Shown one piece after another: positions 1 through 64,000 of a stretch of 64,000 bases of DNA. The translations under genes were made by a program, and so were the position numbers. The notes below the pieces were generated by a model. The model did not search any database and was not told the DNA's origin. It worked only from the letters and a program-made list of their open reading frames with translations. The DNA is from Peloplasma aerotolerans (GTDB lineage: Bacteria; Bacillota_I; Bacilli_A; Acholeplasmatales; Acholeplasmataceae): positions 1 to 64,000 of the forward strand of contig NZ_JASCXW010000004.1 of NCBI RefSeq assembly GCF_030012175.1, in the 5' to 3' direction. How positions within the stretch are numbered: position 1 is the stretch's first letter; each line of letters starts with the position of its first letter.

Positions 1-9
1 AAAAGCATA

Positions 10-180
10 CGTTTGTAATTGAACTGGTCTCAGGTCAATTAACTCATTTGTAATGAATATCATTGTAGAAAAGATAAGATGTCTTAAAAAGTACACGGAT
101 GTAATGAACCGGTCTCAAATCAATCAACACATATGTAACGAAAACTAATATCAAAAAAATATAAGAAGTATCAAAATACA
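10..180. repeat. Imperfect ~86-bp tandem repeat at window edge
   Basis: Two diverged copies start near 10 and 96. Both carry GTAAT, then GAAC, GGTCTCA, TCAAT and TGTAA in the same order and spacing. A very weak third start may lie near 188. No coding frame spans them. The left side is cut by the window edge, so the array may extend further. Function unknown. Confidence 0.4.
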
Positions 181-194
181 AACAAGCGTAATAA

Positions 195-227
195 AAATCG
201 GTCACTTTTTAAGTTTCCGATTTTTTT
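195..227 (+). terminator. Rho-independent terminator
   Basis: The stem AAATCGG (195-201) pairs with CCGATTT (217-223) and runs into seven T. It would end a + strand transcript entering from the left of the window. The A-run on its other side means it could also serve the minus-strand gene that ends at 276. Confidence 0.7.
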
Positions 228-275
228 AGTGTAATGATGATAGTAATTATATGGACTCAAAATTTTCTACTCCGC

Positions 276-956
276 TTATTTCCAATCTGGAATCTTATAG
301 TTACTTCTTGTCGAAAGGAATTTATTGAGAACATTATCAATACTCAAATCATCGAGTATGGTTTTTAAAAATGCAATAACATGTTTTGGATACTTCATAA
401 ATTTATGGATCTCATAAAATGCTATGTCATCATACAGTTTAACAGATGAATCTAAAAATTGATGAAACTGGTTTAAATCAATGTTTGCTATTTTATGAAA
501 ACCACAAAGAACATCCATGAGCTGAATGATAGAAGTTGTAGTGGGATCAAAATCAAATGGCAAGAATAAGAATCTTGCGTTACCAATTTTCTTTGATAGC
601 TCGTCTATTCGATTTGTATAATATAGATACTCTTTTGCAATAATCTTAGATAACTTTAATCGATAATATAATCCATCACCTACTAAAACGCCATGGTTGT
701 TTTCAGAGAAGATATATGATTTGATTTGATATTGCCTAATATTGACGCGTTTACCATTTCGATATCTAGGAAGATAAAAGATACCTTTTTGAAGCATGAA
801 AATTGTTTGATCTTTTTGCATGCGGTTTATAATTTTAGAATAAGTCGATTCCATACAAAAATCTATAAAATATCTTTCGTAAATTTCTCTTGAATTAAAC
901 AGCTGATTCTTTGGCAGCTGCAGGATTATTTCTTTTACTTCACTTGTTATGTTCAT
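276..956 (-). CDS. AbiEi/DUF6088-like HTH protein
   Basis: This 226-residue protein resembles the AbiEi antitoxin/DUF6088 group. It has an N-terminal winged-helix region (about residues 10-65) with a short basic hairpin ending in FYLPR, followed by an all-helical C-terminal half that ends in IPDWK. AbiEi proteins are DNA-binding antitoxins that repress their own operon and counter the AbiEii nucleotidyltransferase. No AbiEii gene lies beside it, so it is an orphan. ATG at 956 is preferred over the in-frame GTG at 965 because AAGGAAG lies about 8 bases upstream of the ATG. An extended -10 (TGCTATGAT) lies upstream on the minus strand. It is paralogous to the broken gene at 1626-2364. Family assignment is from memory of fold pattern and is moderately sure. 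Confidence 0.55.
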   Translation of the reverse strand: MNITSEVKEIILQLPKNQLFNSREIYERYFIDFCMESTYSKIINRMQKDQTIFMLQKGIFYLPRYRNGKRVNIRQYQIKSYIFSENNHGVLVGDGLYYRLKLSKIIAKEYLYYTNRIDELSKKIGNARFLFLPFDFDPTTTSIIQLMDVLCGFHKIANIDLNQFHQFLDSSVKLYDDIAFYEIHKFMKYPKHVIAFLKTILDDLSIDNVLNKFLSTRSNYKIPDWK

Positions 957-1625
957 GTTGATCACTTCCTTGTCATATTATCATAGCAGATTAAGAAAAA
1001 TAATAAAACCGTCTTAAGACTGTAAAACGTAAAATACTATATCGTCTTGACACATCAAACACTAGTTATTTACCAAAACATGCATGGACGATGTGATTTT
1101 TAGAACTGTACTTTGTTATGTTGTCGCTATGAAACCAATGTATTTTGTTATGAAAATCATAGTCATTAAACGTCTTTATAAAGAGAAAAAAAGTCATTTT
1201 TTACTTGACTTTTGGGGTGGTCTATGATTCGGCACACTGTTCCTAGTTCAAGAACTGTCTGTTACTATGTCATATCTTTGCAACCAATGACATCTGTTAC
1301 ATTTAAATTTTCATTAATCATAAAAATGAGTAAAAAACTCGTCTTTTTTAATGGCTTTTATTCATAGGGTCCATTTTCATTCATATTTTTAAGTGAATTA
1401 TAGAGTTGTTGCTTATATTAAGCCATTGTTTAAAAATAAAATCAGAAATGTTTATATGTATATCCTATGCTCACTCACACATTATTAAGCAAATTCAACC
1501 AAAATGAGTGAGTGTGAACTCATACGAGTTAAACCGGTTAATTTGATGTTAATTTTTGAGTTTATAAGAAAAGTGGTTTTACCCACTATACATAGAGAAT
1601 CCTTCTTTATATTCCAAGTTAAAAA
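957..1625. other. Non-coding module, copy 1 (duplicated)
   Basis: No gene is supported in this 669-base gap. It holds the promoter of the AbiEi-like gene at its left end. From about 1190 to 1600 it contains a non-coding module that recurs, diverged but collinear, upstream of the second AbiEi-like copy (about 2665-3030). Shared landmarks are TTGACTTTT, AACTGTCTGTTACTATG (1253-1269), CATCTGTTACAT, a GAGT/ACTC hairpin with T-run (1328-1349), and ATGAGTG downstream. The 17-mer also occurs inverted in the 195-bp repeats 40 kb away. Confidence 0.6.
1328..1349 (+). terminator. Hairpin with T-run, module copy 1
   Basis: GAGT (1328-1331) and ACTC (1337-1340) enclose an A-rich loop, followed by GTCTTTTTT. 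It is a weaker version of the clean terminator in module copy 2 at 2794-2820. The upstream transcript it would end is unknown. Confidence 0.4.
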
Positions 1626-2364
1626 TTATCGGCCAAGTATGTTTTTATATACTTTCTTTGCTGATTGAATATACTCACAACCATTCGTTTTCCAATCTGG
1701 TATATGATATGTAGAAGCATCTGATAACAAACCTCTTAAATCATGTGTAATCTTAAAATGATCGAGAACCTCACATAAAAATGCAATCGTTCTTTTCTTA
1801 TACTTAAATTCATTATGGATGATGTTAAAAGTATCTTCACAAAACTGGTTGCTGTATGATTCCATTAATTGTAGAAACCGATGATGAATAACATAAGGCA
1901 TACTGTCATAGTTTGATAGGATATCTAATAATTCGATATGTGTTTTAACATTATCGGTTAATGGTGTTTTAATATTTGTAAACTTAAAACTTAAAATGGA
2001 TTTTGTTTGAGTATCCATACCGTTAACAAAATATGATGTGACATCTGGTGTTTTTAAGGAGATTTTCTTTCTAAAGTATAATGCATCACCGACTTCAACA
2101 TACTTGGATGTATCTTTTAAGATATATGCTCTTACTTTCCAGGCAGTAGGGGTTAATCTGGCAGAATCTATTTTAGGGAATATAATAATGAGATCTCATA
2201 ACCTTTGTGATCATCTTTTTTTCTGCTAATCTTGAAATTGTTTTAAAGTAATTACTCTCTGTAGTAAATTGATACATTTGCTGATCATAAAACTTCTTAA
2301 GATCATGAATAGCATCTTTAGGTAATAAACCTATAACGCCAGCTATAAATTGTGTTTGACTCAT
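1626..2364 (-). pseudogene. Frameshifted AbiEi/DUF6088-like paralogue
   Basis: The start is ATG at 2364, six bases after AAAGGAG. The frame runs for 63 codons to HYYIP and then hits a stop. Removing one base from the GGG run at 2176-2178 (+ strand) restores an uninterrupted frame that continues PKIDSARLTP and enters the 130-residue downstream frame ending at 1626. The repaired protein is about 245 residues. It matches the intact neighbour at 276-956: winged-helix start, (Y/F)YxP, central body, and the IPDWK tail, here followed by about 20 extra residues. A promoter-like TGTTACAAT lies upstream. It is either a recent pseudogene or a sequencing error in a short homopolymer. Confidence 0.7.
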
Positions 2365-3234
2365 GGAATGCTCCTTTAAATTTTCTTGGTTTATTGTAAC
2401 ATGTTCATGCATAAAAAACTATGAGCTTTTAGCATCATTTTAATAAAAATGATACGTCAGTATTTTTGAAACGTTAATGACATGGTGTTTTTTAGGGTAA
2501 AAGTAAATTCAAATGCTTAATGACACTATTTTGTGATTATTTTGTAAATCGATCATTTAGATAGAGTGCTCAAGATGTTGGTGCTTATACGATAGACTAT
2601 GAAACTGATGTATTTTATATGTCGTTTCTGTGTCATCTTATGCGCTTAGCTAAGATAATAAATGATAATTTTATACTTGACTTTTCGGCCGTAGTGTGTT
2701 TTGCACCTTGTCCCTAGTCAGTGAACTGTCTGTTACTATGTCATCCTTATGAAGCACTTGACATCTGTTACATCAATTTTTGTATAATTCATTAAGACGA
2801 GTGAAAAACTCGTCTTTTTTAATGTTTTTAACCATTAGGTTTCAATTCCAAGTATATTTTCAAACATGATTTATACTTATGCTCTATATAGAGCCATAGT
2901 TGAAAGATAAAAAGTTGAAATTCCATTGATATATCTTATACTCATTCAAGATTTTAAGCCTCATATGATTTGAAAAGAATGAGTGGGAACTTAAGTATAT
3001 AAAAGTGGTTATAATTAGTCATTTATGTTTAATTGTAAATTTTAATCAAAAATCTATTACAAATGATGATAAGAATCTTGTTTGACCTTGTCCCAATACT
3101 TAGAACAGTCTTTTCTTTGCTCGTTATAATTGATCATAAAATACCACACTATAGTCAAATTATTGACTTGCTATTATAATCCTTTAGAGCGATATATATA
3201 GTAACCAAAAAAATTATAAGGAGACTATAGACTT
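2365..3234. other. Non-coding module, copy 2
   Basis: This 870-base gap holds no supported gene. About 2665-3030 is the second copy of the module described for 957-1625, including AACTGTCTGTTACTATG at 2724-2740 and the terminator hairpin at 2794-2820. The last 60 bases hold the promoter region of the rightward gene pair (TATAAT at 3175-3180) and its ribosome binding site AAGGAG. Confidence 0.6.
2794..2820 (+). terminator. Rho-independent terminator in module copy 2
   Basis: A perfect nine-base stem, AAGACGAGT (2794-2802) with ACTCGTCTT (2808-2816), has loop GAAAA and is followed by a T-run. A TTGACA/TATAAT pair (19-base spacer, 2758-2788) sits directly in front, so any transcript from it would be only about 25-30 bases. 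Confidence 0.7.
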
Positions 3235-3669
3235 ATGAGTAAAGAACAAAGTTTAAGAACGTGGATCGAATCATTTAACAAAGGTGAATTCGACTCAAAA
3301 GATTTACAAACACAAATTAAAGCTGGTTGGTATGATTGGTTTTGTAAAGATGAAAGTCTAGCAAACAAAACTAAACGTATGGGAAACATCGTTAAACAAT
3401 TTAAAGATGGCGGAAAACTCAATCTTGATAACATGTATGTTTGGTTTAAAAATAACTGCCCACTTGCTGGACCACTTTATGATGATTTTAGAATAGCTGA
3501 TATAGAAACTGGTGATACCTTATTCACAATAACGATTAACCGTTTTAGAGAAGAGAAGCGGTATACAATCTATGGTAAAAGAAATGATTTTGATACACCA
3601 CTGTTTAGTGCCGAATCAATCAAAGAATTAGTCAATTGGTTTAATGAAGGGTGGCAGAACAATGTTTAA
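3235..3669 (+). CDS. Phage/mobile-element type hypothetical protein
   Basis: A 144-residue soluble protein without a recognised catalytic motif. It has aromatic-rich stretches (WYDWFCKD near residue 32; MYVWFKNNCP near 72) and a beta-rich second half (TLFTITINRF, RYTIYGK). The start is ATG at 3235 after AAGGAG. Its stop overlaps the next gene's start by 8 bases, so the two are translationally coupled. I recall similar proteins from Firmicutes phages and plasmids, but I cannot name a function. TATAAT at 3175-3180 is the likely -10 for the pair. Confidence 0.7.
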   Translation: MSKEQSLRTWIESFNKGEFDSKDLQTQIKAGWYDWFCKDESLANKTKRMGNIVKQFKDGGKLNLDNMYVWFKNNCPLAGPLYDDFRIADIETGDTLFTITINRFREEKRYTIYGKRNDFDTPLFSAESIKELVNWFNEGWQNNV

Positions 3670-4045
3670 AGAATTTAACGCGCATCCTAAAGGTATTAAA
3701 ACCACTGATTGCATGGTTAGAGCAATCTCAACTGCAACTAGAACAGATTACTTAGAAGCTAGAAGAGAACTTAATAGAAAGAAGAAAGAACTCGGTTTCT
3801 CGAGTTACAAAGATACACAGTTCTTATATAAATACTTAAGAGGTTATCCAAGACTGATATTTAAACCAGTTAAAGGTGAGCCGCGAATTAAAGGTAGTGA
3901 TTTTACGGAATTACATCCCAAAGGAACATACATCTTAAAAATGGCTGGTCATATTACAGCATGTATTGACGGAGTCATACTGGATACATGGGATTGTAGC
4001 TACCGTTCAGTATACACAGCATGGGAAATAAGTACAATCTTTTAA
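3662..4045 (+). CDS. Papain-like (Cys-His-Asp) phage-type protein
   Basis: A 127-residue protein with the layout of small papain-like cysteine peptidase or transglutaminase-fold phage proteins. An early TTDCMVRAIS carries the candidate nucleophile Cys, a later MAGHITACIDG carries the His, and ILDTWD carries the acidic residue. Start ATG 3662 follows GGGTGG inside the preceding gene; the longer in-frame ATG at 3644 has no ribosome binding site. It overlaps the 3235 gene by 8 bases, so the two form one operon. The catalytic role is inferred from the triad spacing only; the substrate is unknown. Confidence 0.65.
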   Translation: MFKEFNAHPKGIKTTDCMVRAISTATRTDYLEARRELNRKKKELGFSSYKDTQFLYKYLRGYPRLIFKPVKGEPRIKGSDFTELHPKGTYILKMAGHITACIDGVILDTWDCSYRSVYTAWEISTIF

Positions 4046-4086
4046 TAAAAATTCTAAAAACGATTTATTTTATATATCATTTTTGG

Positions 4087-4092
4087 TATAGT
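4087..4092 (+). promoter_or_regulatory. Putative promoter -10 of the PIN/HEPN/FRG cassette
   Basis: TATAGT followed by TATATAA, with a weak AT-rich -35 (TTTATT near 4064). Transcription would start near 4099, just before the terminator-like hairpin at 4107. Confidence 0.4.
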
Positions 4093-4106
4093 ATATATAA
4101 ACACAC

Positions 4107-4146
4107 ACCAAATGCTGAACATTAAGTATTTGGTTTATTTTTTTAT
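4107..4146 (+). terminator. Terminator-like hairpin (possible attenuator) before the cassette
   Basis: ACCAAAT (4107-4113) pairs with ATTTGGT (4128-4134), followed by TTATTTTTTT. It lies between the putative promoter at 4087 and the ribosome binding site GGGAGGG at 4149. It can end the upstream 3235-4045 operon, act as a leader attenuator for the cassette, or both. Confidence 0.6.
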
Positions 4147-4160
4147 ATGGGAGGGTTAAT

Positions 4161-6005
4161 GTGAATAAATTAGATTTGATAAGAGTTGGTGCGCTGTTAC
4201 ATAATATTGAAGATAGCACATCATTTAATCTTGTTTTAAAGAAACTAATTGATTATACTTTTGCTACAAAAAACTCAAGTTACTTATCTGTTAATCAAAT
4301 AATTGATTACCTATCAAGCGATGACGGTGTTTGTATGTCATTTAGTCAAACTGAGATTTTAGACTGCTGTAATGAGTTCAATACTATTTACTCAGCAAAT
4401 GGTAATAAAGATCTTGAGAATATTTTAATTTCAGATAATTATCTAGAAGAAATAAAAGGCAAAATTGACGCAATTGGATTAGATATAATGATTGAAAGGT
4501 TTTACACTGAAATTCTAGATAAGAAAAAGAAAAAATTGTATAAACTTGATAAAATATCAGAAGCCATTTATTTATTTCTATATAATGTGCTAATAGAAAG
4601 CGAAATCGAATACAGTAAACTTTTTTCTATTGATCTAGTTGAAGTTGGCCGTATAGTTAGAAAAGTAGAGTATGCTGATATTGTAAATGATTTCATACAA
4701 TGGGAAGATGAACAAAAAAACAATATTTTATATTCTCTATATGGAGCTGGACTGGAGTTTTCTATTTTAAGCGTAAAAAAGGATTTAGTTAACTTAAATG
4801 CATTTAAAAACAAAACACTATATTTAGATACAAATGTCTTGTTTAGGTTAATTGGTTTGAATGGAGAAGATTTGGCTAATAGAACAGAAGGTTTTTTAAA
4901 GAGATTTAAAAAGCTAGGCATGATTATAAAAATTTCAACTCTAACAAAAAAAGAATTTGATGATACCATAAAGCAAAAAATCGCTTTTATAGTTGAAAAC
5001 ATGCAGCACTCTAACAAATATACTATTAACAGTTTTGAAAGACTTGATAGGGATAATTACAGTATTTTCCAATATTATTTGGATTGGAAGAAGAATAAAC
5101 CCGGAGCAAGAATTACTAGTTTGTCAACATATATAAACGCACTCTTAAAAAAGACAATTTCGAAGTTTGATATCAATTTAGAAGCAAAATTTGATAAATC
5201 ATTGATATCAGATGAAGAACTTAACACTCAAATAAATTCGTATAAAAAGTTAAGATATCATAATAGGAAAACAGAAAAACTTATTGAAAATGATATAAAA
5301 AATTATTGCTATATGCTAGCCTTAAGAAAAAATATTGAAATTAAAGATTTTTCTAATGTTGATTACTATTTATTAACAATTGACTACGAGTTAATTCATT
5401 TTGATAATAATAGTAAAGAAAATTTCAGAGTGGTTTTTCATCCAGCAAGACTATATTCAATAATTTTAAGATTTGGCGGAAGAATAACGACTACAGAACT
5501 TATGAGCTTTATTAGGATGTTAAAAGTTGATATAAAAACCGAAGAACGTTTATCAGAAATTACTAGATTAATTATCAATGATCATTTGAACTTTTATGAA
5601 TCTGATGAAAGTTTACAACAGCCTTATATAGACGCACTTATTGAAAGTCAAATGCTTGATCAAATTGATAGTGCTGATATAACAGAAAAAAGACGTATGA
5701 TCAATGAAATTTTCGAGACAGTATCCAAAGCCAAAGTTATCGCTGCTGAAAAAGAAATAGAAGAGAAGGATCAGAAAATAGATGATTTGACTAATAAATT
5801 AATTAAATATGAAAAAAGAAATCTATTGTTAAAAAAATCTGGTATTGTTTTGATAAAGCTCATAATTTCTATAGCGGTATTTTATGCCTTATATAAGATA
5901 TCATACTTATTTTTAGATGAGAGTGTTAGTGTGGCATTGTCGTCAGCTATATCTTTAATAGGATTTATAGTATTTATTTTCCCTAAAAAAAATAAGAATG
6001 TTTAA
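4161..6005 (+). CDS. Membrane-anchored PIN-domain nuclease
   Basis: A protein of about 614 residues with three parts. The N-terminal 210 residues are helical and unrecognised. A PIN-like ribonuclease domain spans about 218-410, with an acidic set typical of the fold: Asp223 in LYLDTNVLFRL, Glu265 in TKKEF, Asp378 in ENDIKNYCYMLA, and Asp401/Asp408 in VDYYLLTID. A coiled coil (about 525-555) leads to two hydrophobic helices (about 560-582 and 588-606), so the nuclease should sit at the membrane facing the cytosol. GTG at 4161 is the start, after GGGAGGG; the overlapping ATG reads straight into TGA. It is first of three co-directional genes with HEPN and FRG proteins, a context suggesting RNA-targeting defence. 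The PIN call is firm; the defence role is inference. Confidence 0.75.
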   Translation: MNKLDLIRVGALLHNIEDSTSFNLVLKKLIDYTFATKNSSYLSVNQIIDYLSSDDGVCMSFSQTEILDCCNEFNTIYSANGNKDLENILISDNYLEEIKGKIDAIGLDIMIERFYTEILDKKKKKLYKLDKISEAIYLFLYNVLIESEIEYSKLFSIDLVEVGRIVRKVEYADIVNDFIQWEDEQKNNILYSLYGAGLEFSILSVKKDLVNLNAFKNKTLYLDTNVLFRLIGLNGEDLANRTEGFLKRFKKLGMIIKISTLTKKEFDDTIKQKIAFIVENMQHSNKYTINSFERLDRDNYSIFQYYLDWKKNKPGARITSLSTYINALLKKTISKFDINLEAKFDKSLISDEELNTQINSYKKLRYHNRKTEKLIENDIKNYCYMLALRKNIEIKDFSNVDYYLLTIDYELIHFDNNSKENFRVVFHPARLYSIILRFGGRITTTELMSFIRMLKVDIKTEERLSEITRLIINDHLNFYESDESLQQPYIDALIESQMLDQIDSADITEKRRMINEIFETVSKAKVIAAEKEIEEKDQKIDDLTNKLIKYEKRNLLLKKSGIVLIKLIISIAVFYALYKISYLFLDESVSVALSSAISLIGFIVFIFPKKNKNV

Positions 6006-6044
6006 ACAGACTTTTAATAAAATGATTAAAGTTGGTGATTTACT

Positions 6045-7214
6045 ATGATTAGAATTGGAAATATGAACATTAACATTTCAGATTTTAGAATAGCAATATT
6101 ATTTTTTTTAAAGAAAAAGTCCCATATTACTTATTCTAGTGATATAGAAATCGAAAATTTAACTTGGTCAGTAAAAACGTTCAAAGATAATTATGCAATT
6201 TGTGCCACAACAAATGGATCCAAAAAAAGTAAAAAAGCATATTACGAATCCGGTTACAAAGCAATTCAAAGATTTCTTGACGTAGTTTGTTTAATAAAAA
6301 AGCCTGCTATGTCAATTGATTATGACACCAAAGAACAAGTGTCATTTTATATGATTAATACGCCAGAACACAGATCTTTAGAAATATATTCCAGAGATTA
6401 TCTTAAATTTGATGCAAACATAGAATTTGAGATTAGAGATTTAGATGGCAATTTAATTGAATCTAAAATTGAAGCAACATACTATCCTGCAGTGAGATAT
6501 CTTAGAATGTCTCAGTTATCTGATAGCCTACTTGATGCATATAGATATCTTTTTTTATCAGTTGAATCCGCTATTAATGTTTATAGTCCACACACAAAAA
6601 ATAAAGAAAATGAATGGTTTGGAGATGTCCTTGAACATGCAAACATTAAGTCAAAGAATCCGTTGGTTTATTCAGAGGGAATAAAGAAACATTTTATAAA
6701 AAATCACTATACTAAAATAAGGAATAAATTGTTCCATTCAAAAGGAAAAATGATACTACCTTTTGATAATTATGACATGAGCATGTTGTATGATGCATAT
6801 ATAGATTTATTTGATATTTGTGCTATGATATTTGAGGTGCATTTTAATCAAAACATCAGAGGTGGCTTTTCGATTAGTGAATCTGTAATCAAATCCTCCA
6901 TTGAAGGAATTAAATTAGACGAAATTAATTTTTCTGAAAAAAATGTTAAAAGCAATATGGAAGTTTTAAAACTCAAAAATATTGAACAACCATTAGCTGA
7001 AGGGTACAGTGGAAAATTAAAGATAAAACTGAAAGTGATTGATCAGGATAAAAATCTGGCATTTGACAAATATGAACTCAACTATAAGGGAAACCCTCAA
7101 ATTTATTATGAATTTAAAGAATTAGTTGTAATAAATGGACTAAATTCTATACTAATCAACCATAGTGTGTTTTTTACAAATAGAAACATAATTGATAGGC
7201 CGTTTTTATGGTAA
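6045..7214 (+). CDS. HEPN-domain protein
   Basis: A 389-residue protein. A helical segment around 155-245 contains KIRNKLFHSKG, which gives Arg226-x4-His231. This is the RX4-6H signature of HEPN ribonucleases, and it is preceded by a long helix (LLDAYRYLFLSVESAINVY) as in other HEPN folds. The N-terminal 150 residues and the beta-rich C-terminal 130 are unrecognised and may sense a trigger. HEPN proteins commonly cleave RNA as toxins or abortive-infection effectors. The start ATG follows GGTGAT; the gap to the PIN gene is 39 bases and to the FRG gene 24 bases, so the three form one operon. An in-frame ATG at 6063 is an alternative. Confidence 0.65.
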   Translation: MIRIGNMNINISDFRIAILFFLKKKSHITYSSDIEIENLTWSVKTFKDNYAICATTNGSKKSKKAYYESGYKAIQRFLDVVCLIKKPAMSIDYDTKEQVSFYMINTPEHRSLEIYSRDYLKFDANIEFEIRDLDGNLIESKIEATYYPAVRYLRMSQLSDSLLDAYRYLFLSVESAINVYSPHTKNKENEWFGDVLEHANIKSKNPLVYSEGIKKHFIKNHYTKIRNKLFHSKGKMILPFDNYDMSMLYDAYIDLFDICAMIFEVHFNQNIRGGFSISESVIKSSIEGIKLDEINFSEKNVKSNMEVLKLKNIEQPLAEGYSGKLKIKLKVIDQDKNLAFDKYELNYKGNPQIYYEFKELVVINGLNSILINHSVFFTNRNIIDRPFLW

Positions 7215-7238
7215 GTATCATAAGCAAGGAGATGTCAT

Positions 7239-8417
7239 ATGATATCAAAAAGTGAATTTATGAATATTCTGAAACATTTAAAAACCGATTTGAAAAAGAC
7301 TTTTGCTGCTAATTTCGTGTTAGATAAGTTTAAGGAATCAGAAATCAAAGATAATAAAACTGCTTTTAATTTAAATAAATACTACTTTAATTACATCGAT
7401 CAAATTTCTAAAAATCTAATTGATGAATGTAGAAAAACTTTAAATGATGATGACGATGAAAGTAAAGAAATTTATAGTACGATGCATAAACTTCTAGATA
7501 CCAATAATGATGAGTTAAGAATGCTGATGAGATCTTTTGAGAGTAATGAAACAAGTAATCGACAAATTAAACAAAGACTGTTATGGATTCATACAGTCTC
7601 TATAATTAACGATGCAATTAAATTTAGAAAATTATCATACAAAGAATATCAAAGTTACGGTATGAATAACGAATTAAGAAATACTCTAAATACGAACCAG
7701 TGGTTTCGTGGACAAACAAACTATGAATGGGAGTTAACCCCAAGTTTTTTTAGAAATATAGATAAGAACATTATCGATATTGATTATAATTTTCTTGTTA
7801 AGAAATATGATGGATATGGATTAACTAATAAATATAATAATATATTCGGTATGAAAACAAGTATATATTCAAGATTTGCGTATTATCAGCATTCCGTAGC
7901 CTATAGTCCGTTCCTAGACTTTACTGAAAAAGAAATAGTGGCTAAATCATTTGCTATTTCTAACAAGAGTAATATATCTGATTATAATTTGAACGATTCT
8001 GCTTTTTATAAAATCGAGGTTTATGATGATGAAGTAATTAAAGACGAATATCAAGCAGATAAAATAATACAAGATTACAATGTTCTTTTAATTAATGACA
8101 AAATTTATGCATCCTCACTATTAAAACATCAGTTATGGTTGGATTTTATTAGTAGCCAAAGTGCCGGGAAGATATATCTAATTGATATTAAAACAAATGA
8201 TAGAATGAAATATCAAAAAGGTGTATTTACTCTATTTGATAATTTTATTATCGTTGGGAATAAATTACTATTGCCAAGCCATATAGTTGATCGGTTTGTT
8301 AAGGTTCGAATCACTTTAAAAGATAAGCAAGACATAAGAAATTTATTAGCTAATTCAAAAAATGAAGCATATCAATATATTTATATGATGAATCCATATG
8401 AGTATTTTGCTAGTTAA
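7239..8417 (+). CDS. FRG-domain protein
   Basis: A 392-residue protein. Residues 1-125 are helical and charged. An FRG domain begins near 150: NQWFRGQTNYEWELTPSFFR contains the defining FRG at 156-158, and AYYQHSVAYSPFLDFTE (214-230) matches the second conserved block (QH...LLDxT). FRG domains are uncharacterised but resemble ADP-ribosyltransferase-like folds and are frequent near phage-defence genes. Start ATG follows AAGGAGATG. The stop overlaps the convergent recombinase stop by four bases. As the third cassette member it could be an effector or a modifier of the PIN and HEPN nucleases; that role is inference. Confidence 0.7.
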   Translation: MISKSEFMNILKHLKTDLKKTFAANFVLDKFKESEIKDNKTAFNLNKYYFNYIDQISKNLIDECRKTLNDDDDESKEIYSTMHKLLDTNNDELRMLMRSFESNETSNRQIKQRLLWIHTVSIINDAIKFRKLSYKEYQSYGMNNELRNTLNTNQWFRGQTNYEWELTPSFFRNIDKNIIDIDYNFLVKKYDGYGLTNKYNNIFGMKTSIYSRFAYYQHSVAYSPFLDFTEKEIVAKSFAISNKSNISDYNLNDSAFYKIEVYDDEVIKDEYQADKIIQDYNVLLINDKIYASSLLKHQLWLDFISSQSAGKIYLIDIKTNDRMKYQKGVFTLFDNFIIVGNKLLLPSHIVDRFVKVRITLKDKQDIRNLLANSKNEAYQYIYMMNPYEYFAS

Positions 8418-10045
8418 AGTATTACTATCTTCCAATCAAACTGCCTAGATTGATGCATTTTACAATCACCTTCTAGCAATGGCTTTTCTGTCATTGCTTT
8501 TTTAATTTTATATGGTGATACCATATCACCAGTTGCATTAATCACTAACACATAGTTTTGTTCATCAACTCTAACAAGCTGTTTAACATAACTTAGAAGC
8601 ATCTCAGGTGTTAATGAATCTAAAGGATATTCAAATGATTGAATCCTTTGTTTAAGATTTTTTGCATGTCTTAATGTATGATCATGCTTGATCTTTTCAT
8701 CTTCAATATTAATATAATCAATACTGAATTTAATTATCTCATCTTCCAAATCTTTAAGCATCGCAAGCTCAGCTGCATCTCTATGATCTTTTCTTTTTAA
8801 TGTGTAATATTTATCTTTATAGGTCTTAATGATATAACCTATGTTATTTAGTTGTTCATCTATCTTATCTATAGACAATAACTGCTGAACACGTTTGTCA
8901 AACTTTGGTTCTAAGTCGCTAAATTTGCGACCTAAGGCGTTTAAACTTCGTTTGAGAATGTGGATAACCGTTTTACTCATACTCTTTGGAAAATGGGGAT
9001 TATTTAAATACTTAGGATCAAGCATATTATCGATCATCTCAATACCCTTATCAAGAGGTCTATAATATGTTTTATAACTATCTAAATCAAAAACAAAGTC
9101 ACTTAGTACATTTGGTATACTTGTATTTTTATCATAGGTCCTTTTTTCTTTGATCATTAATGATTGAACATTTTGAAACGTATCATGATCAATCATAGCT
9201 TCATGATGATTTCTTATGACGTATTTCGGTTTATCGCCATCATTGATGATAGTTCTTTTTCCATGTCCATCATGTTTCATATATGTTTTACCATATTCAA
9301 TAGTACCGGTATATCTAATATCTTTTAAGATACTATTAATTTGTTGATAAGTAGTAATCGGATATCCTTTAGTTGATTTTAAATCTTGTGACTTTGCGTA
9401 GGCTATGAGTTCAGACATTTCTGATCCATTAAGTTTCATCTTAAACAAAGTCTGAATGATGTGAGTTATCTTAGGCATAGGTTTATATTGTTTATCTTCA
9501 GTGATAGCATAACCAAGAAGTTTATGAAGTACAACTTGTCCTTTTTGTGCGCGCTTTTGAAATCCCCAACTAATGTTTTGTCCCATGGATTGTGATTCTT
9601 GTTCAGCCATACCTGACATCATCGATAAAATCATATCAACAGTAGTATCTGAACTATAGATACCCTCTTTTTCAAAGTAGAACTCAACACCTAATCTTCG
9701 TGTTTCTTGAATGATTTTAAGTGAATCTACAGTATTTCTAGCAAACCTCGATAAAGACTTAACTAAAACTAAATCAATATGTCCTGCTCTAATTTTTTTC
9801 AGTAATTTTTGCAGGCCATCTCTTTTATCCATGGATCTTCCTGATTTGCCATGGTCCGCATAAATGCCTGCAAAGATATAATTAGGATTAAAAATAATTT
9901 CTTTGGCATAATGTTTAATTTGTAAATCAATCGATGATTGTTGCATTTCTAGTTTTGTTGAAACGCGCGCATAAGCTGCAACGCGTTTCAATCTTGTTTG
10001 TGCATATTTAACGCTATTTTTTTCTATGACTTTAATTTCCTTCAT
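8414..10045 (-). CDS. Large serine recombinase (no zinc ribbon)
   Basis: A 543-residue large serine recombinase. The N-terminal resolvase domain has AAYARVST with nucleophile Ser29 and the conserved LVLVKSLSRFARN helix. The Recombinase domain follows (about 170-300), and a helical coiled-coil region fills the C-terminal half. The zinc-ribbon Cys cluster seen in its partner is absent, because the frame goes straight from the Recombinase domain (KRTYDKNTS) to a helical region. The start at 10045 has GAGGTGAC upstream inside the end of the partner gene; the two overlap by 14 bases and are co-translated. The pair probably acts together to excise or integrate this island. Confidence 0.85.
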   Translation of the reverse strand: MKEIKVIEKNSVKYAQTRLKRVAAYARVSTKLEMQQSSIDLQIKHYAKEIIFNPNYIFAGIYADHGKSGRSMDKRDGLQKLLKKIRAGHIDLVLVKSLSRFARNTVDSLKIIQETRRLGVEFYFEKEGIYSSDTTVDMILSMMSGMAEQESQSMGQNISWGFQKRAQKGQVVLHKLLGYAITEDKQYKPMPKITHIIQTLFKMKLNGSEMSELIAYAKSQDLKSTKGYPITTYQQINSILKDIRYTGTIEYGKTYMKHDGHGKRTIINDGDKPKYVIRNHHEAMIDHDTFQNVQSLMIKEKRTYDKNTSIPNVLSDFVFDLDSYKTYYRPLDKGIEMIDNMLDPKYLNNPHFPKSMSKTVIHILKRSLNALGRKFSDLEPKFDKRVQQLLSIDKIDEQLNNIGYIIKTYKDKYYTLKRKDHRDAAELAMLKDLEDEIIKFSIDYINIEDEKIKHDHTLRHAKNLKQRIQSFEYPLDSLTPEMLLSYVKQLVRVDEQNYVLVINATGDMVSPYKIKKAMTEKPLLEGDCKMHQSRQFDWKIVIL

Positions 10046-11729
10046 GGATTGTCACCTCGTAGTATATGTTTTCTTTTGTTTTGTAATCAAAATATGTGCC
10101 TTCTAAAATAGAAGGTCTTTTCTTTATCGTATCGATTTGATGATGTAAGTCATCAATGGTTGAGAATGTATCGTCAATTACGTATCTCACATGATTTTTA
10201 CCCATCATAAGAACTAAACCAAAGAAACTCTTTATGATGGTTAAATCTTGAAAGTTCGTTTGTATAAACGATTCTAATGCATAATAACGTCTACGCATAA
10301 GGTGTTCCTTTTTGATTTGATTGGTTAGGTTTTCTATGTTTCGTTCGGTTTCTTTTAAATTTTGTTCTAAACGCTTGAATTCATTTTTATATTCTAAGTC
10401 CGTCATATTACTGTGAAGCTGGTTTTTAGAAAGTGCTTTAATCTGATTACCGATTTCAACATTTTCTTGTTTGAGTGCTTTTAATGGTTCATGTGAATTG
10501 GTTTGTTCTAAAGTTTCTTTCATATAATCCATAATCGATTTTTGCATATCTTTGGTTTGTGTAAGTCTTTCAATGACATGAAGTGTTGCACGTTCTAATA
10601 AAGGTTCATGTATGGATGGATTATCACAGTCATGAGGGTTATTTCTTGAGGTATGACATTTAAGCATACTCTTTTTAAATGTTGTTCCTGAATTGTGCAT
10701 CTTAGAATTATAGATACGGTGACATCTAGAACAGTAGACCAAACCTTTCATTGGCTTTTGTGCAAGATGCTTAAACCTTTCTTTAGAGTCTTCAGCTAAA
10801 ATCACATCTCTTGCATGAATCATCGTTTGGACGATATCAAATGTTTCACGATTAATGATGGGTTCATGTGCATTTTTAATATAGTATTTCGTTGCATGGC
10901 CATCATTGATCACGGCTTGATGCGTTAAATAATCAATGGTCACTGTTTTTTGAAGCATCAAATCGCCAGCATACTTCTCATTCATCAATATTTCTTTAAC
11001 GGTATCTGCATACCAGTTCACGCGACCTAATCCATTTTTTATTTTTTCATCAGTTAAATGTCTAGCAAGACTTGTAACACTCATACCATTTAGATACTTA
11101 TGAAAGATGTATCTTACCGTTTTAGCTTGTTCCTCGTTGATGATTAAGGTACCTTCTGTATCTTTGTCATATCCTAAGAAGCGGTTAGTATTCATGATGA
11201 GCTTGCCTTGTTCAAAACGTTTTTGAATGCCCCATTTGGTGTTTTCGCTAATCGATCTTGATTCCTCTTGAGCCATAGAAGACATAACCGTTAGAATAAA
11301 ATCGATCTTTGGGTCTAGAGAAGATAAGTTTTCTTTTTCAAAATAAATCTCAACATCAATATTTCGTAAGGTTTGTATGACTGTCAGGATATCAATAGTA
11401 TTACGTGAAAATCTTGAGATGGATTTTGTTAAAATCAAATCAATATGTCTATCTTCAGCTGCTTGAATCATACTTAAGAATCCTGGTCTTTTGCTCATCA
11501 TCGTTCCCGTGATGCCTTCATCACAGTACATGCCTGCAAATTCCCATTCATCATTTTTGTTAATTCTTTGTGTGAACTCTTCAATTTGTGCTTGATAACT
11601 ATGAAGCTGGTCTGTTTCATCCGTAGATACTCTGGCATAAGCAGCTACTTTTTTCTTTCTAATGACTTGATTGGTGATAAAGTCTTTATATTTAGGTTTT
11701 GGTTCGATAATTTCTACAATTTGTCTCAT
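10032..11729 (-). CDS. Large serine recombinase (with zinc ribbon)
   Basis: A 565-residue protein. The resolvase domain has AAYARVST with nucleophile Ser35 and LILTKSISRFSRN. The Recombinase domain spans about 185-300. A zinc ribbon has CSRC near residue 334 and a second Cys/His group in the following 30 residues (KCHTS, HDC). A coiled coil covers about 400-490. Such proteins join attP and attB without sequence homology and direct phage or ICE integration. It starts at 11729 after AGGAGG and is the first gene of the two-recombinase operon. The two proteins share domain layout but differ strongly outside the catalytic core, as in the paired recombinases of some SCC-like elements; co-requirement is inferred. 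Confidence 0.88.
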   Translation of the reverse strand: MRQIVEIIEPKPKYKDFITNQVIRKKKVAAYARVSTDETDQLHSYQAQIEEFTQRINKNDEWEFAGMYCDEGITGTMMSKRPGFLSMIQAAEDRHIDLILTKSISRFSRNTIDILTVIQTLRNIDVEIYFEKENLSSLDPKIDFILTVMSSMAQEESRSISENTKWGIQKRFEQGKLIMNTNRFLGYDKDTEGTLIINEEQAKTVRYIFHKYLNGMSVTSLARHLTDEKIKNGLGRVNWYADTVKEILMNEKYAGDLMLQKTVTIDYLTHQAVINDGHATKYYIKNAHEPIINRETFDIVQTMIHARDVILAEDSKERFKHLAQKPMKGLVYCSRCHRIYNSKMHNSGTTFKKSMLKCHTSRNNPHDCDNPSIHEPLLERATLHVIERLTQTKDMQKSIMDYMKETLEQTNSHEPLKALKQENVEIGNQIKALSKNQLHSNMTDLEYKNEFKRLEQNLKETERNIENLTNQIKKEHLMRRRYYALESFIQTNFQDLTIIKSFFGLVLMMGKNHVRYVIDDTFSTIDDLHHQIDTIKKRPSILEGTYFDYKTKENIYYEVTIHEGN

Positions 11730-11832
11730 GGTGAAGACCTCCTATTTCTTTTTATTAGTGAGTATATTACCTAGTAACTTTCTTTATAGCAAGTCTTTTT
11801 GGCGATACTAAAGGGTCAAAAGAAGTATAAAA

Positions 11833-11885
11833 AAAGAAAGTGAACAATGTCCATCCACTAGGGATAGGTCTTGTCCGCTTTCTTT
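11833..11885 (-). terminator. Terminator of the XRE gene (minus strand)
   Basis: On the minus strand AAAGAAAG (11885-11878) plus a following GACAA pairs with TTGT and CTTTCTTT (to 11833), then runs into T. It lies about 60 bases past the stop of the regulator at 11948 and insulates it from the recombinase operon. Confidence 0.6.
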
Positions 11886-11947
11886 GTCTTCACCGCTATC
11901 AGTATATATCAGATATTTGGTTATCACAACCAACAGTTGTTGGTATT

Positions 11948-12655
11948 TTAATAAAAAAATGCACCTTCAGTTTTTTTCATCTGACGATCATAGATAACTT
12001 TAACGACAATACCTTCAACCATTTCTAAAAACTGTTTTTCAGCGACATGTTCAACTTGTCCATGATAAAAGTATTGTACAATTCTAGGCGTCACACTATT
12101 TTTAATGAACTTAGCTTTAGTGAAAAATCCCCTTGTAATATCTTTACCATCAATTTTTACAATCTTACTGATGAAATAGTAGTTATAAGAAGATGATATC
12201 TTAAATTTAAAATCACCCGTTTTACGATAAATCAAACGCGTATTTTTCAAGAATCCAGTATCAATATCATCAATATCAAAGATCACATGATACATTTGAT
12301 CGATATCATCAAAACGATTGGCATCTGGATAGTATAAATTTTTATATTTATTTTTAAAGTATAGTTTATCAACTTTATTATAGCCATAAACTTCATATGG
12401 GACAGGCTCAACTTTAATTGGATCAACAATGATCGGATAAATCAAATCATCAAAATCACAATTGTAAATATTAGCTAAAGCAATAAATATCGATAATGGC
12501 ATATCATTTGATCCGTTTTCATAATTATAGAGCGTTTGTTTATTGACATGAATATTAGCTTTCTTTAATTCCTCAACCACTTGAGGGACAGTCATTTTAT
12601 GTTTTTCTCTTTCTATTCTACCGATTGGTAGATATTTCTTATCTTTATAAATCAT
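11948..12655 (-). CDS. XRE-family transcriptional regulator with C-terminal domain
   Basis: A 235-residue protein. Residues about 10-68 form a lambda-repressor-type helix-turn-helix: TVPQVVEELKKANIHV, then KQTLYNYENGSNDMPL, then ALANIYNCDFDDL. The C-terminal 165 residues are beta-rich and unrecognised. It is divergent from the small XRE gene at 13393 across a 737-base control region, and lies upstream of the recombinase pair. It is a probable repressor of the mobile element. Three CTAGAAAA-type boxes just upstream are candidate operators. Start at 12655 after GAGG. Confidence 0.75.
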   Translation of the reverse strand: MIYKDKKYLPIGRIEREKHKMTVPQVVEELKKANIHVNKQTLYNYENGSNDMPLSIFIALANIYNCDFDDLIYPIIVDPIKVEPVPYEVYGYNKVDKLYFKNKYKNLYYPDANRFDDIDQMYHVIFDIDDIDTGFLKNTRLIYRKTGDFKFKISSSYNYYFISKIVKIDGKDITRGFFTKAKFIKNSVTPRIVQYFYHGQVEHVAEKQFLEMVEGIVVKVIYDRQMKKTEGAFFY

Positions 12656-12706
12656 GGTGAAGGTCCTCTACGATCTTAAATTGTCAATGGCTATTGTATC
12701 ATAATA

Positions 12707-12778
12707 CCTAGAAAATTTAAGAACATTTTTTTGTTTTCTAGTTTAAACTTATGATTTGTCTAAAAATTCCTAGAAAAT
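12707..12778. promoter_or_regulatory. Candidate operator boxes for the XRE regulator
   Basis: CCTAGAAAAT occurs at 12707-12716 and 12769-12778, with an inverted TTTTCTAG at 12734-12741. The first box abuts a minus-strand extended -10 (TGATACAAT) that serves the regulator gene, so binding would autoregulate. Assignment is from position and symmetry only. Confidence 0.45.
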
Positions 12779-12807
12779 ATAAAAATTTTTCAACATAAGG
12801 CATATAC

Positions 12808-12852
12808 GGGCATATCGATAGGCAACTCGTGCCTTTTCATGCCCTACGTAGG
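12808..12852. repeat. Nested palindromes
   Basis: GGGCAT (12808-12813) pairs with ATGCCC (12839-12844), and inside it AGGCA (12820-12824) pairs with TGCCT (12830-12834). A perfect ten-base palindrome CCTACGTAGG follows at 12843-12852. It stands out as GC-rich in AT-rich surroundings. It could be an att core, an origin-type hairpin or an RNA structure. Confidence 0.55.
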
Positions 12853-12985
12853 AAACTTGAACCCTCAATTTCCCAGTTTTTGACACATGTCTAAAAAAAT
12901 AATGCTATTAGTTCATATCAGTTTCTAACAAATTTTATGAAATGATAATTTTTTTGAAAAAGAATCTAAATACTATTTTTCGGTT

Positions 12986-13255
12986 GTTAGAATAGAAGTA
13001 GGCCAAACGTTTATGGCTAGTTAGTAAAGCAGAAGTTTTCACCCTTTACTTATCCGTTTAACCAACATACTATATGATGTCTTCTACCGTCCTTGTTCTT
13101 CACCAAAAGCTATAAGGTCTTGTCTATGAAGTGCATCTTACATACCGTGTTCAATAAATGTGTTTGCTTATGTTTTTATATGAGTGACGATAGGTTTGAG
13201 ATGGCGTAAACATTCTAATCTTTAATTAACTAGTTGATGAACAATCAACTTTTTT
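12986..13255 (+). ncRNA. Candidate structured RNA
   Basis: GTTAGAAT (12986-12993) can pair with ATTCTAAT (13212-13219), closing a region with internal stems (AGTAAAG with CTTTACT, and a GGCCA/TGGCT arm). It is followed by a clean terminator, AGTTGAT (13232-13238) with ATCAACT (13244-13250) and T-run. No open frame explains the terminator, so a non-coding + strand transcript is likely. Promoter evidence is weak (TGTTAGAAT could itself be an extended -10). It matches no RNA family I recognise. Confidence 0.35.
13232..13255 (+). terminator. Rho-independent terminator
   Basis: AGTTGAT and ATCAACT enclose GAACA and are followed by TTTTTT. There is no upstream + strand protein gene, which is the main support for a non-coding transcript here. 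Confidence 0.7.
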
Positions 13256-13392
13256 GCATTTCATGAAATCAAGAAAACAGTAGTATGAGTAGGTCTTTAT
13301 CTATTAAAGACAAAGAAAAAGAAAAAGGAGAAAGAAAAAAGATAAATTGATAAATTTAGATAAAAGCGCGTGCGCGCCTGTTTTATAAAACT

Positions 13393-13635
13393 ATGAAAAG
13401 ATCTTATTTAAAAATGCGTAGAAAAGCATTACAAAAAACATTAGAAGATATCGCTTATGATATTGGCATAAGTTACAATTATTTATTAAATATTGAAAAC
13501 GGGCATCAAGGTGATAAAGCATCTTTTATGCTTATGGTTAAAATTGCTAGAGCATATCAAGTAACAGTAGATGAGTTTTATCACCTAGAGTATCTCTATC
13601 AAAAAGAAAAGGGCGTGTTAAAAGATTATGATTAA
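13393..13635 (+). CDS. Small XRE-family regulator
   Basis: An 80-residue protein that is almost entirely a helix-turn-helix: LEDIAYDIGISYNYLLNIEN is the recognition unit, ending in YQVTVDEFYHLEYL. It is typical of Cro/CI-like switches. It overlaps the integrase by 8 bases and so begins the integrase-excisionase-DUF4373 operon. No good ribosome binding site precedes ATG 13393; ATG at 13414 is an alternative. The palindrome GCGCG-TG-CGCGC 16 bases upstream is a candidate operator. Confidence 0.75.
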   Translation: MKRSYLKMRRKALQKTLEDIAYDIGISYNYLLNIENGHQGDKASFMLMVKIARAYQVTVDEFYHLEYLYQKEKGVLKDYD

Positions 13636-14578
13636 ATATCATCCATTAGAAGAAGCTAGGGATGCTTATTTAGAAGACCTAGATTTAAAAAGAAAAAGTG
13701 TTAAAGATTATGAATTACTCATTAATCGTTATATTGATTATCTTAAAAGATATAACATCAAATATGCTAAACGATCTGATGTGATCAAGTATCGAGATTC
13801 GATGAGAGATGAAGGCTTAAAAGCAACCACCATTCAAAAACAAATGGTGGTGATCAAAAGCCTTTACAGATGGCTTAGAAGACATAACTATATCAATAAA
13901 AGCTATTATCATGAATCTTATGTTGAAGATATCGCGGAAGGGATTAAAGGTGCTAAGGTCGAAAAGAGTTACCGTAAAGAAGCGTTAAGTATCGATCAGG
14001 CAAGACATTTAATTGAAACATCTAAAGCTTATACAAAAACCATCTATGGACTTAGAAACTATTGTATGCTTTTACTCATGTTAACAACAGGACTTAGAAC
14101 CATTGAAGTTGCAAGAACTAAAAAAAGCGACCTAGGAAAGATTCAAAAACAAGATGTTTTATACGTTCAAGGTAAAGGTAAAGATGGTGCTGATCAATTT
14201 GTTAAATTATCTAAACCAGTCAAAGATGCGATAAAAGAATATTTGTTTTTAAGAAATGACAAAAATAAGTTTTTATTCATCTCTCATCATAATGATCATG
14301 ATGATCAAGCGTTAAGTACGGATGGTATTAGAAGTGCACTTAAAGCATTATTACAAAAAGCAGATCTAGCTTCACCAAAAATTACAGTGCATTCTTTAAG
14401 ACATACCTGTGCGACTTTATCTTTACAAACTGGATCTACTCTAGAACAAACCCAACAGCTCTTAAGACATGCAAATATCGAAACGACCTTAATTTATGCG
14501 CATCATTTGAATAGAATAAATGATGATACGGTATTAAAAATAACAAGTGAACTATTTCAAAGAAATGAGGAAAATTAA
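13628..14578 (+). CDS. Tyrosine recombinase/integrase
   Basis: A 316-residue integrase of the XerC/D type. It has an N-terminal SAM-like core-binding domain (about 5-95) and a catalytic domain with the full set: Arg157 in TTGLRTIE, Lys183 in QGKGKD, His255-x2-Arg258 in HSLRHT, His281 in LLRH, and Tyr290 in LIYAHH. It shares the opening HPLE and overall pattern with the two recombinases at 16692 and 17649, so all three are paralogues. The excisionase gene follows directly, which is typical of integrative elements. Confidence 0.9.
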   Translation: MIKYHPLEEARDAYLEDLDLKRKSVKDYELLINRYIDYLKRYNIKYAKRSDVIKYRDSMRDEGLKATTIQKQMVVIKSLYRWLRRHNYINKSYYHESYVEDIAEGIKGAKVEKSYRKEALSIDQARHLIETSKAYTKTIYGLRNYCMLLLMLTTGLRTIEVARTKKSDLGKIQKQDVLYVQGKGKDGADQFVKLSKPVKDAIKEYLFLRNDKNKFLFISHHNDHDDQALSTDGIRSALKALLQKADLASPKITVHSLRHTCATLSLQTGSTLEQTQQLLRHANIETTLIYAHHLNRINDDTVLKITSELFQRNEEN

Positions 14579-14797
14579 ATGATTAAAGAAAATAATAATG
14601 AACTACAAGCTTATAGTGTAGGGGATGTTGCAGAGTTTTTACAAGTTTCACCAAGAACGATTTATAAACATTTATCTGATGGTGTCTTAAAAGGATTTAA
14701 AGCCGGTAATAAATGGCGGTTTACTTATGCAGCAGTTAATGATTACATTATCAAACTAGAGAAAAAAGCAAACAATGATGTTAAGAGAGAGGATTAG
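14579..14797 (+). CDS. Excisionase-type helix-turn-helix protein
   Basis: A 72-residue protein with a MerR/HTH_17 fold: YSVGDVAEFLQVSPRTIYKH, then a wing LKGFKAGNKWRFT and a terminal helix. Such proteins bend DNA at att sites and steer integrases toward excision. It starts right after the integrase stop with GAGG seven bases before the ATG, and overlaps the next gene by 23 bases. Confidence 0.8.
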   Translation: MIKENNNELQAYSVGDVAEFLQVSPRTIYKHLSDGVLKGFKAGNKWRFTYAAVNDYIIKLEKKANNDVKRED

Positions 14798-15596
14798 AGG
14801 TCTTGATTACTTTAGCGTCGATGTGAATATCTTCACCGAAGCTAGAGTATCAAAACTGATTTATAAATATGGTCCTTTAGGCTTTATGAGCTATATGGTG
14901 TTATTAAGTCACATATATTCTAAAGGCTATTATGTCGCATATGATTTAGATGCAGCATCTTATCTTCTTTTAAAGTTTATTCCTGCTAAGTATATCAGTG
15001 GTAAACATAAGCTTCAAGATATCATTAAAGAACTGGTAAGTCTTGACCTGTTTGATAAGGCGCTATTTAAAGAAGATGTTTTCACATCAATAGAGATCCA
15101 GGAGATTTTTAAACTAGCGACTAAAAAACGGAAACAACAAGAAATATACCCTTATTGGTTATTAGATGTTGATGAAACTAAAGAAGAAGAAAAAAAGACA
15201 GAAGCAAGCAACCCTGAAAAGAAAACTAAAAAAGAAATCAGAAAAGATCGTCAAATAAATGATATTAGGGAGCATGCACCTAAAAGACATCATTTAACCA
15301 ATGCCCTGATTGAATATGGCTATATTGAAGCTCATAATCTTGATTCTTATAAGTATGATGAGCTATTTGACGAAGTGCTCACAAAACAAGATTACGCCAT
15401 GATTCAAAAGATTACCAAGTATATTGTAGATTATGAAAAACAAACATCAGAAGATAAAAAGGTGATTGATAAGTTTAGTTTCTTTAAGAAAGCCATGTTT
15501 GAAAATATCGAAAGATTAACCTATCAACCAAAACAATCGATAGTTGAAATGTTAGAAGAACTTACAAAAGAGCAAAGTCAAAAAAAAACCTCTTAG
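14775..15596 (+). CDS. DUF4373 (Lin1244/Lin1753-like) replication-associated protein
   Basis: A 273-residue protein. Residues 8-120 match the DUF4373 winged-helix module of phage and plasmid replication proteins: GLDYFSVDVNIF, YGPLGFMSYMVLLSHIYSKGYY, and IIKELVSLDLFDKALF. A Lys/Glu-rich linker (about 135-165) leads to a helical C-terminal part resembling DnaD-type loader domains. It probably helps start replication of the element. It is last in the operon beginning at 13393. The start has no strong ribosome binding site, but the conserved block begins only nine residues in. Confidence 0.7.
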   Translation: MMLRERIRGLDYFSVDVNIFTEARVSKLIYKYGPLGFMSYMVLLSHIYSKGYYVAYDLDAASYLLLKFIPAKYISGKHKLQDIIKELVSLDLFDKALFKEDVFTSIEIQEIFKLATKKRKQQEIYPYWLLDVDETKEEEKKTEASNPEKKTKKEIRKDRQINDIREHAPKRHHLTNALIEYGYIEAHNLDSYKYDELFDEVLTKQDYAMIQKITKYIVDYEKQTSEDKKVIDKFSFFKKAMFENIERLTYQPKQSIVEMLEELTKEQSQKKTS

Positions 15597-15663
15597 ACTA
15601 ATGATTGTTATTGTGGTCTTGATAAGTAGAAATTGCAAACAATAAACATGAAATAGACATATC

Positions 15664-15819
15664 ATGAATACTCGTGTTTACATTAGTATTAAGAACTTAA
15701 AATTAGAAATATCAGAAAATGATGCTTTTGAGCATAAACTAGTAAATAACTTCAGTTTTTCAGTAGCAATCATTTTCAACTGGTTAACTATTACAGTTTT
15801 ACAAAATAAGATTGTATAG
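15664..15819 (+). CDS. Possible 51-residue small protein
   Basis: An in-frame ATG to TAG encodes 51 residues with a hydrophobic C-terminal half (SVAIIFNWLTITVLQ). No ribosome binding site is evident, and no family is recognised. It fills the gap between the DUF4373 gene and the next gene. It may not be translated. Confidence 0.15.
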   Translation: MNTRVYISIKNLKLEISENDAFEHKLVNNFSFSVAIIFNWLTITVLQNKIV

Positions 15820-15857
15820 TTATTTAATAAATGAAAATTAAAGGAGTCAGCTAAAAT

Positions 15858-16400
15858 ATGCATTTATACTGCACAGATAAAGTATTTAACGATTTAAAAA
15901 GAACAAAATATTCTGTTTTAGAAACAACTCATGAAAATATCTATTCATGGGTAGTCGAACACATCAAATTTGAAGAACATAATATTTATGTTTTTATGAA
16001 TACACTCTATGGATTATTTCTGGTATTCAGATATGATTCAGATAAAACGTTATCAATTAATAAACCAAAATTTCTTAAACTCTTAAAACAAGCACATAGA
16101 GATATAGGTGTAGATAGTGCTTTATTGAATAAATATTTACCTAAAAGGTTAGATTTCACCAAATCTAGTAATCCAGATAAAGATCATATCTACGTCATCA
16201 ATGATTTTATAGGAAAACAAACCGATTTTATTATCAAAGAATCTTTTGATCCAGATAGCTGTTATCAAAGATGGTTTTCAAGAACGCTTAATCAAAGGTT
16301 TAGAGATAAATGGGCGATAGGGGAACTTAAGCATGTTACTGTTGATGATTATATAGAATATGGATTAATTAGACTTAAAGAACAAGAAGACTGTAGATGA
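15858..16400 (+). CDS. DUF6933-like hypothetical protein
   Basis: A 180-residue soluble protein whose beginning (MHLYCTDKVFNDLK) and central NTLYGLFLVFRYD resemble the DUF6933 group, often annotated as SEC-C-linked or mobile-element hypotheticals. No catalytic motif is visible. ATG follows AAGGAGTCAG. A terminator overlaps its last codons. Function unknown; the family call is weak. Confidence 0.55.
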   Translation: MHLYCTDKVFNDLKRTKYSVLETTHENIYSWVVEHIKFEEHNIYVFMNTLYGLFLVFRYDSDKTLSINKPKFLKLLKQAHRDIGVDSALLNKYLPKRLDFTKSSNPDKDHIYVINDFIGKQTDFIIKESFDPDSCYQRWFSRTLNQRFRDKWAIGELKHVTVDDYIEYGLIRLKEQEDCR

Positions 16401-16416
16401 TTCTATAGTCTTTTTT
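16387..16416 (+). terminator. Rho-independent terminator
   Basis: AAGACT (16387-16392) plus TAGA pairs with TCTA and AGTCTT (16407-16412), then T-run. It overlaps the last codons of the gene ending at 16400. Confidence 0.75.
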
Positions 16417-16417
16417 A

Positions 16418-16500
16418 CTCCCCCCCCAATACCGTAATTTCCCTGGAGTCAGGGTACCGTGTAGCGGGACAGAGAATTTACGCGGAACCACTTTTTTGAA
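16418..16500. other. GC-rich patch with C8 run and hairpin
   Basis: An eight-C run (16420-16427) is followed by GC-rich sequence containing CCCTG-GAGT-CAGGG and a stretch with GTACCGTGTAGCGGGA. It is clearly unlike its surroundings and non-coding on both strands. It may be the end of a mobile element whose remaining genes are the two recombinases to the right. This is inference only. Confidence 0.35.
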
Positions 16501-16691
16501 AATCTTGGAAATTGAACTGTTACTATAAAAAGAAGGAAAATAACTACTAAATGACAATGTTTTCTCATCATAATATTCAGGTTTGACAAGCTTAAATATG
16601 CTTATTTGTTAAAAAGCTTTTCTTAAATTAAAGTAAAAAACATTTTACAACAGTACTATATTATAGAAGACATTTACGATTGGAGCTTCAT

Positions 16692-17632
16692 ATGATAAAA
16701 ATACATCCTTTAGAAAGTTTAATAGAACAATATCTTGAAGAAAAAGATATTTCACAAGGGACCAAAGAAGTCTATTTGACCATACTCAACCAGTACTTAA
16801 GTTATCTAAAGCACATCAAATCTTCTATGCGACAACTCAAAATGTGATTAGTTTTAGGGCATATAGCAGAAATAGAGGGTGCTCAACACGTTGGATTTAT
16901 CATCAGATTACCGTGCTTAAAGGACTATACCAATATTTAAGTTTAAATCAAGCTCGTTTAAACTTACCTGAAGCATATGCTCATAATATTATGGCACCCA
17001 TAAAAAATGAAAAGATAGAAAAAAGAACGACTAAACCTATCTTAACACCTGAACAAGCTAAACAACTGCTCTTAAGTCTTAAAGATCACCGAAGATGTAG
17101 TTGGCATTTTCGTGATTATGCGATGATATATCTCATGGTCACGACAGGACTAAGAAGTATTGAGGTTAGAAGGGCAAAAATAAAAGATCTTAAAATCATC
17201 CAGGATAAAAGAATCTTATATATACAAGGCAAAGGAAGAAGTTCAAAAGATGAATTTGTAAAGATATCAAAGGGCGTAAACGAGGCAATTGAGGATTATT
17301 TAAAGATAAGAAAAGATCAAAGTCCATATCTATTTGCTTCTAGGGCTAAACGGTCAAAAAAACCACTGACTAGAACCATCTTTATTAGTATCTTTAAACG
17401 GGCATTAAATGATGCTGGACTTGAAAGTATCCATATGACTGCGCACTGTTTAAGGCATACCGCCGCGACTTTTAACATAAAAAGAGGCGGAACTCTAAAA
17501 GAAACGAAACGACTACTTAGACATCAAAGCATGTCAAATACATTAATTTATACGCATCATATCGATAACATAAAAGATGAGACAGTATCTGATCTTGAAG
17601 ATTTTATTTTTAGTCAGGAAAAAAATAAATGA
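16692..17632 (+). pseudogene. Frameshifted tyrosine recombinase
   Basis: The natural start is ATG 16692 (GGAG seven bases upstream), opening with IHPLE like its paralogues. The frame stops at TGA 16845-16847. A one-base loss near 16806-16812 explains this: the alternate frame from there reads HQIFYATTQNVISFRAY and continues unbroken to 17632. The catalytic set is intact in the downstream part: TTGLRS, GKGRS, HCLRH, LLRH and LIYTHH. Initiation at GTG 16844 would give 262 residues lacking most of the core-binding domain. It is 16 bases upstream of a third paralogue. No standard slippery site is present, so mutation is more likely than programmed frameshifting. Confidence 0.75.
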
Positions 17633-17648
17633 ATGAAAAGGTGGCTTT

Positions 17649-18632
17649 ATGATTGATCATCCACTCAAAAAACTAAGTGAACATTATTTAAATGAACAAG
17701 ACTTATCCAAATCGACCATCAAAACATATCGAATTTGCTATAAATATTATCTGATGTATTTGATAGAACATGATATCTTATATGCGAAAACAAGTGATGT
17801 CATACGCTTTCGAGAAAGTTTGAGAAAAAGAGGTCATTCGACCTATTATATTCATACTTATATCTGCGCACTTAAAAGCTTATATCGCTATTTACGAGAA
17901 AACCAACATAGGTTGAGTTTTCCAACTGAATATACCTATGACATTATGTTAGCTGTCAAAAACGAAAAAATTAAACCGCATCTTAAAAAGCCTTTATTAA
18001 ACCTTGATGAAGCTAAACATTTATTAATCTATACAAAAGAGCATCGGAAAATCATTTATGATTACAGAAATTATGCCATCATTGCACTTATGATTACGGC
18101 TGGTTTAAGTTCACATGAGATCATTCATCTAAAAAAAGTAGATTATCAAATGATAGATGATCATCATGTGCTTCTGATAGAAAAAAATGGCACACGTCAC
18201 AAAGATACGGTTTATTTGTCAAAAGGCGTGGTTGAGGCAATTGATGATTATTTAATTAAAAGAAGAAAAAAAGAAAATCCCTATTTGTTTATCTCACAAA
18301 ACCAAACAACTCCAGAAGGTTATCTTTCTAGAACATTCTTTTATTACATGTTTGAAAAAGTAATAAAGAAATGTGGGTTAGAACATACTAATATTACACC
18401 ACACTCTTTAAGACATACAGCGGCCTATCTCAATCTTTTAAGAGGTGGCTCCATTGAAAGCACCAAACGGCTTTTAAGACATGTTGATATTAAGTCTACA
18501 CTTGTCTATGTAGATTACATCGACAAGTTAAATGATCACACCGCAGAATCGATTGAGTCCTTCATTTTAAAAGAAGATTTCTTTAATCATGATGATGTTG
18601 ATTTTTTCAATCATTTTTTTAAAGTATACTAA
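17649..18632 (+). CDS. Tyrosine recombinase with altered catalytic Arg
   Basis: A 327-residue paralogue of the recombinases at 13628 and 16692. The domain layout is preserved, with His252-x2-Arg255, His278 and Tyr287 in place. The first catalytic Arg, found in GLR of both paralogues, is Ser154 here (TAGLSSHE). Loss of this Arg normally abolishes strand cleavage, so the protein is probably a DNA-binding partner or decaying. It has an extra Asp/Phe-rich tail of about 20 residues. ATG 17649 follows AAGGTGG. Confidence 0.8.
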   Translation: MIDHPLKKLSEHYLNEQDLSKSTIKTYRICYKYYLMYLIEHDILYAKTSDVIRFRESLRKRGHSTYYIHTYICALKSLYRYLRENQHRLSFPTEYTYDIMLAVKNEKIKPHLKKPLLNLDEAKHLLIYTKEHRKIIYDYRNYAIIALMITAGLSSHEIIHLKKVDYQMIDDHHVLLIEKNGTRHKDTVYLSKGVVEAIDDYLIKRRKKENPYLFISQNQTTPEGYLSRTFFYYMFEKVIKKCGLEHTNITPHSLRHTAAYLNLLRGGSIESTKRLLRHVDIKSTLVYVDYIDKLNDHTAESIESFILKEDFFNHDDVDFFNHFFKVY

Positions 18633-18673
18633 ACTAACATTATTTAAAAAACCATGATGCATCATAAACGATT

Positions 18674-18703
18674 GGCACTTAAATGAATAAAGTGCCATTT
18701 TTT
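18674..18703 (+). terminator. Rho-independent terminator
   Basis: GGCACTT (18674-18680) pairs with AAGTGCC (18690-18696), followed by ATTTTTT. It separates the recombinase island from the polysaccharide cluster. Confidence 0.75.
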
Positions 18704-18786
18704 GTGCTCTATGAAGCGATTTTATGTTAGATTGACATGGTTTTGAAATAAATGTTCGTTTTTTTAACAAAAATTCTCGTTTACCC

Positions 18787-18812
18787 TTGTAATTTATAGT
18801 TCAATCGTATAA
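18787..18812 (+). promoter_or_regulatory. Putative promoter of the polysaccharide cluster
   Basis: TTGTAA near 18787 and TATAAA near 18808 have a short 15-base spacer. Imperfect TTCGTTT/CTCGTTT repeats just upstream could bind a regulator. Transcription from here would begin near 18820, past the ATG at 18814, supporting the later start of the first gene. Confidence 0.35.
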
Positions 18813-18852
18813 AATGGAATCATTCAATTATCGAACAATGGATGGTGAAGCC

Positions 18853-19476
18853 ATGAGTGATAACTCGTTTTTCAAGCCAACACTTTTATACAAAGAATTT
18901 ATGATTTTAGATTTAATCGAAAAAGATCGTCATATCACGCAACGTGAGATTGCTAAGGCGATCGGGGTTGCTGTTTCGATGGTCAACAGTTACATTGATC
19001 AATACGAAAAAGATGGACTCATTAAAAGAAAAAAACACTCTACCAAGACAGTAGAGTATTTTGTCACTAAAAAAGGAATGGAAAGAAGAAAGCTTCTTAA
19101 TATCTGGTATTTAAAATCATCTAACAACATCTACATACAAGCCAAGGACAATATTATCAGTTTCTTAAATCAAATCATTGATAAAGGATTTAAAAAGATT
19201 ATACTCTATGGTGCTGGTGAAGTTGCTGAGATCATGCTGCAGGTTATGAATGACGATAATCAAATACCTTTAGAAGTAGTAGCTGTTATTGATGATAATA
19301 AAGATAGAATAGGTGAAAAGCTTGTAAACATACCTATCATCACATTAAATGAATTAAGCAAATATAATCATGACGGAATTATGATATCTAGTTATAAACA
19401 CCATGAAACCATTCACAACAATCTGATAAAGATTGACTATCCACAAAGCAAAATTATTCATTTTTTCGACAACTGA
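18853..19476 (+). CDS. Winged-helix/Rossmann regulator of the polysaccharide cluster
   Basis: A 207-residue protein with a MarR/Lrp-like winged helix (about 11-75; HITQREIAKAIGVAVSMVNS), then a Rossmann-type domain (about 112-207) with YGAGEVAEIM and VVAVIDDNKDRIGEKLVNIP. That domain resembles the CoA- or nucleotide-binding modules found in sugar acyltransferases and polysaccharide methyltransferases. It may read a nucleotide or sugar-nucleotide and set expression of the cluster it heads. ATG 18853 is preferred to 18814: GGTGAAG lies just upstream and the promoter covers the earlier ATG. The regulatory role is inferred from position. Confidence 0.7.
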   Translation: MSDNSFFKPTLLYKEFMILDLIEKDRHITQREIAKAIGVAVSMVNSYIDQYEKDGLIKRKKHSTKTVEYFVTKKGMERRKLLNIWYLKSSNNIYIQAKDNIISFLNQIIDKGFKKIILYGAGEVAEIMLQVMNDDNQIPLEVVAVIDDNKDRIGEKLVNIPIITLNELSKYNHDGIMISSYKHHETIHNNLIKIDYPQSKIIHFFDN

Positions 19477-19497
19477 CAATAAAGAGGTTATTCATAT

Positions 19498-20127
19498 ATG
19501 TTCTATTTCTGGTTTAAACGATTTTATGATACTGTGTTATCATTTATAGGTTTAATTGTTTTATCTCCTTTGTTATTGGTACTAGTGATATTTATTAAAC
19601 TAGACTCGAGAGGACCTATTCTCTTTAAACAAAAAAGAATAGGTCGCAAGAAGAAGCATTTCTATATTTTAAAGTTTAGAACCATGCGAATTGATACACC
19701 AAAGGATATACCAACTCATATGTTAGAAAACCCACAGCAATGGATTACTAAAATTGGTAAATTCTTAAGAAAAACAAGTTTGGATGAAATCCCACAAATA
19801 ATTAATATCTTAAAGGGTGATATGTCTATCATTGGACCTAGACCAGCTTTATGGAACCAATATGATCTTGTTGAAGAAAGAGATAAATATAACGTTCATA
19901 ATTTGTATCCTGGATTAACGGGTTATGCACAGATTAATGGTAGAGATGAATTACCAATTCCTGAAAAAGCTAAACTTGATGGTTATTATGTGAAAAATAT
20001 CAGTTTATGGTTAGATATTAAGATATTCTTTGGAACTATTGTAAGTATATTTAAATCAGATGGTGTTGTTGAAGGTGGTACAGGCACTTTAGATAAGAAT
20101 AAACCTGAATCCAAAGAGAGTAAGTAG
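19498..20127 (+). CDS. Initiating undecaprenyl-phosphate sugar transferase
   Basis: A 209-residue monotopic PglC/WcaJ-type phosphoglycosyl transferase. It has one hydrophobic segment (about 11-33), the basic FKQKRIGRKKKHF, LKFRTM, the catalytic-region SLDEIPQIINILKGDMS, then GPRP and PGLTGYAQINGR. It moves a sugar-1-phosphate to undecaprenyl phosphate at the inner membrane face and begins the repeat unit. It is the short, catalytic-domain-only form. ATG follows AAAGAGG. Confidence 0.9.
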   Translation: MFYFWFKRFYDTVLSFIGLIVLSPLLLVLVIFIKLDSRGPILFKQKRIGRKKKHFYILKFRTMRIDTPKDIPTHMLENPQQWITKIGKFLRKTSLDEIPQIINILKGDMSIIGPRPALWNQYDLVEERDKYNVHNLYPGLTGYAQINGRDELPIPEKAKLDGYYVKNISLWLDIKIFFGTIVSIFKSDGVVEGGTGTLDKNKPESKESK

Positions 20128-20135
20128 GTGTTACT

Positions 20136-20996
20136 TTGAAAAGAGTATTAATTACAGGTGCTAATAGTTATGTTGGTACTAGTGTAGAAAAATGGTTAAT
20201 GAAAGAATCGAAGAATTATCATGTAGAAACTCTAGATATGCAGAATCCAAGTTGGGTAAATTTTGATTTCACAAAATTTGATGTAGTATTTCATGTTGCT
20301 GGAATAGCACATGTCTCCAAAAAAAAGTCAATGGAGGATTTATATTATAAAGTTAATCGAGATCTTGCAATTCAAACTGCAAGAAAAGCTAAAGAATCTG
20401 GAGTTAGACAGTTCATATTTATGAGTAGCATGATAATTTATGGTAATGACAAACCTTCAGGATACAGACAACACATTGATTTATCAAATTATAATCCAAC
20501 TAGTGCATACGGTAAAAGCAAACTCGAAGCAGATTTGTCAATTCAAGAACTAATGAATGAAAAATTCATTGTGTTAGTCATTAGAGCTCCAATTATCTAT
20601 GGACCAGGTTGCAAGGGAAACTTTCCTAAACTTCAGAATTTTGCAAAAAAAACTATACTAATACCTACTCTAAAGAATCGAAAAAGTATGATATATATTG
20701 ATAATTTGTCGGAATTCATCAAACAAGCGATTAATCGAAGTTTATATGGGGTTTGCTATCCACAAAATTCCGAATATATGTCAACTTCAAAAATAATGAT
20801 ACTTACAAGGGAATATTTAAGTATGAAGATTGTCAAAACACGAGTATTTAATCCATTGATTATATTCCTGACTTATATTAGTAAATATATCAAAAAGATG
20901 TATGGTAATAAGTCGTATAATCAAAATAACAGTTTTTACTCAGACTTTGATTATAATATAGTCACATCTAGTGATTCAATAAAAAAAAGCATATAG
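20136..20996 (+). CDS. NAD-dependent sugar-nucleotide epimerase/dehydratase
   Basis: A 286-residue extended short-chain dehydrogenase. The N-terminal ITGANSYVG binds NAD(P), FMSSMIIYG and SAYGKSK give Ser and Tyr-x3-Lys catalysis, and VIRAPIIYGPG is the usual substrate-side block. It is shorter than GalE (about 330), with a reduced C-terminal domain. It probably makes the sugar used by the adjacent initiating transferase; the exact reaction is uncertain. TTG 20136 is the start, preceded by AGTAGGTG. Confidence 0.8.
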   Translation: MKRVLITGANSYVGTSVEKWLMKESKNYHVETLDMQNPSWVNFDFTKFDVVFHVAGIAHVSKKKSMEDLYYKVNRDLAIQTARKAKESGVRQFIFMSSMIIYGNDKPSGYRQHIDLSNYNPTSAYGKSKLEADLSIQELMNEKFIVLVIRAPIIYGPGCKGNFPKLQNFAKKTILIPTLKNRKSMIYIDNLSEFIKQAINRSLYGVCYPQNSEYMSTSKIMILTREYLSMKIVKTRVFNPLIIFLTYISKYIKKMYGNKSYNQNNSFYSDFDYNIVTSSDSIKKSI

Positions 20997-21070
20997 AATT
21001 TATTAATACTTTCAGTCAATCATATTATGTGAGAACATAATAATATACAAGAAATGAGAGGTGTAATATA

Positions 21071-22222
21071 TTGAAAAAAGCGTTAATGCTTGCATCAGTT
21101 GCTTCAATGATTGATTTATTTAACAGAGACAATCTGGACATACTCACTAGTTTAGGATTTCATGTAGATGTAGCATGTAATTTTGATAACGGAAGCATTA
21201 CTTCTCAAGAAAAAGTAGATACTTTTAAAAGAGAGTTAATAGATAGTGATTATCAAGTACATAACTTACCTATTCCAAGATCTATAACAAAATTAAAAAA
21301 AATATATCAATCTTATAAAATTGTCAATAAATTATGTCAGACGAACAACTACGAAATTGTACACTGTCATTCTCCAATAGGGGGTTTTATAGCAAGATTA
21401 GCATGCAAGAAAGCGCGTAAAAAAGGTACCAAAGTGATTTATACTGCTCATGGTTTTCATTTTTACAAAGGAGCTCCTATAAAAAACTGGATTATATATT
21501 ATACCATAGAAAAAATGCTGTCAAAATTTACAGATACTATTATTACCATGAACATTGAGGATTACCAGAATGCAAAAAGATTCTCCACAAAAAATACCAT
21601 TTACATACCAGGTATTGGTATTGATGTTGATTTAATCAAAAACACTGTAATAAATAAGAGCTCTAAAAGAAAACAATTAGGTCTCACTGATGAAGATTTT
21701 GTTTTTATATCAATCGGTCAGCTGTCTGTAAGAAAAAATCATGAGGTCATAATAAAGGCATTATCTTTAGTAACTAATGATAGTATTAAATTAATTATAT
21801 GTGGTTTAGGCGAGTTAGAATCATATTTACAAAAACTTGTTAATGACTTAGGATTGAAAAAAAGAGTTATATTCACTGGTTACCGAAGTGATGTTTATGA
21901 ATTATTACATATGAGTGATGCTTTTATATTTCCTTCTTTGCAAGAAGGGTTACCAGTTTCTTTGATGGAAGCCATGGCAGTGGGGTTACCTGTTGTGTGT
22001 TCTAGAATAAGAGGAAATATAGATTTGATTCAAGATGGAATAAATGGACTATTGATGAATCCAAAGGATATCGAAGCAACTTCAAAAAATATTAACCTTA
22101 TATATAAAGATAAAATTATAAGACAAAAAATGAGTGAAAATAATATAAAAATAATAAATAATTATGATAAAAATATAATTAGATTTGAAATGCTAAAGTT
22201 ATATAAACAATACAATCTATGA
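21071..22222 (+). CDS. GT4-family glycosyltransferase
   Basis: A 383-residue GT-B enzyme. The N-terminal half holds ALMLASVASMIDLF and the TAHGFHFYKG loop. The C-terminal half holds ISIGQLSVRKNHEVIIKAL and the E-x7-E signature in QEGLPVSLMEAMAVGLP. It adds a sugar from a nucleotide donor to the lipid-linked repeat unit. TTG 21071 follows GAGAGGTG. Donor and linkage cannot be read from the sequence. Confidence 0.88.
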   Translation: MKKALMLASVASMIDLFNRDNLDILTSLGFHVDVACNFDNGSITSQEKVDTFKRELIDSDYQVHNLPIPRSITKLKKIYQSYKIVNKLCQTNNYEIVHCHSPIGGFIARLACKKARKKGTKVIYTAHGFHFYKGAPIKNWIIYYTIEKMLSKFTDTIITMNIEDYQNAKRFSTKNTIYIPGIGIDVDLIKNTVINKSSKRKQLGLTDEDFVFISIGQLSVRKNHEVIIKALSLVTNDSIKLIICGLGELESYLQKLVNDLGLKKRVIFTGYRSDVYELLHMSDAFIFPSLQEGLPVSLMEAMAVGLPVVCSRIRGNIDLIQDGINGLLMNPKDIEATSKNINLIYKDKIIRQKMSENNIKIINNYDKNIIRFEMLKLYKQYNL

Positions 22223-22241
22223 ACAGGATGAGGAGGATATT

Positions 22242-23267
22242 ATGGACTTAATCTCTTTCATTATTCCAATATATAATGCTGGAAAATTTTTAAGTGCATG
22301 CATTGAAAGCATTTTGCATCAAACATATGAAAATATCGAACTTATTCTAATTGATGATGGATCTACAGATAATTCACTACAAATTTGTCAAGATTATGCT
22401 GATAGAGATTCAAGAATTCGTGTAATCACAAAATCAAATTCTGGAGTATCATCAAGCAGAAACATTGGGATTAAGGCTTCACATGGTAAATATATTAGTT
22501 TTGTGGATTCTGACGATATACTTGACATCCAATTTTCAAAAGTCATGCAGCAAGAAATAACCCAATTCAAAGCTGATTGTGTGTTTTCTAATTATTATTA
22601 TTTGTATAATAATAGAGCAATTGTGAAAAAACCTAGAATTGAATCCGGTGTTTACTCATTTGATGATATTAGTGGAATTATAATTGATGATAGAAAACTT
22701 TCTGGTATATTGTTTGGTAGTGTTTGGGCAGCTCTATACAAGAAGGATATAATAGATAAGTATAGAATCTTATTCCATGAAGAATTAAGAGTTAATGAGG
22801 ATGGTTTATTTAATATTGAATACTGTAGTTATGCTAATTTAATAAGAGTGTGTAGTCACCTAAACTTATATTATTACAGACAAGTAAATACTTCAACCTC
22901 AAAAAAGTTTAGTAATGAGATTGCTACAAAATCAGCCACTGAGACCATAAAAAAGAAGTATCAAACAAGTAGAACTTTTTCAAACTTAAACGAGCAACTT
23001 TCGGCTAGATACGTTAGTGAAATTTTATGGCATATCCTAAAACTATGTGGTAAAACTAACATCATGAAATATAAAAATATAAAGAATGAGTTGATACATT
23101 TGCTAAATGACGAAACTCTAAGAACAAGTTTCTTATTTATTAATAAAAGAGAACTTAATATTTCAAAAAAAATATATTTGAATTTAATGTTGAAAAAAAA
23201 GTACAGGTTGCTATTCATAGTCACACGATACATATATCCAGTTCTATCAAAAATTCTACCTAGATAA
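22242..23267 (+). CDS. GT2-family glycosyltransferase
   Basis: A 341-residue GT-A enzyme. SFIIPIYNAGKFL opens the fold, LIDDGSTDNS and NSGVSSSRNIG bind the nucleotide, and FVDSDD is the metal-binding DxD. The C-terminal third is basic and may touch the membrane. It is a repeat-unit transferase. ATG follows GAGGAGG. Confidence 0.88.
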   Translation: MDLISFIIPIYNAGKFLSACIESILHQTYENIELILIDDGSTDNSLQICQDYADRDSRIRVITKSNSGVSSSRNIGIKASHGKYISFVDSDDILDIQFSKVMQQEITQFKADCVFSNYYYLYNNRAIVKKPRIESGVYSFDDISGIIIDDRKLSGILFGSVWAALYKKDIIDKYRILFHEELRVNEDGLFNIEYCSYANLIRVCSHLNLYYYRQVNTSTSKKFSNEIATKSATETIKKKYQTSRTFSNLNEQLSARYVSEILWHILKLCGKTNIMKYKNIKNELIHLLNDETLRTSFLFINKRELNISKKIYLNLMLKKKYRLLFIVTRYIYPVLSKILPR

Positions 23268-23278
23268 TAGAGGTTATT

Positions 23279-24442
23279 ATGAAAATTCTATATGTAGTTT
23301 CTCGACCACTTGAAATAAATAGTTCAGCTTCCATCAGAAATTTAGCTACTATTATAGGGCTTACAGAATTAGGTCATGAAGTAAAACTAATTACCACTTT
23401 ACCAGATGTAAATCATCCAAATTACAATATTATAGACATACCAAGCAATCTTGAAGTGAAATATATTAAACTTAATGGAACACAAAAAATAGCTTCATTA
23501 TTTAGAAGATATAAGGTTTTAAAACCCTTGAGAGATTATTTGCACAACTATATAAGTAATAGTAGTATATATGACAACTTGTTAAGTATTATTAATTTTA
23601 TTGACAAAATAGAAATCAATGATGATTCATTTGATTTAGTTATCTCCTCCTCTGATCCCAAATCATCCCATTTATTTGTACACAAATTATATGAGAAAAA
23701 ACTACTAGAAATTACACCATGGATTCAAATATGGGGAGATCCATTTTCGACAGATATTTCTATTAAAAATAGAAAAATCAGAAAAAAATTATATATAGAA
23801 GAGAAAAAGTTGTTAGTATATCCTTTTGAAATTATCTATCTTTCAAAGCTAACTCTTGATGACCAAATTAATTTGTTTAAGGAGTTTTCTAACAAAATGA
23901 GATATGTTCCTGCACCTTTCAAGCAAATTAGTGTTTATCCGAAAAACAGTGTTGATTATAATTTATTGAATATACTTTATTCTGGGGATTTCAATAGTAC
24001 CACAAGGAATATTTTACCATTATATGAAGCTGTGAAAAAAACTATGCACAAACTAGTTATTTGTGGGAGTAGTAACATACAATTATCTGAAGTGAACAAT
24101 ATAAATGTGTTACCAAGATTATCGTTAGATGAAGTTAAAAAACTTGAAGAAAAGGCTGATATACTTGTTCATTTAAGTAATCTTTCTGGCAGTCAAATAC
24201 CAGGAAAAATTTATCAATATATTGGAACAAACAAACCAGTTTTGTTTATTCTTGATGGTCAAGTAGATAAACTATCAGAAATTTTCTTGGAATATAATAG
24301 ATTTGTTTTTTGTTTAAATTCGATTGATTCAATTTTCGAAACACTTAAAAATTTTCAAAAACTAAATTCTTTAGTATCTAATGATGTACAAGATAAATTT
24401 GCACCTGTCAATATCGCACAAGAAATTATCAAATTTGTTTAA
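23279..24442 (+). CDS. GT4-like glycosyltransferase
   Basis: A 387-residue probable GT-B enzyme. The N-terminal ILYVVSRPLEINSSASIRN and GHEVKLIT, and the C-terminal ILYSGDFN and IPGKIYQYIGTNKPVLFI, match the donor-site pattern of GT4 proteins, with Glu of the E-x7-E motif not obvious. It sits 12 bases after the GT2 gene and before the polymerase. Less typical than the 21071 enzyme. Confidence 0.7.
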   Translation: MKILYVVSRPLEINSSASIRNLATIIGLTELGHEVKLITTLPDVNHPNYNIIDIPSNLEVKYIKLNGTQKIASLFRRYKVLKPLRDYLHNYISNSSIYDNLLSIINFIDKIEINDDSFDLVISSSDPKSSHLFVHKLYEKKLLEITPWIQIWGDPFSTDISIKNRKIRKKLYIEEKKLLVYPFEIIYLSKLTLDDQINLFKEFSNKMRYVPAPFKQISVYPKNSVDYNLLNILYSGDFNSTTRNILPLYEAVKKTMHKLVICGSSNIQLSEVNNINVLPRLSLDEVKKLEEKADILVHLSNLSGSQIPGKIYQYIGTNKPVLFILDGQVDKLSEIFLEYNRFVFCLNSIDSIFETLKNFQKLNSLVSNDVQDKFAPVNIAQEIIKFV

Positions 24443-24469
24443 AAACATAATCTTGAAAGGAATCTAGAA

Positions 24470-25681
24470 ATGAGTGTAGAAATACTTCCCAGCCAAAAAA
24501 TAAAAAAATATGATATTTTTGCAATACTTTTTTTAATAATAATGACTTTTCAACCCCTAGTAGAATATTTTTTTAGAGAAAACAGTCTCATTGCTATAAT
24601 TACATTTAGATTGATGTTTGCACTTGCGATTTTTTCTTCATTAATAATGTATACCTTAGGTGTTAGGCCAATTATAAACAAGTATAGAATTTATTTTTTA
24701 TTTGTTTTCGTTATTAACTTATCTATGACATTAATTTATATTATTTTTGATTACACTCGCGATTATTCAAATATCGGCATATATTTTGCAATGTTATCTG
24801 GTTTTTTCTTTGCAAAGGTTAATATAGAGATTATTAGAAAAACACTAAAAATAATAGCACTTACTGGAATAATATTGTTACCCTTTATATTCTTATGGTT
24901 TGATTTTGATATTTCAGTGGCTTTAAGAAGAGGATATACATGGACATTTTCTTTTTTCTTAACGGGATTTTATTGGGCTGTATTACCATTTATCGTTTTA
25001 GCGATTGTCTATAAAAAAGATAAAATTGTTGCTGTTTTATACTTGTTATCAGCCATTATACTGAATTTGATTTTCATTAAAAGAGCAATTTTTGTTGACA
25101 CAGCAATTGTTTTTAGTGTTTATATTCTTATGTTAATTCTTTATACGAAAAATAGCTTTAAAAAACTTTTACAGTTTTTACTGCTTATTGCAGTATTGAT
25201 GCTTGGTTTATATTTGTTACTTGGAGATTTCTTGATCGAATTAATTCATACGGTTTTCTCAAGATTTGAGCAAACCGCTGAAAACATTACTACGTTTGAC
25301 AGGTTTGTTGAATCTATGAATTATTTTAAGAATGCTACCTTTTTCGAGATATTACTTGGCAAAGGGTTTTTAGGCACTCATTCGGGACAAGGGACAATAT
25401 CAAATGCATTACATGTAGGTTGGAGCAATTTTATTCTAAAAGGTGGGATATTTTTGCTTTCAGTACTTGTAATTCCTATAAGTTGTGTGCCAAGACTGTT
25501 GTTGAATTACAAAAAGTTACCTTTGAAAATTCAGTTCTCAACTCTTTTAATGATTATTTATTTCATTAGGTTGTTTTATGTGAATCTTCATTCTTTTTTA
25601 CCAGACTTACTTATATTTTTCTATTGTGTTTTCAACATTATGGATTATAATGCTACAAAAATCAAAGGAAAAAAAATATGA
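24470..25681 (+). CDS. Wzy-type O-antigen/capsule polymerase
   Basis: A 403-residue integral membrane protein with about 10-11 hydrophobic helices and a larger polar loop near 255-330 (FSRFEQTAENITTFDRF, GKGFLGTHSG), the usual arrangement of Wzy polymerases. These proteins have little sequence conservation; the call rests on topology and the neighbouring Wzx. Start ATG follows AAAGGA. The TGA overlaps the next ATG (ATGA). Confidence 0.75.
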   Translation: MSVEILPSQKIKKYDIFAILFLIIMTFQPLVEYFFRENSLIAIITFRLMFALAIFSSLIMYTLGVRPIINKYRIYFLFVFVINLSMTLIYIIFDYTRDYSNIGIYFAMLSGFFFAKVNIEIIRKTLKIIALTGIILLPFIFLWFDFDISVALRRGYTWTFSFFLTGFYWAVLPFIVLAIVYKKDKIVAVLYLLSAIILNLIFIKRAIFVDTAIVFSVYILMLILYTKNSFKKLLQFLLLIAVLMLGLYLLLGDFLIELIHTVFSRFEQTAENITTFDRFVESMNYFKNATFFEILLGKGFLGTHSGQGTISNALHVGWSNFILKGGIFLLSVLVIPISCVPRLLLNYKKLPLKIQFSTLLMIIYFIRLFYVNLHSFLPDLLIFFYCVFNIMDYNATKIKGKKI

Positions 25682-27396
25682 AACTAATAGTGTTATTAGA
25701 TGAGAAAATTAGTAACAGTATTGTCGATGATGAAGACATAATATTGACAGATAATCAAAATATCATTAACAATAGCAATTTACTAAATGCAACTGTGAAA
25801 AGAATCGATTATACAATAAATGATCATGATGTTGAACTCTCTAATTCAATTACCAAGTTCTTTAATTTGCATATTGAAGATAATGATGAATTCAGAAACG
25901 TTTATTTTGCAAGATATTTTAGGCCAATAACTGCAATTATAACTAATGCTATTAATTTGATTGAAGAATACAAGATAACTAAACTTGTATTAGTAGGCGG
26001 CTCTAGTTATAAATACAATACCATTATTGGTGGTAATGGTGAAGGAAAGAAACAATTTTATAAAACTTCATGGAGTATAAATTTTATATTAAAATCTATA
26101 GTAGAGAAAAATTACGATATTGAAATAATATGGAAAAAAAAGAAGGATAGATTTTTCATGTTTATACATAATTATCTAAGAAACGTTTTTTGTATATATG
26201 GAGCATTTTACATAAAAATTCTTAAATGCAAAATTAGTAGAGAAGAAAGTGGTAAAAAAAAAGACGTTTATGGAGAAAACAGAATCTTTGGTGTTGCATT
26301 TCTTTCTTTGCAAGCTCAATATTTGGAAACTCTTTTTTCACATCATTCAATAAATAATTATCAAATAATATCACAAAAAAAGATTGCTGTAGTTAGAGAT
26401 AAATCTGTAATAATGAATCCATTAAGTTTTCACCAAACTATAATAAATTTTCGTGAATCCAAAATACGAATTCAAAACGACTTATTCTTTAAATATAACA
26501 ACATCGAATTCAAAATAGAACGTAAAACATTCACATTAAATCTTAGACTACTTAGATTTCAACATAAATATACTGTTCAACAGTTGATTAATACATTTAA
26601 TAAGTTGGGAGGTACGAATAGTGATAGAATAGTGACAGATATGACTTATGGAAATAATATTATAGCTGTTAATGAGGTAGCTAAAAAAATATCTATGAAT
26701 CACATTAACTTGCAATATGTTGCAATGAGTAAAATGTGCTTTCCAAAGATTGATCTTGCAGATGAATATTACTTATACTCTAAAAAAACGTATGAGTTTT
26801 TCAAAGAACTATCTAACAAATATAAATTCTATTTACCTACTCTTGCAGAACCGAAAAGTCGTTCATATGAGAAACTAATTATAGAAGTCATTATTTTTAC
26901 TCAGCCAGATCAATATACAGAGAAGTATCTATTACTAGTGCGAAACTTAATTGCTTATCTAAAACAAATTAATTCAACAGTAAGGTTATCTATTAAACCA
27001 CATTATAGGCAAGATAAGATTCTGGAGTTTACAAATATTATTCATAAATATAAGTATGGTGCAATTTATGATAAGAGTGTAGGTGTTAAAGATCTGATAG
27101 TAAAATCTGATGTAATTATTAGCATGACTTCATCAGTTTTATTCGAAGCTCTAATGAACGGAAAAATGGCGATCATTGCCAATTTAGATGAGGAAGTTGA
27201 ATTCTATGTTCAAAATAATGATATTTGTTACCCTGAAGTAAACATACAGTGTAAGACTATACAAGAAATAGTAGATGTAATTACTAATTATAACGATAGC
27301 TATAAAATTTATAGAGAAAAATATTATAGGTATATGGATTTAATGGGTAAACACCAAAACTTAAATAAAATACTATCTCAGAACAAGGAGGTATAA
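25678..27396 (+). CDS. Large unknown protein, possible capsule glycosyltransferase
   Basis: A 572-residue protein not recognised with confidence. The C-terminal third has VKSDVIISMTSSVLFEALMNGKMAIIAN, the pattern at the donor site of capsule polysaccharide and CDP/CMP-sugar transferases. The earlier TKLVLVGGSSYKYNT resembles the N-terminal Rossmann of the same group. There is no signal peptide and no clear membrane span. Because the cluster makes CMP-legionaminate, it is a candidate nonulosonate transferase. It overlaps the polymerase by four bases. Confidence 0.5.
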   Translation: MKLIVLLDEKISNSIVDDEDIILTDNQNIINNSNLLNATVKRIDYTINDHDVELSNSITKFFNLHIEDNDEFRNVYFARYFRPITAIITNAINLIEEYKITKLVLVGGSSYKYNTIIGGNGEGKKQFYKTSWSINFILKSIVEKNYDIEIIWKKKKDRFFMFIHNYLRNVFCIYGAFYIKILKCKISREESGKKKDVYGENRIFGVAFLSLQAQYLETLFSHHSINNYQIISQKKIAVVRDKSVIMNPLSFHQTIINFRESKIRIQNDLFFKYNNIEFKIERKTFTLNLRLLRFQHKYTVQQLINTFNKLGGTNSDRIVTDMTYGNNIIAVNEVAKKISMNHINLQYVAMSKMCFPKIDLADEYYLYSKKTYEFFKELSNKYKFYLPTLAEPKSRSYEKLIIEVIIFTQPDQYTEKYLLLVRNLIAYLKQINSTVRLSIKPHYRQDKILEFTNIIHKYKYGAIYDKSVGVKDLIVKSDVIISMTSSVLFEALMNGKMAIIANLDEEVEFYVQNNDICYPEVNIQCKTIQEIVDVITNYNDSYKIYREKYYRYMDLMGKHQNLNKILSQNKEV

Positions 27397-27402
27397 TTAT
27401 TA

Positions 27403-28815
27403 ATGATTAGAGAAATGATTAAAAAGTGTCCTAGATTTATTTATAATCCTATTCGCTATATTTATGATAGACTTCCCACTTACATAACTACCAGCAAAAG
27501 ATACCGGAAAATATACAATGAAACAATTAAAATATTAGAAGAATCACAGAATTGGTCAGAAAGTAAGGTGAAAAAGTTCCAGTTTAATGAGTTAAAAAAA
27601 ATACTGATTCATGCTTACGAAACTGTTCCATATTATATTAGGTTGTTTGATGCCATTGATTTTGATCCCTACATTTTTTCGGACATTAATCAAATGAATA
27701 AAATTCCTTTCTTGACGAAAAAAATAATTCAAAATAATCTAAATGAAATGCTGTCTGTTCAACAAAACAAAAAAGACATTTCAATAAAAAGTACTGGAGG
27801 GTCAACTGGAGAACCAATGGGTTTTTATGTAGATAGTACCTATGATTTGGCCAGAGAAAACGCTTTTATAGATACTTTATATTTAAGATTTGGTTACAAT
27901 AAAAAGGAAAAAACTTTTATATTAAGAGGAAAATTATTGAATGGTATCAGTGAAAAAAAGAATAAGTATGTAACGATAAATAAGATGAAAAAGCAGATGT
28001 TTGGATCATCTTATCATCTTAATTCTAAAAATATTCAGTTTTATATTAAGGCTTTATTTGACTACAAGCCAAAAACTATTATTGCATATCCTTCTTCTTT
28101 AACACTTATAGCAAATTATCTAAATTTAGAGAAAACGAAATGTGATTTTGTAAACAAAATTATTTTGGCTTCTGAAAACGTTTATGATTATCAAAGAGAT
28201 TTATTTAATAAAGTGTTCGCTAATTCCAGAACTTTTAGCTTTTATGGACATACAGAACATGCTGTTTTTGCTGGAGAATGCGAATTAAGTCATAATTACC
28301 ATATTCAGGATGAGTATGGATTTACTGAATTAGTAGATGAAAATGGTCGCTGGATAACTGAAGAGTGTGCCAAGGGTGAAATTGTATCTACAAGTTTTAA
28401 CAACTATACTATGCCTTTTATCAGATATAAAACAGGAGATATAGGAGTAAATACAAATGTTCAATGTGAGTGTGGAAGACCCTATCGAACTCTAAAATCT
28501 ATTGAAGGCAGAATGCAAGAATATATTTATCTTAGTGATAAAACAAAAGTTTCACTAACTAGCATAATTCACTCTCAACACCTAGATGAACTTGCAAAAG
28601 TGTCTGAATATCAAATTATTCAACATTCTATTGGAGAAATTACAATTAATCTTATTCCACTGACAGAATTTACAGAAAACGATAAAAAAGGTATTGAAAG
28701 CAAGATTACAGCTGCTGTAAATGGAAAGTTAGTTGTTCATATTCATCTAACTAATGAAATTAAAAAGACTATAAGAGGAAAGCATAAATTTCTAATACAA
28801 AATATTAAAGAATGA
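27403..28815 (+). CDS. CapK/PaaK-like adenylate-forming protein
   Basis: A 470-residue protein of the phenylacetate-CoA ligase (PaaK/CapK) group. STGGSTGEPMGFY is the P-loop-like adenylation motif, FYGHTEHAVFAGEC the central block, and IRYKTGDIG with a Cys-rich QCECGRPYRT and SIEGRMQEY the C-terminal adenylation signature. CapK-type proteins occur in many capsule loci and may activate an acyl group or amino acid that decorates a sugar. ATG follows AAGGAGG. Confidence 0.8.
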   Translation: MIREMIKKCPRFIYNPIRYIYDRLPTYITTSKRYRKIYNETIKILEESQNWSESKVKKFQFNELKKILIHAYETVPYYIRLFDAIDFDPYIFSDINQMNKIPFLTKKIIQNNLNEMLSVQQNKKDISIKSTGGSTGEPMGFYVDSTYDLARENAFIDTLYLRFGYNKKEKTFILRGKLLNGISEKKNKYVTINKMKKQMFGSSYHLNSKNIQFYIKALFDYKPKTIIAYPSSLTLIANYLNLEKTKCDFVNKIILASENVYDYQRDLFNKVFANSRTFSFYGHTEHAVFAGECELSHNYHIQDEYGFTELVDENGRWITEECAKGEIVSTSFNNYTMPFIRYKTGDIGVNTNVQCECGRPYRTLKSIEGRMQEYIYLSDKTKVSLTSIIHSQHLDELAKVSEYQIIQHSIGEITINLIPLTEFTENDKKGIESKITAAVNGKLVVHIHLTNEIKKTIRGKHKFLIQNIKE

Positions 28816-28828
28816 GGTGAACTTAAAA

Positions 28829-29941
28829 ATGGTAACAACGATGCTATCATATGGAGATACACTTTTGGAGAATGAGTTTATTGAGTCTCTACCTATTTCA
28901 AAATTATCTAGTCATTTTTTGAATTCTGATATTATCACTTTCAATCTTGAAACTGTTATCTCGGATTCCATAACTTCTAGTATTGATAAAGCATTTAATT
29001 TTAAAACATCTACAAGAAATTTAAAAGATTTCAAAAGTATACTAAGTGATAAGTTACTTGTTTGCAATATAGCAAATAATCATATTTTGGACTTTGGTGT
29101 AGAGGGTTTGAAGGACACTATTGAGAATATGATTAAATTAGATTTCTCTTTTGTTGGTTATTCTCAAAATTTAAAAGTAGAAGAGGGAATATTATTTCGT
29201 GAAGTTAATGGTATAAAATTTGCCTTTTTAGGGGCTCATAATGCAGATAATGTCACAGTTCATAAACCTGGTCTTACTTCACTGGATGAAAGTTTATGTG
29301 CAAAAGTGAATTATGCTAAACACAAAAGTGATTTTGTTATTTTACATTTACATTGGGGCGAAGAACTTAGTGTCTGTCCTAGTCCCAATCAAGTCAAATT
29401 TGCTCATATGCTTATTGAGTCGGGAGTTGATGTTATTCTGGGACATCATCCTCATATTTTGCAATCTATTGAGAACTACAAGAACGGTATTATAGCATAC
29501 TCACAAGGTAATTTTCAAATGATAACATACGATTATTCGATTAAAACTAAAATAAGTATGATACTTTCGTTTGAATTTAATCAAAAAAAAGTCAGTTATA
29601 AAATTATCCCTGTTGTCATAAATAAAAGAATACCTAATTTAATCCAGGATCCCATAAACGCTAAGTTATATAGTGAATATATGATCGAGGCTGACTATTA
29701 CTTTAAAAAAAATAGTTGGTTTATGTTTTATATATATACAAGTAAACAGTATCTAATAGATTCTCTACAAGCATGGAAAATTAGACTCAATAAGCGAGAA
29801 AAAAGATTAGTCCTCAAGATTTTGAGATGGCTTCTGTCAAAAAAAACAATAACTATGTTTCTTTTCTTACCATTTAACTTGGTTTTTGTAAATTCAATAT
29901 CAAGAAAAATCATTAGGAAATCTAAAGAAAAGACTTTGTAG
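28829..29941 (+). CDS. CapA-like metallophosphatase-fold protein
   Basis: A 370-residue member of the CapA/PGA_cap family. It carries the early LSYGDTLLEN, then FNLETVISDS, CNIANNHILDFG, LHLHWGEEL and VILGHHPHILQ, and SQGNF, all metal-site motifs of this calcineurin-like fold. CapA proteins assist poly-gamma-glutamate or capsule decoration. Here, next to CapK, it may process a decorated repeat unit. A hydrophobic C-terminal segment could reach the membrane. ATG 28829 is chosen over GTG 28817 because GAGGTGA lies nine bases before the ATG. Confidence 0.82.
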   Translation: MVTTMLSYGDTLLENEFIESLPISKLSSHFLNSDIITFNLETVISDSITSSIDKAFNFKTSTRNLKDFKSILSDKLLVCNIANNHILDFGVEGLKDTIENMIKLDFSFVGYSQNLKVEEGILFREVNGIKFAFLGAHNADNVTVHKPGLTSLDESLCAKVNYAKHKSDFVILHLHWGEELSVCPSPNQVKFAHMLIESGVDVILGHHPHILQSIENYKNGIIAYSQGNFQMITYDYSIKTKISMILSFEFNQKKVSYKIIPVVINKRIPNLIQDPINAKLYSEYMIEADYYFKKNSWFMFYIYTSKQYLIDSLQAWKIRLNKREKRLVLKILRWLLSKKTITMFLFLPFNLVFVNSISRKIIRKSKEKTL

Positions 29942-30019
29942 TTATCATTATTTATTGCAATAAATACTAAATTACACGTAAGGATATAGGTATTAGATAA
30001 ACTTTAGGAGGATTCAGTA

Positions 30020-31762
30020 TTGAGCAAATTAGCAATATCAAGAATACACAAATTTCTGACTAAGTATGGGGTACTTTCAGGACCTTTCCATTTAATAAAA
30101 TGGTGGAAAACAAAAAGACAATTTTCTAAATATGCCATATTTTTTTCTAATCTTAACTTTCAGAATGTAAAGATAACTCAAAAAAAGATAAATTTTAATA
30201 AATTCTACACAGGTCAAATTACGGAAGAAACATCACAAATATTAAATGGTAAAAGACAGATACTGTTTTATAATGAAAATGATAATATAAAGAATGTTGA
30301 TGCAAAAAATAAATGGGAATTAAATAGATTTCAGCACATATGTATTTTGGCATTAAACAATTCAAATTTTAAAGTGACTGATTATATCAATCAAGAAATA
30401 CAAAGTAATATGGATGTATTAACCGGAACTAATGCAATGGAAGTGTCTATTTCACTTATAAATTTCATTACATATTTTCAAATTAGCAGCAGCGAAAACA
30501 ATATAAATATCGAAATTGTTTTGAAATTCATGGTAAAAGCTATGAATTATATATTAAAGAATATTGAAATTGGAATCAAATACTCATCAAATCATTATTT
30601 TTTCAATTTATTAGGGATTTTATGGTATCTAGAGAATACTGAATATAACGAAAAATTAGCTAATCTAAAAAAGATTAGTTATAAGGAATTAGTTAAGTTT
30701 TTAGACAAGTCTATATTAGAGGATGGATCGTATTTTGAAGGATCTACATATTACCATAAATATATTAATGAGTCGCTAATGTTATTTATGGTCTTTAATA
30801 AAGACTCTAATATGTACAATTTACTTATGAAGTATTCAGAAAAATTATTTAGATTTACAAAGTATTCATCAATGAACGATCAATTGATAGGTATTGGCGA
30901 CAATGATTCAGGACGGTTATTTGCCCTGCCACAATATTTCAATTATTCTAGCACAAACTTGGAATTAATATATCGTCTAGCTACTGAACTTGGAATTTCA
31001 ACTGATTATTCATACTCTAGTTTTTCAAATAATCCTAAATTATTGAATAAAAACAATATGCAATCCTTCGGTTTGTTAAAACTAGAAAATGAAAAATGGA
31101 GTATTGCGATAAGAGCAAGTAATGCCACAAGTAGAACAAGTACGAAGATTGTTAACTGTCATTTTCACAATGATCAATTTTCAATTATAGCTAATTATAA
31201 AAACATACCTTTGTTTATTGAAAAGGGTACTTACTCGTATGTTTCTGATAATCAATTCAGAAAAGTAAATATGGAGACAAAGGCTCATAATTCGTTGTTT
31301 ATAAAAGGGATTGAACCCAATTTGATAACTAATGACTGGAGATGTTTTGCAAGATTAGACAAAGCTGTAATAAGAGTATTTGACTCAACCAAAGCAATGC
31401 TTGAACATAACGACTATAAGGAATTTACTCATCAAAGAGAAATCGAAATTAATCATAGTTTTATTATAAAAGATAGAGTTATTTATGCAGAAAATGCTAC
31501 AATAGCAGATATATACCTACAGTTTTATCTTCATCCCTCTACCACAGTAGATGTTGTAGATAAAAATGTTATTATTTTAAATTTAAACAACCTGTATAAC
31601 ATTAGATTCAAGTCTGCAAATAACAGTATTATCTCTTTATCAGAATCGACTGTGTCAACGGAATATGGATGTATACAGAAAACCTTATTAATTTCCGTTA
31701 AACTCAATAAAGTAGATGTTGAAAAGCATATGGATAATCTGATCTTTGTTGAAGTAATATGA
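30020..31762 (+). CDS. Heparinase II/III-family protein
   Basis: A 580-residue protein. The N-terminal alpha-barrel contains NHYFFNLLGILWYL, EDGSYFEGSTYYHKY and GIGDNDSGRLF. The C-terminal beta-sandwich contains CHFHNDQFSIIANYKN and ETKAHNSLFI. Family members cleave uronic-acid-containing polysaccharides by beta-elimination. The catalytic Tyr/His candidates are visible (STYYHKY). No signal peptide is seen. In a cluster that makes ManNAcA (wecB/wecC) it could trim or release the polymer. TTG 30020 is the start, with AGGAGG upstream. Confidence 0.75.
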   Translation: MSKLAISRIHKFLTKYGVLSGPFHLIKWWKTKRQFSKYAIFFSNLNFQNVKITQKKINFNKFYTGQITEETSQILNGKRQILFYNENDNIKNVDAKNKWELNRFQHICILALNNSNFKVTDYINQEIQSNMDVLTGTNAMEVSISLINFITYFQISSSENNINIEIVLKFMVKAMNYILKNIEIGIKYSSNHYFFNLLGILWYLENTEYNEKLANLKKISYKELVKFLDKSILEDGSYFEGSTYYHKYINESLMLFMVFNKDSNMYNLLMKYSEKLFRFTKYSSMNDQLIGIGDNDSGRLFALPQYFNYSSTNLELIYRLATELGISTDYSYSSFSNNPKLLNKNNMQSFGLLKLENEKWSIAIRASNATSRTSTKIVNCHFHNDQFSIIANYKNIPLFIEKGTYSYVSDNQFRKVNMETKAHNSLFIKGIEPNLITNDWRCFARLDKAVIRVFDSTKAMLEHNDYKEFTHQREIEINHSFIIKDRVIYAENATIADIYLQFYLHPSTTVDVVDKNVIILNLNNLYNIRFKSANNSIISLSESTVSTEYGCIQKTLLISVKLNKVDVEKHMDNLIFVEVI

Positions 31763-31783
31763 GTTAATTCTCTGGAGGAATGT

Positions 31784-33214
31784 ATGAATGTAGATTATGT
31801 GAAAAACACTAAAAGCAATAAACATATTACTCATTTAGGTATATATTTTATTGGGGCACTTTTGCTAAATGGTCTTTCTTTTCTGACAACACCTATATAT
31901 ACTCGTATTCTACCCATAGATGATTTTGGAGTAGTGACTATTTTTAGAACCTGGGTTATGTTCTTTTCAACCTTTATTGGGTTACAAGTTGTCGGTTCAA
32001 TTGCAACTGCAAGAGTTCATAAAAGTGAAAAAGATTTTGAAGTATATATGAAGAACATTACAATGCTCTCATTATTTGGATTTCTTATATTGAGTTTAAT
32101 AGTAATCTTATTCAAGTTTCAAATTGGTAAAATTCTGAATCTTGATAGTACACTTGTTTTTCATCTATTGATTCAATCATATGGTACAGCATGTGTAAAC
32201 TTATTTACAGTATACACAATTCAAACTAGGAAGCCAAAACAAAATGTTATATTTTCAATCCTTTTTGCTTTTTTTAGTACTCTAATAAGCATTATGATAA
32301 TTTTATCGTTATCAAACGATATGTATATGGGTAAAATATATGGTTATACAATCGCTTATACTATAATTATTATTTTTGTTCTATTTAGGTTTTTGTTAAT
32401 AACTGGGAAATTTAGAATATCTGACTGGAAATATTCCTTGTTATTAGGAACCCCTTTAATCTTACATCTAATGTCAAACATTTTAATAAGTCAGTCAGAT
32501 AGAATCTTTTTAGAACGCATAATAGGTCAAACCGCGGTTGCAATTTATAGTGTTTCATATACAATTGCTACAATTGGGTTAATTTTGTCTGAAATTACAA
32601 ATAAGATATGGTCTCCGTGGTATTTGGATCAAACAAAAGCAGGAGAAACAAAAAAAATAAATTCAGTTTCTTTGCTTTATGTTAAGTTAATATCTATAAT
32701 TTTCATATCTCTTTCTTTAGTATCAAATGAAATTCTAGTGTTGATGGCTCCAATAGAATATCAGTCAGGTATATCAAGTCTATTAATCATCGTTTTCGCT
32801 ATATTTTTTCAGTTTTTATATAGATTTCCGCTTGGATTTGAGCAATATTGCAAAAATATGAAATGGGTTGCATTAAATACTTTGATAGCCACAGGGGTGA
32901 ATATTTCGATTAACTTTATACTTATAAGTCGGATAGGAATACTAGGTGCTGCCATCTCAACTCTAGTGTCTTACATAATCTTATTCCTACTTCATGAATT
33001 TGTTGCAAGAAATATCATAAAAGGATATAATATAGAGTTTAGAAATTATATATTTGGCATCTTTGGAGTTGGATCAATTGCTATTCTCAGTTATATATTT
33101 ATAAATTTATGGCCAGTCAGATATTTTTGTTTAGTTTTAATATGGTGTATTTCTATTTATCATTTTTTAAAGAATAAAAAAAATAGTTCTCGAGGAGGAT
33201 TCATTAATGATTAA
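31784..33214 (+). CDS. Wzx-type polysaccharide flippase
   Basis: A 476-residue membrane protein with about 12-14 helices. GLSFLTTPIYTRILPIDDFG near residues 25-55 is the typical start of MOP-superfamily flippases, and GQTAVAIYSVSYTIATIG lies in the middle. It moves undecaprenyl-linked repeat units across the membrane for Wzy. ATG follows TGGAGGA; the end overlaps wecC by 8 bases. Confidence 0.85.
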   Translation: MNVDYVKNTKSNKHITHLGIYFIGALLLNGLSFLTTPIYTRILPIDDFGVVTIFRTWVMFFSTFIGLQVVGSIATARVHKSEKDFEVYMKNITMLSLFGFLILSLIVILFKFQIGKILNLDSTLVFHLLIQSYGTACVNLFTVYTIQTRKPKQNVIFSILFAFFSTLISIMIILSLSNDMYMGKIYGYTIAYTIIIIFVLFRFLLITGKFRISDWKYSLLLGTPLILHLMSNILISQSDRIFLERIIGQTAVAIYSVSYTIATIGLILSEITNKIWSPWYLDQTKAGETKKINSVSLLYVKLISIIFISLSLVSNEILVLMAPIEYQSGISSLLIIVFAIFFQFLYRFPLGFEQYCKNMKWVALNTLIATGVNISINFILISRIGILGAAISTLVSYIILFLLHEFVARNIIKGYNIEFRNYIFGIFGVGSIAILSYIFINLWPVRYFCLVLIWCISIYHFLKNKKNSSRGGFIND

Positions 33215-34427
33215 TGTTATAGGATTAGGTTATATTGGTTTGCCAACAGCTTTAATTTTGTCAAAGAACGGATTGAAAGTAGTAGGAACAGATATTAGCA
33301 GTGAAGTAGTGCAAAAGTTGAATTCTGGTATCATCACTTTTGAAGAAAATGGACTACAAGAGTTATTTATTGATGCGTGTAAGAATAAAATAGTTTTTTC
33401 AACTGAATATATTAAAACTGACATATACATTATTGCTGTACCTACACCATTTTTACAATTAAGTAAAAAACTTGATTCTTCATATATAATAAAAGCAGTC
33501 CATTCTGTTCTAGACATTTGTGAGCCAGGATCAATTATTGTCATTGAATCAACAATTTCACCTGGTTCTATTGATAGATATGTGCGCCCAGAAGTAGAAA
33601 AACGAAATTATATTATCGGAAAAGATATCCATATTGTTCATGCTCCAGAAAGAATTATTCCTGGCAACATGATCTATGAGTTAGAGAATAACTCTAGAAC
33701 TATTGGTGCAGATTCAATTGAAATTGCTAATAAAATTAAAACAGTGTATTCCTCATTTTGTAAAGGAGAAATTGTTGTTACCGATATTAGATCAGCTGAA
33801 ATGTCAAAAGTAGTTGAAAATACATACAGAGATATCAATATTGCTTTCGCAAATGAATTGGCTAAAATTTGTAGATCAGATAATATGGATGTCTATGAAA
33901 TAATTAAAATTGCAAATAAGCATCCAAGAGTTAATATTTTGCAACCCGGACCTGGTGTTGGTGGTCATTGTATTTCAGTTGATCCATGGTTCCTGGTTGG
34001 AGATTATCCTGATTTAACAAATTTGATTTTATCAGCAAGAAAAGTAAATGATTCTATGCCAAATCACGTTTTAAAGAGAATCAGCTTTATAATGAAAGAA
34101 AATAATATTAGAAATGTATCAGATGTTGGATTATATGGACTAACTTATAAGGAGAATGTCGATGACACGAGAGAAAGTCCTACTCTCCAATTGCTTAAAC
34201 AAATGGAAGAACATCTTTCATTTGGTGTTAAAGTTTATGATCCATACATTAAGTCTCATTTAGTTGAAAATCAATATTTTGATTTCAATCTATTTATTAA
34301 TGATATTAAGATTCTTGTTATTATGGTTGCACATAAACAAATTATAGAGAACATTAATTTATTATCAGAAATCATTATATTTGATACAAAAAATATAGTA
34401 CAAAAAAAAGGTGTTTACAAATTGTAG
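33207..34427 (+). CDS. wecC: UDP-N-acetyl-D-mannosamine dehydrogenase
   Basis: A 406-residue NAD-dependent sugar-nucleotide dehydrogenase: GLGYIGLPTA (NAD site), APERI, and RVNILQPGPGVGGHC with catalytic Cys255 followed by ISVDPWF. The RVNILQPGPG form is characteristic of WecC-type enzymes. The C-terminal GLTYKENVDDTRESPT closes the family pattern. It oxidises UDP-ManNAc to UDP-ManNAcA. The substrate is supplied by the next gene. ATG follows GAGGAGG. Confidence 0.88.
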   Translation: MINVIGLGYIGLPTALILSKNGLKVVGTDISSEVVQKLNSGIITFEENGLQELFIDACKNKIVFSTEYIKTDIYIIAVPTPFLQLSKKLDSSYIIKAVHSVLDICEPGSIIVIESTISPGSIDRYVRPEVEKRNYIIGKDIHIVHAPERIIPGNMIYELENNSRTIGADSIEIANKIKTVYSSFCKGEIVVTDIRSAEMSKVVENTYRDINIAFANELAKICRSDNMDVYEIIKIANKHPRVNILQPGPGVGGHCISVDPWFLVGDYPDLTNLILSARKVNDSMPNHVLKRISFIMKENNIRNVSDVGLYGLTYKENVDDTRESPTLQLLKQMEEHLSFGVKVYDPYIKSHLVENQYFDFNLFINDIKILVIMVAHKQIIENINLLSEIIIFDTKNIVQKKGVYKL

Positions 34428-34440
34428 AGAGGTGATTCTT

Positions 34441-35538
34441 TTGAAAAAAATTATGGTTGTATTTGGTACAAGACCTGAGGCTATAAAAATGTGTCCAGTA
34501 GTTAATGAGTTAAAAACTAGAGAGAAAATAAAAACTATTGTTTGTGTGACTGGGCAGCATAAGGAAATGCTCAAACAAGTACTAGATACGTTTAAAATAG
34601 TTCCTGATTATGATTTATCAATAATGAGACCAAAACAGTCTTTATTTGATATTACAATCTCTATTTTGGAAAAGATGAAAAAAATATTGATTGATAGTAA
34701 CCCAGATTTAGTGCTTGTTCATGGTGATACTTCCACCACATTTGTAACCAGTTTAGCGTGTTTTTACTTGCAGATTCCAGTTGGACACGTTGAGGCAGGC
34801 TTAAGAACATACGATATTTATTCTCCTTATCCAGAAGAATTCAACAGGCAAGCCGTAAGTATTATTGCTAAGTATAACTTTGCCCCTACTAAAATATCAT
34901 ATGATAATTTGTTAACTGAGGGAAGAAGAAAAGAAACTATCTATATAACTGGTAATACCGCAATTGATGCACTTAAAACAACAATATCTAAGAACTATAC
35001 ACATGAATTATTGACTTGGGCAAATGGTTCAAAGTTAATTATGATTACTGCTCACCGCAGGGAGAATTTAGGGTTGCCTATGCACAATATGTTTAGAGCA
35101 ATTAGAAGAATTCTTGAAGAACATCCTGAAGTTAAAGCTATTTATCCGATTCATATGAATCCTGCTGTAAGAAAGATAGCAAATGAAGAATTTTCTAATC
35201 TTAATAGAATAAAAATTATTGAACCACTAGATGTTATAGATTTTCATAATTTTTTAGCTCGATCATATTTAATTCTTACAGATAGTGGTGGAATTCAAGA
35301 AGAAGCACCAAGTTTAGGTGTACCTGTTCTAGTTATGAGGGAAACGACTGAAAGACCCGAAGGAATTAAAGCTGGAACATTAAAATTGGTTGGAACAACA
35401 GAAAGCAAAATTTACATAAATTTTAAACTGCTACTAGATGACAAAGAAGAATATACTAGAATGAGTAAGGCTTCAAACCCGTATGGAGACGGAATGGCAT
35501 CGAAGAGAATAGTAGATATTTTGGAATCGAATGATTAA
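34441..35538 (+). CDS. wecB: UDP-N-acetylglucosamine 2-epimerase (non-hydrolysing)
   Basis: A 365-residue protein with GTRPEAIKMCPVV, VHGDTSTTF, GHVEAGLRTYD, TAHRRENLG and LTDSGGIQEEAPSLGVP. It interconverts UDP-GlcNAc and UDP-ManNAc, feeding wecC. TTG 34441 is the start because GAGAGGTGAT lies just before it; the longer in-frame ATG at 34411 lies inside the end of wecC and lacks a binding site. Confidence 0.92.
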   Translation: MKKIMVVFGTRPEAIKMCPVVNELKTREKIKTIVCVTGQHKEMLKQVLDTFKIVPDYDLSIMRPKQSLFDITISILEKMKKILIDSNPDLVLVHGDTSTTFVTSLACFYLQIPVGHVEAGLRTYDIYSPYPEEFNRQAVSIIAKYNFAPTKISYDNLLTEGRRKETIYITGNTAIDALKTTISKNYTHELLTWANGSKLIMITAHRRENLGLPMHNMFRAIRRILEEHPEVKAIYPIHMNPAVRKIANEEFSNLNRIKIIEPLDVIDFHNFLARSYLILTDSGGIQEEAPSLGVPVLVMRETTERPEGIKAGTLKLVGTTESKIYINFKLLLDDKEEYTRMSKASNPYGDGMASKRIVDILESND

Positions 35539-35868
35539 GTGATTTAGCATATATTTTAAAGTAAGTTTCTACATTAGTATGAAATATGAAATTATTATTG
35601 TTGATATTTTAGATTAGCTAGGATTACATTTATATATAAAATTAGATTAATGCCTTAGTGATGAATTTGCTTTCATCAAAAATCTAACATTTAAAAAATA
35701 CAGTTATTTGTTCATTTTATTTATTATTAAAAATTGAATATATAGGACGTACTTATCATATAAATTCGAGAATATTATGTGTGTGCTATACTGAAAAATG
35801 ATTAATCGATTTACAATAATGTATAAAAAAGGAGAAACTGCATTGGATTTTATGCGGAAATACAAAAT
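35539..35868 (+). promoter_or_regulatory. Intergenic region with probable promoter of the nonulosonate block
   Basis: This 330-base gap carries no large frame. An extended -10, TG-C-TATACT (TATACT 35787-35792), is the best promoter candidate, about 80 bases before legB. A small leader frame with its own ribosome binding site follows. A weak TGATGA/TCATCA hairpin lies further upstream. Confidence 0.4.
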
Positions 35869-35872
35869 ATGA
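35843..35872 (+). CDS. Nine-residue leader frame overlapping legB
   Basis: TTG 35843 sits eight bases after a strong AAAAAAGGAG and encodes nine residues. Its TGA (35870-35872) overlaps the legB ATG as ATGA. legB has no ribosome binding site of its own, so this frame probably delivers ribosomes by translational coupling. Confidence 0.4.
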   Translation: MDFMRKYKI

Positions 35873-36849
35873 AAAAAATTTTAGTTACTGGAGCGGATGG
35901 TTTTATCGGAAGCCATTTGACTGAAGAATTAGTTAGACAAGGATATCAAGTACGAGCATTTGTTTACTATAATTCCTTTAATAATTGGGGGTGGCTAGAT
36001 ACCCTGTCCAAGCAGGTTTTGGATAAAATAGAAATTTTTAACGGAGATATTAGAGATCCAAATGGAGTTAGAGAAGCGATGAGAGATATTGATATTGTCT
36101 ATCATCTGGCAGCACTGATAGCTATTCCTTATAGTTATCACTCTCCTGACATGTATGTAGATACAAATATTAAAGGAACATTAAATGTATTACAAGCAGC
36201 ACGTGATTTTAAGACTTCGCGGGTTATAATAACTTCAACATCTGAGGTTTATGGAACAGCTCAATACGTTCCAATTGATGAAAAACATCCTTATCAAGGA
36301 CAATCCCCATATTCTGCTACTAAAATAGGTGCTGACAGACTTGCAGAATCATTTTATAGAAGCTTCAACATGCCAATAACTATTGTCAGACCTTTTAATA
36401 CATATGGTCCAAGACAATCTGCAAGAGCTGTAATACCAACAATTATTTCACAATTATTAGCAGGAAAAGAAGAAATAAAACTAGGATCATTAACTCCAAC
36501 TAGAGATTTTAATTTTGTGAAAGACACAGTAAATGGATTTATCGAAATTGCTAATTCAGATTTAACAATTGGTCAAGAAATTAATATAGCCACTCAAAAA
36601 GAGATTTCCATTGGTGAATTAGCAAACGAATTAATAAAACAAATAAATCCTAAAGCAAAAATTGTTTGCGATAATCAAAGATTAAGACCAGAAAAAAGTG
36701 AAGTTAATAGATTATTAGGATCTAATGAAAAAATAAGAAAACTTACAACTTGGAAACCTAAATATTCACTTTCTGAAGGATTAGCAGAAACAATTGAATT
36801 TATAAGAAATAATCTTGATAAATATAAATCAGAGATTTACAACGTCTAA
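35869..36849 (+). CDS. legB: LegB-type NDP-GlcNAc 4,6-dehydratase
   Basis: A 326-residue short-chain dehydrogenase: VTGADGFIGSH (NAD), TSTSEVYGTA, SPYSATKIGAD with Tyr-x3-Lys, and RPFNTYGPRQSARAVIP. The last block is characteristic of LegB-type dehydratases that start legionaminic acid synthesis. The first step in Campylobacter uses GDP-GlcNAc. Six partner genes follow without interruption. Its translation is probably coupled to the leader frame at 35843. Confidence 0.85.
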   Translation: MKKILVTGADGFIGSHLTEELVRQGYQVRAFVYYNSFNNWGWLDTLSKQVLDKIEIFNGDIRDPNGVREAMRDIDIVYHLAALIAIPYSYHSPDMYVDTNIKGTLNVLQAARDFKTSRVIITSTSEVYGTAQYVPIDEKHPYQGQSPYSATKIGADRLAESFYRSFNMPITIVRPFNTYGPRQSARAVIPTIISQLLAGKEEIKLGSLTPTRDFNFVKDTVNGFIEIANSDLTIGQEINIATQKEISIGELANELIKQINPKAKIVCDNQRLRPEKSEVNRLLGSNEKIRKLTTWKPKYSLSEGLAETIEFIRNNLDKYKSEIYNV

Positions 36850-36866
36850 TGCAAAGGTGAAAAATA

Positions 36867-38021
36867 ATGACTAAAAATATACCTCTTTCTGTTCCCAATT
36901 TAAAAGGTAATGAATTAAAATATGTCTCAAATGCAGTTGAAACTGAATGGGTTTCTTCTGGAGGACCATATGTTGGACAGTTTGAAAAGAACATAGCGAA
37001 ATATGTTAACTCAAAAGATGCAGTTTCATGTCAAAATGGAACTGCAGGATTACATATTGCTTTACAACTATGCAATGTGCTTAGAAACGATGAAGTGATT
37101 GTTCCTACATTGACATTTATAGCAGCAGTAAATCCAGTTAAATATATTGGTGCTGAGCCTGTTTTTATGGACTGTAACGATGATTTAAGTATTGATCCAG
37201 TCAAACTTCATGATTTTTGTCAGCATGAATGTATTTATCAAGATAATCAATTGATTAACAAAAAGACAAAAAGGCAAATTAAGGCAATAGTAGTTGTCCA
37301 TGTTTTTGGTAATATGTCAGATATGGAAAAAATTATGAGAATTGCTAATTTATACAAATTAAAAGTGATAGAAGATGCTACTGAAGCTCTAGGAACTTAT
37401 TATATATCTGGTGCTTATAAAGGTAGACATGCAGGAACAATTGGAGATGTTGGTGTTTATTCTTTTAATGGAAACAAAATAATAACTACTGGTGGTGGTG
37501 GGATGATTGTATCTAATGATATGAATCTGATTTCCAGAGCAAAGCATTTAACAACTCAAGCCAAAGCAGATGAATTATATTATATTCATGATGAAATTGG
37601 ATTTAACTATAGAATGACAAACCTTCAAGCTGCCCTTGGTATTGCTCAATTAGAACAACTTGAAGCTTTTATAAAAATAAAAAAAGAGAATTATGAATTG
37701 TATAAAATAGAAATCAGTAAAATATCAGGCTTGAATATATTAGATTTCAATAAGAATACTCGACCAAACTATTGGTTTTATGCTTTATATGTGGAACCTA
37801 ATTACAGCTTCAATAGAGATGACTTAATTAAACATTTAAGTTCAAAAGGCATACAAACTAGACCTATTTGGGGGTTGATTAATGATCAAAAACCATATCT
37901 TAATAATCAATCATATAAAATTCAGAAGGCAAAACAGTATTTAAATAATGTAGTTAATATACCTTGTAGTTCAAATTTAACTAAAGAGGATGTAGAATAC
38001 GTTCTAAGTTACTTAAAGTAG
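36867..38021 (+). CDS. legC: LegC-type PLP aminotransferase
   Basis: A 384-residue DegT/DnrJ/EryC1 aminotransferase. CQNGTAGLHIAL is the phosphate-binding start, VIEDATEALG holds the cofactor Asp, and SFNGNKIITTGGGG holds the Schiff-base Lys. It transfers an amino group to C4 of the 4-keto sugar made by LegB. It is 17 bases after legB. Confidence 0.85.
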   Translation: MTKNIPLSVPNLKGNELKYVSNAVETEWVSSGGPYVGQFEKNIAKYVNSKDAVSCQNGTAGLHIALQLCNVLRNDEVIVPTLTFIAAVNPVKYIGAEPVFMDCNDDLSIDPVKLHDFCQHECIYQDNQLINKKTKRQIKAIVVVHVFGNMSDMEKIMRIANLYKLKVIEDATEALGTYYISGAYKGRHAGTIGDVGVYSFNGNKIITTGGGGMIVSNDMNLISRAKHLTTQAKADELYYIHDEIGFNYRMTNLQAALGIAQLEQLEAFIKIKKENYELYKIEISKISGLNILDFNKNTRPNYWFYALYVEPNYSFNRDDLIKHLSSKGIQTRPIWGLINDQKPYLNNQSYKIQKAKQYLNNVVNIPCSSNLTKEDVEYVLSYLK

Positions 38022-38048
38022 TCGATTTTAAGGGAGGTTGGTGTTTGC

Positions 38049-39086
38049 ATGGATGTAATAGAGTTTTTAATTGATGAAAATTCAACAATGCTTGAAGCAA
38101 TGAAACAATTGGATAAAATTGCTAAAAAGGTGCTTTTTGTCGTGAAAAATGATTGTCTCGTAGGAGCGATAACAGACGGTGATATTAGAAGATGGATTTT
38201 AAGAAAAGGTAATTTAAAGGCGAAAGTCAAAGATATTGCGAACTACAATCCAAAATATCTTTTAGAAAATGAGAAATCACATGCAAAAAATTATATGAAG
38301 AAAAACTCCATTGAAGCTCTTCCTATAGTAAATAAAGAGCATTCTATTACTTCTATTGTGTTTTGGGATGATTCTAAAATTGAAAAAAAGGGTTCTCTTG
38401 ATATCCCTATAATAATTATGGCTGGTGGTCTAGGAACAAGGCTTTATCCTTACACCAAAATATTACCTAAACCATTGATTCCAATTGGTGAAATCCCTAT
38501 TGTGGAACATATAATGAATAGATTCCATCTATATGGCAGCACTCAGTTTTATTTGGTTGTAAATCATAAAAAAAATATGATAAAAGCATATTTTAGTGAA
38601 ATTGAAAGAACTTATAATGTAAGTTACATTGATGAAAATAAACCATTAGGTACAGGTGGTGGATTAAGTCTTTTGAAAGGAAAAATAAAATCTACATTCA
38701 TTTTATCAAACTGTGATATTTTAATTGAAGAAGATTATGGAAAAATATATGATTATCACAAAAAAGAAAAAAACCTTATAACAATGATTTGTTCTTTAAA
38801 AAACATTCAAATTCCATATGGTGTAATAGAAATAGGTGAGAATGGTGAAATTGAAAGCATGAAAGAAAAGCCTGAATTATCCTTTTTCACAAATACCGGA
38901 ATGTATATAGTGGAACCTAAAGTGATAGAAGAACTAAAGGATGACATGTCTATTGGGTTTCCCGACATAATTGAATTATATAAGTCACAAGGAGAGAAAG
39001 TTGGAATCTATCCTATAAGTGAAAACAGTTGGTTAGATATGGGCCAATTGGATGAGATGGAAGAAATGAGAAGAAGGTTAGAATAA
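38049..39086 (+). CDS. ptmE: PtmE-like nucleotidyltransferase with CBS domains
   Basis: A 345-residue protein with a CBS pair (about 1-115; LVGAITDGDIRRW, SIEALPIVN) joined to a sugar-1-phosphate nucleotidyltransferase (about 120-345; IMAGGLGTRLYPYTKILPKP). This architecture matches PtmE, which makes GDP-glucosamine for legionaminic acid. ATG 38049 follows GGGAGGTTGG. The CBS pair suggests allosteric control by an adenine nucleotide. Confidence 0.82.
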   Translation: MDVIEFLIDENSTMLEAMKQLDKIAKKVLFVVKNDCLVGAITDGDIRRWILRKGNLKAKVKDIANYNPKYLLENEKSHAKNYMKKNSIEALPIVNKEHSITSIVFWDDSKIEKKGSLDIPIIIMAGGLGTRLYPYTKILPKPLIPIGEIPIVEHIMNRFHLYGSTQFYLVVNHKKNMIKAYFSEIERTYNVSYIDENKPLGTGGGLSLLKGKIKSTFILSNCDILIEEDYGKIYDYHKKEKNLITMICSLKNIQIPYGVIEIGENGEIESMKEKPELSFFTNTGMYIVEPKVIEELKDDMSIGFPDIIELYKSQGEKVGIYPISENSWLDMGQLDEMEEMRRRLE

Positions 39087-39087
39087 A

Positions 39088-39732
39088 ATGAATAAACGAA
39101 TTCTTCTAGTTGGTGGTGGTGGCCACTGCAAATCAGTATTAGATACGTTAGTAAAACTAAATATATATACTGAAATAAAAATTATTGATAAAAAAGAAAA
39201 TATTGGAAATTCTGTCATGGGTTTCTCTATTATAGGGGAGGATAAAGACCTACCTGACTTATTTCAAAAGGGATACAATTATGCATTTATCACAGTAGGA
39301 AGTGTAGGTGACACGTCCATACGTATCAAACTGTTTAACATGTTAAAAACTATAGGATATCAAATTCCAACTATAGTTGATCCATCTTCGAAAGTTAGTA
39401 AATATTCACGAATCGAAGAAGGTGTTTTTATAGGAAAACTAAGTATTGTGAACGCAGATGCTATTATTCAAGAATGTGCTATCATAAATTCTGGATCTAT
39501 TGTTGAACACGATTGCCAAATCGGATCATTTGCACATATATCTCCAGGTGCAGTATTGGGCGGTGAAGTTATTATAGGAAATAACACACATGTGGGACTA
39601 AATGCAACAATCATGCAACAAATTAAAATAGGATCTAATTCAATCATAGGAATGGGGAGCATAGTCAATAATAATATAAATAATAATAAGTTAGCGTATG
39701 GAACCCCATGTAAAGAGGTGAAAAATATATGA
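39088..39732 (+). CDS. NeuD/PglD-like N-acetyltransferase (LegH role)
   Basis: A 214-residue enzyme with an N-terminal Rossmann-like domain (RILLVGGGGHCKSVLD) and a left-handed beta-helix (about 95-210) of hexapeptide repeats such as IEEGVFIGKLS and IGNNTHVGLNATI. It acetylates the C4 amino sugar from LegC using acetyl-CoA. It starts two bases after ptmE and overlaps the next gene by four. Confidence 0.85.
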   Translation: MNKRILLVGGGGHCKSVLDTLVKLNIYTEIKIIDKKENIGNSVMGFSIIGEDKDLPDLFQKGYNYAFITVGSVGDTSIRIKLFNMLKTIGYQIPTIVDPSSKVSKYSRIEEGVFIGKLSIVNADAIIQECAIINSGSIVEHDCQIGSFAHISPGAVLGGEVIIGNNTHVGLNATIMQQIKIGSNSIIGMGSIVNNNINNNKLAYGTPCKEVKNI

Positions 39733-40724
39733 GTGTATTTATAATTGCAGAAGCTGGAGTAAATCATAATGGCAGTATTGAACTTGCTAAGAAATTAGTG
39801 GATGCTGCAAAAGCTGCTGGCGCAGATTGTGTAAAATTTCAAACATACATTTCAGAAAATATCGTATCAAAAAATGCGTTGAAGGCAGAATATCAAAAAA
39901 CAAATTTGTTTTTTGATGAAACCCAACATGATATGCTAAAAAAACTTGAACTTCCATACAAAGATTTTTTGGAACTCAAAAATTATTGTAAAATTAAACA
40001 GATTGAGTTTATGTCAACTGCATTTGACTTAGATAGTATTGATTTTTTACAAAGTATTGGTATGAACAGATGGAAGATTCCATCCGGTGACATAACTAAT
40101 CTACCGTATTTAATTAAAATTGCAGAAATAGGTAAACCAGTAATAATTTCTACTGGAATGAGTACAATGAATGATATAGAGAACGCTGTAAAAGTTTTAA
40201 AAGATAATGGAACTAAAAATCTTATTGTGCTTCATTGTACAACTGAGTATCCAACACCATTTGAAGATGTAAACTTAATAGCTATGCTTACAATAAAAGA
40301 TGTGTTTGAAGTTGAAGTTGGTTATTCAGACCACACAAAAGGGATCGAGGTTCCTATCGCTGCTGTAGCTCTTGGAGCTAAGGTTATAGAAAAACATTTT
40401 ACTTTAGACAGAAATATGGAGGGTCCAGATCATAAAGCCAGTTTAGAGCCTAATGAACTTAAATCTATGATAGAAGCAATAAGAAATATTGAGTTGTCTT
40501 TAGGTGATGGGAAAAAGTTACCAGCTGAGTCTGAGAAAAAAAATATGAGTGTTGCTCGAAAAAGTATTATTGCAAAGAAAAGCATAAAAAAAGGCGAATT
40601 TTTCAATGAACAAAATCTTACTGTCAAGAGACCTGGTGATGGTATTAGCCCAATGAAATGGTTTGAAGTTATTGGTAAGATAGCACCTAGAGATTTTGAT
40701 GAAGATGAGTTGATTGAATTATGA
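39729..40724 (+). CDS. legI: NeuB/LegI-type nonulosonate synthase
   Basis: A 331-residue protein with the NeuB TIM barrel: IAEAGVNHNGSIELAK, KFQTY, WKIPSGDITN, STGMSTMNDIENA, HCTTEYPTP, and VGYSDHTKGIEV. A C-terminal antifreeze-like SAF domain spans about 275-331. It condenses PEP with the 2,4-diacetamido sugar to give the nine-carbon acid. It overlaps its upstream and downstream neighbours by four bases each. Confidence 0.9.
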   Translation: MSVFIIAEAGVNHNGSIELAKKLVDAAKAAGADCVKFQTYISENIVSKNALKAEYQKTNLFFDETQHDMLKKLELPYKDFLELKNYCKIKQIEFMSTAFDLDSIDFLQSIGMNRWKIPSGDITNLPYLIKIAEIGKPVIISTGMSTMNDIENAVKVLKDNGTKNLIVLHCTTEYPTPFEDVNLIAMLTIKDVFEVEVGYSDHTKGIEVPIAAVALGAKVIEKHFTLDRNMEGPDHKASLEPNELKSMIEAIRNIELSLGDGKKLPAESEKKNMSVARKSIIAKKSIKKGEFFNEQNLTVKRPGDGISPMKWFEVIGKIAPRDFDEDELIEL

Positions 40725-41890
40725 GAAATATTATAAGTATACTAACTGCCACAAGAGCAGAATATGGTTTGTTAAAACCAATTATCTTAAAATTATCAAA
40801 AATTGAAGAATTCGATATTAGAATTGTTGTAACTGGAGCACATCTCTCAACTGAGTTCGGATTAACATATAATGAAATCATAAATGACGGATTTATTATA
40901 GATAGAAAAATTGAAATTCTGTTAAGTTCTGATACTCCAAATGCTATTTCGAAATCAATGGGACTCGCAATGATTAGTTTCGCAGATTATTTTGAGATAT
41001 TAAAACCGGATTTATTAATTGTTCTTGGTGACCGTTATGAAACACTTGCAGTAGCAATGGCAGCAATGAATCAAAGAATACCTATTGCTCATTTGTATGG
41101 AGGTGAAACAACAGAAGGTGCAGTGGATGAATCTATTCGCCATGCATTGACAAAACTTAGTTATCTGCACTTTACAAGTACCGATGAATATCGACGAAGA
41201 GTTATTCAACTAGGAGAACATCCTAGTAGGGTTTTTACTGTAGGTGCAATAGGTATCGAAAATTTACTAAATGAAAATTTACTATCAAGAGAAGAGCTAC
41301 AAAACGAGTTAAAAGTTGATTTATCAAGAGATTATTGTATGGTAACATTTCATCCAGTAACACTTGAAAATAACACTTCTATGGAGCAAAGTAAGACTCT
41401 TTTGGAAGTTTGCAGAAAATATAAAGATTTCAACTTTATTTTCACAAAGAGTAATGCTGATACTGGTGGTCGCATTATTAATCAGCTAATTGATATTTAT
41501 ACTAAAAATTATGATAATATTATATCGTTTTCATCATTAGGTGTTACAAAATATTTGAGTATGGTTAAATATGCGTTGATAGTTATAGGAAATTCCTCTA
41601 GTGGTTTAATTGAGGCTCCAAGTTTTGGTGTGCCTACTATTAACATTGGAGAGCGTCAAAGAGGAAGAATACAAGCATCAAGTGTAATTAACTGTAGCCC
41701 AACTAGTGAAGATATAAAATATTCGATAGACTTAGCGATGTCAAAATCCTTTATTGATGAAGCTAAAAAGACAATAAATCCTTATGGCGATGGAAACACT
41801 TCAGATAAGATTATTGATATACTTAAGGATTTTGTGTTGAATAAAAAAATAGATGTTATGAAAACATTTTATGATTTAGAGGCTGAATAG
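40721..41890 (+). CDS. legG: NeuC/LegG-type hydrolysing 2-epimerase
   Basis: A 389-residue GT-B-fold enzyme related to WecB but hydrolysing: SILTATRAEYGLLKP, VLGDRYETLAVA, HLYGGETTEGAVDESIRHA, and IGNSSSGLIEAPSFGVPTIN. It releases the NDP group while inverting C2, giving the free sugar for LegI. It overlaps legI by four bases and ends next to legF. Confidence 0.88.
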   Translation: MRNIISILTATRAEYGLLKPIILKLSKIEEFDIRIVVTGAHLSTEFGLTYNEIINDGFIIDRKIEILLSSDTPNAISKSMGLAMISFADYFEILKPDLLIVLGDRYETLAVAMAAMNQRIPIAHLYGGETTEGAVDESIRHALTKLSYLHFTSTDEYRRRVIQLGEHPSRVFTVGAIGIENLLNENLLSREELQNELKVDLSRDYCMVTFHPVTLENNTSMEQSKTLLEVCRKYKDFNFIFTKSNADTGGRIINQLIDIYTKNYDNIISFSSLGVTKYLSMVKYALIVIGNSSSGLIEAPSFGVPTINIGERQRGRIQASSVINCSPTSEDIKYSIDLAMSKSFIDEAKKTINPYGDGNTSDKIIDILKDFVLNKKIDVMKTFYDLEAE

Positions 41891-42595
41891 ATGAAGAATT
41901 TAGCAATCATCCCTGCAAGATCAGGTTCTAAAGGGCTTAAAGATAAAAATATAAGACTATTAAATCATAAACCACTAATAGCTTATTCAATTGAGTCAGC
42001 AAAAAAATCAAATATTTTTGATGAAATCATGTTATCAACTGACTCGAAAGTATATGCTAAGATTGGAGAAAAATATGGTGCAAAAGTACCTTTTCTTAGA
42101 AGTAGCGAGTTATCTGGTGATGAGGCTTCTTCGTGGGATGTTGTTAAAGATGTCCTTAGCAACTATCGCAAATTAGGTCTATTTTTTGATACCGTAACTT
42201 TGTTACAACCAACATCACCTCTACGAACTTCCGAAGACATTCTCGAAGGTTTTAAGGTTTTCAATGAAAAAAAAGCTAATTTGGTAGTTTCTGTTTGCGA
42301 ATCAGACCATTCACCTCTCTTATCAAATACTTTATCTAGCGATCACTCTATGGTGAATTTTTTAAAGCCAACATTAACATCAGTTCGGAGACAAGATTTT
42401 CCTACTTACTTTCGGATTAATGGGGCAATCTATATTGTTAGTGTTGATCACCTAATGGAATCTTCAAATATCTTTTCAATTAATAGTTTTGCTTTAATAA
42501 TGAATAAGGAACATTCTATCGATATTGATGATCAAGCGGACTTTAATTATGCAGAATTTCTTATTAAATCTCGAGATAAACTAGGTTCAAAATGA
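41891..42595 (+). CDS. legF: CMP-nonulosonate cytidylyltransferase
   Basis: A 234-residue enzyme with IIPARSGSKGLKDKNIR, LLQPTSPLRT and the terminal IDIDDQADFNYAE, as in NeuA/LegF/PseF. It activates the acid with CTP, giving the donor for a transferase. It ends the seven-gene block; the 195-bp repeats begin immediately after its stop. Confidence 0.88.
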   Translation: MKNLAIIPARSGSKGLKDKNIRLLNHKPLIAYSIESAKKSNIFDEIMLSTDSKVYAKIGEKYGAKVPFLRSSELSGDEASSWDVVKDVLSNYRKLGLFFDTVTLLQPTSPLRTSEDILEGFKVFNEKKANLVVSVCESDHSPLLSNTLSSDHSMVNFLKPTLTSVRRQDFPTYFRINGAIYIVSVDHLMESSNIFSINSFALIMNKEHSIDIDDQADFNYAEFLIKSRDKLGSK

Positions 42596-42600
42596 TGAAT

Positions 42601-43220
42601 TTCATAGTAACCGTCAGTTAAAACTAAAGGGTCAGGACAATCCGGAATGTGGAAACATCTTGACATATCGAAAATACTATGATTTGGTCTTTATCAAGAC
42701 AAAAAACGAGTGTAATCTATCAAGAAAAAAATCTTTGGTTTTTGATCAACTTGATGTAACAGTTGCAAAGATATCGACAGTTCTAAGTGCAGATTTTCAT
42801 AGTAACAGACAGTTCTTGAACATCCCTTAGGACAATCCGGTTTGTGGAAACATCTTGACATATCGAGAATACTATGATTTGGTCTTTATCAAGACAAAAA
42901 ACGAGTGTAATCTTTCAAGAAAAAAATCTTCGGTTTTTGATCTACTTGATGTAACAGTTGCAAAGATATCGACAGTTCTAAGTGTAGATTTTCATAGAAA
43001 CAGACAGTTGTTGAATACCCCTCAAGGCAACGCGGAATGTGGAAACATCTTGACATATCAACAACTGTATGATTTGGTCTCTATCAAGACAAAAAGCGAC
43101 TATCATTTTCCAAGAAAAAAATCTCCGCTTTTTGATTTACTTGATGTAACAGTAGCAAAGATATCGACAGTTCTAAGTGCAGATTTTCATAGAAACAGAC
43201 AACTCTTGAACATTCCTGAA
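42601..43220 (+). repeat. 195-bp direct-repeat array, left of galE
   Basis: Units start at 42636, 42831 and 43026, each 195 bases, preceded by a 35-base partial unit at 42601. Each unit runs from a GGACAATCCGG-type start through CATCTTGACATATC, GATTTGGTC, GATGTAACAG, TTGCAAAGATATCG and CATAG(T/A)AACAGACAG. Differences among units change codons freely, so the 195-base (65-codon) open frame is not maintained as protein. The 17-mer CATAGTAACAGACAGTT links it to the modules near 1.2 and 2.7 kb. Confidence 0.85.
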
Positions 43221-43531
43221 AGCATAGACTCTAGGAGACTTAACCTCTTCAAGTAAAGACAGAGTTTTTGCTTTTAATAAAGATGATAAATGATATTTTA
43301 ACTCGCGAATGAATCACAAATTTGAAATATCATAGTGTGAGGTCAAGAAGCAAAAGACTGAGTTCTAAGTGAAGAGCTTAGCAAAATAGACAGTTATTTA
43401 AGAAATAATGGTTAGAAGAATTTATTTAGATTGAGAGCTTGGTTTCAAGTGATATATTTTTGTGTTTTAATGTTTAAAAATGCTGAAATTATAGCTTTAT
43501 AAGAGATATAGATTAAATGGAGGTTTTAAAC
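43221..43531 (+). other. Gap before galE
   Basis: There is no supported gene in this 311-base AT-rich stretch. It contains fragments that weakly recall the sequence after the right repeat array (GATAAATGA). A TATAAG near 43498 is a possible -10 of galE, and GGAGG lies eight bases before its TTG start. Confidence 0.4.
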
Positions 43532-44524
43532 TTGAGTATATTAGTTGTTGGCGGAGCAGGGTATATTGGTTCGCATACTGTTAAATATCTACAAGACTTA
43601 GGAGAAGAAGTTATAGTAGTTGATAATCTACAAAAAGGACATAGAGAATCTATTGTTGTAGATTCATTTTATCAAGTTGATATTCGAGATAAAAATGAGC
43701 TAGTCAAAATTTTTGAAAACCACTCCATAGATACAGTTATTCATTTTGCTGCTAATTCTTTAGTGGGGGAGAGCATGGAGAAACCTCTAGATTATTATAA
43801 TAATAATTTCTATGGTATGCTATGTTTATTAGAAGTCATGAAAAAATATAATGTTCTAAAATTAGTTTTCTCATCATCAGCTGCAACCTATGGAGAGCCT
43901 AATAGAATACCTATATTAGAATCTGATATTACAAGTCCAACTAATACATATGGCGAAACAAAGTTAGCAATGGAAAAAATGATGAAGTGGGTTGATAAGG
44001 CTCATGGAATAAAGTACGTTTCATTGCGATATTTTAATGCATCTGGAGCCCACCCATCTGGTATGATAGGAGAAGATCATTTACCTGAGACTCACCTAAT
44101 CCCTTTAGTTTTAGAAGTTCCACTGGGTAAAAGAGATAAAATTTTTATTTTTGGTGATGATTATGAAACCAAAGATGGAACATGTATTCGCGACTATATT
44201 CATGTTTTAGATTTAGCCTCTGCACACTATCTATCAGTTAAATATCTAAGAAATAATGATGAAAGCAATATTTTTAATTTAGGTAGCGGAGAAGGTTATT
44301 CAGTTAAAGAAATAATACAAGTAGCTAGAAAAGTTACTAATCATTTAATTCCAGCTGAAGTAAAAGAAAGAAGACCAGGAGATCCTGCAATTTTAATTGC
44401 ATCTTCTGACAAAGCGAAAAAGGTTCTAAATTGGGTACCAAAATACAATAATATAGAAAAAATTATAACTGATGCGTGGAATTGGCATAAAAAGAATCCA
44501 AGTGGCTATAATGTTTTAAAATAA
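43532..44524 (+). CDS. galE: UDP-glucose 4-epimerase
   Basis: A 330-residue GalE of normal length: VVGGAGYIGSHTV (NAD), FSSSAATYG, NTYGETKLAME with Tyr-x3-Lys, SLRYFNASGA, and the long RDYIHVLDLA near residue 230. It interconverts UDP-Glc/UDP-Gal (or GlcNAc/GalNAc). TTG 43532 follows GGAGG, better than ATG 43517. It is isolated from the cluster and bracketed by 195-bp repeats whose 42831 and 44689 units are essentially identical. Confidence 0.9.
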   Translation: MSILVVGGAGYIGSHTVKYLQDLGEEVIVVDNLQKGHRESIVVDSFYQVDIRDKNELVKIFENHSIDTVIHFAANSLVGESMEKPLDYYNNNFYGMLCLLEVMKKYNVLKLVFSSSAATYGEPNRIPILESDITSPTNTYGETKLAMEKMMKWVDKAHGIKYVSLRYFNASGAHPSGMIGEDHLPETHLIPLVLEVPLGKRDKIFIFGDDYETKDGTCIRDYIHVLDLASAHYLSVKYLRNNDESNIFNLGSGEGYSVKEIIQVARKVTNHLIPAEVKERRPGDPAILIASSDKAKKVLNWVPKYNNIEKIITDAWNWHKKNPSGYNVLK

Positions 44525-44620
44525 TTTAATATATAACGTAGGGATTTCTGCATAAAATTTATTGAATGATTATTAAATAAAATCTAGAAAACATAGATTT
44601 TTTAATGCTACCATAAATCA

Positions 44621-44909
44621 TTGCAAAGATATCGACAGTTGTAAGTAGAGATTTTCATAGTAACAGACAGTTGTTGAATACCCCTCAAGGCAATCCGGTT
44701 TGTGGAAACATCTTGACATATCGAGAATACTATGATTTGGTCTTTATCAAGACAAAAAACGAGTGTAATCTTTCAAGAAAAAAATCTTCGGTTTTTGATC
44801 TACTTGATGTAACAGTTGCAAAGATATCGACAGTTCTAAGTGTAGATTTTCATAGAAACAGACAGTTGTTGAATACCCCTCAAGGCAACCTTGTGTGTGG
44901 AAACATATT
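44621..44909 (+). repeat. 195-bp direct-repeat array, right of galE
   Basis: A 68-base partial unit at 44621 is followed by a complete unit 44689-44883 and the first 26 bases of another. The complete unit is identical, as far as I can see, to the unit at 42831-43025, giving direct repeats 1858 bases apart around galE. Confidence 0.85.
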
Positions 44910-45195
44910 TGAGTATTATTTAGGGTGGTTTAAGCTCTTAATTAAGACGATAAATGACTATTAAAAGTTAAAGCAAAAATATTGAGTTTTCATTTTCATA
45001 CAGATGATATGCGATGCACAATGACATACACATGACAGACAGCTCTACATTGAAGGTCAATCGCTACAGTCCTATCTTATGGATCTAGGGCTAAAACACA
45101 ATAATAAAAATTGAGTTTAGAACTGTGTAAAAACAATTATATTTTGTAATATTAACGGTAAAATAAATTAATCATCGTAAATATTTTAAATATTG
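44910..45195. other. AT-rich gap before the TnpB remnant
   Basis: No gene is supported here. It follows the repeat array, with short AT-rich sequence and no clear promoter or terminator. It may be deleted IS sequence, but nothing identifiable remains. Confidence 0.4.
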
Positions 45196-45378
45196 ATGGA
45201 TAGAGACCTAAACGCAGCGATAAACATCGGTGTTCAAGGTCTCATCAAATATGTAACAAAAGCGTATGGAACAGACGCAATAGCTTGGTAAATTAATAGA
45301 CACGGGTCTGTTTTACCCAAGAAGCCCCCACTTCTAATGATGTTCATTAAGTGGTGGGAGTAGTTCACTATGAATAAT
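45196..45378 (+). mobile_element. IS200/IS605-type remnant: TnpB tail and right end
   Basis: The first 32 codons (45196-45291) read DRDLNAAINIGVQGLIKYV and end in AW-stop, the conserved C-terminus of TnpB with its last RuvC Asp. Upstream no TnpB sequence is recognisable, so the gene is truncated. After the stop, CCCCCACTTCTAATGA and TCATTAAGTGGTGGGAG (45325-45360) form the subterminal hairpin, followed by TAGTTCAC, as in IS605 right ends. The segment corresponds to the region that encodes the TnpB guide RNA, but no protein remains to use it. Confidence 0.75.
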
Positions 45379-45402
45379 CATCCTAAAAGGCCTGAAGTAC
45401 CT

Positions 45403-45444
45403 AAAACTATAGTTTCTATCAATTTTATTGACTATAGTTTTTTT
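45403..45444. terminator. Strong bidirectional terminator
   Basis: AAAACTATAGT (45403-45413) pairs perfectly with ACTATAGTTTT (45431-45441) and runs into TTT. It insulates the SEC-C gene from the repeat/IS region. Confidence 0.75.
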
Positions 45445-45494
45445 GTTACTCGCATGATAAAATATATATATACATGATAGAGGAGATACTTTTA

Positions 45495-47354
45495 ATGAAC
45501 CCTAATAAATATTTAGAGGACTATATCATTTCATGCAGTCACTTATATGGAATGATTCATAAACAAAGGGTAGAAACTCTGTTTCATCTTCATCATCCAA
45601 ATCAAAAATTAACATTTGAAAAAATAGATCAAGACTATCTGTTAAATAACTTTGTATTTTTCAAAAAAGATTTTTTTATTATGGAAGCAATCTATATCAA
45701 TAACGAGATGTCAAAACATTTAGCTGAAACAAATGGTAAACCCTATTATGTTCCAACTCTTGAGGAACTTTTGTCATATAAAAATGAGTTTAGAGATGAA
45801 TATACTGATGAAGAAAATAGACTTTATATTTACTTATCGAAAGTGAAAAATGAAGTGGTTGCATCCAATGTGATTGATGATATTATTGGCCTTATACAGG
45901 TTGGTTCTACAATTGAATCTGTGATAAGTCGTATAAGTGATTATAATATTGAACCATCAGATTTTGAACACATCATACCAGTGATTATAAATATTGCCAA
46001 CAACACAAGGACTTGGGTAAATAATGGTTATACAGCAAATGAACTCGTTTTGATGCATACGAATAAGAATAAAATTGGTAGAAACAGTTTATGTCCGTGT
46101 GGAAGTGGCAAAAAATACAAATACTGTTGCATCAATAAACTTTTTATTGGTGAGGATAATCAAGATTTACACAATATAGATGTTTTTAAATTGTCTGATC
46201 AGGACAAATCAAAAATAAAGAAAAATTTGATAAGAGAAATGGATCGCATTCAGTTTTATATTGTTTTACTGAAACAGCCTTCTATGCGTGAACTTATTGA
46301 TGATTTCATGTCTAAAGATATTGAACAGATTAGTCAATATGACCCAAATTTGTTAATGGGAGTTTTAGTTGAGATTCTTTTTAAAAAGAACAAAAAGAAA
46401 TTAACAAGTTCTATCCAAGAGAAAGTATATAGAACTTTAAGAATTTGGACTAAGAAAAGCTGGATTCCAGAAATTTATGATGAAATCATCTATCTCCTAA
46501 ATCAGTCTACGGCTCCATCTAATGAATTAATAATTAATAATTTATTATCTTTGTATAGCACACAAGATTATACTCCAAAAGATCAAATTCCAATGAATAA
46601 ACCTTTTGATTTTTTGAAGAAACGACAAGAAAACACTATCTATGATGAGTATATGGATGAACAATTCGAAAATCTTTCTGTTGATATATATCGATCAACA
46701 TTAAAAAATATTCCTGTACACTTGTATAACTTATTATTTTTATATCCTTTGTCTGTAGCTGTACTAAGATTGTTACTAGACTTTACTGGCATAAAAAATG
46801 ATGAGAAACTACTTGAAGCAATCATATACGCTTTTGAAAAAAGTAGAGATGAAGCTTTAAATAATCCTAGTGAGGATTTTTATAGTATTGGTGATAATCG
46901 AATATATATTTTATCACTTGATTCTTTAGCATATATCTATAAACAAAATGGACAATATAAGGATGCTTATCTTCTTTATGAAAAAATACTAAAATATGAT
47001 TTAAGTGATAGATTTATGGCTAAAGAGTCAGTATTAATTTGCTATGTCTATTTAGGTATGATGGATAAGCTGATGTCATCTATCGTAAATCTTGATGATG
47101 AATCTCCATATAAAAAATTGCTCATGCTTTATGCCCAAATTGATAATGATCAACCATATGCTCAAACTTATCTTTTAGCCAATGATAAACATGAATCTAT
47201 TCTTAATGCTATATGTTATGGCTATGACCCTTTAAGTGATGATTTATCTGAAAATGATAAATTCTTTTTAGATGATTTTTATCCATTATTTACTTATAAC
47301 AAGAAAGTTATGGAAAAGTTGAAATTATTACATGTTGAAAATATACTGATGTGA
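45495..47354 (+). CDS. SEC-C zinc-binding protein with TPR-like C-terminus
   Basis: A 619-residue protein. The SEC-C motif GRNSLCPCGSGKKYKYCC (near residue 197) binds zinc, as in SecA tails and YecA-like proteins. The N-terminal part is helical. The C-terminal 250 residues hold repeat-like helices (SLAYIYKQNGQYKDAYLLYE) resembling TPRs. Its role is unknown; SEC-C proteins often contact ribosomes or secretion machinery. ATG 45495 follows GAGGAG; the earlier ATG 45474 covers that site. Confidence 0.75.
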   Translation: MNPNKYLEDYIISCSHLYGMIHKQRVETLFHLHHPNQKLTFEKIDQDYLLNNFVFFKKDFFIMEAIYINNEMSKHLAETNGKPYYVPTLEELLSYKNEFRDEYTDEENRLYIYLSKVKNEVVASNVIDDIIGLIQVGSTIESVISRISDYNIEPSDFEHIIPVIINIANNTRTWVNNGYTANELVLMHTNKNKIGRNSLCPCGSGKKYKYCCINKLFIGEDNQDLHNIDVFKLSDQDKSKIKKNLIREMDRIQFYIVLLKQPSMRELIDDFMSKDIEQISQYDPNLLMGVLVEILFKKNKKKLTSSIQEKVYRTLRIWTKKSWIPEIYDEIIYLLNQSTAPSNELIINNLLSLYSTQDYTPKDQIPMNKPFDFLKKRQENTIYDEYMDEQFENLSVDIYRSTLKNIPVHLYNLLFLYPLSVAVLRLLLDFTGIKNDEKLLEAIIYAFEKSRDEALNNPSEDFYSIGDNRIYILSLDSLAYIYKQNGQYKDAYLLYEKILKYDLSDRFMAKESVLICYVYLGMMDKLMSSIVNLDDESPYKKLLMLYAQIDNDQPYAQTYLLANDKHESILNAICYGYDPLSDDLSENDKFFLDDFYPLFTYNKKVMEKLKLLHVENILM

Positions 47355-47451
47355 ATTTATTAATAAATAACATAAAAATGTATTTCTGGAATTATCCATG
47401 AAATACTTTTTATGATATACTATTTTTATACTAATCTACTCGGAGGAAACT

Positions 47452-49233
47452 ATGTGCGGAATCGTTGGTTTCATTGGTAATAAAAACGCAAAAGATATCA
47501 TCTTAAATGGTCTAACTAAACTAGAATATAGAGGTTATGATTCTGCAGGGATGAGTCTATACAATACACGTTATCAAATCTTTGATATCTATAAAGATGT
47601 AGGACGTGTCCAACATCTCATTGATTCAGCTAAAAATAGTGCTTTATCAAATATAGGTATAGGGCATACACGTTGGGCAACCCATGGTAAAGTAAACAAA
47701 GAGAACTCACATCCTCATTATTCTCAATCACGCCGTTTTATTATTGTTCATAATGGCGTCATTGAGAATTATCAAGCTTTAAAGTCTCAATACCTAAAAT
47801 ACTCAAATTTTACAAGCGATACTGATACAGAAGTAATTGCTCAATTAATAGAAACTTTTTCTGAAACACTTCATGTTGATAATGCAATCCTTACAACCTT
47901 AAAACTACTGAAAGGCTCTTATGCATTACTTATTCTGGACTCCCAGGATCCAGAAAAAGTATATGCTGCTAAATATAAGAGTCCTTTATTGATAGGAAAA
48001 AGTGATGAGGGTATCACGATAGCTTCTGATTTAATGGCATTAGTAGGTTATAGTGATACTTATTATCCATTAGAAGATAAAACATTTGTCGTAGCTTCAC
48101 GTGATGATGTTAGGGTATTCAATCTAAACCACGAACTTATCCAACCAAACTTTAAAAAAATAGAATTAGATCATGCAGATACTGAAAAAGGGGTTTATGC
48201 CCATTACATGTTAAAAGAAATCAACGAACAACCTGCTGTCGTTCGTCGAATTCTTACGAATTATTATGATACTGAAACATCACGTATTCCTAAATCTTTA
48301 ATTTCAGCTATTCAGCAATCAGATCGGATCTACATCTTAGCTGCAGGAACCTCAATGCATGCAGGACTCATAGGAAAAAATCTATTTGAAAAAATAACAA
48401 ACATTCCAACAGAAGTCCATATAGCATCAGAATTTGCATATCAAAGACCATTACTATCTAAATCACCATTTTTTATCTTAGTTTCTCAATCAGGAGAAAC
48501 TGCAGATCTTCGTGCATGCCTTGTTGAACTAAAAACATCTAACTATCAAATCTTAACGATTACAAATGTCCCATCCTCTACACTTGCTAGAGAAGCGACA
48601 TTTGCTTTAGAAATCCATGCAGGACCAGAAATAGCCGTCGCGTCTACGAAAGCTTATATCGCACAAATTGCGATATTAGCTCTATTAGCTAACTCAATTA
48701 CTGAATCTTCAATTGATATGAAAAAAGAATTATCGATTGTTGCTAATGCAATTGAGAATTTCCTAGCAAATGAATCAATACTTACACACGTTAGAAATAA
48801 ACTAACAAAACCAAACTGTTTCTACATTGGTAGAGGCTTAGACTACTATACAGGACTAGAAGCATCCCTTAAACTAAAAGAAATCTCCTACATCCAAACA
48901 GAAGGTTTTGCTGCTGGAGAATTAAAGCATGGAACCATTGCTTTAATTGAAGAAGGCACTCCAGTTATAGCTTTAATATCTGATCCTAAAATCAATCATA
49001 ATACAAGGTCAAACCTAAATGAAGTGTCTGCACGTGGTGCAAACACACTTCATATAGTGACTTCAAATTGTGAAGAACCTGAAGATGAAATCATCCTGGA
49101 TACCGTTCATCCACTTTTAACACCAATGATTATGGTTGTTCCTACACAACTTATTTCCTATTATGCTGCGTTAGAACGCAGTCATGACATAGATAAACCA
49201 AGAAATCTAGCAAAAAGCGTAACGGTAGAATAA
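47452..49233 (+). CDS. glmS: Glutamine-fructose-6-phosphate aminotransferase
   Basis: A 593-residue GlmS with Cys2 nucleophile in MCGIVGFIG, GHTRWATHG, VHNGVIENY and two SIS domains (ILAAGTSMHAG, SQSGETADLRA, GRGLDYYTGLEASLKLKEIS), ending AKSVTVE. It makes glucosamine-6-P from fructose-6-P and glutamine. It heads glmS-glmM-glmU with 15 bases to glmM. The 97-base leader has an extended -10 (TGATATACT) but is too short for a glmS ribozyme, so control differs from Bacillus. Confidence 0.95.
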   Translation: MCGIVGFIGNKNAKDIILNGLTKLEYRGYDSAGMSLYNTRYQIFDIYKDVGRVQHLIDSAKNSALSNIGIGHTRWATHGKVNKENSHPHYSQSRRFIIVHNGVIENYQALKSQYLKYSNFTSDTDTEVIAQLIETFSETLHVDNAILTTLKLLKGSYALLILDSQDPEKVYAAKYKSPLLIGKSDEGITIASDLMALVGYSDTYYPLEDKTFVVASRDDVRVFNLNHELIQPNFKKIELDHADTEKGVYAHYMLKEINEQPAVVRRILTNYYDTETSRIPKSLISAIQQSDRIYILAAGTSMHAGLIGKNLFEKITNIPTEVHIASEFAYQRPLLSKSPFFILVSQSGETADLRACLVELKTSNYQILTITNVPSSTLAREATFALEIHAGPEIAVASTKAYIAQIAILALLANSITESSIDMKKELSIVANAIENFLANESILTHVRNKLTKPNCFYIGRGLDYYTGLEASLKLKEISYIQTEGFAAGELKHGTIALIEEGTPVIALISDPKINHNTRSNLNEVSARGANTLHIVTSNCEEPEDEIILDTVHPLLTPMIMVVPTQLISYYAALERSHDIDKPRNLAKSVTVE

Positions 49234-49248
49234 CAGGAGGATAATATA

Positions 49249-50559
49249 ATGGGTAAATATTTTGGTACAGATGGTATTAGAGGGGATGCTACATCGAAAG
49301 TAACTCCAACACTTGCATATAGCGTAGGAAACACATTAAGAAAAGCATTAAATATGAACCAACTTGTTATTGGTATGGATACAAGACCAACTTCAGCTAT
49401 GTTATCTGTTCGGCTTGCACACGGTGCAATCATGGGAGGTATGGAAGTTTGGAATGCATATGTCTTAAGCACACCTATGATTGCACATTACTCAAAACTA
49501 AGAGGTATTGTAGGTGCAATGATTACAGCATCTCATAATGTTCATACAGATAATGGGATTAAAATCTTTGTTAAAGGTTTTAAGACAACTCCTGATGAAG
49601 AAGCAAAAATTGAAAAGTTGATGGCTGCTAATCAAGTCATTAAACTTCCGATTCATACCGTAAAAAATGGTAATGATGATGTTAAAATTCAATACTTACA
49701 AATTTATAAAAAACTCAAATTAGAAAAAATAGATTTAAAAGCAATCTTTGATACTGCCAATGGGGCTACATCAAGTATTACAAAAGAGATTTTAGACCTT
49801 TATGTACCAAATGCTTTACAAATCTATAAACATGAAGGAATAAATACATTAATCAATGATCATTGTGGCTCTACGCATATGGAAACCATGATTAAAGAAG
49901 TATTAAAAAAGAAATATCCAGTTGGTTTTAGTTTTGATGGTGATGGAGACCGCATTCAAGCAGTTGATGCTACTGGTAGAATTTATGATGGTGACATGAT
50001 TGTTTATATGATTGCCAATCATATGAAACAAAATGGCACCTTAGCAAATAATGGTGTTGTACTAACAAAAATGAGTAACTTAGGCATTATTAAAGCTTTA
50101 AAAGATAAGGGTATTGATGTTGTTTTATCCGATGTTGGTGATAAAAATGTATCACTTGCTATGGAAGAACATGGATATTGTATTGGTGGTGAATCTTCAG
50201 GGCATGTGATCTTAAGCCAATTTATTCATACAGGTGATGGTTTATTAGTTTCTATGTATTTAATGAAAATACTCAATGATACTAAAAAATGGTTTGATGA
50301 ACTCACAAAAGATGTTAAACTATATCCGATTGAACATGTAAATATTTCTGAAGTTCCAAAAGAAACTTTAAAAAAAGATTCTGTTCAAAACTATTTAATT
50401 AAATTAAAAGAAAAATTGGGTGAAGATTCTCTTCTCTTAGTTAGACCAAGTGGCACCGAGAACTTGATTCGCGTGACAGTCAGTCATCCGGATGAATCAA
50501 TGGTTAAAAATAGCACAAAGGATCTTGTATCATTTATCCTTAAGGAGGGTGAAAAGTAA
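49249..50559 (+). CDS. glmM: Phosphoglucosamine mutase
   Basis: A 436-residue alpha-D-phosphohexomutase. MGKYFGTDGIRG opens, Ser95 in TASHN carries the phosphate, FDGDGDR binds magnesium, and GGESSGH and RPSGTENLIRV complete the family set. It converts glucosamine-6-P to glucosamine-1-P. It is joined to glmU by a one-base overlap (GTAATG). Confidence 0.95.
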   Translation: MGKYFGTDGIRGDATSKVTPTLAYSVGNTLRKALNMNQLVIGMDTRPTSAMLSVRLAHGAIMGGMEVWNAYVLSTPMIAHYSKLRGIVGAMITASHNVHTDNGIKIFVKGFKTTPDEEAKIEKLMAANQVIKLPIHTVKNGNDDVKIQYLQIYKKLKLEKIDLKAIFDTANGATSSITKEILDLYVPNALQIYKHEGINTLINDHCGSTHMETMIKEVLKKKYPVGFSFDGDGDRIQAVDATGRIYDGDMIVYMIANHMKQNGTLANNGVVLTKMSNLGIIKALKDKGIDVVLSDVGDKNVSLAMEEHGYCIGGESSGHVILSQFIHTGDGLLVSMYLMKILNDTKKWFDELTKDVKLYPIEHVNISEVPKETLKKDSVQNYLIKLKEKLGEDSLLLVRPSGTENLIRVTVSHPDESMVKNSTKDLVSFILKEGEK

Positions 50560-51938
50560 TGAAAAAATATGCACTCATACTCGCAGCAGGTAAAGGCACA
50601 AGAATGCGCACTGAATTGCCAAAATGTGCGTTTCCAATCTTAAAGAAACCAATGATTGAATATATCATTGAAAACATTGAAAAATCAGTGATTGATGAAA
50701 CGATTGTTGTTGTTGGTCATAAAAAAGAAGTGATGGAAGATATTTTAAAAGACCGAGTCAAATATGCAGTCCAAGAAGAACAACTAGGAACCGGTCATGC
50801 AGTATCTTCAGCAGCATCTTTATTAGAAAATGAAGAAGGTATTACTTTTATCCTTCCTGGAGATATGCCACTTATGGAATATCCCGTCATGGATAAAATC
50901 ATTTCATCTCACCTTGAGATGGGAAATGATTTAACGGTTGTTACGATGTTAATGGATTATCCAAAGGGATATGGTCGTATTATTCGAGATGAATATGGTG
51001 TTGTTAATGGTATCGTTGAAGAACTTGATTGTAATGAATCTCAAAAACTCATTAAAGAAGTGAATTCAAGCGTTTATGTCGTTGATAATAAAGCATTATT
51101 TGAAACGATTAAAAAGATTAGAAGAAATGAACGTAAAGGTGAATATTACTTAACTGATATCGTTTCATTAATGCATCAAACACATAAAGTCAATACTTTT
51201 TTAGTTAGAGATCCTCAAATAACAATGGGTGTTAATGACTTATATGGTGTTGGTATTGCTGAAAAGTATTTACGTGATACCATTAATAAAGGCCATATGT
51301 TAGGTGGAGTCTCTATTGTAAACCCTGAGACTGTAACGATTGGACATAATGTTATAATTGAACCAGGTGCTTGGATATACCCAAATACAACCTTAATGGG
51401 TAATACCATTATTAAAGCTGGTGCAGTTATTGGACCAAATACAGAAGTTTTGAATTCAACGATTGAATCGTATGCAGAAATTAGACATAGTATCGTTTTA
51501 GATTCTATTGTTGGTGAACGTACAACCGTTGGTCCATTTGCTCACTTAAGAAGAAATGCAATCATCGGTAAAGATAATAGAATTGGTAACTTTGTTGAAG
51601 TTAAAGCATCTACTACAGGAGATCACACCAAAGCTGCACACTTAATTTATATTGGTGATGCAGAAGTAGGATCTAATGTTAATTTTGGTTGTGGATCAGT
51701 TACTGTTAACTATGATGGTGTTAAAAAACATAAGACCATCATTGGTGATGATGTCTTTATTGGATGTAATGTGAATTTGGTTGCTCCAATAAAGGTAAGT
51801 GATAATGTCTTTATCGCCGCAGGTTCAACAGTGACTCAAGATATTCCTAAAGGTGCAATGGCTATTGCACGTAATAAACAAATCAATAAAGAAGATTATT
51901 CAAAGAACTTAATTAAACCAAAACCAAAACCTGAATAA
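50559..51938 (+). CDS. glmU: Bifunctional GlcNAc-1-P uridylyl/GlcN-1-P acetyltransferase
   Basis: A 459-residue GlmU: N-terminal LILAAGKGTRM and QLGTGHAV (uridylyltransferase), and a C-terminal left-handed beta-helix with GPFAHLRRN, GNFVEVKAS and NYDGVKKHKT. It completes UDP-GlcNAc, the entry point for wecB and the nonulosonate block. The gene is followed by a terminator. Confidence 0.95.
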   Translation: MKKYALILAAGKGTRMRTELPKCAFPILKKPMIEYIIENIEKSVIDETIVVVGHKKEVMEDILKDRVKYAVQEEQLGTGHAVSSAASLLENEEGITFILPGDMPLMEYPVMDKIISSHLEMGNDLTVVTMLMDYPKGYGRIIRDEYGVVNGIVEELDCNESQKLIKEVNSSVYVVDNKALFETIKKIRRNERKGEYYLTDIVSLMHQTHKVNTFLVRDPQITMGVNDLYGVGIAEKYLRDTINKGHMLGGVSIVNPETVTIGHNVIIEPGAWIYPNTTLMGNTIIKAGAVIGPNTEVLNSTIESYAEIRHSIVLDSIVGERTTVGPFAHLRRNAIIGKDNRIGNFVEVKASTTGDHTKAAHLIYIGDAEVGSNVNFGCGSVTVNYDGVKKHKTIIGDDVFIGCNVNLVAPIKVSDNVFIAAGSTVTQDIPKGAMAIARNKQINKEDYSKNLIKPKPKPE

Positions 51939-51948
51939 TATCACTATA

Positions 51949-51981
51949 GATAGTTGCGATCCTTTGCAACTATCTTTTTTT
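51949..51981 (+). terminator. Terminator of glmSMU
   Basis: GATAGTTGC (51949-51957) pairs with GCAACTATC (51966-51974), followed by TTTTTTT. Confidence 0.9.
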
Positions 51982-52012
51982 ATGTTCTTTTATATCAATA
52001 GATATATCGTGA

Positions 52013-52018
52013 TATAAT
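52013..52018 (+). promoter_or_regulatory. Promoter -10 of the regulator/synthase pair
   Basis: TATAAT preceded by TG one base upstream (TGATATAAT), an extended -10 about 57 bases before the ATG at 52076. Confidence 0.5.
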
Positions 52019-52075
52019 AAATTAACAACAAAAATATCTTTGTTAGTCTATGATAAAAGAGATGTAGGAGATAAT

Positions 52076-54055
52076 ATGAACCCTTTAGTAATCCCTATCT
52101 TATTAGAAAAAGAAGTGAATCGTCATACTTATCTCATTATAAAAGATGATATATCGATATTAATCGACCCAGGTGCTAAACACCATGTGCCGCTTCTTTT
52201 AGCAGCATTAGAAGAACATATTGAAATCTCTAAACTATCTTATATTGTTTTACAATCTAATGATTACTTAAACTTAACATCACTAGAAGACTTAAATCAA
52301 AAGGGTTTTCATGGAAAAGTGATTGTTAATGAAGTAGGTGTCCCCTATTTAGAAAACATGATCTCTAATGATATTGTTACGATTGAATCACTAGATTATA
52401 AACTTAAATTTGGAGATGGACAAACACTAGAGTTTATTTCTATGCCTTTTTTGCCTTTTCCTGAATGTTATGTAAGTATTTATATTGAAGAGGGCTTTTT
52501 GTTTTCTGCACATCTTTTTTCTCATCATACAAAAAATCAAAAGGAATTGATTAATTCAATCAATCAATTCCATGAAAGTGTACTCCCTAGTATTGAGTTT
52601 GTCAGACAAGCAGTTAAGAAAATAAAGAAACATAATATTATTTCTATTTATCCGCGTTTAGGTCTTGTGATTCATAAGCTTATGATCCCTGATGTTTATC
52701 AAGGCATCTTATCCTATGATTTTTATAATTCCAATCAAGTTGTTGAACGCAAAAATAAAAAGAATGTTTCTTATAACTATGAAACGATTTGTAATCATAT
52801 GCTAAAGAAACTAGAAACGAAATACCATAGATACGAAATATTAGATGCTTTTAAAGACTCTGAGATTTATTTGGAGCTTTATCCTCATATTGAAATAGAG
52901 TCTACAAAGCTTGCAGGCTATAAATTATGGAATACTTTTTTTGATACGATTTATCAAAAAAAGGGTGTTAGTTGGCTAACACTCCTAGAATCTGTTGTTA
53001 AAAAGTATCATAAGTCATTTAACATTCAGTTACCTGCAATCTATAAGACAACATCATATCTTCAACAATCAAAAATAGAGATCTTAAATGTCGAAAAGAA
53101 AAACCTTGAACAAGAAGTTGAAGAACTATCCTCAAAAATAACAGAGACAACCGATAAACTTCTGCGTTGTTCAATCACCAATCTTTATAATCAAAGATTT
53201 ATGATTGGTCATTTATTAAATAACTTAGATCAACCTTTAGCTGAAAACAAATCAAGATGTTTGGTCTTGATACATATTGATAACTTATTAGAAATCAATA
53301 AAAAATATGGTGTTCATAAAGGTGATGAGACCTTAAGGAACTTAGTTCATATCATTAATAACATGAAACAAGAAGATGCTTTATTATTTAAACAAAATGG
53401 ACCTGGTATTTTTGTTTATCGTCACGAAATTGATGAGAAGTCTTTAACAGCGCTCGCTGTTAAATTAAGTAATCTCGTTAAAAAGTCAGAACTCTTTATA
53501 GAGCCGATAACGATAACGATAAGTATTACCTCATCATCTGAACTAAATACGCGTTATGGCCTTGATGAACGTGTTAATCAGTTTATTGAACTTGCACAAA
53601 TGCGACTAGAAAGAGCGAAACTCAAAGGTAAAGATCAAATCCTTGATCAACATACAGATGAAAAAACATTTACTGAAGGGATTATTCTTTTGGTTGATGA
53701 AGATGAAACTTATCAAAACTTAATGGTTAAAATCTTTGATCGAATCCATTATCAAGTGATTATTGCTAAAGATATCTATGATGCTTATGATCAATTAGAA
53801 ACTCATAATATTGATGTCATTATCTCTGAGATTAATTTAACAAAACTTGATGGTTTTCAACTTAAACAAAAAATCAATCAATCTCAAAACTTTAGAAACA
53901 TCCCATTTATTATGGTAAGTCACCATAAAAATTTGGATGTTGTGACACGTTGTAATTTATTAGATGTTGACTTTATTTTACAAAAGCCTATTATACCAGA
54001 AGAATTAATTGGACATATTAAGCGTATTCGTGACCAGAAAGTGATGATATCATGA
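52076..54055 (+). CDS. MBL-fold/GGDEF/REC regulator, all catalytic motifs degenerate
   Basis: A 659-residue cytosolic protein with three signalling domains. Residues 1-200 match a metallo-beta-lactamase fold (ILIDPG) but the HxHxDH motif is replaced (LQSNDYLNL) and the later ligands are lost (FSAHLFS). A coiled coil spans about 333-362. A GGDEF-like domain (about 363-525) has NGPGIF instead of GGDEF. A receiver domain (about 535-655) keeps Asp541 and Lys637 but has Glu585 at the phospho-acceptor position. It therefore looks like a binding-only regulator, possibly fixed in the active state. ATG 52076 follows TAGGAG. It overlaps the synthase gene by four bases and probably controls it. Confidence 0.8.
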   Translation: MNPLVIPILLEKEVNRHTYLIIKDDISILIDPGAKHHVPLLLAALEEHIEISKLSYIVLQSNDYLNLTSLEDLNQKGFHGKVIVNEVGVPYLENMISNDIVTIESLDYKLKFGDGQTLEFISMPFLPFPECYVSIYIEEGFLFSAHLFSHHTKNQKELINSINQFHESVLPSIEFVRQAVKKIKKHNIISIYPRLGLVIHKLMIPDVYQGILSYDFYNSNQVVERKNKKNVSYNYETICNHMLKKLETKYHRYEILDAFKDSEIYLELYPHIEIESTKLAGYKLWNTFFDTIYQKKGVSWLTLLESVVKKYHKSFNIQLPAIYKTTSYLQQSKIEILNVEKKNLEQEVEELSSKITETTDKLLRCSITNLYNQRFMIGHLLNNLDQPLAENKSRCLVLIHIDNLLEINKKYGVHKGDETLRNLVHIINNMKQEDALLFKQNGPGIFVYRHEIDEKSLTALAVKLSNLVKKSELFIEPITITISITSSSELNTRYGLDERVNQFIELAQMRLERAKLKGKDQILDQHTDEKTFTEGIILLVDEDETYQNLMVKIFDRIHYQVIIAKDIYDAYDQLETHNIDVIISEINLTKLDGFQLKQKINQSQNFRNIPFIMVSHHKNLDVVTRCNLLDVDFILQKPIIPEELIGHIKRIRDQKVMIS

Positions 54056-56901
54056 TTGATATTATTTATGGTGTTTTCGCCTTTTTTGGTTTAATCATTA
54101 TTGTGTTTATATTACTTATTCTGACACAAAAAAGAAGATTAAACAAAAAAGAACTCAAAGTTAAGAAAGCTAGGGATTATCTCTTTAAAAAATATATAGA
54201 CCAAGAAGACGTTGACATTCCTGTTTCTAAACGTTTCTTTTTTGATGCTTTAATAGATGTAGATGAACAAATCCATCTAGATCCTGTTATTAGAGAAAGC
54301 ATTATTGAAGATTTCAAAGATTCTAGATTTATAAAAAAACAAAAAAGAAACATTAATGCTTTAAGTACTTTTAAAAGAAGAATTGCTGTTTACTATATTT
54401 CAAAACTAAGAACTGAAGAAGCATATGAAATGCTTTTCAAACGTTTTAATAAAGAACGAAATGAAGCAGTTAGATTAAGAATCGTAGCGCACATGCGCTA
54501 CGGATTAAAAGATGAGTATCTTTATCCAATCATTGAGTCATTAGAAAAGAGTACAGATCAATATCAAGACAGGTTATGTACTTTATTAGGAAGTAACTAT
54601 AAAAGAATCTATGATACGTTTTCAACTTATAGTGACGATCACAGATATGAAATTGTTTTAGGCTTGATTCGCATAGGATCATTTCATGCTGATGCATTTT
54701 TAATCGAATACATGCAAGTAAGACTTGAATGGATTCTTCAAACAAGTCCTTATGAAGTATCTAAAAATGAATTCTTAAAGGAAAATATTTTAAAAAACTT
54801 GTTAAAGCATACTCCAGAAATCTTAAGTGTTGAGAAATATTTAGAACATGATGATCCAAAAATAAAGGCTTATGCGGTTTCATCTTTAACTAATCGCGCT
54901 AGCATTAAATGCATCAACCGCATTATTGATGGATTTGATGGTAGTGAAATAGATGAAGTCAGAGTCAAAACATTATCTAAAATGGTTTTAAATGATCGTT
55001 CCTTTTTAGATCACCTATTAAGAATTTATGTTGAGTTAAAGCCTCATCAAAAAGAAATGTTAACGAAGGTGTTTTCTGATCGAATTGATTATATTATTCT
55101 AGATTTATTTAATGCTCAAAAGAAATTATTAAAAGAAATTTTAGAACTTGTCTTAAATCAAAATATTATAGAACCTATCATAGATTTCTTAAATGAAAAT
55201 AAGAATGAACAAATAGAATCATTTTTGCTTGAGATTATCAAGTCAAAAATGAGTCTTAATGATGAAATGACGAAAGAATTTAGAATTTATCTTCATCAAG
55301 ATATATTAATTAAAATGGGATTACAAAGCTTAACACCTGTTATTGAAAAAAAAGAAAAACCTCCGATTGAAAAAACAAAAGTTTATTGGATGATTAAGTG
55401 GATTGTCTTTTCTTTATTATTATTTCCACTGATTTATATCTTTAGATTAGGTGATACGATTTTTAATTTAAGTATGACTGAAATCATTAATGGGTTTTTA
55501 ATAGATGTCAATGTTTACCTAATCTTTTATTTCTTGACGATTAATACAATATACATAATCTTATTTCTCTTAGCTTTGTTAGCTTCTAAAAAACAAGTTG
55601 CTTTATCCAAGACTAGAAAGTATACTTTATTATTCTCTGAACGTTTATTACCAGGTATATCAATTATCGCTCCTGCATATAATGAAGAGGTAAGTATTAT
55701 AGAGAGTGTAACGAGTCTTTTAAATCTTCAATATCCAATTTATGAAGTAGTTGTCGTCAATGATGGATCTAAAGATTCTACTTTAAGTATCTTAATTAAG
55801 CATTTTAACTTAGAAAGAAAGCATCCATCTCATATCAATCATTTAAATACGAAAAAGATAAGAGGCGTCTATACGACAAAAGATATTCCTAACTTAGTTG
55901 TTGTTGATAAACAAAATGGTGGAAAAGCTGATGCTTTAAATGTTGGTATCAATGTGAGTAAACAACCTTATGTTTGCGGTATTGATGCAGATAGCATTTT
56001 AGAAGGTGATGCTTTATTAAAGCTTGCATCATCAATGCTTGATGACACTAAACCTTATGTTGCCTTAGGGGGCAACATCTATCCAGCCAATGGATTTACC
56101 TTCGATAAAGGAAAAGTAGAAAAAAGAAGTATTCCTAAAGAAATGATTTGTAGATTTCAAACCATTGAATATTTAAGAGCTTTTACAAGTGGTCGTATTG
56201 GTTGGAGTGAACTCAGAAGCTTAATGATTATTTCTGGTGCTTTTGGTTTATTTCAAAAAGAAACTTTAATCGAAACTGGTGGTTATTTAACCAGTAGCAG
56301 CAAGCTTAAAAAAGATACAGTTGGTGAAGATATGGAGCTTGTTGTTAGACTGACTAGACAAGCATTAGAGAAAAAAGATCCATATCGTGTCTCTTATGTT
56401 TATAATGCGTTTTGTTATACTGAGCTACCAAGTGACTTAAAGACACTATTAAAACAGCGTAATCGTTGGCAAAGAGGTTTAATTGATATTCTTTCTTATC
56501 ATAGAAAGTTATCCTTTAATCCTAAGTATAAACAAATAGGATTAATAGGATATCCTTATTTCTTTATCTTTGAGTTTTTAGGACCGTTTTTTGAAGCACA
56601 AGGATATTTGATGTTGATGATTGCATTAATCTTGGGATTACTTAATCCTGTTATTATATTAGGTATCTTTGGAGCATCTATTTTATTTGGTGTTGTGATT
56701 TCCTTATCATCAATATTTATGTCAGAAAAAGAACTTGTGATGATGAATAAGAAAGAAACGTTTGTGATGATTTTTTATGCAATCTTTGAAAACTTTGGAT
56801 ATCGACAATTAATTAGTATGCATCGAGTGTTTTCTACCTTTAGTGCACTTAGAGAAAGTGGCACATGGGGTACTCAAAAACGTAAAGGATTTAAATCTTA
56901 A
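54052..56901 (+). CDS. HEAT-repeat membrane glycosyltransferase (GT2 polysaccharide synthase)
   Basis: A 949-residue protein. An N-terminal membrane helix (about 5-25) is followed by about 400 residues of HEAT-like helices (EAVRLRIVAHMRYGL, KIKAYAVSSLTNRA). Membrane helices near 445-520 lead to a processive GT2 domain: ISIIAPAYNEE near 534, VVNDGSKDS, GIDADS near 643, GEDMELV near 757 and QRNRWQRG near 800, as in cellulose and poly-GlcNAc synthases. C-terminal membrane helices end it. UDP-GlcNAc from glmSMU upstream is a plausible donor. The HEAT arm is a likely docking site for the overlapping regulator. Confidence 0.85.
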   Translation: MIDIIYGVFAFFGLIIIVFILLILTQKRRLNKKELKVKKARDYLFKKYIDQEDVDIPVSKRFFFDALIDVDEQIHLDPVIRESIIEDFKDSRFIKKQKRNINALSTFKRRIAVYYISKLRTEEAYEMLFKRFNKERNEAVRLRIVAHMRYGLKDEYLYPIIESLEKSTDQYQDRLCTLLGSNYKRIYDTFSTYSDDHRYEIVLGLIRIGSFHADAFLIEYMQVRLEWILQTSPYEVSKNEFLKENILKNLLKHTPEILSVEKYLEHDDPKIKAYAVSSLTNRASIKCINRIIDGFDGSEIDEVRVKTLSKMVLNDRSFLDHLLRIYVELKPHQKEMLTKVFSDRIDYIILDLFNAQKKLLKEILELVLNQNIIEPIIDFLNENKNEQIESFLLEIIKSKMSLNDEMTKEFRIYLHQDILIKMGLQSLTPVIEKKEKPPIEKTKVYWMIKWIVFSLLLFPLIYIFRLGDTIFNLSMTEIINGFLIDVNVYLIFYFLTINTIYIILFLLALLASKKQVALSKTRKYTLLFSERLLPGISIIAPAYNEEVSIIESVTSLLNLQYPIYEVVVVNDGSKDSTLSILIKHFNLERKHPSHINHLNTKKIRGVYTTKDIPNLVVVDKQNGGKADALNVGINVSKQPYVCGIDADSILEGDALLKLASSMLDDTKPYVALGGNIYPANGFTFDKGKVEKRSIPKEMICRFQTIEYLRAFTSGRIGWSELRSLMIISGAFGLFQKETLIETGGYLTSSSKLKKDTVGEDMELVVRLTRQALEKKDPYRVSYVYNAFCYTELPSDLKTLLKQRNRWQRGLIDILSYHRKLSFNPKYKQIGLIGYPYFFIFEFLGPFFEAQGYLMLMIALILGLLNPVIILGIFGASILFGVVISLSSIFMSEKELVMMNKKETFVMIFYAIFENFGYRQLISMHRVFSTFSALRESGTWGTQKRKGFKS

Positions 56902-56992
56902 ATGTAAATTTATTTCATAATCTGGAAGTCTTATATTTAGTGTTTTTGTTGTGCTATAATGGAATTATATTAAATATAAAGGAGAATATATC

Positions 56993-57457
56993 ATGGCTAG
57001 TAATTCTTTAGATATGCTTGTTGATTTATATCAACCTATCATTAAAGAACTTGATACACCTTTCGAAATTGTTAGAGTCTTATCACCAAGCAGTGATAAG
57101 GTATTAGATTTTATTGGTACACACTTTTCAAAAGGTTGGTTATCGGAAGCAAAAGCAGGCTTGTATAAAAATCATCCAACATGCTTTATCGCAAGAGATG
57201 ATTCAAAAATCATTGGCTTTGCATGTTATGATGCAACTGCTAAAGCATATTTTGGACCAACAGGTGTTGATGAAGTTTATCGAGGAAAAGGTATTGGTAA
57301 AGCTTTACTTTTAAAATGTTTAGTTTCCATGAAAGAAGAAGGTTATGGATACGCAATTATTGGTGGTGTAGAACCTAAGAATTGGCCATTTTATGAAAAA
57401 GTATCTGGAGCTGTCCCAATTCAAAATAGTAAAAAAATCTATCAAAGAATGGTTTAA
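56993..57457 (+). CDS. GNAT-family acetyltransferase
   Basis: A 154-residue protein with the GNAT core. IIGFACYDATAKAYFGPTGV is followed by VDEVYRGKGIGKALLLKCL, which holds the acetyl-CoA loop (R-G-K-G-I-G), and by the YEKVSGA end. Substrate unknown. It has its own promoter, TGCTATAAT near 56950, and AAAGGAG. Confidence 0.8.
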   Translation: MASNSLDMLVDLYQPIIKELDTPFEIVRVLSPSSDKVLDFIGTHFSKGWLSEAKAGLYKNHPTCFIARDDSKIIGFACYDATAKAYFGPTGVDEVYRGKGIGKALLLKCLVSMKEEGYGYAIIGGVEPKNWPFYEKVSGAVPIQNSKKIYQRMV

Positions 57458-57520
57458 ATGCTAAAAATCTCATATTTTATGTAAAGAAATGTAAATTTTG
57501 TCGATAATAATCATTTATTA

Positions 57521-57549
57521 TTGACTTTTTTTTCATAGAAGCGTAAAAT
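57521..57549 (+). promoter_or_regulatory. Promoter of glnA
   Basis: TTGACT (57521-57526) and TAAAAT (57544-57549) are separated by exactly 17 bases, about 22 bases before the start codon. An AATAAT/ATTATT inverted repeat overlaps the upstream side, but no clear GlnR/TnrA site (TGTNA-N7-TNACA) is seen. Confidence 0.7.
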
Positions 57550-57571
57550 TTAAACCAAAAAAGAGGTTCTT

Positions 57572-58912
57572 ATGAAAAACTATACAAGACTTGATGTTTT
57601 AAAAGATGCTAAAGAAAATAATGTTAGATATATCCGCTTGCAGTTTACAGATATGCTTGGTACAGTTAAAAACGTTGAGATACCTTTTGGTAACTTAGAA
57701 AAAGCTTTGGCTAATGAAATTATGTTTGATGGATCATCTGTTCAAGGGTTCGTTCGTATTGATGAAGCAGATATGTATTTATATCCTGATCTATCAACAT
57801 GGTTAATCCTAGAATGGGAGTCTACACCTTCAGGAAAAGTAGCAAGATTAATCTGTGATGTCTATACAACTGAACACTTACCTTATCAAGGAGATCCTAG
57901 ATATATCTTAAAAAGAAATCTAGAAGAGATGAAGAAGTTAGGATATGATAAGTTTAATATTGGTGTAGAACCTGAATTCTTTTTGTTTAAACTAGATGAT
58001 AATAATAGACCTACACTAGAATTTTCTGATTTAGGAGGATACTTCGATTTAGCACCTATAGATGGCTCAGAAGATGTAAGACGTGATATTGTTTTAGAAA
58101 TGGAAAAGATGGGATTCCAAATGGAAGTTTCTCATCATGAGGTTGCCTTTGGGCAACATGAGATTAACTTCCATTTCGATAATGCTTTGGAAGCTTGTGA
58201 TAATATTCAAACTTTTAAAATATTAGTTAAAAATGTAGCACGTCGTCATGGCTATCATGCAACTTTTATGCCAAAACCGATTCAAGGGATTAATGGCTCT
58301 GGGATGCATACGAATTGTTCGATATCAGATGCTGAAGGAAATAATTTATTTTATGATCCAAATACGGAAAATCAATTATCCAATACAGCATTATGCTTTA
58401 TTGGCGGTGTGATGAAGCATGCACAATCATTTGCTTTAGTAACTAACCCTACAGTGAACTCATATAAACGATTAGTTCCTGGTTATGAAGCACCATGCTA
58501 CATCTCATGGAGCGATGCAAATCGCTCAACGATGATTAGAATTCCCGCAACACGTGGTAATTCTACACGTATTGAAGTTCGATCAGTTGATCCATCAGCA
58601 AATCCATATTTGGCAATGAGTGGAATATTAGCAGCTGGACTAGATGGAATTAAAAATCAAATTGATAGTATCTTACCTGTTAAGAAAAACCTTTTTAAAC
58701 TCACTGAAACAGAAAGAAAAAAATCAGGTATTAAAAATCTTCCTGAAAGTTTATATGAAGCCATTAACTTGTTTTCAGAATCCAGTTTAATGAAAGAATC
58801 CATTGGTGAAGAGTTATATTTCAAGCTTATAGAAGCGAAAACAAGAGAATGGGATGACTACAAGTCCAAAATCTCAGCTTGGGAATTAGAGAAATATTTG
58901 CCCATTATTTAA
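57572..58912 (+). CDS. glnA: Type I glutamine synthetase
   Basis: A 446-residue GSI of the short, Bacillus-like type: [43 protein letters not shown] and NRSTMIRIP. It makes glutamine from glutamate and ammonia, which glmS consumes. A terminator follows. Confidence 0.95.
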
Positions 58913-58918
58913 CATATT

Positions 58919-58946
58919 ACACCTATTTATTAGGTGTTTTATTTTT
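58919..58946 (+). terminator. Terminator of glnA
   Basis: ACACCTA (58919-58925) pairs with TAGGTGT (58931-58937), followed by TTTATTTTT. The next -10 (TATAAT near 58954) lies just beyond. Confidence 0.75.
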
Positions 58947-58986
58947 GATTTGTTATAATGTAATTATAAAAAGCGGAGGGAACTAT

Positions 58987-60732
58987 ATGAAAAACTGGAA
59001 TTTAAATGATTTATACTTAGGATTTGATGATAAATATAATCAAGACCTAGGTCTTTTAGAACAACTTGTCGATGAATACATGGATTTCATCAACAAAAAA
59101 TCAGTATCATCTATTGATTATATTGAAGGATACCTAAAGTATCAAGAAGAGATTCACAGAATATCTAGAACGTTATCAAGTTTTGCGATGTTGACCTTAG
59201 CGACTGATGTGACAAATGATCAAGCACCACTCTATATGTCTAAGGTTCAAAAGATATATCGTAAGGCTACTGCTGAAGACGTCTTATTTACACGTTATAT
59301 TGAATCTGTTGATTTAGATGAATTAGCTTCTCAATCTAAATTGATTAATCAATATAAGTACAATTTATATCTTGAACAACAAGAAGCTAAACACTTGTTA
59401 ACTGAAAAAGAAGAAATCTTATATGCTAAACTCAAAGAACTTGCATCATCAGGTTGGGGCATGCTTCATAACATCACAACTGCAAATCTTGCAGTAGACT
59501 TTAGAGGAGACGAAATTAGCCTAAGCGAAGCGAGAAACTTAGCCTATGATCATGACCCTAAAGTCAGAGAAGATGCGTTTAACGCTGAGATTAAAGCATA
59601 TGGCACGATAGAAGATCAAGTTGCTCTAGCTTTATCTAACATTAAGCGAGAAGTTGTTTTAATGAATGAACTCAGAGGTTATGATTCAGCACTTGATAAA
59701 ACATTAGAACAATCTAAGATGACAAAAGCTACCCTTGATGCAATGTTATCTGCAATGATGGACTACCGTCCTTATTTTGAAGCTTATTTAAAACAAAAAG
59801 CAAAATACTTAGGTCACGAAACCAATCTACCTTTTTATGATCTTTTTGCTCCTGTTGGAAAACTAGAAAAAACATATACCTATGAAGAAGCACAAGATTT
59901 AGTCAAAGAAGCGTTTTATGGTTACTCAAAACGCTTAGGTGACTTTGCTACTCGTGCTTTTGATCAAGAGTGGATTGACGTTTATCCTAAAAAAGGAAAA
60001 CGTGGTGGAGCATTTTGTTCAAATCAACCACAGCTAAAACAATCACGTATTATGACGAACTTTACTGGCTCTTTATCTGATGTTTTAACTTTAGCACATG
60101 AACTTGGCCATGGTTATCATGGCGAAGTGATTTCAAATAATCAACCGCTACATTGGAGCTATCCGATGCCTTTAGCAGAAACTGCATCAATTTTTTGTGA
60201 AACGATTGTCAACAATCATTTACTAAAAACAATAACTGATCCTAAGCAAAGGTTATCCATTTTAGAAAATTCACTTCAAGGTGATACCCAAGTCATCGTT
60301 GATATTCTATCTCGTTACATGTTTGAAACAAACCTATTAGAACACTCAACAGGCCCAGTTTCTAAGCATCAAATGAAAGAAATGATGCTAAACGCTCAAA
60401 AAGAATCCTATCTTAATGGACTTGATCATAATCAACTCCATCCTTATATGTGGCTTGTTAAAGGGCATTACTACAGTGCACAACTCAATTTTTATAACTT
60501 TCCTTATGCTTTCGGTTTACTTTTTGGTAAAGGGTTATATGCACAATACATAAAAGAGCCTAATAACTTTATCGCAAACTATGATGATCTTTTATTACTA
60601 ACAACCAAAACAAGTATCGAAGAAGTTGCTAAAACCATGAATATTGATGTGACTCAAAAAGATTTTTGGATTGATTCATTAAATCAAGTAAAAAAAGATA
60701 TTGATGAAGTGATTGCACTATTTAAACTATAA
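58987..60732 (+). CDS. pepF: Oligoendopeptidase F, M3 family
   Basis: A 581-residue M3B metallopeptidase. The zinc site is LAHELGHGYHG with downstream PLAETASIFCE holding the third ligand. It degrades oligopeptides of about 7-17 residues in the cytosol. ATG 58987 follows CGGAGGG; the longer frame from 58879 begins inside glnA and would add 36 unrelated hydrophobic residues. Confidence 0.92.
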   Translation: MKNWNLNDLYLGFDDKYNQDLGLLEQLVDEYMDFINKKSVSSIDYIEGYLKYQEEIHRISRTLSSFAMLTLATDVTNDQAPLYMSKVQKIYRKATAEDVLFTRYIESVDLDELASQSKLINQYKYNLYLEQQEAKHLLTEKEEILYAKLKELASSGWGMLHNITTANLAVDFRGDEISLSEARNLAYDHDPKVREDAFNAEIKAYGTIEDQVALALSNIKREVVLMNELRGYDSALDKTLEQSKMTKATLDAMLSAMMDYRPYFEAYLKQKAKYLGHETNLPFYDLFAPVGKLEKTYTYEEAQDLVKEAFYGYSKRLGDFATRAFDQEWIDVYPKKGKRGGAFCSNQPQLKQSRIMTNFTGSLSDVLTLAHELGHGYHGEVISNNQPLHWSYPMPLAETASIFCETIVNNHLLKTITDPKQRLSILENSLQGDTQVIVDILSRYMFETNLLEHSTGPVSKHQMKEMMLNAQKESYLNGLDHNQLHPYMWLVKGHYYSAQLNFYNFPYAFGLLFGKGLYAQYIKEPNNFIANYDDLLLLTTKTSIEEVAKTMNIDVTQKDFWIDSLNQVKKDIDEVIALFKL

Positions 60733-60778
60733 TTATCAATTTTACTCATATTGCTTACTTTTAGTAAGCCATCTATGA

Positions 60779-60784
60779 TATAAT
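60779..60784 (+). promoter_or_regulatory. Promoter -10 of the chain-length/kinase/phosphatase operon
   Basis: TATAAT preceded by TGA (extended -10). A GCTTAC/GTAAGC hairpin (about 60753-60769) just upstream may be the pepF terminator or an operator. Confidence 0.5.
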
Positions 60785-60820
60785 TAATTCAATAAAAAAT
60801 GTTTATCTACGGAGGAATAT

Positions 60821-61528
60821 ATGAACGAACAACAACATGAGCATGAAAGCGAAATTAGCTTACTTGATTTATACAAAATTCTTAGAAACAATCTCGTTTT
60901 AATTTTAACTCTCACTTTTCTTGTAGGTGCGATTGCTGGTGCTTATGCATTTTTAGTCGCTGATCCTAAATATAAATCAAATGCATACGTTATGGTTCAA
61001 GTCCAAGTTGAAAACCCAGGTGGTAATTCATTTGACTTGATTAATGCTCAAAGACTTTTAGCAACTGCTGCTGATTTAATTTCGATGCCTGTTGTTTTAG
61101 ATAAAGTGATTGAAGAGCTAGAACTTGATATGACACCAAATCAATTAAAACGAAATCTTACCGTGAGTTCGAGCAATACGAGCTACTTTATCAATGTCAG
61201 TTATATATCAGAAGACAACGTCCAATCAAAAGAGGTAGTCAATGCTGTGATTAGTGCTGCTATTGAATTTGCTGATGAGAATGTCTTGATTCTAAAAGAT
61301 AACATCATCCGCACAAGTTATGCTGATAATGGTGTCTATGATTCACCTAATAAGGCTTTATATGTCGTTATCGGATTAATCTTAGGTGGTATTTTAGGTG
61401 TTGGTATTGCTTTTATTAAAGAAATGTTTAATAATACGTACCGATCTAAAGATCAACTAGAAGCTGCTTTTGGCATCCAGGTTTTAGGTGTAATTCCTGA
61501 ATTTGAAGTCAAGGAGGGCAAAGTATGA
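60821..61528 (+). CDS. Wzz/CpsC-type chain-length adaptor
   Basis: A 235-residue membrane protein with two membrane helices (about 27-47, LVLILTLTFLVGAIAGAYAF, and 175-198) around an extracellular loop. EISLLDLYKIL is the conserved start. It works with the next-gene tyrosine kinase to set polymer length. It overlaps the kinase by four bases (ATGA). Confidence 0.88.
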   Translation: MNEQQHEHESEISLLDLYKILRNNLVLILTLTFLVGAIAGAYAFLVADPKYKSNAYVMVQVQVENPGGNSFDLINAQRLLATAADLISMPVVLDKVIEELELDMTPNQLKRNLTVSSSNTSYFINVSYISEDNVQSKEVVNAVISAAIEFADENVLILKDNIIRTSYADNGVYDSPNKALYVVIGLILGGILGVGIAFIKEMFNNTYRSKDQLEAAFGIQVLGVIPEFEVKEGKV

Positions 61529-62256
61529 AAAAGAGACTAAAAATATTTAATGGTGAAAATGTTCAAAAATATGATTATCTTGTCACGAAAGAACAACCAC
61601 TTTCTTATACAGCTGAATCATTTCAAAAAGTTTTGATTAATCTTGATTATGCGAATATTGATAACGAATATAAAGTGATTCAATTTACATCAACATTAGC
61701 ATCAGAAGGTAAATCAACATTTATTTCTAATTTATCTTATTTATTAGGACAAAAAGGAAAGAAAGTTATTTTATTAGATCTAGATTTAAGAAAACCTAAA
61801 ATTCATCGTGTTTTTAATTCAACCAATAGAAATGGCTTAACAGATTATTTGTCAGGTAAAATTGAGTATAAAGAAATGGTACGTCATTCTAATGAAGTTG
61901 GAGTTGATTATATCGTTGCTGGAGAAAAGACAACTGCAGTTGTTAATGTTTTAGAAGCGAAAAAACTTAAAGAACTCATTGCTGAACTTCGTGAAGCCTA
62001 TGATTATGTATTGCTTGATACACCTCCAGTTATTGCTGTATCAGATGCATTATATATTGCAAAAATAGCAGATGGTGTCATCTTTGTTGTTGCCCAAAAT
62101 GTTGCTAAAAAAACATTGGTGAAAGAAGCAGTTGAAACACTAAGGAAAAATGAGATTAATATCTTAGGCACTGTTTTGACTCAAGTGAACCTTAAGAGTG
62201 GAGAATATGGCTATGGATTTGACTATAGCTATAAATACGAAGACGGCGAAGAATAA
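61525..62256 (+). CDS. Bacterial tyrosine kinase (CpsD/YwqD type)
   Basis: A 243-residue BY-kinase. Walker A is ASEGKST with Lys63, Walker A' is LLDLDLRKPKIHR, and LDTPP is Walker B. The end carries the Tyr cluster (YGYGFDYSYKYE) that is autophosphorylated. It needs the upstream adaptor for activity and is reversed by the next phosphatase. Confidence 0.93.
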   Translation: MKKRLKIFNGENVQKYDYLVTKEQPLSYTAESFQKVLINLDYANIDNEYKVIQFTSTLASEGKSTFISNLSYLLGQKGKKVILLDLDLRKPKIHRVFNSTNRNGLTDYLSGKIEYKEMVRHSNEVGVDYIVAGEKTTAVVNVLEAKKLKELIAELREAYDYVLLDTPPVIAVSDALYIAKIADGVIFVVAQNVAKKTLVKEAVETLRKNEINILGTVLTQVNLKSGEYGYGFDYSYKYEDGEE

Positions 62257-62945
62257 TGATTGATATTCATACACATATACTTCCAGGTGTTGATGATGGA
62301 TCTCCATCACTTGAATCATCGATTGAAATGATTAAACAAGAAATAAATGATGGTGTCGAGTCAATTATTTTAACACCTCATGTTCAATCGCATGTTCAAA
62401 AAGTAGATCATAAAGCATACAACACCATTTTCGAAAACTTAAAATCTGAAGTATTAAAACAAGGTTTAAAAATCAATTTATATCTAGGTGCAGAGATCAA
62501 TTATCGTTCTCATTTAGAACCTGATTATCAAGCCATGTCTTTAGCTGGCTCTAGATATATTCTAGTTGAATTTTCACCAATGGTTGAAACACCGATTGAA
62601 GATATTGTTTATGATATCTCAAGAAGTGGATTTATTCCTATTGTTGCACATATTGAAAGATATCAGTATTTACAGTTTGATGATTACTATAAAATCAAAA
62701 ATACTGGTGCTTTGTTACAAATGAATGCATCAGCAATCTTAGGTTTGGAAAAGATTGTTAATAAGAAGTTAGTTCATAAGCTTCTTAAAGAAAAACTCAT
62801 CGACTTTGTAGCAACCGATACACATCATCCAGAAAAAAGACCACCAAATATGAAGGCTTGCTATGATTTATTAAAGAAGAGTTATGATGAATCTTATTTA
62901 AATGAGATCTTTTACTTAAATCAAAAGAAAATTTTAAGCGATTAA
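62256..62945 (+). CDS. PHP-type tyrosine phosphatase (CpsB/YwqE)
   Basis: A 229-residue PHP phosphatase: MIDIHTHILPGVDDG, LTPHVQSH, GAEINYR, HIERYQYL and ATDTHHPEKRPP are its metal-binding blocks. It dephosphorylates the kinase's Tyr cluster. The kinase stop TAA overlaps the start (TAATG). A terminator follows. Confidence 0.93.
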   Translation: MIDIHTHILPGVDDGSPSLESSIEMIKQEINDGVESIILTPHVQSHVQKVDHKAYNTIFENLKSEVLKQGLKINLYLGAEINYRSHLEPDYQAMSLAGSRYILVEFSPMVETPIEDIVYDISRSGFIPIVAHIERYQYLQFDDYYKIKNTGALLQMNASAILGLEKIVNKKLVHKLLKEKLIDFVATDTHHPEKRPPNMKACYDLLKKSYDESYLNEIFYLNQKKILSD

Positions 62946-62949
62946 CTTA

Positions 62950-62982
62950 TGTTGCCAGGTTTACTTGGTGACATATTTTTTT
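62950..62982 (+). terminator. Terminator of the adaptor/kinase/phosphatase operon
   Basis: TGTTGCCAGG (62950-62959) pairs with CTTGGTGACA (62964-62973) with two G-T pairs, followed by a T-run. Confidence 0.65.
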
Positions 62983-63007
62983 GCATTTCTTGTGATTTGC
63001 TTATAAA
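62979..63007 (+). promoter_or_regulatory. Promoter of the PAS gene
   Basis: TTTTGC (62979-62984) and TATAAA (63002-63007) have a 17-base spacer, 25 bases before the start. Confidence 0.4.
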
Positions 63008-63031
63008 AAGTAGTAAAGTGGAGGGGATGCT

Positions 63032-64000
63032 ATGGATCAAGGAGTTTTTAAGAATTTATTAAAACATGCAACCTTTGGTTATTCTGTTTATCATTTAAAA
63101 CCTTCAGTTAAGCAATTAACATCCAATGATCGGTTTAATCAAATCATTAATCAGTATGACCAACAATTTAAATCTAATCAAAGTACTAACGCTTCAAGCC
63201 CTTTTCTTGAATTTTTAGGATTGCTTATAGGCAACAAACAACAAGAAACACATATTTATCTTCATCAAAAATCTTATAAGGTGTCTCTAGCATATGATGA
63301 AGAATATCTTTATGTTTACTTATATGATCAAATGGAATCATCAATACAATATGATTTATTGACACCTGATCAAATAAAATATCAAAATTTCTCATTCCAT
63401 AATCTATCCTACATATGGGAAACTGATACAAATGGTTTATTTACATATGTTGACCCAATTGTTTTTGATATACTAGGATATCATCCTAATGAAATCGTTG
63501 GGCAAAAACATTTTTATGATTTATTCCATGAAGAAGATAAAGAAACAGTTATAAAAATGGCATTTGAGACATTTGCCAAACATGAGACATTTGGGAATGT
63601 CATGAATAGAAATATATCAAAAACAAATCAAACAAAGTGGTTACTCTCAAGTGGTGTTCCAAAGCTAGATGAAAAAGGAATTCTTATCGGATACCGAGGT
63701 ATCGATACTGATATGACACAATGGATTTTGTCCTCAGAAAAAGCAGAAGAATTAGAGGATCGTTTTTTGACTGTGTTTAAACATAGTCCATTAGGCATGA
63801 TTCAATATGATCAGTTTGGACAGCTTGTTTTATATAATAAGAAGTTCTTAAAAATGATTGATGTTAAAAATCAAGATTTATTAAAGATGCATGTCTTAGA
63901 TTTTTTAGACAATCGTCTAAAAATGACGTTTGAGCTCTCACAAGATGGAACTGCAAATCGAGTCCGTGGAAACATGATAAATCCTTTTAAAGGGCTAAAA
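63032..64000 (+). CDS. PAS-domain sensor, cut by the window end
   Basis: The frame is open from ATG 63032 (AGAGGGGATGC-like binding site GAGGGG) to the window end, 323 codons. About the first 115 residues are unrecognised. A PAS domain follows (about 120-235): YIWETDTNGLFTYVD, VFDILGYHPNEIVG, and GYRGIDTDMT. A second PAS begins near 245: VFKHSPLGMIQYDQFGQLVLYN. The output domain lies outside; GGDEF or kinase are both possible. No membrane helix is seen in the visible part. Confidence 0.8.
   Translation, partial: MDQGVFKNLLKHATFGYSVYHLKPSVKQLTSNDRFNQIINQYDQQFKSNQSTNASSPFLEFLGLLIGNKQQETHIYLHQKSYKVSLAYDEEYLYVYLYDQMESSIQYDLLTPDQIKYQNFSFHNLSYIWETDTNGLFTYVDPIVFDILGYHPNEIVGQKHFYDLFHEEDKETVIKMAFETFAKHETFGNVMNRNISKTNQTKWLLSSGVPKLDEKGILIGYRGIDTDMTQWILSSEKAEELEDRFLTVFKHSPLGMIQYDQFGQLVLYNKKFLKMIDVKNQDLLKMHVLDFLDNRLKMTFELSQDGTANRVRGNMINPFKGLK

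Follow-up and report, generated by a model that had tools for sequence, protein, structure and literature searches.

We describe in Peloplasma aerotolerans a compact three-gene operon that encodes a predicted membrane-tethered PIN-type RNase, a candidate HEPN-type RNase and an FRG-domain protein of the ADP-ribosyltransferase (ART) superfamily, and that is probably a phage-defence cassette. It lies near the start of the window, by which we mean the whole stretch of 64,000 nucleotides that was analysed, within cargo of a prophage-type element. The strongest evidence for defence is the position of the cassette, which is independent of any domain call: in a close relative, known anti-phage genes occupy the corresponding slot next to the same recombinases, and a probable defence role follows from this. 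The kinds of domain are known and their combination is undescribed.

Organization of the predicted operon

The three co-directional genes (Table 1) lie 39 and 24 bp apart and, as read from their open reading frames, encode products of 614, 389 and 392 aa, the first from a GTG start codon; in 50 shuffles of the cassette region the longest ORF was 135 aa. The layout, both gaps and the presence of the residues named in an earlier sequence-only reading of this DNA were all reproduced exactly. The promoter-like stretch of the leader includes an extended -10-like element, TGGTATAGT, at about 4084-4092, called by eye only. It is followed by a hairpin of 10 pairs with a U-tract, detected by the terminator scan, that ends ~25 bases 5' of the gene 1 start, and the leader RNA folds with -13.6 kcal/mol (z=-2.84). 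This hairpin could be an attenuator of the cassette or the terminator of the preceding gene. The region holds 5 terminator-like sites by the same scan, against 0.9 expected. The trio is bracketed exactly by the leader hairpin and the 3' hairpin, with no internal terminator on the + strand, and we infer that it is transcribed as one unit. Neither the leader nor the operon has a match in Rfam.

Table 1. Positions of the cassette, its predicted control elements and its flanking genes in the window
Feature	Position	Strand	Description
Two prophage genes upstream	3235..4045	+	144 aa; 133 aa = phrog_3754, E=2.2e-32
Operon leader	4045..4160	+	Promoter-like stretch, hairpin 4107-4134 with U-tract, GGGAGGG ribosome site
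Gene 1, predicted PIN-type nuclease	4161..6005	+	~200-aa helical N-domain, PIN core ~215-460, coiled-coil linker, two C-terminal membrane helices
Gene 2, HEPN-type RNase candidate	6045..7214	+	Putative HEPN helices ~150-265, R226-x4-H231, putative flanking beta-rich N- and C-terminal domains
Gene 3, FRG-domain (ART-superfamily) protein	7239..8417	+	F156-R157-G158, Q217-H218...L-D227-F, N320-D-R-M...Q326-x-G328-x-F330
Large serine recombinase 1	8414..10045	-	Resolvase PF00239 9.4e-32, Recombinase PF07508
Intrinsic-terminator-like hairpin	8475..8498	+	9 pairs and U-tract; inside antisense 3' end of recombinase gene; closes operon
Large serine recombinase 2	10032..11729	-	Resolvase 1.6e-31, Recombinase 2.9e-21, Zn ribbon

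The three proteins

The FRG protein is the most firmly assigned of the three. It matches Pfam PF08867 over residues 154-245 (E=2.9e-11; 44.5 bits, cut-off 25) and the PADLOC candidate PDC-S15 (E=4.9e-11). Among the FRG proteins fetched, five are related to the window protein over its full length (26-31% identity) and one more is split by a stop; in the six-member full-length alignment R157, G158, Q217, H218, D227, N320, D321, Q326, G328 and F330 are invariant. The FRG domain seen in the sequence-only reading is thus borne out, both by Pfam above its cut-off and by the conserved (F/Y)RG, QH...D and second-half core motifs. The description of FRG domains as uncharacterised is out of date, since they have been assigned to the ART superfamily as predicted NADase or signal-generating effectors (PMC9503650). 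We predict that the window protein uses NAD, either as an NADase or in ADP-ribosyl transfer.

The product of gene 1 missed every library cut-off, with no match in Pfam, NCBIfam, PADLOC or PDB. Its relatives comprise a protein from one Bacilli-type genome (G078), whose gene is interrupted, and proteins from two Hymenobacter plasmids. In a three-way alignment of the window protein with the G078 protein and a Hymenobacter plasmid protein, at about 22% identity, D223, E265, D378 and D408 are invariant and follow the PIN order D...E...D...D. Because these positions were named beforehand and about a tenth of the columns in the PIN core are invariant, we estimate the chance of joint invariance of the quartet at ~1e-4. 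D401, proposed together with D408 for the last acidic position, is K in both relatives, and hence only 408 stands. Hydropathy places hydrophobic C-terminal helices at about 562-580 and 589-607; two such segments are present in the window protein and in G078, and one was scored in Hymenobacter. The Hymenobacter match spans the N-terminal helical domain and the start of the PIN core (residues 3-277, E=2e-12), which indicates that the architecture of the whole protein is conserved. At the level of profiles and folds, the Hymenobacter relative has a sub-threshold match to PIN_12 at the same spot (E=0.094), and hhalign against PIN_12 members aligned LDTN...E correctly at a non-significant score (E=0.029, probability 1.7%). 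Two further genomes, G149 and G195, gave weak PIN-profile matches of ~90 residues (E 9e-5 to 9e-4), and an AlphaFold2 model from two-sequence input was too low in confidence for use (pLDDT 39). The proposal of a PIN nuclease with two membrane helices is therefore upheld for the helices and for the acidic quartet, but not for D401, nor by a profile or fold match.

The product of gene 2 has the sequence R226-N-K-L-F-H231, in which R226 and H231 are invariant with its single relative, a Rhodococcus plasmid protein (E=7e-10 over residues 132-233). The sole library hint is MauJ (PF17419), whose whole profile aligns across the HEPN region at E=0.015; hhalign against HEPN_Apea members gave no significant match. 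The HEPN helices and the beta-rich N-domain appear only in a low-confidence, single-sequence AlphaFold2 model whose pLDDT of 30 is too low for use. Weak matches of the HEPN protein in three other loci (L005-L007) we take as chance, as they involve residues 275-366 only, in ~980-aa proteins, at E of about 1e-4 to 1e-3. The R-x4-H motif on which the HEPN call had been based is present and kept in the Rhodococcus relative, but the protein falls below library cut-offs and is confirmed by neither profile nor fold. Since profile and fold statistics do not back them, the names PIN and HEPN are used here at the level of motifs: gene 1 is predicted to encode a membrane-tethered PIN-type RNase, and the product of gene 2 is a candidate HEPN-type RNase.

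A variable cargo slot behind serine recombinases

The gene for serine recombinase 1 stands tail to tail with the FRG gene, and their stop codons overlap. Beyond the two serine recombinases comes a gene for an HTH protein of repressor type; the divergent side has genes for a small HTH protein, a tyrosine recombinase and a Lin1244-type protein. The view of this region as a recombinase-rich island proved correct, with the two large serine recombinases directly downstream of the cassette and three tyrosine recombinases further on. Two adjacent tyrosine recombinases (16844-17632 and 17649-18632) lie ahead of genes for a MarR-type regulator and for a sugar transferase of bacterial type; the segment 16844-20124 is perhaps a recombinase-controlled polysaccharide locus.

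The same recombinase-side gene set is present in a genome of the same genus (G490) and in one of the same family (G124). In G490, recombinases 1 and 2 are 49% and 74% identical to those of the window. Immediately behind recombinase 1, and with stop codons that overlap as they do here, the slot contains a 284-aa gene and a DRT8-type reverse transcriptase (3.7e-114; L096:6442-9913), together with genes for a SecB/PD-T4-9_C protein and an MqsA antitoxin. In G124 the slot contents are a RelB antitoxin and a pRiA4 ORF-3-like gene, with a PDC-S01 candidate gene ~3 kb further along. On the other side of the cassette, both upstream prophage genes are neighbours in a G490 prophage as well, flanked by a ParB-methylase gene on one side and by terminase and portal genes on the other; the latter side also has SAM-synthetase-like and HNH-like genes, named from sequence only. 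The cassette thus sits in a cargo slot whose contents vary between prophage-type elements and, in relatives, comprise defence or toxin-antitoxin genes. A 38% relative of the 284-aa DRT8 neighbour lies directly beside an FRG gene in another genome (G045, L053:5125-6012, 3e-34), and in Rhizobium Drt2 is followed by an FRG gene; FRG and DRT parts are thus combined in other loci as well.

Two AbiEi-type genes occur 2-4 kb upstream of the cassette on the - strand, at 276-965 and 1626-2412 (PADLOC, 1.7e-38 and 4.8e-20). The second is interrupted, leaving the fragments 1626-2018 and 2173-2412. Ahead of each copy stands a 161-nt repeat (1232-1392 and 2703-2863, 73%), which suggests a duplicated unit; any AbiEii partner would fall beyond the contig start.

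Relatives of the trio and their neighbours

Does the trio recur? It was found once only. Searches at class and phylum level and of plasmids, phages and viral contigs, which covered mainly one bacterial class with low-sensitivity pattern scans beyond it, recovered no second example; a genome-contig scan of limited sensitivity gave no co-occurrence, and scans of viral contigs with the PIN, HEPN and FRG proteins or their alignments gave no match. An FRG gene is present in 30 of 247 genomes of the same class. The ORFs within up to ~7 kb of 29 other FRG genes, on both sides, included no match to the PIN or HEPN proteins or profiles; in this 29-locus set the profiles matched only the PIN gene of G078 and a weak ORF of G195, neither of which is an FRG locus. 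Recurrence, the test by which the sequence-only reading was prepared to be refuted, is thus unsupported.

Each of the three proteins has relatives in other company. Those of the PIN protein stand alone or with P63C, without HEPN and FRG partners. On one Hymenobacter plasmid (L009:2307-6530) an HTH-M78 gene (PD-Lambda-2_B-like, 1.6e-18), a P63C gene and a PIN-TM gene are found with Qat genes alongside; on another (L013:3916-8157) a P63C gene is followed by PIN-TM, with TIR, SIR2 and Piwi-domain genes alongside. The Hymenobacter arrangement of P63C and PIN-TM is possibly an unnamed cassette in its own right. The Rhodococcus relative of the HEPN protein is alone among conjugation genes.

The FRG relatives are the most varied. 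A gene of the same subfamily stands beside a NERD-helicase (PADLOC RTasNERD-Hel 5e-88) and another relative beside a DUF4116 repeat protein, and these different partners indicate that FRG is modular. Other members of the subfamily have no obvious partner (L063, L073), so FRG may need none. In G245 (L061:4620-7744) a stop-split FRG gene is followed by a 141-aa HEPN-like protein with the motif RNHWAH and by an AbiH gene (5.6e-18), and in G109 (L059:6542-9720) the FRG gene lies 3' of an ASCH-like gene and of a 621-aa protein that combines an ASCH-like N-terminus with a PIN-like LLDTNIII motif. FRG genes thus adjoin RNase-like genes in more than one locus, in unrelated forms. A single human-gut 'phage' scaffold carries an FRG relative, with neither PIN nor HEPN genes nearby; because the surrounding genes are of bacterial housekeeping type (ClpC-like), the scaffold is probably bacterial DNA. 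In G202 (L070:4936-7750) a NERD-helicase gene and an FRG gene are ~25 bases apart and adjoin McrBC-like genes; the two may form a two-gene unit.

Discussion

Our analysis revealed a three-gene operon in a slot that relatives fill with other cargo. We propose the following model, in which the RNase and NAD chemistries, the triggering by phage and the joint action of the three proteins are all inferred. Infection by a phage would trigger the cassette, and the three effectors would stop the infected cell. The FRG protein, with its predicted ART fold, would consume NAD or transfer NAD-derived ADP-ribose to a target; the HEPN protein would cut RNA independently of metal, and the PIN protein would cut RNA in a metal-dependent manner at the membrane. 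Such double cutting of RNA would be hard for a phage to repair. Sensing of the phage we assign, as an assumption, to the poorly conserved extra domains, namely the helical N-domains of the PIN and FRG proteins and the beta-rich flanks of the HEPN protein. A bolder version, to which we give only a slender chance, has the FRG protein make from NAD a diffusible ADP-ribose-type signal that activates the cytosolic HEPN and the membrane PIN RNases; if true, this would be a new signalling defence system.

How far does the evidence carry the model? The idea that the three act as one unit draws support only from the operon structure (spacing, leader and terminator), and none from recurrence; the idea of a defence role is strengthened by the slot. 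That the trio is a single three-effector abortive-infection cassette, carried as cargo of a prophage element and acting jointly, is a tentative reading to which we give slightly less than an even chance. A rather unlikely but still substantial alternative is that two or three independent defence genes are stacked in one cargo slot, with the FRG or the PIN protein working alone. The different or missing partners of the FRG relatives, the PIN relatives alone or with P63C and the solitary HEPN relative on a plasmid would all fit such stacking, and defence cargo slots commonly carry several unrelated systems, as G490 does with DRT8 plus SecB/MqsA. The tight same-strand spacing and the single leader hairpin and single terminator around exactly the trio, with no internal + strand terminator, argue for one unit instead. 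A defence role of some kind, whether of a joint cassette or of stacked effectors, we consider likely.

Two readings outside defence deserve consideration. The cassette could be an addiction module, similar to toxin-antitoxin systems, by which the prophage element is retained in the cell, with the FRG or HEPN protein as toxin and another protein as neutraliser. Its place on a mobile element beside recombinases, the antitoxin genes (RelB, MqsA) that occupy the same slot in relatives and a leader hairpin that could limit expression are in keeping with this; yet all three proteins look like enzymes, they are far larger than typical toxin-antitoxin parts and the operon has no small DNA-binding antitoxin, so that we judge an addiction module unlikely. 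Still less probable, in our estimate, is that these are prophage genes that serve some other end, for example to exclude superinfecting phages at the membrane or to regulate the element, and that the nuclease-like proteins are degenerate. The membrane helices of the PIN protein, the flanking prophage genes and the position of PIN and HEPN under all library thresholds would agree with degenerate proteins, whereas the retention of catalytic residues across very distant relatives, the intact FRG core and the defence genes that neighbour the relatives speak against them.

How does the cassette compare with known systems? The window FRG protein resembles the FRG/ART predicted NADase effectors (PF08867; PDC-S15) in its core, in being a large two-part protein and in having defence genes as neighbours. 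Unlike it, those relatives pair with a NERD-helicase, DUF4116, DRT2, a DRT8-partner-like protein or nothing, and in the loci examined never with this PIN or HEPN protein. Loci that join a HEPN RNase to another RNase have been described as making multiple RNA cuts that defeat RNA repair by the phage (Anantharaman et al. 2013, PMC3710099). The present operon shares with those abortive-infection cassettes a HEPN-type protein plus another RNase-type protein in one locus; it differs in that the second predicted RNase is membrane-tethered, an FRG enzyme is added and the HEPN protein matches no named HEPN family. The PIN RNase systems DS-3 and DS-5 (DefensePredictor) have been validated in phage defence, where the PIN RNase is essential and no classical antitoxin is involved, a trait that the trio would share (PMC13092281). 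DS-3 is one protein, however, and DS-5 has a DUF5830/AcrIF4-like partner; the trio is set apart from both by description, not by sequence. Closest in its PIN protein is the Hymenobacter L009 cassette, where a homologue with the N-domain, PIN core and C-terminal hydrophobic segment lies in a defence island, but there it stands with a peptidase-type regulator and P63C rather than with HEPN and FRG. The literature searched, which takes in only part of the subscription papers, describes no PIN/HEPN/FRG system, and its single match names the terms separately; the suggestion that this combination is not a named system holds in that literature.

FRG domains occur widely in this bacterial class, yet how they act is unproven, and an FRG protein encoded with two different predicted RNases in a compact operon offers a testable setting for it. 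The recombinase slot itself, which swaps DRT8, toxin-antitoxin genes and this cassette among related elements, would repay a search for further systems in a little-studied group of bacteria.

Follow-up and report, generated by a model that had tools for sequence, protein, structure and literature searches.

A three-domain protein with lost catalytic sites, paired with a HEAT-armed GT2 synthase in wall-less bacteria

The window, the 64,000-nucleotide stretch of Peloplasma aerotolerans DNA analyzed here (contig NZ_JASCXW010000004.1), encodes two adjacent proteins, P1 and P2, that we consider probable subunits of a single exopolysaccharide synthase module, with P1 as its catalytically dead regulatory subunit. 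P1 has lost catalytic and I-site residues, is under purifying selection, and is obligately linked to a membrane synthase with intact catalytic motifs; some relatives retain the metal site that the window's protein lacks. The features are collected in Table 1.

Table 1. Features of the P1–P2 locus, in window positions
Feature	Position	Strand	Remarks
Intrinsic terminator past glmU	51948..51975	+	12-bp stem, T run; -15.9 kcal/mol, z -6.0
Candidate P1 promoter, TTTATA-18-TATAAT, extended TG	51989..52018	+	consensus match only
P1	52076..54055	+	659 aa; degenerate ODP-MBL, helical linker, degenerate GGDEF, degenerate REC
P1 ODP-family metallo-beta-lactamase (MBL) fold, metal ligands lost	52118..52657	+	Pfam PF19583; ligand table; ODP fold match
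P1 GGDEF fold, NGPGI instead of GGDEF (codons 53396-53410), no I-site	53171..53635	+	
P1 receiver (REC) fold, Glu585 (53828-53830) at phospho-acceptor position; D541, S615, K637 kept	53684..54019	+	
P2	54052..56901	+	949 aa; one TM helix, HEAT-like solenoid, two further TM helices, GT2 catalytic domain, TM helices at the C-terminus
P1/P2 stop/start overlap ATGA, 4 bases	54052..54055	+	
P2 HEAT-like alpha-solenoid arm	54142..55341	+	AF2; HEAT_2 in 12/14 homologues
P2 GT2 catalytic domain; NDGS, DADS, GED, QRNRW motifs intact	55651..56478	+	

Gene layout and domain architecture

Both genes are intact open frames. ATG 52076, preceded by AGGAG at 5 nt, is the P1 start codon, and the longer TTG frame at 52040 is unneeded; P2 starts at ATG 54052, within the P1 stop codon. 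The region holds as many matches to the candidate-promoter consensus as expected by chance, and no known RNA element or c-di-GMP riboswitch reached the gathering threshold in 44–64 kb of the window. A plasmid-borne module was rejected, with no plasmid match at E 1e-20.

Pfam places an ODP MBL domain at P1 residues 15–194 (E 1.8e-20), a GGDEF domain at 366–520 (E 1e-15), and a receiver at 537–648 (E 2e-17). The AF2 model (mean pLDDT 84.4, pTM 0.40) resolves these three folds with good local confidence within four blocks; the domains are reliable, whereas at this pTM their arrangement is not. Foldseek returned ODP proteins and several GGDEF proteins as the best PDB matches, and the N-terminus fits best to the ODP structures 6qwo, 6qrq, and 6r9n (Thermotoga, Treponema).

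None of the three folds keeps its canonical site. With ODP structures as template, the six ligands H, D, D, H, D, and H correspond to S61, D63, L65, P127, H146, and L195 in the window's P1: D63 is the sole match. The ODP-type MBL fold is present; the full set of six iron ligands is not. The GGDEF motif reads N-G-P-G-I (residues 441–445) and the metal Asp is replaced by H400, leaving P1 with neither feature of an active diguanylate cyclase (GG[DE]EF and the metal Asp). Its RxxD I-site is also absent—positions 432 and 435 are Q and A, and variable in homologues—and the equivalents of the guanine-contacting Asn and Asp, N408 and D417, are retained. In the receiver, Glu585 occupies the position held in RcsC by the phospho-acceptor Asp, and the other residues of a phosphorylatable receiver (D541, E542, S615, and K637) are in place. 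P1 is a soluble protein that lacks an I-site and carries ODP-MBL and receiver domains. The ligand table, NGPGI, Glu585, AF2, and Foldseek together confirm the preliminary description, in which the MBL metal site, the GGDEF motif, and the receiver Asp were lost with the folds kept; the I-site loss is a point that it missed.

The AF2 model of P2 runs from a TM helix through a solenoid and two more TM helices to a GT-A domain, which is followed by TM helices at the C-terminus. Pfam assigns residues 537–809 to GT2; the D-D-D/GED-QxxRW motifs and TM helices are present, and the motifs are invariant across 29 aligned homologues. Hyaluronan, cellulose, and chitin synthases are the best structural matches to the model. 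The best named family is PgaC/IcaA (TIGR03937), with a score of 112.7 bits that falls below the equivalog cut-off of 422.3 bits. Judged from these motifs and the model, P2 is probably an active processive GT2 synthase with a beta-glycan, GlcNAc-type product. Its arm is an alpha-solenoid of ~20 helices at residues 60–421 (AF2 pLDDT 87, pTM 0.84). The HEAT_2 profile matches 12 of 14 P2 homologues (best E 2e-8) and is sub-threshold in the window's P2; the arm thus qualifies as HEAT-like by its helical solenoid and, through homologues, by profile. Both this arm and the four-base overlap stand as first described. HEAT-less GT2 homologues of ~470 aa occur in other families of the class (L171, L145, and L147–L151).

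Conservation and genomic setting of the pair

The pairing noted in the preliminary description recurs in ~45 genomes of Acholeplasma/Izemoplasma-like bacteria, always as neighbors. The window's genus carries orthologues throughout, and further ones are present in Paracholeplasma vituli, Acholeplasma oculi, and Izemoplasma-like and other Mycoplasmatota lineages; these homologues exclude an oddity specific to the window. P1 and P2 homologues are same-strand neighbors in every listed pairing, and the two are adjacent in every locus long enough to contain both. The exact ATGA overlap occurs in 35 of 54 listed pairings (a few loci are counted twice, and one split P1 fills two rows) and is missing at some loci. 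Within the genome samples, P1 and P2 are either both present or both absent, the exceptions being contig-end fragments and one partial 51-residue match. No P1 (E up to 1e-30) was found outside its own class in a sample of 392 genomes; a canonical-motif ancestor elsewhere in the phylum was therefore set aside. A stop or frameshift, which may be genuine inactivation or an assembly error, breaks P1 or P2 in a few relatives: L043/L110 (G013), L045 (G031), and L049/L104 (G036).

P1 is under purifying selection across all three dead domains. Against a 97%-identical orthologue, dN/dS is 0.12 for MBL, 0.05 for GGDEF, and 0.06 for REC, and values of 0.015–0.12 hold across all P1 domains having more than one substitution. 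The noncatalytic motifs SEINL, GPGI, and SH.K are invariant over 30–70% divergence. Selection and motif conservation together reject decay of P1 into a pseudogene.

The preliminary description would have been refuted by homologues that keep canonical motifs; for the GGDEF and receiver domains, this refutation fails. The GG[DE]EF acid pair occurs in 0 of 46 P1 homologues. In an initial GGDEF comparison, L001, L002, L006, and third-gene proteins served as canonical controls, and five of the eight own-genome control loci were left aside. At the I-site, only 3 alignment rows have Arg at position 432 and only 5 have Asp at position 435. At the receiver acceptor position, 45 of 47 aligned rows carry Glu; the two with Asp are L169 and L170, the most divergent members, which show further receiver losses. 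The MBL domain departs from this pattern, with all six ODP ligands retained in five relatives (L116, L118, L119, L160, and L163). In the P2 tree, whose root is unsure because of a very long outgroup branch, these five group as a single clade flanked by site-lost and MBL-less lineages. We infer an ancestral intact ODP site, followed by several losses. Three divergent members have the GGDEF–REC half only, beside a full HEAT-GT2 protein, which marks this half as the minimal partner and conserved output core. The N-terminal domain is a replaceable sensor, probably for O2 or iron: the five ligand-complete relatives probably still use it as such, and the window's lineage has probably lost that function. 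With the oxygen site intact in some, lost in others, and the sensor domain gone in a third group, the relatives are a natural series for testing how a signaling enzyme turns into a structural subunit.

In the window, the UDP-GlcNAc synthesis genes glmS, glmM, and glmU precede P1, with a strong terminator between that makes a single transcript with the pair unlikely. The three genes lie directly upstream of the pair in four genomes of two genera and are unlinked in most; because of this and the terminator, UDP-GlcNAc is the favored donor only. MurA above cut-off was found in none of 23 tested pair-bearing genomes, in which weak matches are probably the related AroA. In wall-less cells with no MurA, UDP-GlcNAc has few other large uses, which speaks for a GlcNAc polymer but falls short of proof. 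The window's glmM (49249–50559) has a dN/dS of 0.23 among close relatives, vs. 0.04 for glmS and 0.09 for glmU, and is ~50% identical to the same-cluster glmM of L090/L153, vs. ~68–70% for its neighbors. Upstream of glmS, 45474–47354 encodes a 626-aa protein with a SEC-C motif alone recognized. In sister species, the pair is downstream of threonine dehydrogenase and glycine C-acetyltransferase genes; these two, together with methylaspartate (glutamate) mutase and fumarase genes, make up the amino-acid degradation region around it at L042, L043, L044, L046, L047, L048, L050, L051, and similar loci.

The pair resides in a rich c-di-GMP background. Each of the 23 tested pair-bearing genomes holds 7–25 GGDEF domains, and a PilZ domain was detected in none of them. 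Among 296 sampled genomes of the class, the pair is confined to those that encode other GGDEF proteins (at least 2 GGDEF domains; 24 of 24 vs. 107 of 272, P 9e-10), a comparison in which the 107 were counted by eye and phylogeny is uncorrected. A PAS-GGDEF cyclase gene with an apparently intact GG[DE]E directly follows P2 in at least 8 related loci and is absent beside the window's pair. Together with the GGDEF complement, these loci leave the initial proposal of control without enzymatic signaling unsupported as stated. For comparison, 14 GGDEF/EAL proteins but only three response regulators have been reported in A. laidlawii (PMC2408644). At 60821–64000, near P1–P2, Wzz-like, BY-kinase-like, and CpsB/CapC genes precede one for a 702-aa PAS-GGDEF-HD (HD-GYP-like) protein, and this last gene runs to about 65141 on the contig; with its c-di-GMP domains, the group is a second locus of polysaccharide control in the window.

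Proposed mechanism and rival explanations

Because the two genes are obligately linked, P1 is most naturally read as a noncatalytic regulator of the synthase. That much of the scaffold-type regulator first proposed stands; a bare scaffold is harder to reconcile with the five relatives that keep the ODP ligands. Under the proposed mechanism, P2 would polymerize and export a beta-glycan, with UDP-GlcNAc as probable substrate, and its cytosolic HEAT arm would offer the docking surface for P1. The pseudo-GGDEF/pseudo-receiver half of P1 would be the conserved output module that docks there, and P1 would control P2 allosterically. Glu585, being acidic, may substitute for aspartyl phosphate and hold the receiver in one state. 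Glu in receivers can be phosphomimetic, though a Glu in place of the receiver aspartate is not always so (PMC12632262); the latter point, and the Asp of the two most divergent members, weaken the phosphomimic idea. The ODP domain would be a former sensor whose di-iron O2-binding site is kept in some relatives; with the metal lost in the window's lineage, it may now be structural or otherwise liganded. Contact between the proteins, the direction of control, the effect of Glu585, the nature of the polymer, and former sensing by the ODP domain are all predictions, and linkage and overlap would also fit stoichiometric co-expression without contact. We hold as speculative the fuller proposition that such dead three-domain regulators sit on the synthase's HEAT arm and use neither phosphotransfer nor cyclase activity nor c-di-GMP binding at an I-site, and that oxygen gates polymer synthesis directly in the di-iron-intact relatives.

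The main rival is that P1 receives c-di-GMP through a surface other than the I-site: it would be a receptor of the YdaK/PssE/PelD type, with a noncanonical site in the dead GGDEF domain, and c-di-GMP from a partner cyclase would activate P2. Genomes rich in GGDEF domains with no detectable PilZ need another receptor, the pair is confined to GGDEF-bearing genomes (with the phylogeny caveat given above), P2 is followed by a motif-intact cyclase gene in the at least 8 genomes noted, and N408 and D417 are kept; the RxxD I-site that known receptors require is nevertheless missing, and the window's pair has no diguanylate cyclase (DGC) neighbor. We regard this reading as possible and the less likely one. 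Contact between a DGC and a synthase without diffusion, as described for DgcJ–NfrB (PMC8669469) and DgcK–YdaK (PMC7064775), would by analogy fit both this rival and the regulatory-subunit model that we favor.

Two further explanations fare less well. P1 could remain a redox or O2 sensor whose ODP domain gates P2 with some other metal or ligand bound, its metal loss being complete in appearance only; its selected fold and the full ligand set of five relatives would allow this. Five of six ligand positions are replaced in the window's P1, and the three MBL-less members stand beside a full HEAT-GT2, so we consider this unlikely. That P1 is instead a decaying pseudo-regulator, its frame kept merely to bring ribosomes to P2 via ATGA, would agree with the loss of every catalytic motif and with how common such overlaps are, but it is very improbable against the low dN/dS, the three invariant motifs, and the loci at which the overlap is absent. 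The evidence as a whole thus leaves P1 most probably a dead regulatory subunit of the P2 synthase.

Comparison with known systems

Dead GGDEF proteins that switch exopolysaccharide (EPS) synthases are established, and these precedents qualify the earlier suggestion that such a regulator would be unusual. Bacillus subtilis YdaK (ydaJKLMN) is a dead GGDEF protein that is required for EPS and is encoded, and co-localizes, with the putative glycosyltransferases YdaM and YdaN (PMC5422440); it obtains c-di-GMP by direct cyclase contact (PMC7064775). In Listeria monocytogenes, the degenerate GGDEF protein PssE (pssA–E) is needed for c-di-GMP-induced EPS production by the PNAG/cellulose-like GT2 PssC (PMC4125290). 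PelD, of Pseudomonas and the Gram-positive Pel systems, is a regulatory subunit of dead domains with a degenerate GGDEF, to which Brevibacillus and others add an inactive SDR/epimerase domain (PMC7112168).

P1 shares with these proteins an inactive GGDEF domain beside an EPS synthase and differs in lacking the RxxD I-site. YdaK has TM helices and an essential I-site, whereas P1 is soluble; PssE binds c-di-GMP (Kd 0.79 uM) through an I-site-containing GGDEF; PelD joins a GAF domain to an I-site GGDEF, serves a different synthase, and has neither receiver nor ODP domain. The ODP of Thermotoga maritima and Treponema denticola, whose six ligands five P1 relatives share, is a stand-alone chemotaxis O2 sensor, whereas the corresponding domain of the window's P1 is ligand-less and fused to GGDEF–REC. 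P2 resembles the processive GT2 enzymes PgaC/IcaA, hyaluronan synthase, and chitin synthase in motifs, membrane topology, and fold, and is set apart by its extra N-terminal HEAT-like arm of ~360–400 residues and, from PgaC/IcaA, by its sub-equivalog score. To our knowledge, YdaM and YdaN have no HEAT arm.

A partial literature search found no published work on the P1–P2 pair. Acholeplasma-like bacteria have many c-di-GMP enzymes, with no PilZ detected in the tested genomes and no described c-di-GMP output found; the conserved P1–P2 pair offers a concrete candidate for that output end. P1 also supplies a pseudo-receiver for which a probable partner is defined, in a field in which the switching of bacterial pseudo-receivers has been called a mystery (PMC12632262). 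Set against YdaK, PssE, and PelD, the new features here are an ODP–GGDEF–REC protein, its missing I-site, a synthase partner armed with HEAT-like repeats, strict pairing of the two in wall-less bacteria, and relatives in which the oxygen site persists.
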